Origin: Ctenosaura bakeri
Taxonomy: Eukaryota > Chordata > Lepidosauria > Squamata > Iguanidae
Length of the DNA stretch: 64,000 bases
Assembly: GCA_948474755.1 (NCBI GenBank)
Contig: CAOLHI010000420.1
Coordinates: 186,001 to 250,000 of the forward strand
Reading direction: 5' to 3'
Shown here: positions 1 to 64,000 of the stretch, in pieces
Layout of the letters: every line of letters starts with the position of its first letter
How positions within the stretch are numbered: the first letter of the stretch is position 1
Made by a program: the position numbers and the translations under genes
The notes under the pieces: generated by a model
What the model saw: only the letters and a program-made list of their open reading frames with translations
Databases searched by the model: none
Told to the model about the DNA's origin: nothing

Positions 1-703
1 CCTTTAGTAAAAAAGAATGTTCAACTACTAGTAGTGAATCAGATTTTATTAGTTTGAGATAAGTAATGCAGAGAGTAAGTGAGTTAGTGTGTTTATATTA
101 GAGCTGTACCAAAGCAAAAGAAACCGGAACTGTTACTGTAAGAGCTCTCTTTAGACGTTGATATATAACTCTCTTTAGGTATCTGTTCTAAAAATAAACC
201 AGTATTCTTTCAGGTGTACTTATTTTTCTTAAGTACAGAGGAAGTATATGCTGTTCTCAATACGTTACTGCAAATATTCCAACAAAACAGTTTCCACCTA
301 TGGCTTTGAATATAACATTGAAGCCCAGCATGCTAAATGTGTTTGAGTGTAACACTGAAACCAAATGTGCTAAATCAGATAACATCTGTTAGAGTGCTGC
401 TGTTTTTGGAAGACCTGCGTCACTGGTATACATGCAAGAACATAGTTACTTGAGGTGCCTCAAATTTTCACTCCTTCAGTGTGCTGGTATCAACTCCCTA
501 ACCAGCAAGTAAAAAGTGTAGGAATGGTCTCTACCACAACACATATCTGAGAAACTGCTACTGCTTGCCTAACCATTTTACACAAGTTTTGTTCCCCAAG
601 AGGATTCCATCCTATATGTTTAATGCTATCACAACAATTTAAAGTATTGTGTAATTTGGCCCCAAAACGTATGATTGTTTTACCTGGGCTAAATACTCTA
701 AAG
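1..703. other. AT-rich spacer, no recognised feature
   Basis: No open frame of note, no RNA gene and no repeat family that I recognise. Confidence 0.5.
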
Positions 704-920
704 GTACCAGATCCTGTCAGATCTTGGAAACTAAGTAGAGACAGCCCTGGTTAGTAATTGGATGGGGACACCACTAATAAATGCCAAATCCTGTAGGCTA
801 TATTACAGGGGAAGAAACTGACAAAACCACCACTGACTATTCCTTGCCTAAGAAAACCCTTTGAAATTTATGACAATACCATAAATGGACAGGTGACTTG
901 AAGGCATGGAAACACACATA
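704..920 (+). mobile_element. 5S rRNA-derived SINE (5S-Sauria type)
   Basis: The first ~80 bp resemble the internal promoter half of 5S rRNA: an 'agatcttggaaactaag' block, then 'ccctggttagtaattggatgggga'-like sequence (positions ~715-770). The remainder is the squamate SINE body with 'cttgcctaagaaaaccctttgaaattt', ending in the BovB-like tail 'gacttgaaggca'. The head lets such SINEs be transcribed by RNA polymerase III, and the tail is thought to recruit BovB-type reverse transcriptase. The copy is degraded and surely inactive. Confidence 0.75.
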
Positions 921-1042
921 TGCTTGTTTTGACAAATGACCTGTGTACTTTTTTGTAAGAAAAAAAAAGTTATAAATCATGTCAAATTATAGGACATGTT
1001 CTCTTCTGAGTTTAAAAAACTTATGTCATCACTGGGAGACTT

Positions 1043-1246
1043 GGGCCATTTCCACAGTACACTGTTATAGTGCTATTATTCCACTTTCAACATCCTGTGG
1101 AGTTCTGAGATTTGTAGTTTACTGAGGCCAAAGAGCTCTCTGGCTGAGAATTCTAAATGCCCCTCCCTAAACTGCAAACCCCAGGATTCCATAGGATGTT
1201 GATAGTAGAATATTAGCACTATAACAGTGTAGTGTGGAAATGGCCT
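1043..1246. mobile_element. Palindromic hAT-like MITE, family 1
   Basis: Long imperfect inverted repeat. The left arm 'ggccatttccacagtacac...gtgctattattccactttcaac' mirrors the right arm 'gaaagt/atagtagaatattagcactataacagtgtagtgtggaaatggcc'. The centre carries the family's 'ctctggctgagaattctaaatgcccctccctaaactgcaaaccccagg' type sequence. Other copies in the window show 8-bp target duplications, as in hAT elements. It has no coding capacity. Confidence 0.8.
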
Positions 1247-1462
1247 TCCCCAACATGGTCACAGATAACAGTCCTGAACACAGTAAGTTGAAAGTTGAAT
1301 TTAATAAATCTTACTTCTGAGTTGAAATGCATAGGGGTGTGCTATCTTTTTGGCCAGAATTCCAATTTGGAAATGTAAGAGACAGAAAATAATTTTAGTT
1401 TACCTTGCAATACCTTTGCTTCTGTGACACAGGTTAATATTTACGAAGCTACTGTGTGTATG

Positions 1463-1586
1463 AGAGCCAGTGTGCTGTAGTGGTTTGAGCCTTGGATTGT
1501 GACCTGGAGGTGAGAGTTTGAAAACACTGTGATAGGTTGCCTTCTGATTGCCATAAGTCAGAAACAACTTTAAGACGTGCAGCTAA
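1463..1586 (+). mobile_element. tRNA-derived SINE (Sauria type), internally deleted
   Basis: Starts with the family head 'agagccagtgtgctgtagtggtttgag' (A-box region) and ends with 'ttgccataagtcagaaacaactt', the BovB-like tail. About 100 bp of the middle body is missing compared with the copies at 27,952 and 60,335. Confidence 0.7.
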
Positions 1587-2302
1587 TTAACTGTGTATCT
1601 AACCCAGTAATGAGCAATCTATCATCATGCAATAGTACTCAAACCTAATTCTGGCTTTTGTGTATAGCATATTGTTTGTCATATTCTGTTGTACTGCACA
1701 TTGTCTACAACTTTTATTGAAACCTTCTGGTACAAGTTGTAGCAATATTTTTTACAAAGTTGTGGACGTGTTAAAGCCTGTGTATCTTAGATATAAATAT
1801 GGTTTCTGCTTTAAAATGTGAGACATTTCACTCTTGGGACGCATCTGAAAAGTTATGCTTATGATTTTATGTTAGAAAAATGGAGGTACTTTGATATTTT
1901 ATGGCTTAAAACATAAGGCCGTTAAAATATGTTGTAACCAGTTAACCAGAGGTTTTTTTCTCCAATAAAATTATGTACGATGGCTGCAGCCATACAGCTG
2001 AAACAATGCTTACAAGGTAGTTTTATGGATGTTAAGGAGTCCCTTCCAAAAATGATGTGTCCAAAGTATTGATATATTGAAGAACTTGGCAATCTTCAGC
2101 AAGAAGATTATATTTAGAAAATAGCTTGACAATATTTGATGTGTGACTGCTACACAGTGGTTTTCATTATATTCCAGTTCTGCAATTTCGTGGATCATAA
2201 TCAGCAAGACTGTTGGTACAGGGGCAAAACCTGTTGCTTGCCTACTTAAAAAAGAAATGTTTTGAGTAGATAGTCTAGTTACAACTCAAAGTTTATGTCA
2301 AA
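1587..2302. other. AT-rich spacer
   Basis: No feature recognised. A 65-codon minus-strand open frame here has no motif. Confidence 0.4.
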
Positions 2303-2398
2303 GACCCCTCCCTAACCTGCAACCCCCCCCCACAGGATTCCATAAGATGTTGAAAGTAGAATCGTAGCACTATAACAGTCTAGTGCAGAAATGACCTT
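2303..2398. mobile_element. Family 1 MITE, right half only
   Basis: Matches the distal half of the family 1 palindrome, from 'cccctccctaa' through 'gttgaaagtagaat...cactataacagtctagtgcagaaatg'. The left arm is absent. Confidence 0.65.
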
Positions 2399-3405
2399 TT
2401 GAAAAATTGGTCATATTGCATATATCCTTTGCCATTTTGGTAAAGTCCAGTTTGTAGATTCAGCTCAGGTATGGCCTAAAGAAGACTTCTGTCTGGAGCT
2501 TACTGTCTGGAGCTGTAGGAGACTGGCAAGGACCTGTTCTCGGCCATACCTGCCCACCTTGAAATTAGCTATTCTGATCTGACTGTATTTGGAGAAGGCA
2601 GATATATTTTGAGGGAATCAAATTAGTGTCCTGAACCAGACAATGTCCTTGACCAGACCGTGTTTTGTTCAGAACTTGGAAATATCCAGCAGCCCTGGGG
2701 GGCAGGTATTATCCATTGTTTGTGAGAAAAGGCAGTTCTTGAAATATATGCTTTATGAGGACTAAAACTTTGAGGGGTCCCTCAGCTGATATTCCTACTG
2801 ACCATGCTGTCTGACGTGTTCTGGGAGATGGAGAAGTAACTTTCAAAGCTCTGGTTTTATTCCCCCTCCGGAAAAAAAACACCTTGCTTCTGTGGTGCTT
2901 AAATTTTAGGAAGTTTAAATTTGCTATGGCCATAACAAAAAAAAATGGCCTTTGTGTTTTGCCACATACTGGGTGCTGCCCAGTCACCAAGTATCTACAG
3001 AAAAATACACTTTTGCTGTGGGGAAAATTGTTCTTCCAATATCTCATTTTATTCAGACAGTGGAGTCTTAAATCCCCGTCAAAAGAGAAAGCTGTGATTG
3101 AAGCAGCCTTGCTGAAAGTTATAAAGTCTGTTTAAAAAAAACAAAAACAAACCTGTGATCCTGTTTATAAAAATCTGAAGCATGAAGAAAAAAATACATT
3201 TAGATTTGTTTTCTGTTTTTAAAATGAGAACATTCTGCAAAAATCCAAAGGTGATCTATTTGAAAGTATTCCTAAAGGCATAAAAGGCATTGTATACAAT
3301 CTTTTGGGCAAAGAAGGCAAAACTGGAGCTTATAGTGCAGGTGGCTGTTGAAACCTTATGGAACCCTTAGTTTAAGTGGAAAGGTTCTGCAAGAAACCTA
3401 GGATT
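2399..3405. other. Spacer without recognised features
   Basis: Overlapping open frames on both strands at 2709-3135 give low-complexity peptides with no family signature. I treat the stretch as non-coding. Confidence 0.4.
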
Positions 3406-3618
3406 AGAAGCAGCATGGTGGTCTAAGTATTGGACTAGGACTCCAGGAAACTAGGGAAACCGGGCACAGCCATGGAAACCCCGTGAGAGGCCTTGGGCAA
3501 ATTATATTTTCTCAGTGTGCAAGGAAGGCAATGGCAAATCTCCTCTGAATAAATCTTGCCAAGAACACCCAGTCACCAGAAGTCTGAGTTGACTTGAAGG
3601 CACATAACAAAGAACAAT
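3406..3618 (+). mobile_element. tRNA-derived SINE (Sauria type)
   Basis: Body motifs in order: 'gtattggactaggact', 'catggaaaccc', 'gaggccttgggcaaat', 'ggaaggcaatggcaaa', 'tcttgccaagaa', then the tail 'gacttgaaggcacataacaa'. Nearly full length but diverged. Confidence 0.8.
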
Positions 3619-3969
3619 ATTGGAGTGGTGGGTGACAGAAAGGTGCCATGTGCCCTTACCTGTTTCTATAGCCTATGTAGCCCCCACTCAAATTATATTT
3701 TTGTTAAAGCATGGCTGGTTTTGCTCCATGTAAAGGAGTGGATAAAAGTGCATTGGCCTCCATATGGTGTCCTCCATGTTTTGTTTTGTTTTTAAACCCT
3801 TGAAATTAACTTAAAAACTACTGCCAAGTTTGGTGGAAGGGGCCAACACAATCCATGAAGGCTGAGGAATCAAGGTCTAGTCCTGAGTGGAGCAAGAGTG
3901 GGAAGAAACTGAACCACAGCAAAAACACGGTGAACCAAAAAGATCCTGATAACGTGCTGAAATAAGCAA

Positions 3970-4169
3970 GCAGGATGTAGAGCTTTGAGTGTTAGACTAT
4001 GATTTTGAAGCCCAGGGTTCAAATCACTGTTCATTTGGCAAATCATACTCTCTCAGTGTCAGAGGAAGGCAAAGGCATACTTCCATCTGAACAAATCTTG
4101 CCAAGAAAACCCCATGATAGGGTCGCCTTAGGTCAACATGGGTCAGAAATGACTTAAAGGCACACAATG
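3970..4169 (+). mobile_element. tRNA-derived SINE (Sauria type)
   Basis: Contains the SINE B-box region ('cccagggttcaaatcac'), 'agaggaaggcaaaggca', 'cttgccaagaaaaccccat' and the tail 'gaaatgacttaaaggcacacaa'. A GGAT-type microsatellite follows about 50 bp downstream. Confidence 0.8.
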
Positions 4170-4220
4170 TGCTGAAATGCCTGTAAGAGGTGAACAACCC
4201 TGAATACCATTTGTGGGTTA

Positions 4221-4279
4221 TTGGATGGATGGATGGATGGATGGATGGACGGATGGACGGACGTACAGACAGACAGACA
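4221..4279. repeat. (GGAT)n microsatellite grading into (ACAG)n
   Basis: Tandem ggat units change to ggac and then to acag units. Confidence 0.9.
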
Positions 4280-4281
4280 AA

Positions 4282-6059
4282 TTTTCTAAGCTAGTAAGTT
4301 CCACATCCCACGGGCTGGAAAAATAAAAAAGCTCTGTCCAACTTTTGATGTAATATTATTTTCTTTGCTAGAAATTTTCTCCCCAGAACAGTAAGTTACT
4401 ATATGTACAGGGAGAGGGGAGCAGTTTTGCTCTTTACATTTCTTATTTCATTGTACTTAGAAGATTTTTAGAAAATTTCATTATGAAAGCATGATATAAA
4501 ACTGTAGCAATCAGATGACAAATCACTGTATAATAACGTAAATCGACTTTAAGAAGAACAATAAAAGCAAAACCACTAAAGAGCAAGGAAAGGAAAAAAA
4601 ATGCTACCAGACTGAACTTCCCAAAGCACACTAGAAAATACAGGTGCTAATTTGCTCCTGGCAGGGTGATAGAGGAGGAATCACCTGGGTGTCACAATTG
4701 AAGGCATTTCAAAGTTTTGGGGCTGTGACAGAAAAGACCCTGCCTTGATGTGGACGCCAAGCTCACTTGTGCATAAAATGGTATTTTCAGTTCCTTGATA
4801 GTAAAGTCTCAAGGAGAGGGGGAAATCATATGGGAGGATGTATTTGTAAGTGGATATCTTCAAGATTGTGTTGTATTAGATCAAAACCAGTGCACTTGGA
4901 AAATTAAAGTGGATGTAGCACGAGTATTTCCAATTTGTGTTATTTTGTCTTAGCACTTGACATTTTATGCTAGTGGAAGGCTTTTGAACTGTCTTCAAGA
5001 ATATCTCCAAGTCAAGCGTCTTATAACATCCCCTTCTCTAGCAACTGACTCAAGTATTAAACAGCTCAGATGGTGTAAAAACTAAGCATATATCCCATAA
5101 TAATGGAATTCTGCCAAGGCCCTCCATCTCTATTCCCCTTCACCATTGAGATTTAAATACTTGCTTGTTATTTTGTTCTTGTTCACAAGAATGAGAAACC
5201 TTGTATTTTTTTTTTCTGCTCATTGGTGGGAAGGCAAGGAGAGTGGCACATTTTCAGTGAAAATATTTGCACTTGTGTTACCACTGCTTTGCAGATGATT
5301 TTTTACATAAATGTTAACTGCTGCTGCATTGTTTCACTCATTTTTTTTTTAAAAAGTGGAAATATTGGATGGGTGTTTGTATCTGGGTGATATATAAACC
5401 TGTCTTTATGCAATTGCAGCGTATGTATACGTGTTGCCTTGCAGAGGGGAAAAAAGACTGATGTGAGCCAGAGACTGTTTGCACAGATTGTGAAACCTTG
5501 CAAAAACACACGCACACACCAAAATTCTGAGTAAAATTTTCTCATCAAGAATGAGAAAAAGTCTCATTCCTTTGGATAAAAATGAAAAAAAAACTGGATA
5601 AAAATTTCTTACCAAGAACAAGAAATATTCTTCACATTGCTGTGTCATTTTTCACACAAAGCAAACTGAAAGTCTTGATGCTGTGGAGCAATTGGCTGCT
5701 GAAGTAGTGTTTGCCAAGTTGGCACTGTCTGGATATGTTGAATTACAACTTCTGTCAGCACAGCCAGCATAGATGCAAGCAACGCTAGTGCCTTAGAAGA
5801 GCTGATCTGGATTATACATAAACTCTTAAGTTCAAATGGCTCTGTGTTGTACTTGATATTCCAAGTGTATCACTCTTATTCTCTCTGGAGGTCTTATTCA
5901 ACCAAAGTATCAGAGAAGTCTTTATAGTTCCCCTTTTGTCTGCTTGTGAATTTGGTTCATTGAGGTCAGGCAAGCAGACTTTTGCTTCATATCTGTAGAA
6001 ATCTAGTGAAGATTGACTTATTATCTGTTGTACTTGAACATTAAAATGTTGCATATTAC
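4282..6059. other. Spacer without recognised features
   Basis: AT-rich DNA with A/T homopolymers. Several short minus-strand open frames lack motifs. No repeat family recognised. Confidence 0.4.
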
Positions 6060-6430
6060 ATACTCTCCAGTGTTTCACAGGTGAAAAATGGGACATGTGG
6101 GGCAAGAACACTGGCATGTGGTCAAGATGGCAAAAATTATTAGTGAGAAGGAACACACAAACTTGGAGATGCTCTAGAAGTTTGCTTTTGCCTGAGCCTA
6201 CCGGGAAGCACAAGATTCCACACACACCCGTTCTTCACTCCCCTGATGAGTTAATTGAATGCAACCTACTTTTGAACTCAGTTTGCATCAATTTTGAACT
6301 AAGCTTAGGACAAAGGGGGAAAAGCAGAAGAAACAGAGAGAAACTGGGACACTTTAAAAACTGTTGAAAAAGTGGGACAGTAGGGGAACAATCGGGACTA
6401 TCCTTGCCAAATGAGACAGTTGGAAGGTAT
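6060..6430 (+). mobile_element. TIR MITE, family 2
   Basis: Ends are 'atactctccagtgtttcacag' on the left and 'acagttggaaggtat' on the right, an inverted pair. The interior shares 'ggtcaagatggcaaaaattat', 'tttgcttttgcctgagcct', 'aactcagtttgca' and 'ctgggacactttaaaaactg' with the copies at 16,790, 26,960, 29,876 and 60,731. It is non-coding: the open frames over it are accidental. Confidence 0.75.
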
Positions 6431-6481
6431 GGTATTCTGCCTTCTATTGCAAAGAGAAGAATTTCTAATATTTACATTTTC

Positions 6482-6727
6482 TCTGACTTATTATTATTAT
6501 TTATTTGTATCCCGCCTCTCCATATGGATCGAGGCGGCGAACAACTTACAAATAGCATGTGTTTCAAAACAGTTCTATACATGCCTCCAACAAGCTGGGT
6601 ATTCATTTTACCGACCTATGAAAGGATGGAAGGCTGAGTCAACCTTGGAGCCGGGCAGGATTGAACTCACAACCTTGTGGCTTGCAGTACTGGCATTTAA
6701 CCACTGCGCCACCAGGGCTCCTGGTGT
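6482..6727 (-). mobile_element. tRNA-derived SINE with L2-like tail
   Basis: Read on the minus strand it begins 'agccctggtggcgcagtggttaa' (A box) and has 'ggttgtgagttcaatcc' (B box). It ends in 'gcggga' followed by 'tacaaataaataa', the tail shared with squamate L2-type elements. It is a different SINE class from the BovB-tailed ones. Confidence 0.75.
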
Positions 6728-7413
6728 TTTTCTTCCTTTCCATACTTCCAGTCCCTGATGGTAAGTATACTTTGAGAAGCATGGTTGCATGTACAGTGAC
6801 TGTGAAAAAGGATGCAATAATATGGGAACAATATTTACCAAGAATGTACAATATTCAGACAAAAGGCCATAGATTTTTAAATTGTTCCTCTGTTACATTA
6901 TGAAGTTGCTTCCCATCCCTCTGTTCATAGCAACCTACATCTGGCATTCTGCTAATTTTTTTACATAAAATTCAGATGATTGCCAAATATGACTCTACTG
7001 CGCTGTATGTTTATAACAGTAATTACTTTTATACTAGCTATCTCGAGCAAAATGTATTTCCTGACGACTTATGGGCTACATCAACTTTACCGCTGTCCTG
7101 TTAGTATTGTGAACAGAAATGCAAAGCACAAGAATAGTTTCCTGTACTAATCTTTTTATGATGGGATGAGTAGCTGGGCACATTATTTTTGTTGAGTGAT
7201 TTTTTTTTTTAAGAGAGTAAACAGATTTAGTGCAGTCCCGTGTGGTGTAATCTCCCCGGTGGTGGTGATACATGGCACGAATGAGGATGAAGAGACTCTT
7301 TTAAAAATACTTTTTCAGTCTAACTCAGAATGCCAGCTTTCCTTTGATGCTCATAAAAATATCTATATTCTACCAATGTATTGTGAAGTTGCTTTAGCTC
7401 TCCTGCTGGTATA

Positions 7414-7434
7414 CGTGTATGTGTGTGTGTGTGT
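7414..7434. repeat. (GT)n microsatellite
   Basis: Short run of tg units. Confidence 0.8.
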
Positions 7435-7578
7435 AATACTACTTCCAAAATTCTAACTGAGCAATGAGAGCACTAAGAAAATGACTTAACTAGATTAATG
7501 AATAAGTGAAAGCCAATATGCTTACTGTAGGTCAATAAAATAATTTCTACTTGATGATGTTGGAGGCTACCATATAAG

Positions 7579-7675
7579 AGAGAGAAACTGAGACATTTTA
7601 AAAGCTGCTGAAAAGGTGGGATGACAGACAATTAATCAGGACTGTCCCTGACAAATTGAAACAGTTGGAGTATAT
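7579..7675 (+). mobile_element. Family 2 MITE, 3' fragment
   Basis: Matches the last ~100 bp of the family: 'gagaaactgagacattttaaaagc', 'aggtgggatgacag', 'aatcaggactgtccctg' and 'gaaacagttggagtat'. Confidence 0.65.
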
Positions 7676-7692
7676 GGGCTCTAACTTCTCTA

Positions 7693-7895
7693 TGGCTATT
7701 TCTGCACTACACTTGATACAATGCTGATATTGCACTGTCAACATCCTATGGAATCCTGGGGTTTGCAGTTTAGGGAGGGGCATTTAGAATTCTCAGCCAG
7801 AGAGCTATTTGGCCTAGTAAACTACAAACCCCAGAATTCCACAGGAGGTTGAAAGTGGAATAATAGCACTATAACAGTATCATGTGGAAATGGCC
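7693..7895. mobile_element. Family 1 palindromic MITE
   Basis: Both arms present, with the centre 'ggggtttgcagtttagggag...attctcagccagagag...aaactacaaacccc'. The left arm is more diverged than the right. Confidence 0.8.
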
Positions 7896-7902
7896 TATGA
7901 TC

Positions 7903-7926
7903 TCTCTTTCTCTCTCTCTCTCTCTC
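7903..7926. repeat. (TC)n microsatellite
   Basis: Run of tc units directly after the MITE. Confidence 0.85.
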
Positions 7927-8389
7927 CACATTATTCCTGTTTTCTTTTCCCCCTCTGTTGATCATATAGCCATTAAAGGATGAATGGTTTGGACAGGGGA
8001 CAAAATCAGGTTAACATTAAGTTTTTAAAATTCTATTGTTATTTAAGTTAATAATAGTGCAATCCTATGGATGTCTGCTCAGACATAAGCCTCACTGAAT
8101 TCCATGTGACTTACACTAGTTGAATACATATAGGGTAGCCACCTAAGTGTTCTTAAACCAGGATCTGAGCATGTAATCAAACATTTTCTTTGTTATTTCT
8201 GGAAAATCAAATAAATCTTTGTAGAATGTGAAGAATCTTAGTGTTGTGCTTTATCTATGGAAATAGAATTCATAAAATAAAGAGAGGTGAAAGATAGCAA
8301 TTGGTGTGCACAGACACCTTTCCTCTGCCAAACAAGTTGGAAATAGTGGGGTGCTCCATATGAGAAGCAAATTGATGGTGTTTATCAGG

Positions 8390-8520
8390 GAGAGGAGATC
8401 TTGTGGCTGTCCAGATGTTGTTGGAGTATAATTCATACCAGTTCTAGCCAGCATAGCCAATCATTGAGGGGGTAATGGAACTGTAGTCCAGCACCATCTA
8501 GAAAATCAGAGGTTACCTGT
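8390..8520. mobile_element. Degraded MITE, family 3
   Basis: 'gtccagatgttgttggagta' faces 'gaactgtagtccagcaccatctag', an inverted pair with 'gccagcatagccaatcattg' between. Similar in design to 48,522-48,652. Confidence 0.5.
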
Positions 8521-9666
8521 CCACACTGTGTAGGATGATCCGTAAACTGGATACATGCTGGGATGGGAAGCTGGAGGTGGGACAATCCATCCTCACTGGT
8601 TCAGTCCCCTTTTGTACTTCTAAAGGGTCCACTCTGTGCACAGATAAACTTTTTCTGGGTCACGACTACGGATTGTTGCCTTTTCTGTGTGCTTCACCTT
8701 CCTCAATCTAAGTAACATTATTGAGTTGTTTACTTTTCCATTTCTGCATTTTACTTTCTCTCTTTGTAGCTTTATTCTCCTCTCTAGTTTTCCTCACATA
8801 GAGACTTGGTGATATATTTCTTGCTCATTATTACCCAGTCTGCTTCTTTGCTATGCATCTCGACATCTCCCTCCTTTCCTTTTCTATCTCTTATCGTCAT
8901 TTTTTATTGGCCACTCTATCTCGTTTATTGGATACATAAGGAAGGAAAGCACTTTCAATATTATTAAACCCTAGAATTATGAGACAGAGACTCTCTCCAT
9001 CTTCCCCCTGCATGAAAAAAGCTTCAATTGAACATTTAAGAACCAATAAATTTTATATGCTGTTTATTTATGTTTGTGATGTTTGACCTTAGGCATCTTG
9101 AGTTCCTGCTTTCCCTACACCACATCATAAGGCTCATATCTGACTATTTAATAATAACATGCAGTCTGAGTCTCTCAAATTATTATTTGGCTTGGGGGCT
9201 CTTGTGAAAAATATTATGTTGTTGCGTGACATAAAATCAAAAGATTATTAAAACAATGTGGATGGGAAAATCCATAATGAAAAAATTCTTAAATTCAAGA
9301 TTTTAAGATGGCATGTTTCTCTTTCCAAACATAATTCCTTCCAGCAACAGGAGTCCTTCCAAAGGCATACATAATGGTACTTGGAAGACCATTGGTTTCT
9401 CAAAGAACTGGCTTTCAGGCCAGTACCCAGATATGAAAGTTTATCAAAACAATGGGTGAATCCATGGCCCAGTCACATTTGGAGAAATATTCTGTGGGAA
9501 TTGACATTACCATTTTGATTATGGTGATATCAAAAGCAAGATCAATATGCATTATACTTTTTAATATGTCTCCCAAAGACCTTGCAATCTAAAGTTCTCC
9601 AGAGGTGTAAATAAACAGTGAGAGGGCTGAAGAGTAGAGGAAATGAGAATAAATGGGAGAAGAAAA
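8521..9666. other. Spacer without recognised features
   Basis: AT-rich sequence with no motif or repeat that I recognise. Confidence 0.4.
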
Positions 9667-9859
9667 TGTTGTTGTTGTATGCCTTCAATTCATTTCTGAC
9701 TTATGCTGACCCTAAGGTAAACTTATCACAGAGTTTTCTGGAGTTGAAAATATATGACATGCTCAAGGTCATCCAGTTGGTTACTGTGGCTGAACAAAGA
9801 ATCAAACCCTGGTCTCTAAGGTTGTAATTGGATGTTCAAACCACTAAACTGCACTGGAT
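9667..9859 (-). mobile_element. tRNA-derived SINE (Sauria type)
   Basis: Minus-strand copy. The plus strand shows 'gttgttgtatgccttcaa' (tail), 'gctgaccctaaggtaaac', 'ctcaaggtcatccagttgg' and 'tgttcaaaccactaaact' (tRNA head). Confidence 0.8.
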
Positions 9860-12779
9860 TTCAGAAGATATATTAGAAATAGTGGAACATAGCTTCCGCA
9901 GTCAGTGAGGGCCAAGTTTTATGACAAAGCCTTCATGAAAAAGGTTGGTTTCCAACGATTAATTTGAAACAATAGAGTGAGAGTAGACAATTTCCTGGAC
10001 TAGAGTGTCTGCACTGAATCTCACAAAACCCAGTGGGGATCACACCACCACTGAAATTGCTATTTCCCTCAGTGGCTGCTTGCAATGACTGTCTGAGGTG
10101 CAGAAGAATGCCAGAGCCTCTGTAAGTGCCAAGTGTGCAGGCCTGAGCATATCCTTGCTTTCCAGAAGGGAAAGTCAGGTCAAAAGAAGCAGATTGTTTT
10201 TTTGGCAGTGCGGTACACCAAGGGGAGGGGGAAAGGAAACCACAAGCTTGGCCTTAGGACGCGACAGGCAATCCCCAGGGTATGATTTGACCTAGTATGA
10301 TAGACATCAAGTATTGTTGGGACAACTTCCCAGGCCTAAGAAACAGCAAAAGAACAAGCGAGAAATGAGAGCACTCAGAACTTTTGGTATCATCTTTTTT
10401 CCTCTCTTTTTTAGTTTCTTTTGTCTCTCTGCCTGCATTTTTATTCTCTTTCTTTCTTGACAATTCCCTCCTTTTCTTATCTTTTCTTGGTGCCTGAGAG
10501 CCACAGTTATTTTGAAAACTATTAACTGAGAACATTTGCCATGAACCAGATCCCAGTCTTTAAATTCCCCAGAAGATCACAGACAAATTTAGTGATGTTG
10601 TCTGTGCAGCTGGTAGATCCCAATTTTCGTTCTACAGCATTCATTCTGAAGACAAAGTTTTATTGTCCGTATGTGGTAAATTGAATAATGAAAGCTAGGA
10701 TGGACTACTAAGCTTGAAGAAGAGTGGAGCACCTGGAAATAATGGAGGCCAGTTGGCCTAACCTAAGAAACACATATAGCAATCAACGTCCTTGAAAAAG
10801 ACCAGAGCAGCTAGGAGGACAGGCATGCTTTCTCCTACCAACACCTTCATGTGATCCAGAGCAAAATGATGACAGTAACAAGAGTATGAATTATTCAGTA
10901 TCAAAACCTTTTTCTTTGATTGGAGTTTTTCAGTAGAGTGGTTGATTTAAATAAAGATTACCGTAGTTTTACTTTGAGTAGACCCTTTGAAAGGAATGGA
11001 GCTTTTTATTTCAGGTTGGCTCTAGTTAGGAATAAGCAAAACTCATTGTTTGTTTGGGATGGCAGATCAACTCTGACATTAACAGTGTGTATGATGGATG
11101 TTTGTGGCATGGATATTTATATTTTGCTGTGGTACCATCAGTATCTAACAAAGGCCGAATATTCACATGAGAAAATAAATAACAGTGTTTATGTTGATTG
11201 TGATACAATTTGCAGTCTTGATATTTCTGATTCATTTTAAGGTACCTAGGGTTTCATATAAGTAGAATGTGTACATAACAAAATGTATATCAGTAAACAA
11301 ATTAAAATACTGTTAAGCTTATTTGCAAAATTAGCCCTGTAGCGGGTGGGTGGTGGGTGTGTTCATTTTGTCAGTATGATCCATGGTGTCAAAACTACTC
11401 ATGGGTTTAGTTCATAAACTAAAACATGCAGAGCCAGGAAGCAGAAAGACATTATACCAGTAAACCTTTCGAGAAATAATTTTCCAGACTCTGATTTTAC
11501 AAGGTTGTGTACGCATGCGCACAAACTGAAGTGGATTGTGGAGAAGAGGCCAGGATAAACTGAGACACTGGATATCTTGGCATTTTCATCTTTACCTATG
11601 TCTTAGTTGCCATTATTTCACAAGGCTGTTGTAAAACAAGTTCTACTACAGGCATCAGAATGCAAAATAAGCTTTTTATGCAGGGTTTCGTGAGTTATTT
11701 CATTTAAGCCAAGCATTGCCAAGGGAATTGAAGATTTATTACAGGGCAATCTTGAAGAGCAATAGTTGTGAATCCATCCTTTCTTTGCTTGGGTGCATAG
11801 TGGTGTTGCAAAGTGAAAGAAAGCTTTGACAAGTAGTTTCCACACACCCTTGAATTTGTACCTCTGCTGGGAGCTCTCAGCAGGAAATCCTCCACATGTT
11901 TTTCTTTAACGTATACAACTTAAGAGGACTGTCTTATTTTGATTCTAATACCTACATGTAACAGTAACATAACCTAAGCAGGGTGATGATAAATGTCACT
12001 GCAGATAAAATGAGCACAGTGATTTGACTGGAGTGAATATTCAGCCTTACAATATTGAAAAGAAGGAGTTCCAAAGATCGTCACCCAAGGGCCTTTTAAA
12101 AGTGTAAGTGCTGCTACATTTTTGGTATGTTGAAAAGTGGAACTTCAAGGATGGATGAAATTATTCCTTTGAACCCCAAAGGATAAGAGCAATGCACTTT
12201 TTGCGTGCTTTAAATTTCTCTCCTAATGTGAAAATCTGGTTGATTTTAACAACAAAACTACAAGTACATTAAGGGAACAACATATGCTGGTTACGTGTTA
12301 ATTTCTATGCACAAAAAGTAGATTATGTACTCCTCTGCTCTCTACATTGTAGCCTTAATTCAAATTTTGGCATGTGACCATTACTATATTGGGTTAATGA
12401 ACCAAAGCTTCCTATTTACAAGTATGTCAAATGGTCAAATTGTTATAATAGTTGCTTATTGTAATACAGCTCTCTATATATGGAAATGCTGAAGATTGCA
12501 CTTTAAAAATACCTTTGTAAAGAACAAAACAGTTTGCTTAATGTGTAAAATACTTTGCTTCATGTGTAAAATAAATTGAAGCAATTAATCACCTAAAAGG
12601 AGAAGTGTGAAACACTGTGAATATCATCCATAATGTTTGAGTAACCTCTTCTTTTTTTTTAAAGCTTTTGTATGAAAGGTTAGAAAAAGGGGAGGCAAGA
12701 AAAAAAATTTCGAACGTTTATATACGGCTTCCAAGGAGGGTGGAGTTTTTCTACAATGAGAAAAGGGTATGGCTGTTGC
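9860..12779. other. Spacer without recognised features
   Basis: About 2.9 kb. The longest open frame (10,920-11,240, plus strand, 106 codons) has biased, motif-free content and no splice or homology support. Several purine/pyrimidine-rich stretches occur, for example 10,390-10,480. Confidence 0.4.
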
Positions 12780-12900
12780 TCAGTGCTTGGAAATGTTACT
12801 TTTGGACTACAATTTCAATAAACCCTGGCCAGCTGGGAATGACTTGGGATTCTAGCAACAGCCATTCAGAAAGTAACTTCTCAGAGTTCTGCTTCTGAGC
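12780..12900. mobile_element. Short TIR MITE, family 5
   Basis: 'ctcagtgcttggaaatgttacttt' at the left faces 'gaaagtaacttctcagagttctgcttctgag' at the right, an imperfect inverted pair. The interior 'ggactacaatttcaataaaccc' is typical of short hAT-like elements. Confidence 0.5.
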
Positions 12901-15900
12901 CATCTGGTTCTAGCACCAGTGACGACAGTATTCCAGATGAAATGGTTTATATAGGAGCCAATTGCATGCTAATTCAAGTCCAGAAATTCCCAGATTTTGT
13001 TCCTGTTATCCTGGAGATCCATGCATGTTTTGTTTTCCTGAGAATCTTTTCTATCAGCTCCCAGTACAATCAGAGACTGTAAGCCAGCTCCTTAGATCGG
13101 TTTATCTCAACTCATTGTAAACGAAAACCAAGAACAACATCTAGGACTTTTCAAACAGTCTGAATGTGTCTACAGAAGTGCATTTTTGAGACAGTAAGAC
13201 TGCAACAAAATGGTGGATTTTAGTTTATACTGAGCTGTTTAATACAACAGCTCAGTGTGAACAACTGGTTTACACTGTTGGATTAAACAGCCAATGATGG
13301 GTTGGACATTATGGCATCTGACGCAGCACACTAAAGTAAATGTTCTGCACAGCCACTTAATCTGAAAAGGTGTTCATTTCCGCAGCTGGCACACAACTGT
13401 AATAATCAAGGGTGGCACTGATGAGTCGGGCTTATTAAGAAAGGGTAGCCCCAAAATGTAGATATGATGTCATGAGGGTGGGGAGTTGGGTAGGTGGGAA
13501 ATCCCTAAAAATATAGTAAGCCTTCTTATACAAGTAGTACAGCTTTTGGAGCCAAGAATAATGGTTACTTTAGGTTAGTCTCTTGCTTTTAATGACTTGG
13601 CAAAGCAAGAAAGTTGTTGAGAATGAGTTCATATAAATGCGTTCAGGAATAGATTCCTGCCAATGCCAGGGCATGGATTTGGAGAACACAGCTGAAGAAG
13701 TCACAAATTCTTTCTTTTAACCCAAAGCAAAATACCTCCCACTGCTTTAATCCTAAGCAAAACAACCCTTCCAAAGTAATCAAACAATCCCTTACTGGGT
13801 AGTTTATACTATCCAAAACAGTTTTGCCTTCAGTCAGGGCAAAAGCAGACATGATGTTAAATGCATGAATGGCTTTAATATGTCTGTTTTCCTCTTTAAC
13901 AATAGCAGCTGCAGGATAGAGGAGCAGAATTGGGACCACTGTGTGCAGGGAGTGTTTTTTTTAAAAATTTACTTTAAATTTTACTTTTATGCTACGGTCT
14001 CACTGAAAATTGTGTCCCCCTACCTGCTGGTATTTACAGTGGGAAGGGAAGCTCTCCTTGGTGTTTTAAATCAGTGTTTTAAATCAAGCATTAAATTTCT
14101 CCTGTTCTGACAAACTGTGGGACAATGCCATGGTCATTCTTTTAGTCTTTAAAGTGCCACAAGTACCATTTTTCTTACAACAAATGATATGGCCACCCGC
14201 TCTGAAAAGTGTATTTTTAAGGTGAAAATGTACTGGCTGGTAGAGTTGTATTCTCCCCAAAACTGGCTTTTTCAGGCTCAGATGTAAAATTACCCTAAGT
14301 TTCCCACCATGTCAACGTTTCTTCTGGTTGGCTCAGTGCATGGCATTTTTTTAAAGACAAAATTGCCTTTGAGGCACTCCAACTTCATTTCTTCTTCCTG
14401 TGTCTCTAGTCATTGGAAGGCAAAATGTCAAAGAGAATGGAGATGATATATGTTTTCATTATAGACCAGACAGAGGAGAGAAAACTGATTTCAGTCTCTT
14501 GTGCATGGTGAATGAGGAAGTCTTTGTCAAGTAAGAACTTTGAAAGAGTCAGCCATTTTCAGAAGGTGAAAAGGCATATATAGGGAAGTACATAGGGTCC
14601 AGCAATTGCCCCTTTGGTGGGGACTGGTTTCATGCAGACATAGTTTATGGCTCCCATGATAAGGCTGAGCCAAGCCAAAGCACATAAGCTCTGTCTATAG
14701 AAAACAGCTGTGGTACACAAATATAAGGGTATTTAGTTTCTTTATTACTAATGCACACTATTCAGCCAAGCTTAAAAATGTTTGTCCTGCTTCTATAAAA
14801 TCTCTGGTACATTTTAGGCTCCATAGGGTTTTTCCAGGGGCGAAGAGCGTAATTCAGAACAACCATTGCCTACTTTGTTTCTGACCGCATAGAATAAAAT
14901 GGACTGTTGATAGATACGAATGGAGAATTCTGCAAGGAATGACAGGAAGGCAGTTGTTTGTAATACCCTTGTAATACCTTGTCCCTTTTAACTCTAAGAT
15001 AGGAGATATGACTTGCTATAGAAAAAGGTCCTCTTTGAGAGCACCTACCAATCCCATAGAGTTATCCCGCCGAGACATTTTTTTTCATTTTTATTGGATC
15101 ACTGTTGCCTCCTTTGCAACACATTCCAGTCATGGAATTGCCTTTCCATCAGCCCAGGATTGGGCCTATTTTATATGTCTGCACATTATGATATGGAGAG
15201 TTGAAACATGAATGGGGATATGGCAGTTTTGACACCAAAACATATACAGTCCCTCTCATTGCATTTGATGGCTTTTACATTCCCTTTAATGGGCAGCATG
15301 CATGCCAAGGCATTGCTGTTGAAGTGCACAGAGGATCTATGCATGCAGGAATCATTGATATGAATCAAAATACTCTCCATTCTTTGGACTAGAGCTAATG
15401 GTTGCTATTTATATTTTATGTATTCTTGTCTGAACTGCATCCAGTTTTTTGTAGGCAAATAATATTTTGGCATGAAAAAGAGGCAAATATAGCCCCAAAC
15501 CCATTTTTAATTTTTACTTCCCTCTTCTTTTTCCATCTGTTTTTCCCCTTTCAGCTGTGATACATTAAAAAAAAATGTTGCTTTTTGCTAGCTAAAGTAG
15601 TCAGCCAGTCAAAGGAAAGATACCATGATGATGCTGTGGTACCACATAACCAGTCAGGTCTGTCTATTTAGCAAGGTCAGTGAGACCTTCATGTTGTCTT
15701 CATTCCCAGTGGATTAGGGGAAAAGGAAGCATGTCAACGTATTACTAGTACAACTAGACGTTGGCCTAAACCTTGTAGTTAGTCATGACTCGAATAGACC
15801 CATTTAATCATCATTCAACAATTGACTGAACAAATTCACTCTAGTTGAGATGAACCAACACGATGCCAACCAATGTCTGCCTCTTTGAGGTTTTTCCCCT

Positions 15901-16021
15901 CAAATTTCACATAAAGCAATCTGAATTTGGTGTTAATTGGCATGCTTTGCCTGTTAAATGGCTAAATTCACATCCAGATCCAACAGTGCAGAAGCATATT
16001 AAAAGGTCCACTGTATTCTAC
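12901..16021. other. Spacer without recognised features
   Basis: About 3.1 kb. 'gctgtttaat' and 'attaaacagc' near 13,235-13,292 form a small inverted pair, perhaps an old MITE. The open frames at 13,643-13,939 (minus) and 13,865-14,110 (plus) have no motif. Confidence 0.4.
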
Positions 16022-16480
16022 CTATGAAGTGAGGGCGACCAAAATGGTGAGAGGCCTGGAAGCTATGCCCTATGAGGATAGACTCAGAGAGCTGGGTATG
16101 TTTAGTCTGCAGAAGAGAAGGTTAAGAGGGGACATGATAGCCATTTTTAAATATTTGAAGGGATGCCATGTAGAGGAAGGAGAGGGCTTGTTTTCTGCTG
16201 CTCCAGAGACCAGGACAAGGAGCAATGGATTCAAGCTGCAGGAAAGGAGATTCCACCTGAACCTCAGGAAGAACTTCCTGACAGTCAGGGCTGTCCGGCA
16301 GTGGAATATGCTGCCTCAATGGAGTGTGGTGGAGTCTCCTTCCTTGGAGGTTTTTAAGCAGAGGCTGGATGGCCATCTGTCGGGAGTGCTTTGAGGGTGT
16401 TCCTGCATGGCAGGGGGTTGGACTGGATGACCTGTGTGGTCTCTTCCAACTCTACATTTCTATGATTCTATGATTCTGGT
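16022..16480 (+). mobile_element. CR1 LINE 3' end (ORF2 C-terminus plus 3' tail)
   Basis: A 121-codon open frame at 16,029-16,394 shows the recognisable CR1 ORF2 C-terminal region (residue words [18 protein letters not shown] and [15 protein letters not shown]). The CR1 3' untranslated signature 'gggttggactggatgacc' follows, then 'ccaactctacatttctatgattctatgattct', the short terminal tandem repeat. All upstream reverse-transcriptase sequence is missing, as is usual for 5'-truncated CR1 copies. The open frame survives because the copy is fairly young, not because it is a gene. Confidence 0.9.
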
Positions 16481-16789
16481 CTTGACAGGAGAGTTAATGG
16501 CCTAGATCTCAAAAATAGTCATTTTGGAGCTGCTGATGGAGAAAGACATTTTATTGCATTTTTTTGTTCTGTCTTAAGTCCCCTCCATCTGCATTGAGCC
16601 TCCCTCAAGCCAATTTTGTACATTGTACTTTGAAAGTCAGCATGATGTATTTTACACCTTTTGTTTGACCTAATAAAGATATCACCATTTTATTTATTTT
16701 GGATTTTTGTGTATTTTTCTTTATATCCAACACAGCTACCCTGACATAATTTTTTAGCACTGTCGTGGTGATTTTATTGCCCTGCAATT

Positions 16790-17154
16790 ATTCCCTCCAA
16801 CATTTCACAGAGGAAAACCAGGACATGTGTGGCTGAACAACATCAGACTTTGGTCAAGATGGCAAATATTGTTAATGAGGAAGACTACACAAGCTGGGAG
16901 AAGCTACAGCAATTTGCTTTTGCCTGAGCCTGCTGGGAAGGCCAAGATTTTGCCATCTCCTCTCTCCTCTGGTGAGTTAACTGAGTGCAAACAGTTTTTG
17001 CACTTGGAACTCAGTTTGCAGCAACTGAAGTAAACTGAGAACAAAGTGGCAAAGTGGGGGGAGGAGGGAAAAAAGGATATTTAATTGCAGCTAGAAGAGT
17101 GGGATGACACTGATTCAGATTGTCCCTGCCAAATTGGAACAGGTAAAGAGTGTG
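16790..17154 (+). mobile_element. Family 2 TIR MITE
   Basis: Left end 'attccctccaacatttcacag'; interior 'ccaggacatgtgtggc', 'gtcaagatggcaaat', 'tttgcttttgcctgagcctgctggg'; right end 'gtccctgccaaattggaacag'. Orientation as in the copy at 26,960. Confidence 0.8.
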
Positions 17155-18000
17155 CAGCAGGACATTGTCATGGAAGGGAGTAGTGTTTGCCCCATCGGTA
17201 AGCAAACATATTCCCTCTCCCCATCTCTAAGCAGAATGTGGGCATTATGAGGTCTCCATTCCATGTCAACTGTGATTATTGCAATTGTGTTTGTGTTCCC
17301 ACTTTTGACACTGTGTGTTGGCAATTTCATCATCTCCCTGTTCTGTTTAACCAGCTAGGGAGTATAACTCTTGTTACCTTGGCAACTGGTTGATATGTTT
17401 CCTTCTCTCCTCACCATCCTTTTGCCCTCTCCTGGCCCCCTCCCATTTCAGAGGGTGTGAAAATATTGACAAAATTAACCAAGCTCCCCTCCCCGTCTTT
17501 GGCTCAGCTCTAATGTTTTATGTTTGTCTGTGAAAGAGACAGCTTGTGGAAAATGCTTGGCAGCAGCCTAATATTAGAATGGGGAACTGTGAATTGCAGT
17601 AGCAATTTCCAGAGTAATAATTTTTGTGTATAGCTACAGGCACCACTTAAAGGTAGAGGGATTTTGGATGTGGCACATCTCTCATGTGCAAAACAAGATC
17701 AGGGTCTCTGGGGCTCATACTGGGAACCTCTAGTCTAAGATCTAATGGGCCTAGCTGGGATGTTGTCCTGAATTCTGAGAGCCCAAGAAGAGAAAGGATA
17801 TGAAATTTGCCCTTACAGTTAGCAACAGAGATGTAAGGGTCTAGGGAAAAAATGGAATCATTCAGACCTCCCTACCATTTTTTCCCCATTCTTGAAGCAT
17901 TTTCTTCCTGGGGTGAAAATGGGAAAAAATGAAAACTGAGAGGAAAAAATGAAAAAAAATCTTTTAGAATAAGGAAAACATTTCATGCACACTTATATAT
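17155..18000. other. Spacer without recognised features
   Basis: No gene or repeat family recognised. Around 17,860-17,970 there are A-rich 'gggaaaaaatg' type runs. Confidence 0.4.
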
Positions 18001-18222
18001 TTGTTATTGTATGCCATTTCCAATTTAGGATGATCCTAACACAATCTTATTACAGGCTTTTCTTGGCGAGATTTCTTCTGAGGGGGGTTGCCATTGACTT
18101 CTTCTGAGGTTGAAAGAGTGTGACTTGTCCAAGGTCACCCAGTGGGTTTCCATGACACAAGTGGGGATTCAACCCTGGTCTTCCAAATTCCCAATGCAAC
18201 ACTCATCATGCTGTCTTTCTCA
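18001..18222 (-). mobile_element. tRNA-derived SINE (Sauria type)
   Basis: Minus-strand copy with 'gtccaaggtcacccagtggg' and 'gggattcaaccctggtct' (B-box side), and tail 'ttgttattgtatgcc'. A 'cttctgagg' segment is repeated in the middle. Confidence 0.75.
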
Positions 18223-18449
18223 TCTGTATAGGATGCTAATACCACATTTTTCCCCATTTTTTCTCAAAATGTCTGTTACGCTTCTAGTTAGCAGGCAGTG
18301 TGAAGTTTATTAATTTGGTGGACCTTGTGTGACAGATCCAGATCCTGATCCTGGACAACAGAGTAATATCTTCTGTTTGCTACATTTGAGGTTCTAACTT
18401 TTCTGGCCAAGGACCCTAGGCTGAAAAACAAATTTCCCTATAGAGATTT

Positions 18450-18647
18450 GAGCCATTTCCACACTATACTATTATAGTGCTATTATTCCACTTTCAACAT
18501 CCTATGGAATCTTGGGGATTGCAGTTCAAGGAGGGGCATTTAGAATTCTCAGCCAGAGACCTCTTTGGCCTCAGTATACTACAAACCCCAGAATCCCACA
18601 GGGTGTTTGGAATAATAGCACTATAACAGTGTAGTGTGGAAATGGCC
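18450..18647. mobile_element. Family 1 palindromic MITE
   Basis: Complete arms 'agccatttccacactatact' and 'agtgtagtgtggaaatggcc', with the usual centre. Confidence 0.85.
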
Positions 18648-19080
18648 CTGGTAGGGGTTCTCATATCTATAATTCTTTCTGCTATATAGGCAACTGAACC
18701 ATCAGTGGCAGCACTAGTTTTGGGGGGGGGCAGTAGGGGATAAAGAGATTTCAGTGCCTTCTTTGTGAATGGATTCATACCCTCCTTACTTTTGTCCTTG
18801 CTACCCATTCACCGACATGTTTCATTTGAGCCCAGTTTGTACAACTGACCAGAAAAAGAACAGAAGGCAAAGGATGGAAACTGTTCCATCACCTCACTGT
18901 TCCCACTGTTTGCAAGCTGAGAGAGGGGATGCAAACATACAGTAAGAACAAGAGAAGCAGCAACTGGGCCAGAAGGATTTTGACATTGACAGTACCTCCC
19001 CGCCTGTATGTGTGTATGTTTGGGTGAGTGGATGAAGCTTGACAAGCATCCAGCAATGCTTTCCCCTGGTGCCAGCTCTG

Positions 19081-19282
19081 GTGGTGGTGGTGGTGGTTGT
19101 GTGGCTTCAAGTAATTTCTGACTTATGGTGACCCTAAGGTGAACCTATCATGGGATTTTCTGGAGCTGAGAGTGTGTGATGTGCCCAAGGTCACTCAGTG
19201 GGTTTCCACAGCTGAGTGGGGAATGAATCCTAGTCAGCAGGGTCATAGTCCAATGCTCAAACTACTATACCATGTTGGCTCT
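19081..19282 (-). mobile_element. tRNA-derived SINE (Sauria type)
   Basis: Minus-strand copy. (GGT)n-like tail at 19,081-19,098, then 'gtggcttcaagtaatttctgacttatggtgaccctaaggtgaacc' and 'gatgtgcccaaggtcactcagtggg', with a tRNA-like head near 19,255-19,282. Confidence 0.85.
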
Positions 19283-20912
19283 CTACCAGCTCTGTTATCC
19301 ATCTGTAAAGATCCAGAGATGACAGAACTTGATGAAAATAGGAACACTAGCAGGAAATTTCCCACATCAGTCTCTAAGACTGGAAAACTGTTTTCCTGCT
19401 TCATTTCCTTAGAGACTTGTTCCATTCTTCTCTTGCCTTCTTTGGAAACTGGGCAATGGCAAGAGGAGGAGAATGACATCTCTCATAGCCCTGGCCCTCC
19501 CATGCCCTGGCTCACTGCTAGCCAACAAAATGGGGCAACGGAGCAATAAGCTCCGAGGTCAGAGGGGCAATGAATCTGTTCTGGTTTTTTACTCTGAGCT
19601 CTAGCTTTTCAATATGGTGAACCTCTTTCGGGGACAGCATTCAGCACCTTGGATATTTTCTTTGAAATTTGGACTAAAACCCAAAGCAGTTCACCATGTC
19701 ACTGACTTTTGAATCCCTGCCACCAGGGAGAAGAAGGGAGAGAATTTGCTTATGCCGCCTTTCCCCGTTATTGCTCTGCCACTTCAAGTAAAGAAGGGGA
19801 ACTATAGGTGAGAGTGACGAGATGGCTTACAGGAAGGAGGGAGGGCAGTAGAGACAGGCATGATGAGGTTCGCTTTTCATGTTGAAATTTTATGAGCCTC
19901 AGAAGTTTGCTACTGAACCTGATCTCAGGAAACTTTGCCAGCATCTCTAGTCCATGCTGTATTGAATTTCTGTCTTCCCAAGTCCTCCACTGTCTCTGTT
20001 TAAATCCTCCAGCAGCATTTTATCTCCTGTGTGCAGTTCCTCAATGCATTCACCAGAAGGCTATGTTCATGATTTGTTATGATTTGTGTCACAAACAGAA
20101 TATGTTAGGGAATAATAGTTCAGTAATGCAGAATATATGCCAAAGCCTGGCCATTATACTGCGCTTGATTTGCACAGATGAATATTTAAGCTGAAAGGTG
20201 GGCATTATTGCTTATGCTGAGTTCCATGGCCACAGTAACTTAATCTGGGAATTTAAATCTGTAATGAAATATTGTTTTTGGAAGCGACAGGTTATCATTT
20301 GGAAAATGCTGAAATAATACTAAGAGGTTTCATAAAGAAGCTGGCATATAGATACATATATATGTGCATCTCTGTGAATAACTGCTGCCAGCTATGCTAT
20401 TTTGGAAGCTGGGCATTATACATTTAAATCTCTAATACAAACCATTGCATGGAAGGAATCTGCATGTTTGTTGAGTCCCATTATGTGTTTTTGGATTGAA
20501 ATGGAGTCACTTGGCTGCACGATCAGAGCACAGACGCTGAATCCTATTATTTTCTTAATTAAGAATGACTGCTAGGAATACTTGACAGTGGTTTATAATG
20601 CCAGTAATCCCTTGCAGAATAGTTTTTGTTCTAGTACATAAGCAGTTTGCCATGGCATTAACCCCAATTTCACCTTTGTTAGCTAGGACAGCTGTTGGAC
20701 AGTTAGAAATATTTGGTTTTCAGAAAGGCTATTTTAAAGTTGCATTTAGTTATCTGTTTGTTTATTTGTTTTTTTAAAAAATGTTTTCATGATTGGTCAA
20801 AGAGTCACCAAACTTGGTGTGTTATTTAAAGAAGCTGAAGGAAAGACCACAGAAAAGTTTTGAACCCAATCTGTTGAGTCGTTTAAGTTTTGTTTAACAA
20901 ATACATTGGGTT
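19283..20912. other. Spacer without recognised features
   Basis: No convincing gene. The 136-codon frame at 19,139-19,549 begins inside the SINE and has no motif. Confidence 0.4.
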
Positions 20913-20988
20913 TTCTCTCTCTCTCTTGATATATATATATATATATATATGCGCATATGTGTGTGTGTGTGTATCGAGAGAGAGAGAG
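20913..20988. repeat. Composite microsatellite (TC)n-(TA)n-(GT)n-(GA)n
   Basis: A tc run, a ta run, a gt run and a ga run follow one another. The outer tc and ga runs are reverse complements, so the block can fold into a hairpin. Confidence 0.9.
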
Positions 20989-22367
20989 CACGCTCTAGAA
21001 TGCACTCTAATGAACTGATTTTGATCAAACTTTTTATTCCAATTTAGACTGACATTCTGAATGTTTTAGTGCAAGTTTGTAATTGATTAGAAAGTTTCAG
21101 CTTTGTTCAGATTAATGATTTTGGACCAATTTGCTTGGAAGTGGGTATGAAAAAATTGTATAGGTTTGGGTGCTACTACTCAAACGTTTGTCTCATTCAA
21201 CTTACTGATAAAATCATCAACATCCACATTGTCAATTTCAAATTAATCTCTTTCTGTGTATACTTATCTCTTTGTCTTATCTCTTTGCTCTCTCTCCTCT
21301 CTCTCTAAAACATTAACTTCCGAGTTGTTAAAAGAAATTACAAGGTCCTTTAATTGTTAGTGGATGGAATTTAAAAGAGTTATGCTGACTGAAAAAAAAT
21401 CATTCAGTTCTTTTGTTGGTCTTGCATGCTGATGCACACGACCTCCTAATGTGATTCTTGGCGTCCCATACAAAGCCACTCATCCATGCGCGATGTGAAA
21501 GCAGCTTTCTGGTCTGGACATGTGCTACTTCGCATTCCTCTGGTTTTCTAACAAAGCTTTTAATTGGTATGCTGTGACTAATGAGCATGAAGTCCCAGAG
21601 GAAATGGAGCAGAATTTTCTATTATCCACCAGGATGAACTTAGCACATAGATTATCAGGGCTTCAACTCTGGGATGGATCAGGGTCAAAGTCTCTGAATA
21701 CAGTGCAACCTGATAATTGAATGTTTCTTTCATAAAATTACACTGATCAATTTTAGCCATGCACAGACTACTAAGAATGGTGTTGTGTAGTGACCTTTTC
21801 AGCAAAACATACAGTGGGTGGAAAAATCCTTTGGTACACTCAGAGTGATTAGTTAATAGCAGTGACTCTGTGATGAAAACATCGGGTTTTTTATTTTTTT
21901 ACCCCATTGCTAGCTTGCTCATTCATGTTACCCCGCAAAGATTGCAAAGACACAATTGATGGCTGTTGGCCCTTTCCAGCAGAAAGAATGGTAAACTTCT
22001 CACTGTGTGGGATTTGCTGGAAGGCAGTCAGCACCGCCACTGGGTGCAGGGTGTAAATCCTGGAGGTACACTGAGTCTTGGCTCTGAGCTCATGCTACTC
22101 ATCTCCTTTCATTAAAAAAAATAGATCCCACTCTCACTAGTTTCTTTTCTGCGTTGAGCCTCAAAGTTCTATCCTTCACTAGTCTTTCTTGAAAACAAAC
22201 CAAACAGAATTTTCATTAATCTGCACTGGCTAAAATCAGTACATATGGCTGTTCCCACCATGGAGAAGTGCCTCCCACATAGATGTTAAAATTGAAGGGG
22301 AACTTTCCAGCTTGCACAAAGCTGTTCAAGGTGTTAACCTAAGCAGAGGTTCAGTTGTACTTCTTTC

Positions 22368-22398
<31 letters not shown>

Positions 22399-22694
22399 GG
22401 GGTTTTGCACTTTTATTTCACCACTGCAAATGTGGTTGAATTAGGGATAAGTTAGGTTAGACTTCCTACTAGAATAACCAGATTTCAGGCTCTGGCCTTG
22501 AGTCTCTAGTTTTCATGAATTATCTCCAGCTGGGAGACAAATTCTCCACTTTTGGCGACCTCAGCTGCAACCAAGAAGAAAGGATTGTGTACAAATCTCC
22601 AGCTCAGCTAATAGAGCAGCCTTTTGCTACAGTTTGCAAGGATTATTTGATGTTTTACTGCAACTTGCAAAGACCCTCCAGGGGGGTCTATTTC
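20989..22694. other. Spacer, one microsatellite
   Basis: Contains only the (AAAT)n run at 22,369-22,398. No gene or other repeat recognised. Confidence 0.4.
22369..22398. repeat. (AAAT)n microsatellite
   Basis: About seven perfect aaat units. Confidence 0.9.
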
Positions 22695-23200
22695 CAGTAG
22701 CCTCTCCACATTCACAAGGGTTTGGGACAGGAACCCTTGCCAAAGTGGAAACACCTGAATAATCCCCCCCCAATTCTCCTCCCATTCCCCTCTGGAGCTT
22801 CCCTCCTCCCATTCCTTTGCCTCTGGCCACTGCGTTGGGTAAGAAGAAGAAGAAAAACACAACCTAGAAGGCTTACCAATACTTTCCCACTAGACAGAGA
22901 AGAGGGGAGTTTTGGACTTCTAATTGTTTCTGGTGGCCATCTTGAGAAGGAGCAACCTGACCAATCAACAGCTAGTACACTGCAGAATTTGCAACCACAT
23001 GGCAGAGAGGTCACACCTTCAGTAGTGGGAGGGGACTTTTCTCACCCAAAAGGAAAAACGTCCATTTTAAACACAAGCCTTGCAAACCTGGGGTGAGGAA
23101 TGTAAGGAATGGGAGGAGGAAAACGGAGTGGAGGTAGGCACATGTTTTGCCAAAAATCAAATTCGCTAAGGTCAAACCCGCAAATGTGGAGAGAGGACTG
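22695..23200. mobile_element. Tigger/pogo-like non-autonomous DNA element (degraded)
   Basis: Left end 'cagtagcctctccacattcac' and right end 'aaatgtggagagaggactg' are inverted. The right flank region 'aaaatcaaattcgctaaggtcaaaccc' is the familiar subterminal sequence of Tigger-like repeats. Open frames within it are shadows. Confidence 0.55.
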
Positions 23201-25000
23201 TGTTCATTTAGTTAGCTTCCATCTTCTCTCCTAATTGCTGGCAGAATTTTCTGCAGAAAAAATTCCACCACCATCTCCATCTCTGCATATGATTACTTTA
23301 GTCAATTAATTGTGGTACAGATTCCTGAGGAGAACTGCATTCTAATTTTCAAATTAGATTAAGGGATGAAGATCAGATGAATCTACCTAGGTACATACCC
23401 AACAAGTTACTCAGATAACTTGTTTTGCTCCTTGAGGTGCAAATGCATAAATCTTCTCCTAGCAGGTGACTGCAAGTGTATTGGGTCTTTCTTTCTGGCT
23501 TCTTGCCTAACCCTCATCCCATAGCTCTCTGTGCCATCCACAGACCTGCTCTGGAGGAGGAATAGAAGGCTGCTGGAGTTGGACAAGGGGAACTTACTCT
23601 TTTGAGTTGTATTGATAGAAGCACTTCCATTAGCAGAACAGCTGCACTGGATCTTGGGCACAATCAGAGCTTTTGTTTAGGACCACAGTCCCAGAACTTC
23701 TGAGCCATGCACTCTAATTGCAGAAGGATTCTTATTCTAGTATGACCATCCAGAATTTCAGATAGGTGCATTATTGTTTACATAGAGCACCCAGAGAACA
23801 ATCTTTTGAATGAATAAAAACTAGGAAGTTAATCTTTGTGGATTCTCAAAAGCTTGAATAACTTCATTGTGTACAGAATGAAGAACTAAAGGAGAAAGGA
23901 AGTTCAACTTGTGCCAGTTCTTGTGACCCAGAGGAGAATTGGGCTCCTCACCCTCAGTCTGGAGCTCCAGTTCATTGATGGCAGACATTCGTGCTAACAG
24001 CACCAACACATCACCACAATGAATTATGCTGAACTGGAACTATTTATCCTAATTGTCTATGCAAAATGGCTCAGTAAAGTATCTCCATTAGCACCTTGTA
24101 AACGAAACTCTATTGATCCAATAGTCTGTGGGTGTTGGAAGAGCCCCAGCTTCAAAATCATTTTTGCCAGTTTTTCTTGGCAGTCTCTCACAAATGGCAT
24201 TTCTCCAATTGGTTACCTAACTGGTTTTAAATAGGTGTGACTAGAGGAATGTCAGTTAGGAAAGTCAAGTGGATATTAACTGAAGTTACTTTTCAATACT
24301 TTTGATTTTTTTACATTCTCTTTTAAAATGTTTCAGTTAAAATATCTGACTTTTTTTTTTTTTGTAAAATTAACAAAAGTTACAAAATTTAAGCTACATT
24401 CAAGGTCCTGGTGGAGGGGAGTTTCCTTTGCTTTTTATGTTAAGAGAAGCCAAATATTTGAACTGTCAAGATCCTTCTGGCTTTGTTCTTTTATTAAGTG
24501 TTATAGGTCAGAATCTAGGGCCCTGAATTATGACTGAGAGGCAAGTTCTGCAACTTTGGTGTCTTTCACAAGAACCACTAATGTGCTGCTGTACAGGTTA
24601 ATGAGTGTTTGGTCCAGTGGCAATGTTACCATTGTGTAGAAGAGCTGGCCTTACCTATTTCCAGCTCTGTTTAGGAGTAAAGGAGAGCCAAGAGTTCAAT
24701 AAAAGATCACCGATGGATTCTGAATAGGAAGATCTGAAAAATGGAAGCTGCAAGATAAGAGAAGGGCTGTTAGGTTTCTTCTTTGGCGGGTTCTAACAAG
24801 GTCCATATCCTGAGTCCACATATTTGTGTACCACAGAAGCTCATTCTGCAGCTACTTTCACTGGTGCGTTGTCTACTTTCCTATCTGGGGACTCTCTAAG
24901 TTTAAAATAAAGACTCCTCTCCCTATGTGATTGATGCTGGGAAAGGGCATGCAGGCTAGAAGGTTTGATGTATCCCTTCCCATGTAGGCTACAATCTCTG
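23201..25000. other. Spacer without recognised features
   Basis: About 1.8 kb of unique-looking sequence. Short open frames at 23,407-24,234 have no recognisable domain. A poly(T) tract lies at about 24,350-24,364. Confidence 0.4.
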
Positions 25001-25123
25001 TGGCCATTTCCCCTGAGACTTTTGTAGTGTTATTATTCCACTTTCAACATCCTATGGAATCCTAGGATTTCCAGTTTAGGGAGGGGCACTATAACACTAT
25101 AACAGTCTAGTGCAGAAATGGCA
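25001..25123. mobile_element. Family 1 MITE, deletion derivative
   Basis: Left arm to 'tagggaggggca', then directly 'ctataacactataacagtctagtgcagaaatggc'. About 80 bp of centre and right arm are deleted. Confidence 0.75.
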
Positions 25124-26959
25124 TGTAAAACACTAATGCTAGGTTCTTGTTATAATCTGGATCCGAATCTGGTTGGTGGACACTGGCTAACGGGAAACTT
25201 AGCCTTAATTGTGGTTAGGGTGACTTAAACCATCATTGATGCAGGTTATATTGAGATGTAGTGCTTAGCTATGTTTTAGTGTTATTTCAGTGAGTCTGAG
25301 ACTCATGAGTGTTATACTTCTCTTTCTTCCTCCAGTGCAGCTGAGAGTAGGGTTGCCAGGTGAAATAAGGATCAGGGTTCCTGCCCCTTTACTGGTTATG
25401 TAGAAGAGGGTATTTCAGCAAGTGTTGCTTGTGTGAGAAGCACACTGTTGAAATTCTACTAGACAACTATTAAAGGACTCTGTTGCTTACTTCACCTGAC
25501 AACTCTAGCTGAGAGGAAAAATTGTAAACTTTATTCCCGTTCTCAACTAATCATCACTTGTTATAATGTCCAAGCATCAATACACTGGCTTAATGAAACA
25601 AGCCAGTATCATATTATTGTTCCATATCCTTAAACTGTATTTAGACTAACCACAATTCTCACATAATACATAACAGACAACAGTTAGCTGAAGATGAACA
25701 GATTTCATTGCAGCTGTGCCAGAGAAGGAGAGGGAAAGGCAAGTGTCTGAACAAGGGTATTCTGATTGAAAGTGCGGTGTTCATTGCAACATGAGATGAG
25801 AGGGAATAGGAGATGTAATATCTGCTCCCCCAATGTACTCTGGACCTCTGAATCAGAGTTAGTAATATGAAATAAATTTATACCAGGCCCTGGGATACAT
25901 CACTGCTACTTGTCAAGCTGCGAAACTCATCCACATACTTTCTTGTAAAGCAGAAAAGAATGTGATGAGCTCTTAAATGAGTGAACAACTGACTTAATAG
26001 GATGCAATGACCTAAAAATAGAAATCAAGCACTCCATAGCAGATGCAAATATTTTTAATATAAATGTGTAGCTGACTTGTGTTATGTTTTTATGCTCCCA
26101 CAGCTGTTTTCAGTCTCCCAGTGGGTAATGTTACTGATTCAGTGTTGCAATCTGAGTATATTCATGTAGAGTGCAGCAATTCAACATGTGAATGACCTTG
26201 CTCAGTTTTAAAAAGGAAGAAATGCAATGTAAGGGTTTGCAGTGTGTGACAGGATGTTTAATCAGCTTCTCTGCTTTAAGGAACAGTAGGAAGGAAATGG
26301 TGTGTTAAAGATTATGATTCCATATACATCCTAACTTGCTACACCAGGATCTTAGGACAAAGGGAGATCAATTTTGTTTTTCCTACTGAACCCTCTATTT
26401 TTAGATACTCTATGGTGTTATTCCTTAACTGCTCTTGGTTTTTCTTTTCTGTTTTTGCATCTCCCCCCGCCGCCCGCTCTTTCTTCTGATGCCCTGTTTA
26501 ATTTTTGCTAATGTATTTATATCCATGATAAATTATTTATATAACAAATTGCGTGCACATTCCCACAAGGGAAGAAAATAATGAAGACATAAGTAAAATC
26601 ATAGTCTGTCAGGATGTATCTTTAAAAAAAGAAACTGAGACTGAATGTCCCCTGTAGCTAAAATCTGCTGCAACCTCTATTTTTAAAAAATTGCTTATTG
26701 GACATAAGGGAGCGGTTTCCATTTTATTATTATGGACTCTCCATTTCAAACTGAGAATACCACTGGAGATATATTGAAGAGGATTTATCCATTTTTTTCT
26801 TGCCCAATGCAGTCAGTCTTACCTTGTACTATTTCAGGATTTTTTTTTTAAAGTAGAGATTTTGAAATTGTGAATAGATCGTTTCATTATAAGGATCTAA
26901 AGTGCACGTGTCCTCTGAAATGTGTTCCACTGAGTCCAACATAATGTGCACTGGATTGT
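25124..26959. other. Spacer without recognised features
   Basis: No feature recognised in about 1.8 kb. Confidence 0.4.
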
Positions 26960-27320
26960 ATACCCACCAACATTTCATAGCTGAAAACCAGAATATGTGT
27001 GGCCAAACAACATCAGCATGTGGCCAAGCTGGCAAAAGTTATTAATGAGGAAGAACACACAAGATAGGAGAGGATGCAGCAGTTTGCTTTTGCCACAGTC
27101 TGCTGGGAAGGGCAAGCTCTCTCCCCTGCTGTGAGTTAAACTGAGTGTAAACTACTTTTGTACTTTGAACTCAGATTGCAGCAGCTGAAGTAGACTGAGG
27201 ACAAAGGGGAAAGTGGGAGAAAAGGAGAGAAACGGGGGCATTTTAAAAGCAGCTGAAAAAGTCAGACAACAGAGGATTAATTGGGAGTGTCCCTACCAAA
27301 TGAGCAGAGTTTGAAAATAT
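26960..27320 (+). mobile_element. Family 2 TIR MITE with target duplication
   Basis: Left end 'atacccaccaacatttcatag', right end 'gtttgaaaatat'. The 8 bp before it (26,952-26,959, tggattgt) and after it (27,321-27,328, gagattgt) match at 6 of 8 bases, consistent with an 8-bp hAT-type duplication. Confidence 0.75.
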
Positions 27321-27535
27321 GAGATTGTGGAGGAATGTGTGGTCGAAGGTGACAGTAAGGCTTACAGGACTGTAAGAGCCTGCTTTCAAGTAAACAGTAA
27401 TATCTTCTGGCCAAAATTTCACAATAGTTATAACATTTTACCGCCTTGAAACGGATAAGACCACATGCAAAATTCTGCAGAAAGGAATAAAAGGCCTAAC
27501 TGATGGAGAAGCCAACTAGAAGAAATTGAATCTGA

Positions 27536-27713
27536 GGGCCTTTCTACACTATACTGTTATTGTGCTATTATTCCATTTTCAACATCCTATGTAGTTTACA
27601 GAGGGACATTTAGAATTCTCAAAGAGCTTGTTGGCCTCAATGAACTACAAACCCCAGAATTCCATAGGATGTTGAAAGTGGAATAAGAGCACTATAACAC
27701 TGTAGTGTGGTAA
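27536..27713. mobile_element. Family 1 palindromic MITE with target duplication
   Basis: Left flank 27,528-27,535 (gaatctga) and right flank 27,714-27,721 (gactctga) match at 7 of 8 bases. The arms are typical; part of the centre is deleted. Confidence 0.85.
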
Positions 27714-27951
27714 GACTCTGAATGTCGTCAAGATGAATGCTGACTTACAATGTAGCTGTTGATTCAGTGGGTCTGCTCTAGTTGGCACTATCAATTGGAT
27801 TTGGAAGATTAATTTAGATAATTAGATAATTTAACTTGTGGATGCGTCTGCCATTGTAATTAAGTGCATGATTGAATCTACCATTTTAAGTTGTGCCAAC
27901 TGCATGTTTTGTACCAATTTTAACTGGATTTTAACAATTTTGCAGTTGTAT

Positions 27952-28183
27952 GAGAGCCAATATAGTGGTTAGAGTATTGGATTAGGACTTGGGGAATCTA
28001 GGATTCAAAACACTGCTCACTCATGGAAACCCATTGAGTGATCTTGGACAAGTCACACACTCTCACAGAAAGGCAATGGCAAACCCTCTCTGAACAAATC
28101 TTTTCAAGAAAACTCTGTTATAGGGTCACTTTAGGATCGCCACGTGTTGGATATGACTTGAAGGCATATAACACACAAACAAG
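27952..28183 (+). mobile_element. tRNA-derived SINE (Sauria type), nearly full length
   Basis: Head 'gagagccaatatagtggttagagtattggattaggact', B-box-like 'aggattcaaaac', body 'catggaaacccattgagtgatcttggacaagtcacacactctca', tail 'gatatgacttgaaggcatataacacacaaac'. Confidence 0.85.
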
Positions 28184-28424
28184 CACATTTGTATGTCACT
28201 TTTCTTATAAGTTAGCACTCCTTTCTATACAAGAGTACTCAGACTATTTCAACACTTTGTCATTCTGCCTATTTCTCTAGAAATTGGACTAAGTGTGAAC
28301 ATTCTACGGCAAACCATTTGTCTCCTATGAGTGAACAAGTTTGTAAACATTTCAATGTTGAATATTGGGGTTTGTAATTTATTCATAGTTGAAAAACTCA
28401 TGATTGAAAAAAAAATCTGGATAG

Positions 28425-28560
28425 ATATGCCCAGAAGAGATTGGTCTTTAATGATGTTTTAAACACAGACAGCTAATCTAGCTGTCAGATCTCTTCTGGC
28501 AGGCTATTGCACAATTTGGGGGCAGCTGATGACCTAAATGTCCCACAGAAGCCCTGAGGA
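28425..28560 (-). mobile_element. L2-type LINE 3' fragment
   Basis: Read on the minus strand, the segment translates near 28,490-28,515 to the L2 ORF2 C-terminal word NSLPEEI, followed by a 'K..L...LF'-like end. Short, old copy. Confidence 0.55.
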
Positions 28561-29319
28561 TACAGTATACGTTATATATGAGGATGTGTAGAGCTGGCCT
28601 ACATGATAGAAAATACAGGTGTGTTGACTAGTGAGGTTGCTGCAATTCAGAAGTGTGAATTTCACTATCTTCAGGATTTTCTAAAATCTGAAATTATTAA
28701 AAGCTTTGCTAAAATTTTATTAAGTAAACATAAGCACAAGTTACAAAAGGTGGGGTGTTAAAGCATTGGCAAAATATTAAAAGCAAATTGCTGTCATAGG
28801 AACATTAAGCTTTACTTGAGCATGTAATTAGAAGAAATATATGTGAATACCAATAGGTTTTCCCAGATGGTATACATTACTTGCCCCAGTAAAATTATGT
28901 TTATGGAACAGTACTTCATGCAGTATGTTAGGCTTGTTGCAAATAGGAGAACTTCTTTGAAAGGCAATTCTGTCTTGAAATATAACAAGTCTCATCTGTA
29001 ATGAACGGAGTTAAGTTAGATGATTTTCCACAAGGAAAAACCAGGGTTTTTTCCTAGATCGCTGCACTTTTCCATTGCGATAGTCATGCTGAATAACATA
29101 TAAAACAGTTTACTGAGATTTAGCTTATTTTTCTGTCTTTCTTGGTGGTTATAGGAAGAAGCTGAGAAGAATTGCCAGCATCAGAGATGATGCTGATGTA
29201 TGTGTTTTGTACACTCCACCCACTTCTGTATCAGTAAGAACCATTTACTACAAATCCTGTGTGTTCAGCAACTCTTATGCACCAATGCTATACATGTCTA
29301 GTCAGACAATAAAAGTTAC
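28561..29319. other. Spacer; one weak exon-like island
   Basis: Mostly featureless. At 29,157-29,202 a pyrimidine-rich tract ending in 'tatag' precedes 43 bp that are followed by 'gtatgtg', so the island could be read as a mini-exon. I do not annotate it as coding. Confidence 0.3.
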
Positions 29320-29503
29320 TTTACACTGCACAGTTATAGCACTTGGCTATCCCTTTAATAGCCATGGTTGCATCCTGTGGAATCCTGGGATTTGTATTTT
29401 GGTGAGGTACAAACAGTTCTCTGGTTGAGAATACTGAATACAGAACTATGTGTGCCAGGATTCTATAGGATGGAACCATGGCAGTTAAAGTGATATCGAA
29501 GTG
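29320..29503. mobile_element. Family 1-related MITE, second subfamily
   Basis: 'cactgcacagttatagcactt' and 'ccatggttgcatcctgtggaatcctgggattt' face 'ccaggattctataggatggaaccatggcagttaaagtg'. This subfamily has 'ggcagttaaagtg' where the main family has 'gttgaaagtggaat'. Also seen at 58,125-58,350. Confidence 0.65.
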
Positions 29504-29564
29504 TTGTTATTGTGTGGTGTAAAAAAGTGGCAGGTCGCAGTGACTTCACTGTTAAAGTACAAAC

Positions 29565-29672
29565 CTGAAGTGAGTAAGTCCTGTATGGCAATTCTGTACA
29601 CACTCACCTTAGAGTAAGTCCTATTCCCCTCAGTGGCACTTACTTCTGAGTAGACATGTGGTGGATTGGACA
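29565..29672. repeat. Short interspersed 'gagtaagtcc' repeat
   Basis: Contains 'tagagtaagtcctattcccctcagtggcacttacttctgagtagaca', a palindromic motif common in squamate DNA. Related sequence lies at about 8,054-8,114, 38,325-38,412 and 57,266-57,340. Transposon class unknown. Confidence 0.4.
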
Positions 29673-29875
29673 CTTTTTGTTTCTTAATCCTTTTTATTTA
29701 CTTTATTTCTATGTCATTTGTCATTTCACTTGAGATAGGTAAGAAAACTTGCAGTTCCATTTCAAGACAGAAGTATAACAGTAAACTAAAGGATCACATA
29801 ATAGTAATAGCCACAACAATGAGGCAATTGCTAGTTTTGGCCTCTCCCAATAATCTGCTCGTCACGACACATTGC

Positions 29876-30244
29876 ATATTCTCTCAACATTCCACAGATG
29901 AAAACCAGGACATGCGTGGCCAGGCGACTTCAGAATGTAGTCAAGACAGCAAAAGTGATTAACAAGGAAAAACACACAAAATAGAAGAGGCTGAAGCAAA
30001 TAGGAAAGGCTGAAGCAAGGGGACTATTCTGTGCCTGCTCCCACTTTCCACCCTGCTTAGTTAAATGAGTGCAAACAATTTTTTGCACTTTGAATTCAGT
30101 TTGCGGCAACTGAAATAATCCAAGGACAAAAGGAGACAGTGGGAGGGGAAGGGAAAGCGGGACATTTTAAAAACAGCTGAGATCGTGGGGTAACAGAGGA
30201 CTAATTTGGATTGTTCTTGCCAAATTGGGAGAGGTGGAGAGTAT
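29876..30244 (+). mobile_element. Family 2 TIR MITE with target duplication
   Basis: Ends 'atattctctcaac' and 'ggtggagagtat' are inverted. Flanks 29,868-29,875 (cacattgc) and 30,245-30,252 (aacattgc) match at 7 of 8 bases, supporting an 8-bp duplication. Confidence 0.8.
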
Positions 30245-30616
30245 AACATTGCTACATTCAGTGGCTTTTGTCTAATCCACCAAAGCAGTTGGTATGTTTT
30301 TAATTAGTTTTACAACCCACTGTTCTCTCAGTGAAAGATACTAGACAGTTTCTAATGTAGATTTTTAGAAGATACAGTTAAAAACAACCATAATGTTAAA
30401 TTACTTGTTATTAAACATTACTAAATTAAAACCAGTTTTAAAGCATTTAAAACATAACAGATGGTTGGGGGCAGTACAGGAACTAAATTGGTCCTTCTTC
30501 TGAAGCTTCGGCAATGATGTTAATTTTAAAACAGGTTTTGGCTGACCCTACCTCTGCTTCTGTAGCTTGTTCATTTCCCCCCCCCTAATGCTGTACTGGA
30601 GCACAGCTTATACTCA

Positions 30617-30740
30617 GAGCTTGGAAAATGTACTTAGATTATGACTCCCAGAATTCCCAGTCAGTGTGACTACAGATCATCCTGACTGAGAGGTTCTAAG
30701 AGATGTATTTCAAAAAGCCTAAACTTCCCAAGATCCAGCT
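30617..30740. mobile_element. Old MITE fragment, family 5-like
   Basis: 'cagagcttggaaaatgtactta...atgactcccagaattcccagtcagtgtgac' resembles the common lizard MITE type with 'actcccagaattcc'. Ends are poorly defined. Confidence 0.4.
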
Positions 30741-32138
30741 TAGAAATGATATGCAACTTCTCCAGCATTGTAGTAAATGAGGTACAGTTCACACAAACAA
30801 ACCATTGGGATACTATGGATGAGTGGATGGGCCTAAGATCAAATGGCTGGATCGACTTCGATCTAATTTCCAGCTTGGTACACGAAATCCAGAGCTAAAA
30901 CATGCCTACTATATTTTATCTGGCATTTGCTTAAAGATCTTGAGCACAGATGAGGTTTACCATCTCTCTAGATAATCTTCTTTGGATATTTTGTTTTACT
31001 TTGTTGAGTTGGTCTTAACGGTCAAGATGATTAACTGGAGTCAAAAGCTCCACTCTGTAACTTAAGGCCATCAGATCCAGTCCCACAGTTGGAGACACCA
31101 GCAGAGAACACATCTTTGCTATCTTTTTTGTATGCAAGCCCATAAAACATTTAAGGTCTTGTTTTGCCAAGTGTCAATCTTTCATTTCAACCTATGCATC
31201 TCAGAATGTCAATTCATCATGTGAATTAACTCTGGAATCTATTACAGTGAGTAGAAAAGGCAGGTTAAGGTAATGGCGGGTGGACAGAGTTTTTACATCA
31301 GGCAAAGACTTACTAAAGAGTTTTCTTTGAAATAAAATTGTCCAGTTGACTTACAATGTTTTTGTTTCTTTATATAAAATCCAATATAGTACAAAATCAA
31401 GCCAAATGCATTTTTTAACATTTAGAAGTTGTATTAAAGGGAACATCAGTTCCCCAGTATAGTAATAAACCTGAGTTGCTCTTTATGGTGACATAGTCAT
31501 AATAATCAGGAAAGTAAACCATCGTGAGTCCTTGCAAGTATATTTATTATAGGAAAATCTAGCCATGCTTATTAGAACACAAGATCTCAGAACATTAATA
31601 AATGTTTATACATTGCATGCATTTGGTGGTAGTATTTATTCTTAATCACATGGCGGGTTGCCACCTCTGATCCCACTGCTAACCACTCTTGCTTCCATTT
31701 CTCCCCAAAGGCAGATCAGTTTTATATCCTTGCTTTTTAATGACTAATTTATTTTAGTTTGCCAAATATTTGGGGGAAGAATCTTTTTAGTGTTCCTTCC
31801 TCCCCTCTCAGTGGAGCAGAAAATATCTCTAATGTCATGTTGATTGCAGAGCTGTGCTTTCTGGGTTTCCTGTCCTTCTTTTGCTTCCAAATATCCTTCT
31901 TTCCAGCCCTCCGTTTCTCTGTACAGTTTGCACTTGGATATTCTGTGTGTATGTTATTCAGAATTCATGGGACTGCAAGAAGGCAGAAGAGCCATTACAC
32001 ATAGTATTGTCCTCTGACTTCTCTTCCACTGACTACACCATGCATTTTTTCTATGGTCTTGTTTGGATGTAATGCAAGACTGCATACAGCTTAATATTTA
32101 CATCTAAACTTGGACAAATTCATTACTATTAAGTAGGG
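30741..32138. other. Spacer without recognised features
   Basis: No gene or repeat family recognised. Confidence 0.4.
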
Positions 32139-32274
32139 CAGTGGTTCTCAACTTTCAGTCTTCAAGATATTTTGGACTTCAACTCCCAGAAGCCCAAGTC
32201 AACATAGTTATTGAGCAGGGATTCTGGGAAACCAAGTCTAAAACATCTGGAAGACCAGAGGTTGAGAACTGCTG
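32139..32274. mobile_element. hAT (Charlie-like) MITE
   Basis: Terminal inverted repeats 'cagtggttctcaac' and 'gttgagaactgctg' are of the hAT-Charlie type. The interior 'ttggacttcaactcccagaagccc' mirrors 'gggattctgggaaaccaagtc'. It ends 32 bp before the provirus. Confidence 0.75.
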
Positions 32275-32302
32275 GACTAGAGGTTGCTGAAACTATTGAG
32301 AA

Positions 32303-32306
32303 ATAT
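32303..32306. repeat. Provirus target-site duplication, left copy
   Basis: The 4 bp atat directly precede the LTR start. The same 4 bp follow the 3' LTR at 36,610-36,613. Four bp is the duplication size of murine-leukaemia-type gammaretroviruses. Confidence 0.7.
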
Positions 32307-32443
32307 TGAGGAAGAATAGGGAAAAAGAAACAAAGTAGAGTAGAAGTTCTACTTGCAACATTAAAGAATGCACAGCTATAGAATGGTCTATTCTCTATTG
32401 TATTATGTAGAGTAACCAATCAGATTTGTACAACACATCTGGT
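32307..32443 (+). repeat. 5' LTR remnant (U3 start only)
   Basis: Aligns with the first ~130 bp of the 3' LTR with about six substitutions, a 1-bp indel and a 7-bp indel. Similarity stops at 'catctggt'. The rest of the LTR (TATA box, R, U5), the primer site, the leader and the gag N-terminal part are missing. Because both LTRs are copied to be identical at integration, this deletion must have happened after insertion. Confidence 0.85.
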
Positions 32444-32448
32444 ACAAG

Positions 32449-32479
32449 AGGCGAGTGCAAAGTGTACAGGCGAGTGCAA
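32449..32479. repeat. Two copies of a 12-bp direct repeat at the deletion scar
   Basis: 'aggcgagtgcaa' occurs at 32,449-32,460 and again at 32,468-32,479 (19-bp period), exactly between the 5' LTR remnant and the first gag-like codons. It may mark replication slippage at the deletion joint. Confidence 0.6.
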
Positions 32480-33207
32480 TATATACTCCCTTCATCATGT
32501 CAGACCTCCTTAATTGGAAGACACACTATGCTACTCATACCGATAAGTCTCAGGAAATAATAGAACCTTGCTCCAGTATCATGGCCTCCCATATTCCAAA
32601 TTGGCAAAATTGCCAACAATTGTTAATGACCTTGTTCACTACTGAAGAGCGGAGAAGGATAATTCAACATGTTGAACGGATAGCCTGGAACAGGGCACAC
32701 ACACACACCCCCGAGAGGCAAACCCTGAGCAATGGATGAGGAGGAGAGTTCCCTTAGCTGATCCAGGTTGGGATCCAAATAACCCAGACCAAATGGCTAT
32801 GCTCATGGAGTACCAGGCCCTCTTGGTGGAGACCATGAGGGAAGGAATGAAGAGACCTGTTAACATGTCCAAGCTTTCAGAGGTTCTTCAGGGACCCACC
32901 AAACCTCCGGGGACATAATTGGAAAGGCTACTTAATGCCTACAGGCAGTTTACTCCTGTGAATCCTGGTGATCCGGGTAACCAGCAAACTGTGAACTTGA
33001 CTTTCATGGCCCAAAGTTATCCTGATTTTAGGAAGAAACTTCAGAAGCAGGAAGGATTTGCAGGTATGAATTTGAGTCAACTGTTGGAGATTGCCCAGAA
33101 AGTGTACGTGAATAGAGATCAAGAAGAGAAACAAGAGAAGGATAGGCGAATGCATGCGAAGGCGGAGTTGTTGGCAGCCGCATTGAGCACTCAGAAGGGT
33201 GACTCTA
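32479..33207 (+). pseudogene. gag: gag remnant: capsid and start of nucleocapsid, broken
   Basis: Gag is the structural polyprotein of retroviruses. The translation resembles the gammaretroviral capsid (p30) from near its N-terminal region through the C-terminal domain, then a charged linker and the beginning of nucleocapsid, where the retroviral sequence stops at the NUMA1 joint. Matrix and p12 are missing, and no zinc knuckle is present. The first part (to about 32,730) is in one frame and the rest in another, with a (CA)n run just before the change. An in-frame TAA lies at 32,916-32,918. It is not functional. Confidence 0.85.
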
Positions 33208-34872
33208 AGCGGGGAAGAGAAAGGGGCAGGAGATGGATGAGGAGAAGGCCAAGAGACTGGCGCTGGAAGGTCAGGTGCAGCAGCTGGGGGAAGAATCCAG
33301 GACCAAAGTCCAGGAGCTTCAGCAGCAGCTGGCAGAATTGTCCTTTGCTGCCAGAGGGGAGACAGGCGAGTGCGGGAGGCTGGAAGAGAAAGTCCAAGCC
33401 CTAAGCAGGGATTGGGAGCAACTCCTGCAGAAATTGAAGGTTGAGCAAGCGAAGGTTGCAGAAGCGGAAACGCAGATGAGGCACCTTAGCATCAAATACC
33501 AAGAAGCTCTGGCTGAGCTTCAGGCCAGTTTGTCTCTTGCACATTCCCAGGCCAAGATGGCAGAGGGTGCCAAGGAGGAGCTCAGAGCTGAGATTGCCTC
33601 TTTGCAGGAGGAGATGGCGGCTGTTCACCAAGAAGCGGCCCAGAATGCAGCAAAGCGAAAAAGGATGGGCGTGAAGCAGCGCAGGCCCTCAAAGCTGCCA
33701 CCAGAGACCTGGCCGAGGAGAAACTCAAGAGAGCAGAGCTGGAGGCCAGAGTGAAGCAACTGGGTGAGCGTAACCATAAAGACCAGTTGACCCTCTCCAG
33801 TATCAGGTCTTCCCTGAAGGAGAAGGAGCACGAGGTGAAGTAGCACTCTACCTAGCTGAAGTCACTGGAGAGCAAGTTAGAGGAGGCCACGCAGCAGCAG
33901 AAACGGGAGCTAGCTCTGCGCGACAAGGAAGCAAAGCGGCTGGCAGGGGAGGAGGAGCGAGCCAGGGCTGAGCTAGCCACAGAAAAGGCTGGCAAGACAG
34001 CGCTGGAGGTCCAGCTGCAGAACCTCACCAATGAGCACTGCGTGGAGGTCTTTGGCCTCCAGGATGAGGTGGCCAGAGCCCAGGACCTGGTTGGGGAGAA
34101 AGAGAGGGAGCTGGAGGAACTGACCCTGAAGAACGTCTCTCGCAGCGAGGAGCTGAGGGACCTGCAGAAGACTGTCAGCAAGCTGAAAAGGGAGCTGGCT
34201 TCCATGGAGGCACTGAAGGAGGGGGAAGCCAAAATGCAGAAGGAGATGCAGGGCTTCCTGGAGGTGACCAGGACCCGGGAAGCAAAGTTGAAGAGTATCA
34301 AGTCCCTGGTGCACTCCAAGGACCTCTCCCTGAAAAACCTGGAGGAGGAGAAGCGCCTTCGGGAACCGGAGTGTGCTTCCAGCTGGGAGCTCTATGAGAA
34401 ACAGCTGAAGGAGTGTGAGGCACTGCGCGGTCAGATCAGGAAGCTGGAGCGGCAGTGCAAGGAGCACCAGAGCACCCTTGCCAAACTGGAGAAGGCCGTG
34501 GCAGCCTTGGGGCAAGAGCGACAAACGGAGATGGAAGCTATAAAGCAGGAGGTGGTGCAGCACAAGCAGTGAGCCTCTGAGCTGGAGAAGCTGCTGGAGG
34601 CTTCTAGGTCCATGCAGGAGGCTGCTGTGGAGAAGCTGAAGAGGGACTTCCTTGAGAAGGGAGAGCAACTGGCCCAAAACAGAGATGCCGTGTCGAGAGC
34701 CGAGAAGGAACTGGCTTCTCTGTGCACCTCGGCCCAGGAGAAGGGCAAGCCCGAGGAGAGCTGGAAGGAGCAAATGTCACAGTGCCTCCAGGAATCTGAG
34801 AGGAAGGCCAGCCTGGTCAACAGCCCGGAGCAGGAGATGTCCATCATGCACAGGCAGCTGCTGGAAAAGGAA
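33208..34872 (+). pseudogene. NUMA1: Captured NUMA1 coiled-coil fragment inside the provirus
   Basis: The translation is a continuous heptad-rich coiled coil of about 550 codons. Ordered, unambiguous local similarity to vertebrate NuMA includes words such as LALEGQVQQLGEESR, ELRAEIASLQEEMAAV, ALEVQLQNLTNEH, ELRDLQKTVSKLKREL and, at the end, ERKASLVNSPEQEMSI then HRQLLEKE. NuMA is a nuclear protein that organises spindle poles through dynein and LGN. This piece covers only the distal part of its long rod, with no globular N-terminus, microtubule/LGN-binding tail or nuclear localisation signal. The frame is broken once near the A-run at 33,655-33,675, and has stops at 33,841-33,843, 33,853-33,855 and 34,570-34,572. 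It is visibly GC-richer than its surroundings. No introns are seen, but in mammals this part of NUMA1 lies within one very large exon, so that alone does not prove an RNA source. The upstream gag frame and the NUMA1 frame do not agree at the joint. Identification as NUMA1 is strong; the donor species is unknown. Confidence 0.88.
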
Positions 34873-35820
34873 AGTCTATCTTAACGGGATACATGGATTT
34901 GCTGCCCTGGCCTCCTCAAGGTGTCAGTTGTGCACCAAAGTTAATCCCGGACAGTGACCCAAGATAGCAGAAAGACAACAGTGTCAAGGAAGCAGCCCCT
35001 TCGAGTCGCTGGTAGTAGATTTCACTGAATTGCCCCGAGCTGGAGCCTATCGCTATCTCCTTTGTACTTATACTGGATGGGTGGAAGCTTACCCCACCTG
35101 CACCGAGAAAACGCGGGAGGTCATACGAGCTACGAGCCCTGCTCTGAGATATCATTCCCCGACACAGATTACCACATCGTATAGGCTCAGATAATGGACC
35201 CGCGTTTGTCTACAAGATCATCTAAGACTTAACCACTGCTCTGGGAATCATCTGGAAGCTACACTGCTCTTACTGACCCCAGAGTTCAGGGAACGTGGAA
35301 AGGATGAATCGAACCCTAAAGACACAGTTGTCCAAATTATGCCAAGAAACGAGGTTGAAGTGGCCAGATGCTCTACCCATAGCCCATTTCAGGATAAGGT
35401 GCATGCCACATCGAACCACAGGGCTGTCCCTTTTCGAGTTGATGTATGGACGACCCCCTACTATTTTGAGTGGGTTGAGGGGAGATACAAAGGAATTGGG
35501 GAATATGGCCCTACAGGAAGAGGTTAGCACCTTAGGGAAAGCCCTGAGTAAAATGAGGGAGTACACGTTAGAGCAGCGTCTTCCCTTCCTACAGACTCAG
35601 GCACATCCCTTCCAGCCAGGAGATGAAGTATGGGTGAAGGATTGGAAAGGAGAGCCACTCAGCCCTGGGTGGAGGGGGCCTTACTAGGTTATACTGACAA
35701 CTCCTACCACAGTGAAGGTAGCAGGGTAGAGGCCTTGGGTGCATTACACTAGGATAAAAAGGGCTCATACTGACTGGACTGCCACCCCAATCATAGGGCA
35801 ACCCTTGAAGATGAAGATCA
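34873..35820 (+). pseudogene. pol: pol remnant: integrase, broken
   Basis: Integrase inserts viral DNA into host DNA. The remnant starts near the CxxC half of the N-terminal zinc-binding domain. The three catalytic acidic codons can be picked out: Asp at 35,018-35,020, Asp at 35,190-35,192 and Glu at 35,298-35,300, the last two 35 residues apart as in D,D(35)E integrases. A frame change and stops separate the first Asp from the others. From 35,295 to 35,687 the catalytic-core end and the C-terminal domain are open. After that, stops occur in the extreme C-terminus, which should overlap the env start. Everything upstream in pol (protease, reverse transcriptase, RNase H) is missing. Confidence 0.88.
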
Positions 35821-36092
35821 CCAGAAGGCAGTAAGGAAGACAGGGACTAGGCCGTGCTGTGTTCACATTCTGGGAAGCTGAACACCCGGTACACAGCCAG
35901 ATCCCCATCTGGAGAGGAAAGAAGATTGGGACTAGGTCCTACTGCAGTTGCTACCAGGGACGCATTGCTTTACATACGGCCAGATCCTGAATGTGGGAAA
36001 CAATATTGTGGGTTGGAGGAGGTATGGGGCAGCGGCAGGCCTTGGCTATATATTGTATCACTTCAGACAGTGGTATTGTGGGTCTGGACAAT

Positions 36093-36266
36093 ATGTGGAT
36101 ATGGAGATTGTTGCTCGTGATGGGAGTGATGTTGAGCCAGGGAGGCTAGGAAGTGAATCGGTTTCACCAGTTAGTCAATCAGATCTTGAGCACCCTGAAT
36201 GTCAGTGGTTGCTGGGTATGTTCTCATGGGCCAAGCTCACACGTGCAAGGCTTAACGGCCCAAAGT
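36093..36266 (+). pseudogene. env: env start remnant
   Basis: A start codon at 36,093 opens a short hydrophobic, signal-peptide-like stretch. The frame is closed by TAG at 36,147-36,149. The same frame then continues to a CWVC motif at 36,210-36,221, like the CxxC motif near the N-terminal side of gammaretroviral surface proteins. The rest of surface and all of transmembrane protein are absent: the purine tract follows within about 40 bp. Assignment rests on position and this small motif set. Confidence 0.5.
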
Positions 36267-36300
36267 AATTGTGCTTAAATTGCTGTGTAGAATTTAGCAT

Positions 36301-36313
36301 AAAAGCGGGGAAA
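36301..36313 (+). promoter_or_regulatory. Polypurine tract
   Basis: 'aaaagcggggaaa' lies immediately upstream of the TG that opens the 3' LTR, the expected plus-strand primer position. Confidence 0.7.
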
Positions 36314-36609
36314 TGAGGAGGAATAGGGAAAAGAAACAAAGTAGAGTAGAAGTTCTACTTGCAACATTAAAGAATGCACAGCCACAGAATGGTCTATCGT
36401 GTTATGTAGAGTAACCAATCCGATTTGTACAACACATCTGGTGCCTTATGTGAACATGATGACACTGTACTAAAGATAACACTGTGCAAAAAATGTATAA
36501 AGTGTTGTGAATTGATGAAGTCTTTGGAAGCGATTCCACCGAGGCCCAGCCAGCTGAATAAACTTTTAATTTCCATTCCGTGGGTCTCGTTCTCTATTTT
36601 TCTGCAACA
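36314..36609 (+). repeat. Complete 3' LTR
   Basis: Begins TG after the purine tract and ends CA before ATAT. It contains a CCAAT box (36,415-36,419), a TATA-like 'tataaa' (36,496-36,501) and an AATAAA poly(A) signal (36,557-36,562), giving a plausible U3-R-U5 order. At about 296 bp it is short for the genus. Confidence 0.85.
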
Positions 36610-36613
36610 ATAT
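36610..36613. repeat. Provirus target-site duplication, right copy
   Basis: atat, matching 32,303-32,306. Confidence 0.7.
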
Positions 36614-38164
36614 GAGAGATTGTAGCAGATCTCTCAAACAGAGTAAATAATGTGCTAGGTGGAAGTTGAAGAGTTCATGCGCCCATTCCACCCCACACAT
36701 ATAAGGCCTAGCAGACAAAGAAACCAAATTTCATCATCTTTGTAAAGTATGTAAAACTAGTTTAGAAAAGTAAGAAAAGAAAGAGTACTACATGGTATCA
36801 AGAGTGCTGGGACATCTCAACTATAGAGAGGCTGTTAGTATACATGTTTTGTGGAGAACAAGCAGGGCAAGAGAGAGAAAGAGAAAGGTGTAAGGATTGG
36901 TGACACCACAAAGAGTATGTGATGCAGGAACATAGTTGGTGTGAACAGCATACAAACAAACAAACAAACAAAAAAGGAAAGTTACCATAAATATGCTGTA
37001 CCTAAATTCTTGGAGAGTGACATGTGGTCTACCAGTGAGTATAGGCAAGCACAGGTTGCTAATTCCAACAGAAACAAGTCAGTATCAAAATATAATTTGT
37101 AAAGTGTTGTTTCAATAAAAATTTAGTTGAGATCAACCACAGTTTAGCATTCTGGGTTAATGCAAGTTGGGGTTAACTAAAAATTGAATGAAAACCTTTT
37201 AATCTCTTTGTGACTACACTGGAGAAGATAATGGGGGAGTTTGTGAATGCAAAACCTGAATGATGTCTAAGAGCCTGAAATGCAGAAATACACTTTCTTT
37301 ATTTTCAGCTTCTGATTTTTAGCTACCCACCTTATAACTCTTATGGAGGGAAGTTTGCAATGGTAAAAAAGATGGGTATCCATATGATTCATGAACCACT
37401 CCCACTGTGTAGAAATGTCCATAGAGTTGCATTTAAAATGCTCCACAGTGCTTGCTTGCTTGCCTGCAACAGGCATGACATTTGGATTGAAGAGTGATGG
37501 AGGGGCAATTGGCCCTTTAATGCACAGTGAAGACAGCCATCCCAATAAAAACTCCGTCATGCCCAGATAGTTTGACTTGACATTTCAGATGTGCTAACAT
37601 TAATACTGAAACTGGAATTAAAATGCTATGACCCGTACATCTATTGCTGTCATTTCAACCCTTTTCTAAATTGGCCTCGAAAACCTGCAGTAGAGAAGAT
37701 TGTTGTACACATTCCAGGGTCAGTGACTAATTCCCCAAGTTGAATTCATTTTTCCTTAAGAAACTGGCAGATTTTGCGTGCATGATATTCTGTACAAAAA
37801 GTGGAAATAATTTTTTTTAAACTAATAACCAAAGCTCAGAAAAGTTAACTTTGAGACTAGAGTCTGGGGATTGTAGAAAGCCACAGGAGTGGGCTGCATA
37901 CCACCTGTACAAGTCGCATTGCTGGTCTAAATTAACATAAAGATAACATAACAATGTACTCACCAGAGAATCCCCTTGAGAGAGCATTCTACAAATTGGT
38001 CTGACACTAGGGAAAGAGCATAGAACATAGCTGCGCATGTGTCAACTTCTAGAGTGTCAGCTTCTAGAGAAGAACTTCTGAGGATGATCCTACAGTGGGT
38101 CAGGAACAAATGGAAGAAGTTAACTCCCAAAAGATCATCCAAAGCACTGTATAAATTATTCTGT
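36614..38164. other. Spacer without recognised features
   Basis: No gene recognised. A short (CAAA)n run lies at about 36,955-36,970. Confidence 0.4.
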
Positions 38165-38246
38165 TCACCACTATTTCCTGCATGGGAGGGGGTTGGACTT
38201 TATGGCCCTTGTGGCCTTTTCCACTCTATGATTCTATGATCCTGTG
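38165..38246 (+). mobile_element. CR1 LINE 3' terminus fragment
   Basis: 'cctgcatgggagggggttggactttatggccc' followed by 'ccactctatgattctatgatcc', the CR1 3' end only. Confidence 0.8.
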
Positions 38247-38324
38247 ACTATCTTTTTTTTTTTTTCATCATCATTCCTTTTGGCTTATTTTCCCCAATAT
38301 AGGATAATTTATTTTACATTAACA

Positions 38325-38412
38325 CTGTCTTTTGACAGGCATACTTGCTCAGAAGTAAGCCATACTCTTTTGAAAGGACCCTTTACTCTTAAGTAAATGG
38401 TACAAGATTTGC
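38325..38412. repeat. Short interspersed 'cagaagtaagcc' repeat
   Basis: 'gcatacttgctcagaagtaagccatactc...ctcttaagtaaatggtacaagatttgcag' belongs to the same unclassified motif group as 29,565-29,672. Confidence 0.4.
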
Positions 38413-38432
38413 AGTATTAGAAAGTGCATTTA

Positions 38433-38648
38433 TAGCCGGAAAGTGCTATATCCAATCTGATTTTGGGTGTTAAGTAGGGACAGGCCTGGTTGGTACTTGG
38501 AAGGAAGACTGCTGGGAAAATAATAGGTGCTGAAGTCTGTGTTTCAGAGGAATGCAATGGCAAACCACCTCTAAGTGGTCCTTGCCTAAGAAAAGCCCAT
38601 GAAATTCATTGTGTCGCCATAAATTGACAAGACAACTTGGAGGTGTGT
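38433..38648 (+). mobile_element. 5S rRNA-derived SINE
   Basis: Contains 'aggcctggttggtacttggaagg' (5S internal promoter region), 'gaatgcaatggcaaaccacctct', 'cttgcctaagaaaagcccatgaaattcat' and the BovB-like end 'cgccataaattgacaag'. Confidence 0.8.
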
Positions 38649-40093
38649 CCTTATTTGCAACAGTAATCTCTAATAGGTATTTGTTGGTGAGGGACGGGAT
38701 GGATGAAAGAGAGTTTAATATTTATATGTTGTAAACCCATCTGTATTTGTCAAAAAAAAAATAAGATTTTATTATCTGGCTTTAGGTAATACATTCACAT
38801 TCTTTCTCTGTGTCTCTGTACTTTTCAAGAGAAAAGAAATGTGGCATATGTCATATCTTGTGATCTGTCAGTGAAAGATTATTGTGTGCTAATGCTAGCA
38901 TAGATCATCAGGCATCACACTGGGCCTGCTGTGTGACTACCTCAGACAACTGGAATGTGTTTCATTATCCAGAAACCAGGATGAAAGGCAACTGGCACAG
39001 CCTTACTAGTCTGATAGTCACCACTTTCTCAGATTTTTTGAATTCTTTTTGGGTACTTTGGAAAGTCAGATGGTTTTGTTCATAAGTGTGCTGAAACAAC
39101 ACTAATGGCAAAAACTCTCTATATCTAAGGTAGGACTTAGTTCTATACCTATGCCTGAAGCTGAAAGATATCCAAGACTGTTATTTCATTAATCTTAACA
39201 AATAATAATTAAGGGTAAGTACTTCAGAGATATGTTGTCGGCAATCCTATAAAGTAGGCGAACAGCATTATACCCACTTTTTGAAGTGAAATCATGGTAG
39301 CTGACAGAAGCTGAAACCGGTGAAAGGAAGTAACACATTAAAACCAATGCTATCAGTGATGTTAGAAATTTTATAATGAGAAAAGGCAACTTAATTAAGT
39401 TTATTTTTTAACTAAAACAATTGACTTAAGTTGGAATTTCAATATGAGCACAATTCCAGCATTTATGTTATTAATTAATTAATTAACTTGATTAATTTAA
39501 TGAACCAATAAATGCTAGACTTCCTACCTGATATTTTTTGAAAAGTCTAGTATTCTTGCATTTTTGCAAGCTACGTTTTGCTTCGTGCTAGACTTTCAGA
39601 ATTAAGGAAGAATGCAACAACCTTAGCTTATAAAACTCAAGCCATATGCTCTAGAATAGTTCCAGTGGGCTGGTCATGTTATGGACTTTTGAGGTTGGCA
39701 GTTTCAATTAATTGAACCTCCAATTTCTGAAAATAATAAAAGGATCCATATTAGTAGAATTAGGCATTTATTTACATCTATACATTCTGGAGGATTTCAG
39801 AAAGTCATAGAAACGTTTGAAGTTCATGTGAAGTAAAGACACTACCACCACCCTGCAATAATTTCAAGCAACTTTCTCCCTTGCTTTACAAAACAATTAT
39901 TGGCCTAAATCCAATTGCTGGTCCCAATAGATCCATTGAACTAACTGCTGAATGGTAAGTTAACATGTTCCATTCATTCTATTCCATTCCATGAAGTTCC
40001 ATTGATTCAATGTGTCTATTCTAGCTGGCACTAGTTTTAGAGGTCTTGGGGTTGCGTCAGGGATCTCACTCAGAAAAAAAGAATGTAATCAAT
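38649..40093. other. Spacer without recognised features
   Basis: No gene recognised. An imperfect 'taattaattaattaa' run occurs near 39,470-39,485. The stretch 39,905-40,035 resembles a dispersed motif ('ccaattgctggtccc...ctagctggcacta') also seen inverted at about 27,755-27,805. Confidence 0.4.
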
Positions 40094-40115
40094 ATGTGTG
40101 TGTGTGTGTGTGTGT
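40094..40115. repeat. (GT)n microsatellite
   Basis: Perfect gt run. Confidence 0.85.
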
Positions 40116-40189
40116 TTATTTATTTGTTTGGATCAACATTAAAGGGAGACTGGGTTCCACGTGCTTATTGGTAGTCCAGATTCATTTTT

Positions 40190-40245
40190 AAAAGCCCAAC
40201 ACGTTTCAGCCTGCACACAAACTGATTGGCTTTCTTCAGGGACTC
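40190..40245 (-). ncRNA. Type I hammerhead ribozyme-like motif
   Basis: Read on the minus strand: stem I strand GAGUCC, conserved core CUGAAGA (fits CUGANGA), a hairpin closed by AGCC/GGCU (stem II), the conserved GAAA, a minimal stem III (A-U and C-G with a 2-nt loop), UU before the predicted cut, then GGGCUU, which pairs with GAGUCC over all six positions (with G-U wobbles). Very short stem III hammerheads are described in Penelope-like elements. Self-cleavage is inferred, not shown. Confidence 0.55.
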
Positions 40246-40663
40246 AATTAAAATGAACACAAATACTAAGTAAAGGTCTTTTACAAAAGGACAACACATA
40301 AATAAAAACACTACACTTATAAATTCCAGAGTATTATACTTATACATTGCAGACATTTCTGCTGTTGATTTAATTGATAGTATGTATATAAGCTTTGCCT
40401 TAGGGTTGCTGTAAGTTGGAAGCAATTTGAAGTTTATTTTTATATATGTGTTGTCCTTTAGCAAATATTATTCTTATAAATTCAAGAATATTATGCTTAA
40501 AAAAAAATTCCAGAAATCTCTGCTGTTGATCAAATTAATAGTATGTATACAATCTGACACTAAACTAGTATATTTTGCTGTGGTAATTTACAAGTATAAT
40601 ATTGTTGTTTGTCCTTTTGTAAAAGAGTTTAAGTTAATATATGTATTTGTGTTTATTTTGAAT

Positions 40664-40719
40664 GCAGGCTTGAAGAAGGCTAATCGGTTTAAGTACAGAC
40701 TGAAATGCGTTGGGCTTTT
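40664..40719 (+). ncRNA. Decayed hammerhead-like motif, opposite arm
   Basis: Aligned to the minus-strand motif, it keeps GAAA and 'gcgttgggc', but its core reads CUUGAAGA, one extra U, so it is probably inactive. Confidence 0.4.
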
Positions 40720-40751
40720 TTAAAGAATAGATTTAGATCATCAATAAGCAC

Positions 40752-41945
40752 ATAAAGCTAGTCACTCCCTCTCTTTTTTTTTTTAAAAATTTCACAATAC
40801 ATGACTTTCAGTATCTATTCCTACCAAGTTTTTTTGGCCCTGGAACTTGGGAACAGTCACACCATTGATTGACTTTCAGACTTCTAGTTTTCAGACTTCT
40901 CGTTTGGGAAAAAAAGAACTTACTCCTTTTTTGTGGGTACACATCCTGCTCAGGAAGGTAATCACTGGTGCAGTTTTCATTTTTTGCCTCACCTAGATTT
41001 TTGTTGGCAGGGGTGGGGGAGTCTAAAGGGGACCCAGTGTCTACAAAAACAGTCATGGGGGGTGTCACATAAGATCCATAGGTTGCATGGTTCCCCACCC
41101 CTGTGGTGCAGAAACTCTGAAAAATTATTGTCTTTCCTCCAGAGCTGTCTGGGAGGTATATTTAATGGCTGTGCAAGACCCAACAGATGCATAAGATGAA
41201 GATAATCACAGTACAAGACAGCTTGAGAACTTAATAAGTGCTATTTTAGGATCTAAACATTTTTTCATTATTATTTAAAAGAAATGATATTTTTCAAGGG
41301 TATGACTTTTTCAAAAAGAATCTTGCTGCCGAATTTAATGAAGTAATTTTGTCTGCCATATGGAGGAAATTTGTCCAGACATCAAGCCTACTTTTCGTGG
41401 TTATTTTTTTAGAATCAATGTGTTATGACATGATGTATTGTAAACATGTTGTGAACAGTCTCAAATTCTTAGTCAGGAAGGGATAGGATCCTTTAAATGA
41501 AGTCGTATCATCTAAGGCTGTTCCAAAAGAATCCTCTCATTTTCTGGGACAGCTTTTGGGATATGTTTTGGACTCTTAGCAGAAATATCCACTGGACACC
41601 TTTGGAGAATCATTGCAAAATGAAACATACCTTACCTTGGAAACATACATATTTGTGAGATTTGCGGTAACTTTGGGGGGAAAAAATGAAGTGCACACAA
41701 AACCATGGGTACATTTTTAAAATGTGGGCTGCTAAAAAAATGTGTACAGTTAAAAATACGTACAAGCACAAACATTTGTCAAGAGGAAAGGATGTGTCCA
41801 TTTAAATGTATGCAGAAATAAACTGAGTTTTTTAAAATGTGGGGGGGGCCTTCATGAGAAACAAGCAAATCTTAGTATCTTATGTGAATAAGGAACTGGG
41901 AAAAGAATACAAGTGGGATTCAGAGAATGACGACAAAAGAGACTG
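40752..41945. other. Spacer without recognised features
   Basis: No feature recognised. Open frames of 61-96 codons here carry no motif. Confidence 0.4.
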
Positions 41946-42412
41946 AGGCTGTTTCCGGCACTAGAGTGGAGGAGTGTTTCACAGTGTTTTATAAGCGGTG
42001 TTTTTTTACTCCGATTTACCCTGATTCCTATCTGCACACCCTCTAGTTTCTGTCAAAGTAAAGTGGAGAAAATCATTTGTAGCTTCCGCATCATCAATTC
42101 TCCTGGAACTCATATTCTCTTCCCTCCTCTACTCTGCCACCACAGATTGGTCAATTTAGTCCCACCTCTATGGTGTCAATCGATGTAACACTTCTGCATG
42201 TAGGAAAAAACTCAGCAGCACCATTGTGGTTGGTTTGCATTGGAATTTTTCCATTTTTATATTACACTAGTTTCAAAACAATGAACCATGCTAAGAGTTG
42301 AACACATGTGGAACAAACGATGACAGAATGATGTCAAACTGGTTTGACGTGCAGATGTATTCGTGATGCAACGATGCTACAACAATGTATCTCCCTTGTG
42401 TGGAAAGGGCCT
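41946..42412. mobile_element. Possible longer non-autonomous hAT element
   Basis: Left end 'ggctgtttccggcac' and right end 'gtgtggaaagggcc' are inverted and resemble the family 1 MITE termini. About 470 bp of non-coding interior. No clear target duplication. Confidence 0.4.
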
Positions 42413-42612
42413 GAGTGTTTCCAGTTGCTAGAGTTCAGTCATTGGGATGGAGGCACCAGCACTCCAAGATCTGAGTAGAGGGAAGGGATTAGAGTAATCA
42501 TATTAATGCAAGATGAGATGCTTGCCCTTATGAGCCAGTGGTGGATGGAAACTCTGATGCAAATTTAGAGGTTACGTGCATAGCTTTTTACATTTCATTT
42601 GTATAAATAACT

Positions 42613-42816
42613 AAAGGCCTTTCCCACTACACTGTTATAGTGCTATTATTCCACTTTCAACATCCTATGAGACCTTGGGGTTTGCAGTTTAGGGAGGAGC
42701 ATTTAGAATTCTCAGCCAGAGAGCTCTTTGACCTCAGTAAACTACAAATCCTAGAATTCCACAGGAGGTTGAAAGTGGAATAATAGCACTATAACACTGT
42801 AGTGTGGAAAGGCTGT
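42613..42816. mobile_element. Family 1 palindromic MITE with perfect 8-bp duplication
   Basis: Flanked by identical 8-mers aaataact at 42,605-42,612 and 42,817-42,824, which fixes the element ends and places the family in the hAT-type duplication class. Full arms and centre; the best reference copy in the window. Confidence 0.92.
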
Positions 42817-43697
42817 AAATAACTTCTCCAACATGAGCTTTTAGCCTTTATTTGGGATCCATTGTGAATCAAAATATTCAAATTCCTTATGAACCAGGAT
42901 ATCTCCTCTGTCATACCAACTTGTGATAGAGGGTCCCTTGCTTACAACCCTTACTGTGGCCATTCTAGGATCTTTTCAATCCTACAACAATAACAGTTTA
43001 CACAGGGCTAAAACCTGGTGATGATCAGAAACACTTGGGGTCCAAACCTCAGTCTGTTTGACGATCAGTCCTTTTTTATGAGTCATCCCATGAGCTAGCA
43101 TGGAGAACTTTTTCAAAGAAATACAATCTTTGGCTTATTCTCAGATCTTTAACTGGTCTAGCTTTAGCCCTAGGTGTGATTGGTCATCTAATTCATTGGT
43201 TCAGTTAAGTATAACACAGAGCTAACTATGGTTGGTATCTGCATTTGTATCAAAGTTGGCTTGCTAAGCATGCTTTGCTTGAAAATGGAAAAGCAAAAAA
43301 TGCTGTTTGAACTGATTCTTCCCGTTTACTCAACCATCATCTCTACAAAGAGCTGTCATTCTTCTGTAAGCTGGCTTCCTGCTTTATTGGACTCTTTTTT
43401 GTTTGTTAGCCTTGGATTGATTACATCTCTCCTAGCCTGTTGGCTGCCATTTGTCTTGTTTCCTAACCTTTAGTTCCACATTGCTTAGCCTACGCTAAAG
43501 TTGTGGAGAAAGATAGGTCTTTCCACAGGGAGTCACATGGTGGCTTCACTCTTGATCTTTATGGTGACATAATTTGTATCTGAAATCTTCCAAATATAAT
43601 CCTTTGGTTCAGATGATTCTGTTTAGGAATTACTGTGTAAAATGTTAATTTATTTGATTATTGGTCTGGGGTGGTATTGGCTCTGAGGTACAAACGT
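42817..43697. other. Spacer without recognised features
   Basis: No feature recognised beyond the target duplication at its left edge. Confidence 0.4.
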
Positions 43698-43826
43698 GTG
43701 TGTGTGTGTATGTGCCTTCAAGTTGCCTGTTGTCACAGACTGAACCCACAAATTTCATAAGATTTTCTTAAACAAGGAAAACTTAGAAGTGGTCTTGCCA
43801 GTTCTTTCTGATGACATGAAATATGG
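43698..43826 (-). mobile_element. 5S-type SINE, 3' fragment
   Basis: Minus-strand copy of the 5S-SINE tail: 'gtgccttcaagttgcctgttg', 'aatttcataagattttctta', 'gtggtcttgccagttctttc'. A (GT)n run abuts the tail. The 5S head is missing. Confidence 0.65.
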
Positions 43827-44137
43827 ATTTTGTGAGGGAAGATCTGTTAAGTTGCAGTTAAAGCAAGATGGGACAGGCAGTGTTAAAAGTTATGCTAAGT
43901 AAAGTCCAGCCTTGGGATTATTTTAATCCTTGTAGTTAAAAGAAAAATGTACAATTGTACATTCTAAGATCTGAGAAGTTGGCCATGAAGGTTTTTGAAA
44001 TGCATTCTTGCCAGTGTTGGTAACAACACTGAGAACAATGGAAGTCTGTAGGTTTCAGACAGATGTGTAGGTGCAAGTTGTCTGGAATATGGTCAGCTGT
44101 GCAACTTTGTAATCAAGAAGCAGTTGAAACAAGATTG

Positions 44138-44512
44138 GGGGGGGAGTTAGCCGTGAAGTTCAGATACCTTTAGCTCATTAGATCTCATTTTAATATTAAT
44201 TTTTAAACCCCCAAGGTGGGGATCTGGTATTATAATTTGGGACCACTCATAGACATGCACGATGTTTGAATGCTGACATAATAATGTATTCATGACATAG
44301 TTCCTATATGTATGTATTTGGATTAGCCAATTAACTAGCATTTTTTTGCTTCTGTAGCCATGCTCAGCAGGGTATATAGCTGCCTGTGTGCAGCCATTTC
44401 TTTGTAGTGGTTTGTCTTGGGTGCATGAGCACAGCTACTCCCCACTTGTGCAAACGAAATAAAGAACCATTTTATTATGATCCAGTTGTTACTGACTAAT
44501 TAGTAACATATA
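44138..44512 (+). repeat. LTR copy, plus orientation
   Basis: Shares about 350 bp with the reverse complement of 44,945-45,296. It has a TATA-like 'gggtatatagctgcc' (about 44,371-44,385) and a poly(A) signal in 'aaacgaaataaagaacc' (about 44,453-44,469), as expected of an LTR. The family is not recognised; it is distinct from the provirus LTR at 36.3 kb. Confidence 0.6.
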
Positions 44513-44514
44513 GC

Positions 44515-44612
44515 CTACAGCACCTGGTATCTATTGGTGGTCTCCTATCTAACTGCTAACCAGAGCTAAACCTACTTAGCTTCCAAGATCAAAGAGGATC
44601 TGGTGCTCTTAA
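44515..44612 (-). mobile_element. 5S rRNA-derived SINE head
   Basis: The minus strand reads 'agatcctctttgatcttggaagctaagtagg...ggttagcagttagatagga', closely 5S-like. It abuts the tail of the next SINE. Confidence 0.7.
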
Positions 44613-44614
44613 GA

Positions 44615-44809
44615 TTGTTTTGTTGTGTGCCTTCAAGTTGTTTCCAACTTACAGCAACCCTAAGGTGAACCAGTCAAGGGTTTTCTAGGGCTGAAAGCGT
44701 GTAACATGCCCAAGGTCATCCCGTGGGCTTCCATAGTCCAGCAGGGAATTGAACTCTGATCTCCAGGGTCATAGTTCAACACTCAAACCACTACATTACA
44801 CTGGTCCTT
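44615..44809 (-). mobile_element. tRNA-derived SINE (Sauria type)
   Basis: Minus-strand copy: tail 'ttgttttgttgtgtgccttcaagttg', 'gcaaccctaaggtgaacc', 'catgcccaaggtcatcc', and tRNA head at 44,780-44,809. Confidence 0.85.
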
Positions 44810-44944
44810 ATAGAATACTCCCCCAACAATCTACAATATATCTACTGGCTGGCTGGATTAAAAATACAGTAGGTGTATGCTCATTCAATATATTCCAGTG
44901 TGAAGCACTTAACTTTATTAAGGTTGAGCAATGATACCTGGATA

Positions 44945-45296
44945 GTAAGAAAAAGGTTTTTCTTTATTTCATTTGTGCAAATGGAGAATGGCTATGCCCA
45001 TCCAACAAAGACAAGCCACTCCAAAGAAATGGCTGCATGCAGGTAGCTATATATCCTGCTAGGTATGATTACAGAAGCAAAAAATGCTTGTTAATTGGCT
45101 AATCCAAATACATACATATAGGAACTATGTTTTGAATACATTGTTATGTCAGCCTTCCAGCATTGTGCATGTCCATATAGCTGGTCCCAAATTATAATAG
45201 CAGATCCCACATTGGGGATATATAAGTTAAAATCATAATGAAGCATAGTGAGCTAGAGATAACTGTAAGTCATGGATATCTGCTTTCCCCTCCCAA
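44945..45296 (-). repeat. LTR copy, minus orientation
   Basis: Inverted partner of 44,138-44,512. It keeps the TATA-like and AATAAA sites on the minus strand. The copies differ at many positions, so they are old or inserted separately. Confidence 0.6.
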
Positions 45297-45960
45297 CAAT
45301 CTGGTTTAGGCTGACTCTCTTAACTACAGGGTTTAAGGTGACCAGATGATTTCTTATACCTACAATTCTATTTTCAGTCAGCTTCTACAGACTCCCATTG
45401 TTCCAGTTTCAAGATGTAACTTTTATCAATGTCAATGTCTGTCGGCATTCCAAAGAGTATGGCACACTCAAGCTGGATTTAGCATAAGTTTTCAAAGAGT
45501 ATTTGACTACATTACCCATCCTGTTCTAACTACAACTAAACAGATTTCTCATCACAAAGTTCATATTTTTATTTCACGCCATCACCAGGGCAGTGAATAA
45601 CAAATATGCACAAGTAATTACTTGTACCATAAAACACTAAAATATATAATAAGATCCTGACCTTAATAATAAAATGAATCAGCTATCTTATCACTCTGCT
45701 CCTATTCTCCTCCCTGCAGCTGATCTAGCAGCAGAGAATGTCAAACACTTCTCAGTCATTGAGAAGAAGTAGCAAGGCCACTGTTTCTGATCATTTTCCT
45801 GTCTAGGATCATCTACAGGAGCAACCAAGGATGTTTCAATGCCAAGCCTAGACTGAAATGAGTCCAGATTGCAATGGGTCATTTGGATGCAAAAGTGCTT
45901 AGAGCTGTGCTGCAGCATTATTAATATTTTGCCAAAAAGAGGATGTCGGCAAGTAGACAA
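45297..45960. other. Unclassified, possibly LINE-derived
   Basis: No confident feature. The 45,691-45,960 minus-strand frame (89 codons) shows no family signature. Confidence 0.35.
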
Positions 45961-46262
45961 TAGTTATTTATTGAATTCACACTTTAGGTTTCCACCAAGG
46001 CAACTGCAACAATAATAAAATACACATTGAAAAGAAATCTTAGTTGAAATATAACAGTAAAGGCAAGTTTATAATGCAACAAATAACTCATTAATAAAAG
46101 ACAGTGTAGGTACCCGGCTGGCTAGGTCTCATTCAGCCTCAGTCCAACTTGCATGCCAAGGGCTTGCCTATATAAAACAGGTCTTTGCCTGCTGGCAGAA
46201 GGATAACTGCCTCATCTCCCTGGGCAGTGAGTTCAGAGCTTGGGAGCAACCATAAGCTTCTG
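45961..46262 (-). mobile_element. L2-type LINE 3' end
   Basis: Minus-strand translation near 46,150-46,240 gives an L2 ORF2 C-terminal pattern ('A.NSLPREM' then 'KTCFI'-like). AT-rich 3' untranslated sequence runs on to 45,961. Confidence 0.6.
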
Positions 46263-46934
46263 AGTTAAAATATAGTTTCTTAAGGCATGACTATAGCACT
46301 GGAACATAGTTAATGAAACATGTGACAATAAGACTGGAAACGTAAAGCAAATATCTTTAGTATAGGGCTTGGAGATTGAAAACTGGAGGGGTCTCCTGTA
46401 CCTTTAATGGTTGTATAGAATTGGGAATTTCAGAAGGTGTGGCTTATCACACAACCAGGGAATAAGCAACATCTGCTGAAATTCCTTCTTTTACAGAGCC
46501 ATGAAAGTTATAAGAGCTTTCTCTGATTTTCTCTCTGGCAATGTTTCTTCAATTGTTTTTCCTGTGTGCAAACATACCTATCAGTGTCCCTGTTATATAT
46601 TTCCTCAAATAAGCTTTAACTCTGGAAGGTTATGACACAACTAAATCCTCTTAAGATTGCATAACTTTAAGGAAGGATAGGACTTATAGGATAGGAGTTA
46701 TGCTGTCCTATGGACTAACTGTGGGCACACCAAGACTGTTTTGGCACATCCTTGCAGTAGTAATAATAATAATTGTTATTATAATAATATAAAATATTTC
46801 CCATGAGAAAACTGGGAACATCCAGGAGTAGCAGTGTGTGCCTTAAGTAAAGTGCAGCTGCTGCCCTCCCTTAGAAAGTTTAAAACATTTTTAGAAAAGT
46901 GGAAGTGAACTTCCAGCCAGCTCTGGTTTTTATA

Positions 46935-47260
46935 ATTTATTTTATTAATATCCCACCTTTTTCCCAATATGGAATTCATAGTAGCTTGCAATATAAATTG
47001 AAACAAAATATAGTTAAAACAAGGCATAATGCAAAATTTAAAAGCAATTATGTAAACCATTATATTAAAAACACTAACAGCAATTAAAAAAACCAGCAAA
47101 AATATAATAATGACAATAAAAAATACAGAACATCCCATTTAAAAGATCTCCTGCAATGGCTAGTTAATAGTCAAAGACCTGGGTAAACAAAAAGGTCTTT
47201 GCCAGATTGGCAGGTCATCATCTAGATCAAGTGGTTAGCTAGGTCACTTGTTGTTCCTGC
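46935..47260 (-). mobile_element. L2/SINE-related 3' tail fragment
   Basis: 'tttattttattaatatcccacctttttccc' followed by 'ttgaaacaaaatatagttaaaac' is a common squamate repeat end, read from the minus strand. Boundaries uncertain. Confidence 0.45.
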
Positions 47261-48521
47261 CATAGAAGAGTAGTTCCCTTGTTCGTGTCAGTATCTGGAA
47301 AAGGTGGTGTTGCCTTTTTGGGGGCAGTGTATGTGAACGTTTGCATATATCCTGTTGCACATACAGGTCAGCATTTCACCTCCCCTTTTTCTACTGACTT
47401 CTTTTAATAGAAGTGCAGGTGGGTAAAGGCTATGTGATTAAACGAGTATGCAAATATTCACATGCGTTGTGGAAATCCATCCCCACCAAGCTGCTGCGAG
47501 GGTGTGTGACCAGACATAAACCCATATGACAAACATGTGCACACTCAGAAATATGCCCTTGCACCAATGTGGCTGCATCATTGGGTTCCTGTGATGCTTT
47601 TCAAAGTGATTTCAGTTTGGATTAAACAGATGTGTATGGCAGTAAAAGGGTCAAACCAGGGCAGGGATACTATGCAGCGGAACAGCTCTTGTTTAGATTC
47701 AACCTTAGTTATATTTTTATCAGAATCACTTAGGCCTTGTAAAAATCCAAAGGAAGAATGCATGTGTATCTGTATGAGATGAGAGTGATCATGAACCACT
47801 TATAATTCAGTAATTTTGCTAAATTTGCCTGTGGTTTCTTTCTTCCTTTCTTCTCTCCCACCCTCCATTACAACCTAAAATTCAGCATTGTGGATCTGCC
47901 AGACTTTACGTGATTTGTAGTTAATGATCAGTTTACATTAACATGGGGATGAAAAATAACTGCTGTTTTATTCTCTATCCATGGCTGAGTCTGGAAAGTA
48001 CTTTTATAGGAAAAGACCATGTAAATAGAGTGGTTCGGATGGATTGTTTTTGCTAAAGTGGTACCATATGTTTGTTGATTAACAAGTTGTCAGGACATTA
48101 GAAGATCTTGGCTGCTTCTGTAGAGGAGCATCTGTTTTCTACATTCTTTTATCTAATTTGTATAAGGAGTTTGCCAGATTGAAGCTTTTCCTGCATATTG
48201 AACATACATACATTCCATGAGGGTTTCTGCCCTGCTTTTCATTGCGTAGATCACTCTGATGTATTTGCTGGGAGGGATATGCATTCATGTGTCTCTTAAA
48301 AAAATGAAGGAAGATTGGAAAAGAGCAATGAACAGAGAGTGATGTGGGAATACATAAGGAACAACTCACTTGAAGATCAAAATTGCTCTTGTATTATGTC
48401 ATATCTGCTCTGTAATATGTCAGATTTGCCAGTCACCAAAGAAGGAAATGAAAATAGTTGAGCAAGAACTTCAAAAACATGAAAGCAAATGTTTGTGCAA
48501 ACATATTAAAGTACGAGTGGC
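47261..48521. other. Spacer; one zinc-finger-like remnant
   Basis: No gene. A minus-strand frame (48,139-48,369) contains YVCSICRKSF with finger-like spacing, but both zinc-binding histidines are replaced, so it is at best a decayed C2H2 finger. Confidence 0.3.
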
Positions 48522-48652
48522 AATGGACAAACTGCAGCCCGGCAGATGATGTTGGGCTACAGCTCCCACAGTCTCCCATCATTGGGAGATATGCTGGCTA
48601 AGGCTGATGGGAGTTACATTCCAACAACACTTGAAGGCCTACATTTTGTTTA
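48522..48652. mobile_element. hAT-like MITE, family 3
   Basis: 'caaactgcagcccggcagatgatgttgggctacagctcccac' faces 'gctgatgggagttacattccaacaacacttgaagg'. The interior 'tgctggctaaggctg' is typical of this lizard repeat. Confidence 0.7.
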
Positions 48653-49026
48653 TCCCTTCATGAATGGATGAAAACAATCATGAGGCTTCCCATTCCCTTA
48701 CCTCTTAACTTTCTATGTCAGCTTGTTCTTTGGCCTGAGTAGTCTGGAAAAATGGTGAGCCCCTTATTTGATGTCACTATCTGCCCAATTCTTTCTGGCT
48801 ATGTCCCTATAACTTGGCAGAATCCAGATCTCTTAGTGTATTTCAAAGTACTAACATTTTCCATGGTTAATATAGTACTTGGAAACCTTTCTGCAATTTT
48901 GAATGCTGTATACACCTTGTATGATTTAGGGTCTAGAGTATCCACTTAATGGCCACCAGAAAAAGAAAATGAAGCAAGATTTGGATATGCATGAAATGTA
49001 TATTTGCTAATTTGTGATATGTGATG

Positions 49027-49650
49027 TTATGGACTTTTGGCGGGGGGGATGTTGTTATGTTTGTTAGATAAATTATGTTAAAGTGTAGTGATGTATAATA
49101 GATGTAATAATCCAAGGATCTGTTAGAGGGGTGATGACTGAGGATTGACTGGATGTCTGAGAAGATTTTAAAAAGACAGGTGTGTTAGAGTGAGAACTGG
49201 ATCTGTCAAGGTTAGGATTTGGAGTCTGTTAGAGCTAGTGTGGTTGTAGTGGTTTGAGTGGACAATGACCTTGGAAACCAGGATCTGATTCTCCACATGG
49301 CCATCCAAACCAACTGTGTGACCTTGAGCACATCACACACTCTCAGCTCCACAAAGTCCTGTGATAGTTTTGCCTTAAAGTCACCATAAATTGGAAATGA
49401 CTTGAAGGTACACAACGACAAGACTGAAATTTAAGAGTTTGAGTGGATAGGAGAGTTAGTCAGGGTCAGAGATAGTGGAGAGTTAGAGTCATTGTTGGAG
49501 TAAGTTAGGATATGAGACAGAGAGAGAGAGAGAGATGTGTTAGAGTTAGTGTCAGTCAGGAGATTATATATGTGTGTGTGTATATATATCTGTGATGTTA
49601 TACTCAATAAATCCTTATTTTTGTATTATACACTTGAACCTCTAAGAACG
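49027..49650 (+). repeat. Possible solo LTR interrupted by a SINE
   Basis: From 'tgttatggacttttggcgggg' to 'aagaacgtgaca', with a poly(A) signal at 49,606-49,611 near the 3' side and 'gttagagt'-rich interior. A 'ctggtggcagcagtt' primer-site-like sequence lies just beyond. No second copy here, so tentative. Confidence 0.35.
49229..49422 (+). mobile_element. tRNA-derived SINE (Sauria type)
   Basis: 'agagctagtgtggttgtagtggtttgag', 'gtgtgaccttgagcacatcacacactctca', tail 'gacttgaaggtacacaacgaca'. Confidence 0.85.
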
Positions 49651-50087
49651 TGACATACTGAAAAGCTTGAGTTCATATACGGCATCTCTGGTGGCAGCAG
49701 TTAATACAGGATGATGGAGTCTGGTGGGAAGGTAAGATGAATAAGGTCTTGTACAGGAACCACAAGAAAATTTAAAAGGCCCTCACATTTGATACAATAC
49801 AGCAGGACAAAAGGAGGTCCTCACATTGATGACAGAAAGGAAGATGAGTGAATGCTGTCACATTTGGTGGCAGAGATGGGTAAGTAAGCAGGAGAGCCCC
49901 ACAGTATGCATAGATGCAAATCTGAAAAGCATAACTATCATTTAAATAAACTGCATCTCACCATAGTCGGGCCCAGTATTAACAAAGTGACCTGTGTGCC
50001 TGCTGTGTCTGCAGTCGACTTACAAACTCTTCAAGATCCCTGCTTTCCCTTTTTATGGCTCTTTATTTTTAAGCTGGGCTTGATGTA
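49651..50087. other. Spacer, possibly LTR-element interior
   Basis: 'cacatttggtggcagagatggg' at about 49,859-49,880 echoes the 'ctctggtggcagcag' at about 49,688. Nothing else recognised. Confidence 0.3.
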
Positions 50088-50290
50088 GGTCATTTCCGCA
50101 CTACACTGTTTAGCGCTATTATTCCACTTTCAACACCCTGTGGAATTCTGGGGTTTGTAGTTTTTCTGAGGCCAAAGAGCTCTCTGGCTGAGAATTCTAA
50201 ATGCCCCTCCCTAAACTGCAAACCCCAGGATTCCATACGATGTTGAAAATAGAATAATAGCACTATAACAGTGTATTGTGGAAATGGCCA
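50088..50290. mobile_element. Family 1 palindromic MITE
   Basis: Both arms and centre complete; same orientation of the centre as the copy at 1,043. Confidence 0.85.
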
Positions 50291-50380
50291 GAGACATGCC
50301 TTCAAAGAGAGGATGTTTTCCAAGAGAGGATTATTCTCTGACTGCCATTAACACAGAAGACTGTGCTGTGTAAAATAGGA

Positions 50381-50382
<2 letters not shown>

Positions 50383-50418
<36 letters not shown>
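50383..50418. repeat. (GT)n microsatellite
   Basis: About 18 gt units. Confidence 0.9.
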
Positions 50419-50420
<2 letters not shown>

Positions 50421-51000
50421 CTGGTCTTAAGTAGATTTGAGTTTGGCACTGTATTTATAAGTGATCTTAATGCCTAGAATGAAAGGACAAATGGCATATA
50501 ATCAGCCTGTTGTTTAAGCAGTCATAGTTTGGATTCCTGTTGGTGAAACCAAGATGGTCGCTAGCAGTTTGATCTTGTTGCTGTTCGTGAATGGCCTGCA
50601 TTGGTCATGTCCATCTTATACTTGGAAGTTGGTTTCTGTCTCGGTTCTCCACAGCAACAGTGGAGGTTAGGCAAGGCTCAAGGCTATTGAACAAATCCTA
50701 GACTCAATATCAGGCAATTTCCTAGTTCTCCTGATGAAATGAAACCAGAGCTCATTGACCTTTAGTGTAAAGTTCATGGAGTCCCTTTGGAATACACAAG
50801 CAAGAAAGGAATGTATTTCTTTGAATCTATCATTCAGTGAAGAAGATCTTGCTGTCACCATTGTGTTATGGCTGCTGTTTTATTACTTTTAAGCCCATTT
50901 AAATTTCTAATACATGTTCAATATAAAATGTCAGCTCACTGAGGCAGATTAGCAGAGTGTCTTTCACAAGGAAAGAAATGCTTGTGGCTGCAAGACACAA
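50419..51000. other. Spacer without recognised features
   Basis: Nothing recognised. Confidence 0.4.
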
Positions 51001-51173
51001 GCCATTTCTGTGCTGGATTGTTATAGTGCTATTATTCCATTTTAAACATCCTATGGAATCCTGGGGTTTGCAGTTTAGGGAGGGGCCTCAAAGGCTAAAC
51101 TGCAAACCCCAGGGTTCCATAGGATGTTGAAAGTGGAATAATAGTACTATAACAATCTAGCGCGGAAATGGCC
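51001..51173. mobile_element. Family 1 palindromic MITE, short centre
   Basis: Near-perfect palindrome: the arms meet at 'agtttagggaggggcctcaaaggctaaactgc'. The inner ~40 bp of the usual centre are missing. Confidence 0.85.
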
Positions 51174-52254
51174 ACAGACTGTCACTGCTTGTTTCATCCC
51201 TGAACCCCCCTATTTTGTAAAGCCAGAGCTGTCTGTTCTCCTTGTTTCTCTTGACAGAAGATGTGGCCTTGTGTGACCGAAATTCTGGGAAATTGGTGTT
51301 CTGCTGAGTTAACTCACTCAGGGGGAACAACAGAGTTGTAATTCTCAAGAGGAAACCTCCTTTAATAAAATGCTGTGAGATGGTATAGTGGTATCTTGGA
51401 AATTAGAGAAAGTACTACTATTTCTTATTTATTTCAGTACATTTTAACATCACTTTTGATTGTTAAAATCCCAAAGCATTTTACGATAAGAAGAAAAATC
51501 AATAAAACCAATTGATGAGAATGAAGAAAACAATGATGGCTCAATAAAACAAGCAGTTAAAGACCAGAGGTAACTAACTGACATCACAGACAATCAGGAA
51601 AATATTTTAGCTTTCCAAATGATAGGGAATTTAGAATATAGGATATACCTTCAGTCTCTGTCATACGTAAGAGAAGAATAGAGATCAGTCCAAGAGAGGG
51701 CAGTAGCAGACAGATTCATAAATCTTTTCATTAAACATAGGGCTGAATAACTGGGGTATTACTGGTGATACCATTCTTAGTCTCATCACATTTTTCTCAG
51801 CAGCCCATTGGGAAAATGGAGATAATTAAGTTGTATAAAAACCTACCTTGCAGATGGAAAGTCTGTTGGCATCTTTGAACTCTGGGAAAACACTCCTCAG
51901 AGCTGAAAGAAAGAAGTCTTACTGTTGAAACGATTATGGCTTGGACGTATTTGTTTGTTGTTACAAGGGCTTAAAGAGAATGTCTTTGTTCAACTGATTT
52001 CCCCATATTTTCATGAGAATGTTGTCAGAAACTGTAGAGAAAGTTCTGATGAATCGGTAGTTAGAAATTCACATTTGTGGGATTATTCAGGCAAGATGAC
52101 TCTGTGGGAGAGCAGGGTGTTCTATATTTGCAGAAAAATAATTCAGTACAATTAGTACAGTAAACTAGACTTCCACAATCTAGTGCCTTCCAGATGTGTG
52201 GAACAATGATTGGAAGATCTAAAGATGGTAGTGTATGTGCTGGTAACCTCAAGG
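51174..52254. other. Spacer, possibly with old LINE sequence
   Basis: 51,415-51,730 ('ttatttatttcagtacattttaac...aaaaccaattga') looks like the AT-rich tail of an old L2-like repeat in minus orientation. Nothing else recognised. Confidence 0.35.
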
Positions 52255-52815
52255 TTGGGCTTCTGCAATGTGCAGTACATTGGACTACCTTTGTACTAAG
52301 TTCAGAAACTTCAACTGGTCCAAAGTATGGCAGTCAGATTGGTTACAGGTACATCGAGGAATGAGCATGGCACACCAGTATTAAAATCACTCCATGGCTG
52401 TCAGTTTCCAGGCAAAGTACAAAGTGTTAGTTATTACCTTTAAAGCCCTACATGGTTTGGGTCCAAGTTACTACAGGATCACCTCCTTTCATATAATTTG
52501 CCCTATACACTCAGGTCCTCTGGCAGCCGTTTACTTAAACCAGCCAAGACTAAAGTGGCAATGGCCACCCTGGGGACCTTTTCATCAGCTCCCTCCCAGA
52601 CTGCGTAATGGCCTATCAGAAGAGATCTGACACTGTCTTCATTTTAAAAAGTACTAAAGATCTATCTCTTCTGACAGGCCTATCCAGTCAATTTTAAACT
52701 ATGAATTTTAAATTAGAGTATTTTAAATGTTTTTAGCTGTATTTTAATTTATGATGTACCCCACCTTGGAGCCATGGGGAGAGGCGGGTAAGAAGTAAAA
52801 TTGTATTATTATTTC
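52255..52815 (+). mobile_element. L2-type LINE 3' end (ORF2 C-terminus plus tail)
   Basis: Translation shows the L2 reverse-transcriptase C-terminal words KVLVITFKALHGLGPSYY (52,424-52,477) and LPPRLRNGLSEEI (52,592-52,630), followed by the 3' untranslated 'accccaccttggagccatggggagaggcgggtaagaa'. Upstream frames are broken; the copy is 5'-truncated. Confidence 0.85.
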
Positions 52816-53374
52816 TTCTTATTATAAGAACTCACAGCCAGTGCAGCTGTATGACTGGCTGCAGATTATGGGAATTATAGTGTGATCTATCTGGGTCTGG
52901 GTTGCAAGTTCAGGCCCTGATGTTTGCAGGCCCAAATCTGAAACACAGGAACAGCCCCTAGTGATATTAGTGTTGTGCATTAAGTACTAACTGATGTTGC
53001 TCACAGCTTGTTATTTCAAATACACACATAGACATGCAGAATGTATTTTCCTGATTGGGAGTCAGAGCATAAATCTTACATAAATCGTCTCTTCCAAAAT
53101 CAAGGTGAAATGAGAAAATAATAAGGAATACGTTATTTTTTAATATAGCCTACTTGCTTCTAGCCAGAGCAGAGTGGAGAGCGAACTCTGGCATCATAAT
53201 AACTGGGAGGGAAGGGGCAGGTTAACTGGGTGAATTCATAGACCTATTGGATACTCTTTGCAAGTTGCAGCAACAAATTTGTGAAACCTTGCAAATGGTA
53301 GCTGGAGAGTTGAACACATCCCTCTCTTCCTGCTTGGAAAAGAACCCAGCAAAACTGGAGAATCTGAACCCTCG
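52816..53374. other. Spacer without recognised features
   Basis: Nothing recognised. Confidence 0.4.
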
Positions 53375-53523
53375 ACCATTTCCGCACTGGACTGTTACAG
53401 TGCTATTATTCCACTTTCAACTGCTACAGTGCTATTATTTCTCTTTAAACTGCAAATCCCAGGATTCCATAGGATGTTGAAAGTGGAATAATAGCACTAT
53501 AACACACTAGTGTGGACATGGCC
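53375..53523. mobile_element. Family 1 MITE, rearranged
   Basis: The left-arm motif 'tacagtgctattatt' occurs twice (about 53,397 and 53,424), and the centre is lost. The right arm is intact. Confidence 0.75.
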
Positions 53524-54390
53524 TTTGTCTTCCGCCTGGCAATGATCCATGAAAACTAGAAACCCAGAGCCAGGTCCTGAGATCTGGCAACCCTAATCTG
53601 GATGCTGCCAAGTTGCAAAAGCCTGAACTGTGCCTTCAGGTCTGTTAAGCAGTAAAGGGTAAAGGTCAGTGCTCGGACTGTAATGTGACATTGTCCTGAC
53701 TCTGGGCAGATAGTTTGCATCCGAAGGAAGATGGATGAAAGTAAATAAGATTGTGTGTATTTCTCTATCTCTGTCCCTGTGCATTGACTGGCTGTTTGGA
53801 ACAGCTTGTGCGCAGTATCAACATACTAATCAATTCAAGGAATTCAGCAGATGTGGTCCTGCCCCTTCCTTCCACGTATTGATTATTCTTGGATGAGTCA
53901 TCACTGAATGCCTCTTTCCCTGTGTAGGCCCTGTGGACATGAATTAGTCAAAGTTCAACTCATTTAGGTACTACTCATTTAAGTGAGAGAGAGGTAAGCC
54001 TGTGCATTGATTAAAGTGGGGGACCATGCACTTATCTTCCTTCCCTTTAAATAAATGAGTCTTAAATCAAATGTCTTGAACTTTGCCGGGATTGTGTCCT
54101 GTGTTTCTAAGCAAGCCCTTTCCTGATAAAATATATAACTGTCTGCAGCCGCCTTTCCCAGCTTTCATCTCACTTCAACCTACAGTTGACCCACAGAGTG
54201 TGAAAGAAAATCAAAGGCTGGGCAGAGTTAAGGTGTTATCTCCAGATAACTGGTTTTCTAAACAAAGCCTGTAAGATGAATTGCTGATAATGTGGGGGGT
54301 TTTCCCCCCTTAAAAGCAATATTTAATGTATTTTGCAGGACACTTGAGACTCTATTTTAACTGGCTTTTTAAAAAATATGTCTGCTAGGA
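53524..54390. other. Spacer without recognised features
   Basis: Nothing recognised. Confidence 0.4.
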
Positions 54391-54582
54391 GTTGTTGTGT
54401 TGTTGTGTGCCTTCAAGTCATACAACAACCCTAAGACAAACCTATCATGGGATTTTATGGGGGCTGAGAGTGTGTGATGTGCCCAAAGTCACCCAGTGGG
54501 TTTTCATGGTTGAGCAGGGAATTGAACCATAGTCTCAAGGATTATAGTCCAGTGCTCAAACCACTAAATGACCCTGGCTCTC
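54391..54582 (-). mobile_element. tRNA-derived SINE (Sauria type)
   Basis: Minus-strand copy with (GTT)n-like tail 'gttgttgtgttgttgtgtgcc', 'gatgtgcccaaagtcacccagtggg' and head 'gctcaaaccactaaatgaccctggctctc'. Confidence 0.85.
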
Positions 54583-55196
54583 TTTCAGGGGTACTTAGTT
54601 ATAAACAGTAGCAGTGTTAGCCATAAGACAAACATTTCCAAATCCGTACCTTTATCACGACTACCAAAAATCCATACATATGTGTACATTTTTGTGATCC
54701 CCAGATGTCTCCATCAAGCAAAATTTTACAAAAGAACAGGTATGTTGGGGAATGGGAGAGATTTATAGTAACTGAATGATCTTAGAGCAAGCTGAAATGT
54801 GGCCTCAAGATATTTGTATTAGTCTTGAGTGTAGGGGTACACAGGTGCCAAACGTCTCAGGTCTGCCCATGGGCCACATCAATCCACCCTTGATGTGATG
54901 TATGATATGATGACTTCAGGTTTCACCTAAAATGGCCCCTAGGAGCAAGAAAAGAAGAAATGTTTTGGATCCTAGTTTCTAATTTTATCTTTAAATAAAA
55001 TATCCAGTTGTTACTCAGTACAGTTATGAGAGAAACAAATATCAAATATTTTTTCTTCTGTTGTTCTTAGCAGTCTGATAAACAGAAATCCTCACATTAC
55101 CTATCCCCCCTTTCAATTTTAAGACCAGTTATAAAGAAACTATGGGTTCAAATCAACCTTCTCCTCCTATTCTGCCCTCACAAGCTGCCCTCACAA
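54583..55196. other. Spacer without recognised features
   Basis: Nothing recognised. Confidence 0.4.
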
Positions 55197-55268
55197 GTAC
55201 AAGCTGCTTTTCTGGCTATTTGGGACGTAAAACTGACTGTCTCAGAGGGCAATCCCAAGATATCATTC
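55197..55268. repeat. Unclassified direct repeat, copy 1
   Basis: About 72 bp beginning 'gtacaagctgcttttctggc' and containing 'ctcagagggcaatcccaa' recur at 56,132-56,204 in the same orientation with few changes. Confidence 0.7.
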
Positions 55269-56131
55269 CTTGTTTCTATTTGCCAGATGCAATGGTCACC
55301 AGAGCTCAAAGCCCTGCATATTTTAGTGACTTTTTGGTTGGGTTAATCAAGATATTACATAAACATAGATACTTATTAAGCCATTTTTAGCATTTCTATC
55401 TGTTCCTCCTTTGAATACTAAGGTGTTTCAGGTATATTGCCGCATATACTCTGTGGGCAGCTTTTAATCCTTATTCCTTTTAATCTTGTATTAAGAGAAA
55501 GCAGATTTACTCCATTTGCCTATCACTATAAACCAAAAAATATAGTTTAATAAATTAGGCTGCAAACTGATAGCATGGTAGTATAGGCAGCAAAATTGCT
55601 TCTCCCTTCACTTAGGTGGGTGAACTCTTCTTGTGATATTCAGACCTGATGTTATGGTTCAGTGCACCAAAATAAACCAGGATAACAACAAACCCTGGAT
55701 CAAAGATTGTTTATAACCCTGGCTTATTTGGACATATTTACTGATACTCTTTGTTTCAGGCATCAAGAGAAGCTGCCTGATTTTTTATTAATTAAATTAG
55801 CTAAGAGAGGATTCAAACATACCTTCAGGAGTGAAAATACCTTCATTGCTATGCTGCTTGGTCATTCATATCCTGGTTTATTAAGATATCATTTTTTGCT
55901 CATATAAATTGGGAACGTGATCATTACTTGATATAAATTCTTACCCACCTGCTGCCTTATTTAAAACACAGTAAAATGCAGTTGGTGCTTCTGATTGTTC
56001 GAAGGGACAAAAAGATTGAGTAGGCCTGCTTTGACCTAGCCAATGATGTTTTTTTTTAAAGAAAATAAAATCTCCTTATTTTGTGGGGACATCAAATAAA
56101 TGTTATTTGATTTTCAAATATCTCCAGTTGA
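55269..56131. other. Spacer between the direct repeats
   Basis: Nothing recognised in this 0.86 kb. Confidence 0.4.
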
Positions 56132-56204
56132 GTACAAGCTGCTTTTCTGGCTATTTTGGAAGTAAAACTGACTATCTCAGAGGGCAATCCCAACATATCG
56201 TTCC
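56132..56204. repeat. Unclassified direct repeat, copy 2
   Basis: Second copy of 55,197-55,268, about 935 bp away. Flanks beyond the repeat differ. Confidence 0.7.
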
Positions 56205-56459
56205 AGGTCATTCTGGGAACTTAAGTAGCAACTTGACACTGGAGAAGAGACAGTCCAGTAGGCATCAGCTGTGGTTTCTTGTGGGGGTTCTGATGGAGCC
56301 TTTACAGCTTCCCAGGACTGCCAGATGCTGGTGTCAGTTCTGGGAGAAGGAGTGTATATTAGCATATGTGGAGGCACTTCAAGATAGCTGTGGGTCCACC
56401 TCCGAGCAATCTGAATTTATCACTGCAGTTGCTTGAGGTCTTCTGTCTTTGCCTTTCTT

Positions 56460-56820
56460 TAAATGAGTCCTACATAGATTTTGCTGCAGTAGTCTAATCA
56501 GGAATCTACCAATGCATGAACTTCCATGACTAAGTTATCCAGAAAAGCTGTAGCAAGCACTCTGAGCCACCAGGCCCTGCAATGAAACAAATGGATTCAA
56601 GAGTATTCCCAAACTATGCACCTGCTTTTTATGGGGTGAGTGCAGCTCTATCCAGGGCAGGTAACTTACCTGATTCCCACAATCCACTAAGCCTCTGTGT
56701 TATCAGTATTCAAGTTCCAGCCCATTACAGTGTCTATGCAGTAATCCAGCTTCTGCAGAGCCCCAGCTGATTCTGATGACAAGGAAAACTACAGCTGAGT
56801 GTCATCATATGTTATAACCT
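56460..56820. mobile_element. Unclassified squamate interspersed repeat
   Basis: 'ttttgctgcagtagtctaatcaggaatctaccaatgcatgaac', 'tcaagttccagcccatta' and 'ctgattctgatgacaaggaaaactacagctgagtgtcatcat' match a repeat I associate with lizard genomes, probably LINE-derived. Class and strand uncertain. Confidence 0.45.
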
Positions 56821-56830
56821 TTTCCACTCC

Positions 56831-57455
56831 TGTGTGTGAGTCGGGTGACTTCAACAAGCCAAGTGTTCATTGAAGTTGGTTCAAATATTCCATTGCTATG
56901 TATGAGGGTTTTTTTTCCAGTTCCTTGGTAGTTTTTAGCAAAATGAGCTTCCCATAGATTTTAACTTAGGTCCAGACCAATTTCCACTTAATCTCTTAGG
57001 TGCTGTCAGAAGCAGTAAAAATCAGGCTGCTTTACACACAATGTGATGAGAAAATATGAATTAATTTAGGAGAAGGTGGCAGCTCAATAAACCATAGTCA
57101 TAAATGCAACTGCTTTTGTGCAGTTCAAGAGTTCTTTGTTCCTAGTTTATTCACTTTAAAGTGTTTAATATATGGAAGAAAATCAAGATATAGGGAGCTT
57201 CCATTCATTGTGTTATCTCCTGTCTTTGTTCATTGACAAGCTAAATATTAAACCTTTTCCAGCTGGGCCCAGTCCTAAGTGTATTTGCTTAGGAGTAAAT
57301 CTTACTTAATGGCATTTTAATGGCAGTTACTTTCTATAACCATATTCTGGAACTGCAGCTTTAACTAAACTACAGGCCACACATTTTAAGAATATACATA
57401 TCATTGTATCTTTAAAAAGCAATGTCACATGCCAAAATCTCTTCAATTAATCTTT
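56831..57455. other. Spacer without recognised features
   Basis: Only a weak copy of the 'ggagtaaatcttact' motif group at 57,266-57,340. Confidence 0.4.
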
Positions 57456-57682
57456 TAAAAAGAGATTTCACCTAAACATCAGAAAGAACTTCCTGGCAAT
57501 AAGAGCCATTAGACTGTGGAATATGCTGCCTTGGAGTGTGGTAGAATCACCTTCTTTGGAGGTTTTTAAACAGAGGCTGGATGGTCATTTGCTTGAAGTG
57601 CTTTGAGTGTGTCTTTCTGCATAGCAGGGGGTTGGACTTGATGGCCATTGTGGTCTCTTCCAACTCTATGATTTTATGATTG
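57456..57682 (+). mobile_element. CR1 LINE 3' end
   Basis: ORF2 C-terminal coding remains ('agaaagaacttcctggcaataagagcc', 'tttggaggtttttaaacagaggctggatgg'), then 'gggggttggacttgatggcc' and 'ccaactctatgattttatgatt'. Same family as 16,022-16,480 but shorter. Confidence 0.9.
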
Positions 57683-58124
57683 TACATTCAGTTTAAAATG
57701 GAAACTGCAGGCATGCCTCAGTTAATGAAGTAGACATGTTCCTGGGCATTACTTCTTGAACAGAAAATTTGGTACCAGAGGCAGAAATAACATGGAAAGA
57801 AAAGGAATAGGTTCCTACACCACAAAGAAGAACAGTTCCAACATGTTTCAGCAGCTGTTTATTCAAAACCAACAATATGTGCATGTGAAATGAAACAAGC
57901 AGGTCAGGTAAATTTTGTATAAATAAACAAAAACATTTTGAACCCTCTTTGCTTGAATGCTTCTTGCAAAAGGCATGCAGGGTTGATTTTTTTTCTTCCA
58001 TCACTCTCCACTTTTCTTATGATTTTGATTCGAGTGGTCAGACTTTATAGATCTAGGCTTTTAAAAAAAGTGTGCTGAGGGTACCTGGTAAAGCAGATTT
58101 GTCTGCCTTTCCATTTTTCTCTCT

Positions 58125-58350
58125 GGGCCCTTCTGCACTATGCCATTATTGCACTATATTTCCACTTTAACTACCTTGGTTGCCTTGTATGGAATCCTAG
58201 GGTTTGTAGGCTTGGGAGGTCCTGGAGCAATTTGGCTGAGAATTCTAAATATTCCTCCCTAAGCTGCAAAACCCATGATTCCGTAGAACAGAACGATGGC
58301 AGTTAAAGTGGAATCATATGGATATAGTTGCGCAGTGTGGAAAGGCCCTC
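58125..58350. mobile_element. Family 1-related MITE, second subfamily
   Basis: Ends 'gggcccttctgcactatgcc' and 'gcgcagtgtggaaaggccc' are inverted. The interior has 'ggcagttaaagtggaatcat', as at 29,320. Confidence 0.75.
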
Positions 58351-58567
58351 CGTTTTGCTGTTCACATATGCTTAGTCAGAGCCTTTGCAGGCAGCTCTGG
58401 TTTTTTCCTTGCCTTTTTTAGGCAGGTGCATATAGCTGCAATTGGATGGACTAAATCAGAATCCCTAATGGTGATGAAAGACAATTAAAACTGGTTTGTT
58501 GATGTCCATTTTGGCACTTTCTTTGGCACTGTGCTTTGAGAGAGTGTCATGATGAGAGCCTGCACCT

Positions 58568-58645
58568 CCAAATTTATTTATCTATTTATTTATTCATTTA
58601 TTAAATCTATATCCCAGCTTTCTCCCAAATGGGATCCGATGCGGC
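58568..58645 (-). mobile_element. SINE/L2 tail fragment
   Basis: 'tttatctatttatttattcatttattaaatctatatcccagctttctccc' is the AT-rich end plus conserved 'cccagctttctccc' of the L2-tailed repeat, minus orientation. Confidence 0.5.
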
Positions 58646-58650
58646 AAATT

Positions 58651-59691
58651 TGTCATTCCACTACTGCCGGTATAATCAATTCATCTGATCAGAATCTGCC
58701 CTTAGTCAAAGAAACCACGTTGTTTGCCTTGAATAATCCACAGAGGAATTCTACTGAGGTCACTTATTAGCTGTATTAATAAGCTGAAATATTGTGTAAT
58801 GTTGTAGCTGTATACCATTATATGTGGCTTCTAATGTTGCAGCCTGGAACCATAAAAAATAGGACCCTGTTATTTTTCGGACTATGTGGGTTTTGAATAG
58901 GCAGCATCAAAGAAGCATTGTCAAGGGTAAAAGGTATGTGATGGCCAATCATTTGATATTTTATAGTACCTTGTTCTCCTGATAGCAGCTCTCACTAGCA
59001 TTGCCGGATGGAATTTATCAAGGACTGGCCTTATGAACTCCAGTTCATCAAGGAGTAAGACCTACCATTCTGTATTTTGATTTAGCTATATTTTTTTTCC
59101 ATTGGGGAATGGACATCTTTTAGACAAATTGGTGTTTCTGTTTTATTGCTTGTACCTGATGGCATGCAGTGTGCTTGAAGAGTAGGTGCCATTAAGTAGG
59201 TACATCTATATTCAGTGTATCCTTACTGTTGTTCAAGAGAAGGCTAAAAATGCTTTCATTTTCTCTGCTCAGTGTGAAGTCCTGCTTCAGATGCTACAGA
59301 ATGATGGGACCTAAAATAGTTTTATGGCAATTCTCTATATTACAGACATGGATAGAGTGAATACTAGTTAAAATAGAGCCACTCTTCTGAATGCATTTAA
59401 ACCTTAATAGGACACAGAATGATTTAAAAGTCTGATTCCCACATACCTCTCCATTTCACTTCTAGTTCTTTTAAATGTCTGCTTCTTCTACAGTTGTGCA
59501 TGGGGAATTCAGTATTTCAGTTTCACCTGCTTTTAATGGAGCACACCTCTCCCTACCTTTGATGCAAGCTGTGTGAAATGTCATTCCTTCCAAAGCCCAT
59601 ATGTGGATGCTCTGTGGTACCTATATAGATGATTTGGGTATTGAAGAGAAGCAGCAGCTTATTTTAAGAACTGGATATGTAATTTAAATAG
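58651..59691. other. Spacer without recognised features
   Basis: Nothing recognised. Confidence 0.4.
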
Positions 59692-60171
59692 TTGGTCCTC
59701 CACATTTTCTGTGGTTAGGGGCTCAAGACCCCTGCAGAAGTGGAAAAACCGCAAATATCAAAATGTGTGTGTCTGTGGGGAAAGGCCGGGGCATGGCAGG
59801 GCGAGTGGGCACCCAAGGTCCAGACCAGGTCAGGGAAAGCAGGGGGGAAATGGGTGGGTCAGTGTGGTGGCCCAAAACTTCCTTTGTCTCGCCCATCTCC
59901 ATCCTTTGGTGTGGGAAGGCATCAGGAGGGTGTTTGTGCTGCTGAGAAATCTGGGTGTACGCCATCCTTAACTGGACAGGTAGCAGCAGATAGAGGAGGA
60001 GGACGAGGATGAGAGGTGGGTTTTTAAAGGGCTGTGCAGCTTGATCAGAGCTACTGAGAGATAAAGCTCCTCCAGAAAAGAAGTACTTGAGGTTGGGTAG
60101 CAGGAGCTGGAGAAATTCACAAATATCATGCATGAATGTCAACTCTCAAATGTGGAGGGCCAGCTGTATTT
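59692..60171. mobile_element. Tigger/pogo-like non-autonomous DNA element
   Basis: Left end 'gttggtcctccacatttt' and right end 'aaatgtggagggccagctg' are inverted and bounded by TA on both sides, the Tc1/mariner-pogo target. Subterminal 'aaaaaccgcaaatatcaaaa' is typical. The GC-rich interior produces several spurious open frames on both strands. Confidence 0.7.
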
Positions 60172-60334
60172 ATACTAGCAAGTTTGGAGATATATGTATG
60201 GAGTACTTTGTATCCAGAAGTTGGGGGTAACTAGTAGAATTAATGAGTGGGTTGCAATTATTTCCTCTTTTTTTGCAACAGTGGTGTCCCCCTTTTTCAT
60301 TATGTTATAAGTTAGATTTAATTATAATGCAACA

Positions 60335-60568
60335 GAGATCCAGTGTGGTTTAGTGGTTCTGAGTGTTGGACTATGACTCTGGAGACCGGGGTTTGAAGCC
60401 CAATTCAGCTGTGGAAACCCATTGGTTGACCTTGGGCAAGTCACACTCTCTTAGCCTCAGAGGAAGGCAAAGGCAAACCCCCTCTGAACACCCCATGATA
60501 GGTTTGCCTTAGGGTTGCCATAAGCTGGAAATGACTTGAAGGCACACAACAAAAACAACAACAACAAT
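60335..60568 (+). mobile_element. tRNA-derived SINE (Sauria type), full length
   Basis: Best-preserved copy here: head 'gatccagtgtggtttagtggttctgagtgttggactatgact', B box 'ggggtttgaagccc', 'gaccttgggcaagtcacactctc', tail 'gaaatgacttgaaggcacacaacaaaaacaacaacaacaa'. Confidence 0.92.
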
Positions 60569-60730
60569 GTAACAAGGAATTATATCGCTCCTGTAACAGT
60601 TACTGTTTTTCAAAGCTACAGGAGATGTGTGGCCTAACAACTTAGTGGATCCCATAGGTATCCCATAGGCTAGCAGCTTGTATAATTCTGGAACTTTAAA
60701 AAAAACTAAGTAAAAACTTAACTATATTAC

Positions 60731-61101
60731 ATACCCTCAAACTGTCCCAGTTTGACAGGGACAATCCTGATTAATCCTCTACTGTCTCATTTTTAAAGCT
60801 ACTTTAAAAATGTCCTAGCTTCCCTCTCTTCCTTCTACTTTGCCATCAATTTTACTTTAGTTGTTGCAAACTGAATGCAAAGTGCAAAAGTAGTTTGCAC
60901 TCAGTTAACTTAGCACAGGTCATAGGAAAGGAAGGAGGTGGAATATTACCCTTCCCAGTAGGCTTTGCCAAAAGCAAACCACTGTGTCCTCCCTCAGATT
61001 GTGTTTTCTTCCTCATTAATAATTTTTGCCATCTTGACTATGCTGTAATGTTGCTTGGCCACACATGTCCTGGTTTTCCTCTGTGAAATGTTGGAGGGAA
61101 T
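60731..61101 (-). mobile_element. Family 2 TIR MITE, inverted
   Basis: Plus-strand ends 'ataccctcaaactgtccc' and 'gaaatgttggagggaat'. The interior is the reverse complement of the other copies ('agtttgcactcagttaac', 'ttgccatcttgac', 'ggccacacatgtcctggttttcc'). Confidence 0.85.
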
Positions 61102-61771
61102 GATTCTTTTTACTTCTAAATAATGAGAAAATATAGAGCTGCTTTCAAAAAAGTATAACCCTGCTGGTAGCTACCTATAGTGGGTATTAGGGGGTAATGG
61201 TAACCAGTTGTTTTTAATGTAAACTCCTAGTGTTTCAGTGTATCCCTGCTTCTTTCTATTGGCCACACCAGTTATGACACTTACTTTAACTCTTTACAAG
61301 AGCTTTACTTTAGAGCATCTCTCTCTAATATCTGTAGTTCCTCTTTGCAAAGATGCTGGAGAAAAGTGCAAAATATCTCAGTCCTGTTGTTCTTTCAGAA
61401 AGCAAACAGTGTATTTTATTGCTAGAAGACCCTCCTTACTGGACAGGTTTCTGTTCAATCATGTAAATATAAGCAAAGAGCACACAGCCGTACCTGATAT
61501 GCAAGGAGTCCTAACCAGAGATGAGAGAGAACTTCTCTACTTGGCATTTTAATGTGAACACATCTAATTCTCACTTTCTAAACCTACATGTGAGCTGAAA
61601 CAGTAATATTCATACCTCACTGAATGTTTCAGTAAAGTTATCCCATTAATCTGGTGTGGGGAAAAAAGGAGTTGAGGGAAGTGGAGACAAAAAGGAGTAT
61701 ATTAGTAAAAGTAGATTATAAAAACATGTTATGGGAACTTTCTTGCATATGCTAGTCAAGAACAGATATTG

Positions 61772-61995
61772 TGATTTATTTTATTTATATCCTTCCTTTG
61801 CTCACGGGAGTTTAAATTGGCAAAATGGTTCTTACTCCATTCCTCTTTCCCTTTTTATCCTTTCAGTGCCTCTGAGAGATAGGTTAGGCTGGGAGACTGG
61901 ACCAAGTTCACATAGTGAACATCCTGGTTAAGTAGGGATTTGAATCTGTGTCTGTCCAGTTAAAGCTGAACACTACAAATCACTCAACCACACTC
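61772..61995 (-). mobile_element. tRNA-derived SINE with L2-like tail
   Basis: Plus strand: 'ttattttatttatatccttcctttgctc' (tail), 'tgagagataggttaggctgggagactg', 'ggatttgaatctgtgtctg' (B-box side), and head near 61,965-61,995. Confidence 0.75.
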
Positions 61996-62159
61996 GCTCA
62001 CCCTGTTAGCGTTTATGGGTTTTGGGAGAAGTAAGAGAGGTGGGTCAAAATGTATAATAAAATGGCTCAGAAGATGGCAAATTTAGTCCATTAGCAGAGA
62101 ACATGACTCCAACTTCATGGTTCTCAGTGATTATATCGTCTTAGAGAGTCCTGCCTAAA

Positions 62160-62372
62160 CACCCTAAGATACTAGATCCTGTCAAATCTTGGAAGCTAAG
62201 TAGGATCAGCCCTGGTTAGTACTTGGATGGGAGCCAGCCAATGAATACCAGATAGTGTTGGCTATATTTCAGAGGAAGGAACTGACATACCACCTCTGAG
62301 AATTACCTGCCTAAGAAACCCTATGAAATTCATGGGGTTGCCATAAGTCAACAGAAGGGACTTGCAGAGAGG
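62160..62372 (+). mobile_element. 5S rRNA-derived SINE
   Basis: 'agatcctgtcaaatcttggaagctaagtaggatcagccctggttagtacttggatgggag' is unmistakably 5S-like. It is followed by 'cctgcctaagaaaccctatgaaattcatggggttgccataagtcaac'. Best 5S-SINE copy in the window. Confidence 0.9.
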
Positions 62373-63042
62373 GAGAAAGAGAAGTCTGCTCAGTTAAAAC
62401 AGGTGTGAGATGGTGTGTGAAAAGACAGGAGGTGGCAGCTTTTTCTTTGTTCCCGTAAATATGAACAGGACGTGACTGTCTTTATTATAAGCTGTGGTTG
62501 CTTTCTCCTTAATCAGTTAAATTATAGCACCAGCACAGTGTGAGAAGGATCAAAGAGTCCTCCTTCTTCTTTTGGAAGTTTACCAAAGAAATGGAGTGTG
62601 GGAGAAGTCATGAAATCTGTGTGTTTACATGTGGGAGGAAGGTCATCATTGCCATATTCTTTTAGTAGGTGGAGTTGATGCATGCTGAGGAATGAGAAAC
62701 AAAGCTTTGCAAACAGAAGCTAGAATGGCCCTTGGCTTTCTGGAAAGAAATTAGTCTCAATTCTGAGAAACAGTTTGTCTGCTAAAAATGCCCTGTTATT
62801 TATATCCAGTGTGGCAGAGGTGGACAGAAGATAAGTCTAACTATCCAACTGATTTATAATAGATCAGCAAGGGCTCCCAACTCCTGACTGCATGACTTTA
62901 GTCATGCTTAGACTGTTAAGAGTCCCCTATTTGTGGTAAATAGGGTTCATGGATCTCAGGTCCTGGACCCTCTTTGTCTCAGGGAGAGAAGGAAGAATCT
63001 CAGGGAGAGAACTGTGCCTTGGAAACAATGGTAAAATTAATA
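62373..63042. other. Spacer without recognised features
   Basis: Nothing recognised. Confidence 0.4.
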
Positions 63043-63072
63043 TGCGCGCGCGCACACACACACACATACACA
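63043..63072. repeat. (GC)n-(CA)n microsatellite
   Basis: Alternating gc then ca dinucleotides, a Z-DNA-prone run. Confidence 0.85.
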
Positions 63073-63468
63073 TTATTGTACATTGCTGGCACTGCTGCAG
63101 GCTGCTGTAGACACTTTGCCTTCTCTTTGCCTCTCTCCCCATCCCACCTGTCAAAGATCAGTGGGGATTGTCCTTAGACCTCAGGTTTTGGCCTTGAAAT
63201 CTTAAGTCCTTAGATGTTCCAGACCTGACAACCATTATGATAATTTTGATGCAGAACTGCATATGATTTCATGCCATTCCATTGTGTGTGTGGGATTGGC
63301 TCTACAGAATTGACTCTACTTCCAAGCCACCATTTTGCATTCATCTCAAATGCCCTTCCTTCCATTATGACAGCTGTCATAGATTGTTTCATCAAGAGAT
63401 ATATAGATGCAGATGTTCTTAGAAGAAAATAATTGCAATGGGAGAAAAATTACCCTTCTGTCCATTCT

Positions 63469-63469
63469 C

Positions 63470-63506
<37 letters not shown>
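63469..63506. repeat. (TG)n-(AG)n microsatellite
   Basis: tg run followed by ag run. Confidence 0.9.
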
Positions 63507-63515
<9 letters not shown>

Positions 63516-63655
63516 AACTATGATCATGGAGACCAGGCCATTCCCTGCTCAGCTATAGAAACTGACTAGGCATGTCACAGACTCTCAGCCCCAGAAAACC
63601 CCATGATAGGGTTGCCTTAGAGTCACCATAAGTTAGAAACAACTTGAAAGTGCAC
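63507..63655 (+). mobile_element. tRNA-derived SINE (Sauria type), 5'-truncated
   Basis: 'ctatgatcatggagacc', 'aggcatgtcacagactctcagcc', 'aaaaccccatgatagggttgcc' and tail 'aacaacttgaaagtgcaca', which runs straight into a CTAT/CTGT microsatellite. Confidence 0.8.
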
Positions 63656-63717
63656 AATATCTATCTATCTGTCTGTCTACGTCTGTCTGTCTATTTACCT
63701 CTCTATCTAGCTATCTA
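63656..63717. repeat. (CTAT)n/(CTGT)n microsatellite
   Basis: Interrupted tetranucleotide run at the 3' end of the SINE. Confidence 0.9.
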
Positions 63718-64000
63718 TGGATGTTTGTCTCTGTGTGTACCTATGTGTACAGGTTTTCACACATGACAGTGGGCTTTATCTAATATTTGTGGAGCAGAAC
63801 AATCCAAAGTCAGATGCCAGGGGAATGTCCTCTTTGTTGTAAAGCTCCATGAACACATCAAAAGCCTTTTCCAGAGGGCTGGATTCCCGCACCCCACAAT
63901 CAAATTTCAGACAGCTCCTGGGATGGAGAGGAGCAGAACTGAAAGAAGCTCTGTCATGTGTAGAGCATTACATTTAGCAGACCCATATGCTTTCCCCTCT

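What the first reader, a model, noticed from the sequence alone, without database searches (positions are those of the whole stretch)
32307..36609. Fossil retrovirus that had captured part of the host mitotic gene NUMA1
Seen: LTR remnant, gag remnant, about 1.66 kb coding for a NuMA-like coiled coil, integrase remnant, env start, purine tract and LTR, all on one strand and inside a 4-bp target duplication. Known: transducing retroviruses (for example those carrying src, abl or myc) replace viral genes with a host gene in this way, and NUMA1 is a human leukaemia fusion partner (NUMA1-RARA). Inferred: a gammaretrovirus of a reptile ancestor transduced NUMA1 and entered the germ line. I know of no described NUMA1-transducing retrovirus.
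Basis: partly seen in the sequence, partly recalled or inferred. Interest (0 to 1): 0.96.

Follow-up and report, generated by a model that had tools for sequence, protein, structure and literature searches.

The report
Retrovirus fossils carrying NUMA1 and histone
A family of decayed retroviruses scattered through this animal's genome carries a 1.65-kb piece of the host's own cell-division gene NUMA1, likely picked up once when the viral copying enzyme jumped onto a NUMA1 messenger RNA, and other members carry a piece of histone H1, so one virus family likely captured at least two host genes.

Summary
The window provirus (4-bp ATAT duplications, LTR 32307-32443 and 36314-36609, gag p30, integrase) carries 1.65 kb of NUMA1 at 33226-34872. 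The host's own NUMA1 gene is in the same assembly (contig C2434); the insert matches its giant exon at 93% and stops at both viral joints. It is not one fossil: the insert lies at 38 loci at least, 21 of lineage A (the others at 84-94% to the window) and 17 of lineage B (78-86% over the main piece, internal deletion). A loci share the same joints where the region survives (20 and 19 of 21). NUMA1-free relatives show what was replaced; against one of them (L048) both joints fall in short homologies, 8 of 8 and 18 of 19 nt, as expected of reverse-transcriptase template switching. Unexpectedly, the family also carries histone H1 (E 2.8e-32), between matrix and p12, or after p12 where capsid is missing. 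NUMA1 shows no convincing selection. Captured genes in endogenous retroviruses are known (crocodile KIT-ligand, nectin3); NUMA1, H1 and their reshuffling I did not see in the listings.

The parts
32303..32306 (+). 4-bp target duplication ATAT (left)
   Evidence: read; matches 36610-36613
32307..32443 (+). 5' LTR remnant, cut off after 137 bp; primer site, leader, matrix and p12 are gone in this copy
   Evidence: A copies L002, L003, L007, L010, L019 keep the matrix-p12 region (matrix weak in Pfam)
32465..33225 (+). gag: capsid p30 (about 32500-33107) and start of nucleocapsid, frame broken
   Evidence: Pfam Gag_p30 on three pieces; NUMA1-free relatives L046 and L048 continue into a CCHC knuckle
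33226..33233 (+). left joint: GCAGGAGA, identical in the host NUMA1 exon and in viral relative L048 (6 of 8 in L046 and in L047)
33226..34872 (+). captured NUMA1 rod segment = host C2434:245907-247566
34855..34872 (+). right joint: short homology (18 of 19 nt between host exon and L048, the only relative read that covers it); one extra A directly after it
34873..35770 (+). integrase remnant from its zinc-binding part to the MLV-type C-terminal domain; end approximate
   Evidence: rve, MLVIN_C, under cut-off; relatives L048 (zinc domain) and L037 (rve E 4e-10)
35771..36300 (+). 3' internal region shared with other A copies; env not identified
   Evidence: for sharing; one piece tested without match
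36301..36313 (+). purine tract AAAAGCGGGGAAA
   Evidence: read; similar tracts before 3' LTRs of other copies
36314..36609 (+). 3' LTR, TG...CA
   Evidence: full-length match in L002
36610..36613 (+). 4-bp target duplication ATAT (right)
   Evidence: read

Best explanation
This is one copy of a multi-copy gammaretrovirus-like endogenous retrovirus family in which a 1.65-kb piece of the host's NUMA1 giant exon replaces the viral sequence from nucleocapsid to the start of integrase, likely inserted once by reverse-transcriptase template switching between viral RNA and a co-packaged NUMA1 mRNA. Shown: the donor gene in the same genome, the shared joints in lineage A, a 4-bp duplication of its own around each of the nine copies where I could read it, NUMA1-free relatives, and short homologies at both joints. 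Inferred: minus-strand synthesis would have jumped from pol onto NUMA1 RNA at the right homology and back into gag at the left one. The chimera lacks the nucleocapsid knuckle, protease and reverse transcriptase, so it would have been packaged and copied by a helper's enzymes, giving a star-like set close to the host sequence (A) and a more diverged set that lost part of NUMA1 (B); their order in time is not resolved. NUMA1 was most likely a passenger: copy-specific changes look neutral and two changes fixed in B are stops. A second gene, histone H1, sits between matrix and p12, or after p12 where capsid is missing, in other members, and the two genes were likely brought together by recombination between packaged genomes.
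For: Donor: NUMA1 exons in order on C2434, giant-exon open frame of 1246 codons, E 8e-163 to recalled human NUMA1; match to the insert ends at the joints. Recall checked by one published NUMA1 peptide (PMC8779136, passage). Copies: 65 matches on 39 contigs, one of them the host gene. Joints: gag|NUMA1 in 20 and NUMA1|integrase in 19 of 21 A loci, the rest lacking the region. Own 4-bp duplications: window; L002 GAAT; 7 of the 10 B loci in which an LTR pair was found. Replaced part: L046 and L048 carry p30 and a CCHC knuckle, L046 a protease, both an RNase H-like domain, L048 an integrase zinc domain. Homology to L048: 8/8 and 18/19; random host-virus joints reach a run of 8 in 290 of 1,000,000 and 18/19 in 1 of 1,000,000. 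Neutral decay: singletons S132 N294 stop22 in 18 A copies. H1: E 1.3e-13 and 2.8e-32; site between matrix and p12; DNA matches on 38 contigs.
Against: The donor is a single exon, so no lost intron proves an RNA step. The left homology is complete in one of three relatives only (6 of 8 nt in L046 and L047), and the right one was seen in one relative. Fixed NUMA1 changes lean synonymous (A-fixed S24 N16; B-only S14 N18 stop2, against 26-30% S expected; B1-only S4 N3, B2-only S1 N7); change in the host gene would explain part of A, but weak constraint in the virus is not excluded. The right joint in A carries an extra A. B copies do not preserve the original joints: both subtypes have deletions across the left joint, and only L037 shows integrase start sequence, whose upstream is not clearly NUMA1, so a single capture for A and B rests on B's piece being nested in A's. 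The NUMA1-free relatives also seem to lack most of reverse transcriptase, so the helper is unidentified. The host's H1 donor was not found.
Confidence: 0.85

Rival explanations
1. DNA-level joining: a break-repair event fused genomic NUMA1 exon DNA into a provirus by short homologies, and the fused provirus was then transcribed and spread.
For: The donor piece is one exon, so genomic DNA would look the same; short homologies also occur in DNA repair.
Against: Two homology-guided joints that place an internal exon piece neatly inside a provirus, one of 18/19 nt, fit template switching better; no NUMA1 intron is included.
Confidence: 0.09
2. A processed NUMA1 pseudogene landed in a provirus by LINE-type retroposition before the provirus spread.
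For: LINE-like repeats are probably common in the genome (recalled; not tested).
Against: No poly(A) or target duplication at the insert edges in the joints read; the insert is internal to an exon and stands in place of viral sequence.
Confidence: 0.02
3. Lineages A and B captured NUMA1 independently.
For: A and B differ by 14% while host-A is 6.8% and host-B 11.5%; B lacks clear original joints.
Against: B's piece begins 14 nt inside A's and lies within it; 9 fixed changes are shared by A and B against host and 3 are fixed in A only; several B2 copies keep the same gag tail before NUMA1.
Confidence: 0.06
4. The captured NUMA1 coiled coil was used by the virus, for example to join Gag proteins in place of nucleocapsid.
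For: Long persistence in two lineages; synonymous lean of fixed changes; an ATG in the NUMA1 frame at 33233, inside the left joint.
Against: gag and NUMA1 frames differ at the joint in this copy; two stops among B-only fixed changes; internal deletion in B.
Confidence: 0.12

Closest known systems
CrocERV31-nectin3 and CrocERV29-KIT-ligand (crocodilian endogenous retroviruses; PMC4299795, passages and one section read)
   Same: Multi-copy endogenous retrovirus lineages with a captured host coding sequence; nectin3 is taken up at the expense of env.
   Different: There a host mRNA replaces env (nectin3, spanning the length of the gene) or sits between pol and env (KIT-ligand), with purifying selection reported; here an internal exon piece of NUMA1 replaces nucleocapsid to integrase start, looks mostly neutral, and a second host gene circulates in the same family.
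Acutely transducing retroviruses (v-src, v-abl, v-myc; those with two genes such as AEV, MH2, E26 are recalled, from no call)
   Same: Host sequence between gag and pol remnants, helper-dependent layout.
   Different: Fossil, germ-line, many copies; not recalled as a retroviral oncogene; host donor readable in the same genome.
LTR-mediated retroposition by template switching at microsimilarities (Tan et al. 2016, not held; described in PMC5408686, passages), and maize Bs1 (same passages)
   Same: Host mRNA pieces joined into LTR elements at short homologies; Bs1 is linked to three host genes.
   Different: Here both partners of each joint are seen in one vertebrate genome and the chimera expanded into lineages.
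MLV p12 chromatin tether (PMC3531515, PMC6021111; search listing and abstract starts only)
   Same: p12 is the Gag part that docks the viral complex on mitotic chromosomes; added chromatin-binding sequences can rescue its C-terminal defects.
   Different: Here a linker histone piece is found naturally next to p12; no function was tested.

Membership tests
Gammaretrovirus-like (class I) endogenous retrovirus | MLV-type capsid (Gag_p30) | tested here: met
   (two of three pieces above cut-off); relatives L046 E 8e-43 and L048 E 1e-37
Gammaretrovirus-like (class I) endogenous retrovirus | single CCHC knuckle and retroviral protease | tested here: met
   in relatives only: CCHC in L046 and L048, protease in L046 (L047 not scanned); absent from the NUMA1 copies, where NUMA1 stands
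Gammaretrovirus-like (class I) endogenous retrovirus | MLV-type integrase C-terminus | tested here: inconclusive
   MLVIN_C E 6e-6, 26.3 bits under the cut-off of 29.2
Gammaretrovirus-like (class I) endogenous retrovirus | 4-bp target duplication, TG...CA LTRs, proline-type primer site | tested here: met
   duplications and LTR ends; primer-like TGGGGGCTCGT after the 5' LTR of L023 and L002, its proline assignment recalled
Gammaretrovirus-like (class I) endogenous retrovirus | position in a reverse transcriptase tree | not tested
   the fetched relatives seem to lack most of reverse transcriptase; no tree made
Transducing retrovirus | host coding sequence inside the provirus, flanked by viral genes, in place of viral genes | tested here: met
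Transducing retrovirus | insert derived from spliced mRNA | tested here: inconclusive
   piece lies within one exon
Transducing retrovirus | alters host cell growth | not testable with these tools
   fossil sequence only
LTR-mediated (template-switch) chimera | short homology between host mRNA and element at the joints | tested here: met
   8/8 and 18/19 nt to L048; 290 and 1 of 1,000,000 random joints; left joint only 6/8 in the two other relatives
Processed pseudogene | poly(A) tail and own target duplication | tested here: not met
   none at the joints read

The most novel reading that the evidence does not exclude
One retrovirus family serially captured two genes of mitotic chromosomes, NUMA1 and linker histone H1, and H1 went in beside p12, the Gag part that in MLV docks the viral complex on mitotic chromatin: a natural chromatin-tether swap in Gag, with recombination reassorting captured genes between defective lineages.
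Probability: 0.2. Interest if true: 0.93.

Novelty: new variant of a known kind. Interest (0 to 1): 0.82.

Why it matters
It is a fossil record of gene capture in which the donor gene, NUMA1-free relatives and dozens of daughter copies all survive in one genome, so the molecular joints of capture can be read instead of guessed. Two captured genes reshuffled within one defective family would also show that captured host genes can circulate between virus lineages over long times, and the H1-p12 neighbourhood makes a chromatin-tether hypothesis testable by comparison.

Tried and rejected
No relative of the NUMA1 piece at E 1e-5 in the public protein collection and none of the NUMA1 and integrase pieces confirmed in viral contigs; Pfam and PDB do not name the NUMA1 rod. 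Of 11 recalled NUMA1 peptides searched in papers, 1 was found. A recombinant origin of the window's gag was considered because ranks NUMA1-free copies closer than A copies; column-wise distances are all about 6% (one A pair at 1.7%). Six A copies lack 32-50 of the 758 columns and relatives 2-11, which would explain the ranking; I did not check whether this is one deletion. A segment of about 505 nt in lineage B (L022:3438-3943) stayed open: no hit to the NUMA1 region or to relatives, none in Pfam (pieces) or PDB (one piece). An H1-like piece of subtype B2 found nothing in PDB or Pfam; H1 in B2 rests on DNA matches to B1. The host's H1 gene was not found: the family search did not complete, and of the 27 H1-matching contigs outside the NUMA1 list only C552 was read, so some could be host genes. 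Target duplications could not be read in L003 and L010 or in B loci L023, L031, L034. Rows dropped: searches used 18 of the 21 A loci (L015/L020, one locus in halves, L038 and L040 left out) and all 17 B loci (the tree only those with over 300 columns); one search measured 9 of the 10 B loci with an LTR pair (L030 left out); one search examined 20 A records (L015 and L038 left out).
Full report
What is there. The window is contig C420:186001-250000 of a 1.905-Gb assembly. At 32303-36613 lies a decayed provirus on the plus strand: ATAT | LTR remnant | gag | NUMA1 piece | integrase | purine tract | LTR | ATAT. The 5' LTR breaks off after 137 bp and the primer site, leader, matrix and p12 are missing in this copy.

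The insert is NUMA1. Without a vertebrate database I compared the pieces with human NUMA1 typed from recall. Pieces 1, 3 and 4 align in order (3 and 4 overlapping on the human side) with 50 of 143, 73 of 221 and 45 of 103 identities, each above all 300 heptad-block shuffles; the 59-residue piece 2 is not above its shuffles and aligns elsewhere. One published peptide agrees with the recalled stretch (PMC8779136, passage); 10 other recalled peptides were not found in papers. The decisive evidence is the host's own gene: on C2434 the exons align in order with NUMA1 residues 9-1687 (not all residues covered), including one open frame of 1246 codons at 244897-248635 (E 8e-163). The window matches C2434:245907-247566 at 92.95% over 1660 columns and nothing on either side.

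It is a family. The NUMA1 DNA search gave 65 matches on 39 contigs: the host gene, 21 lineage A loci and 17 lineage B loci; only 40 of 93 candidates were scored, so this is a lower bound (A/B sorting). A copies are 91.5-95.1% identical to the host exon, B copies 86.0-89.0%. The gag|NUMA1 joint is the same in 20 of 21 A loci and the NUMA1|integrase joint in 19 of 21; the others lack the region. B copies hold at most host 245921-246211 and 246566-246992; none of the 17 has matching DNA in the 354 nt between. B falls into two subtypes with different deletions across the left joint. The window shows ATAT, A copy L002 shows GAAT, and of 10 B loci in which an LTR pair was found, 7 could be read as CAGG, GTTA, AGCT, TCAG, ATCC, ACAC and TATA, so these are separate integrations. 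L003, L010 and three B loci could not be read. The tree has A as a shallow star close to the host, with weak support inside, and B on a long branch.

How it was made. A gag search found copies that are not on the NUMA1 list (40 of 151 candidates scored). Three were read and two scanned: L046 and L048 carry capsid and a CCHC knuckle, L046 a protease, both an RNase H-like domain, and L048 an integrase zinc domain, the two last L048 matches under the cut-off; most of reverse transcriptase seems absent in all three (reading). Against L048, the left joint falls in GCAGGAGA, identical in host and virus, and the right joint in a stretch with 18 of 19 identical nucleotides. L046 and L047 have 6 of 8 at the left joint and do not cover the right one. 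Of 1,000,000 random host-virus joints 290 had an identical run of 8 or more and 1 had 18/19. Template switching by reverse transcriptase at short homologies, as described for LTR-mediated retroposition (PMC5408686, passages), is the best explanation; because the donor piece is one exon, an RNA intermediate is inferred, not proven.

What it does. In this copy gag and NUMA1 are in different frames at the joint; gag would end about 60 codons into the insert, and the NUMA1 frame has an ATG at 33233. The 7 A copies shown, window included, have one extra A at the right joint. Singletons look neutral (A: S132 N294 stop22; B: S31 N90 stop4; expected 26-30% S). Changes shared by some A copies are S60 N119 stop7. 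Changes fixed in A against host are S24 N16; B-only S14 N18 stop2; B1-only S4 N3; B2-only S1 N7. The A figure includes change in the host gene itself. I read NUMA1 as mainly a passenger, with weak constraint not excluded. Lacking protease and reverse transcriptase, the element would have needed a helper, which I did not identify.

A second gene. Between matrix and p12, B1 copies carry an insert: 8 of 10 loci have both anchors, with 185-945 bp between them. Its translation matches histone H1 (L032: H1.2 E 1.3e-13; Pfam Linker_histone E 5.9e-5, and 0.0025 for L027, under the cut-off). A DNA search with it matched 38 contigs, 11 of them on the NUMA1 list (40 of 89 candidates scored; the query has short viral ends). 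Of the 27 others only C552 was read: it has matrix, then an H1 piece (E 2.8e-32 to H1.2), then p12; C552 is not on the capped NUMA1 list. Among 20 A records, 5 carry H1-matching DNA of 169 nt or more (L004, L006, L013, L016, L040), four match only the first 70 nt, which is viral, and 11 do not match. In L004, L006 and L040 it lies between p12 and the gag tail and capsid is missing. All 7 B2 loci match the insert, six of them over 72-166 nt only. H1 is 69-74% identical between A-type and B-type copies over pieces of 330 nt or more (shorter ones 77-89%), against about 86% for NUMA1, so the H1-bearing elements are perhaps older and the two genes met by recombination.

Age. LTR distance is 0.048 in the window (129 columns) and 0.036-0.130 in nine B loci, so B is not visibly younger than A. 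With a recalled rate of about 1e-9 per site and year this is tens of millions of years; the rate was not tested here.

Known or new. Captured host genes in endogenous retroviruses are on record (KIT-ligand, nectin3; PMC4299795, passages and one section). The listings (2 of 3 papers shown; 6 of 6; none; 12 of 31; 10 of 24; 10 of 71) show no report of a NUMA1 or H1 capture by title or abstract start; unlisted papers and repeat libraries were not seen, and in PMC4299795 and PMC13297096 a word search found no 'numa'. MLV p12 tethers the viral complex to mitotic chromatin (PMC3531515, PMC6021111, abstract starts), so H1 next to p12 suggests, but does not show, a tether swap.

Noticed in passing
L022:3438-3943 and the matching stretch in other B copies: About 505 nt between the NUMA1 piece and integrase in lineage B match neither the NUMA1 region nor the relatives read, and pieces of it nothing in Pfam or PDB; possibly a third captured host piece.
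   Followed up: partly
window 44512-44630 (-): 5S rRNA-like sequence (Rfam RF00001, 41.5 bits) between the arms of an inverted pair 44145-44485 / 44938-45281; perhaps a 5S-derived SINE.
   Followed up: no
window 1044-1245, 7694-7896, 18452-18647, 42614-42820, 50087-50295: A roughly 200-bp repeat whose copies match each other in both orientations, as a foldback element would.
   Followed up: no
window 6060-6439, 16786-17151, 26960-27329, 29877-30242, 60730-61105: A roughly 370-bp interspersed repeat at 70-75% identity; also present beside B copy L032.
   Followed up: no
window 15966-16394 (+): Open frame that looks like the end of a LINE protein by recall; no Pfam match.
   Followed up: partly
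L046, L047, L048: NUMA1-free relatives seem to share a loss of most of reverse transcriptase, so even they may have been helper-dependent (reading).
   Followed up: partly
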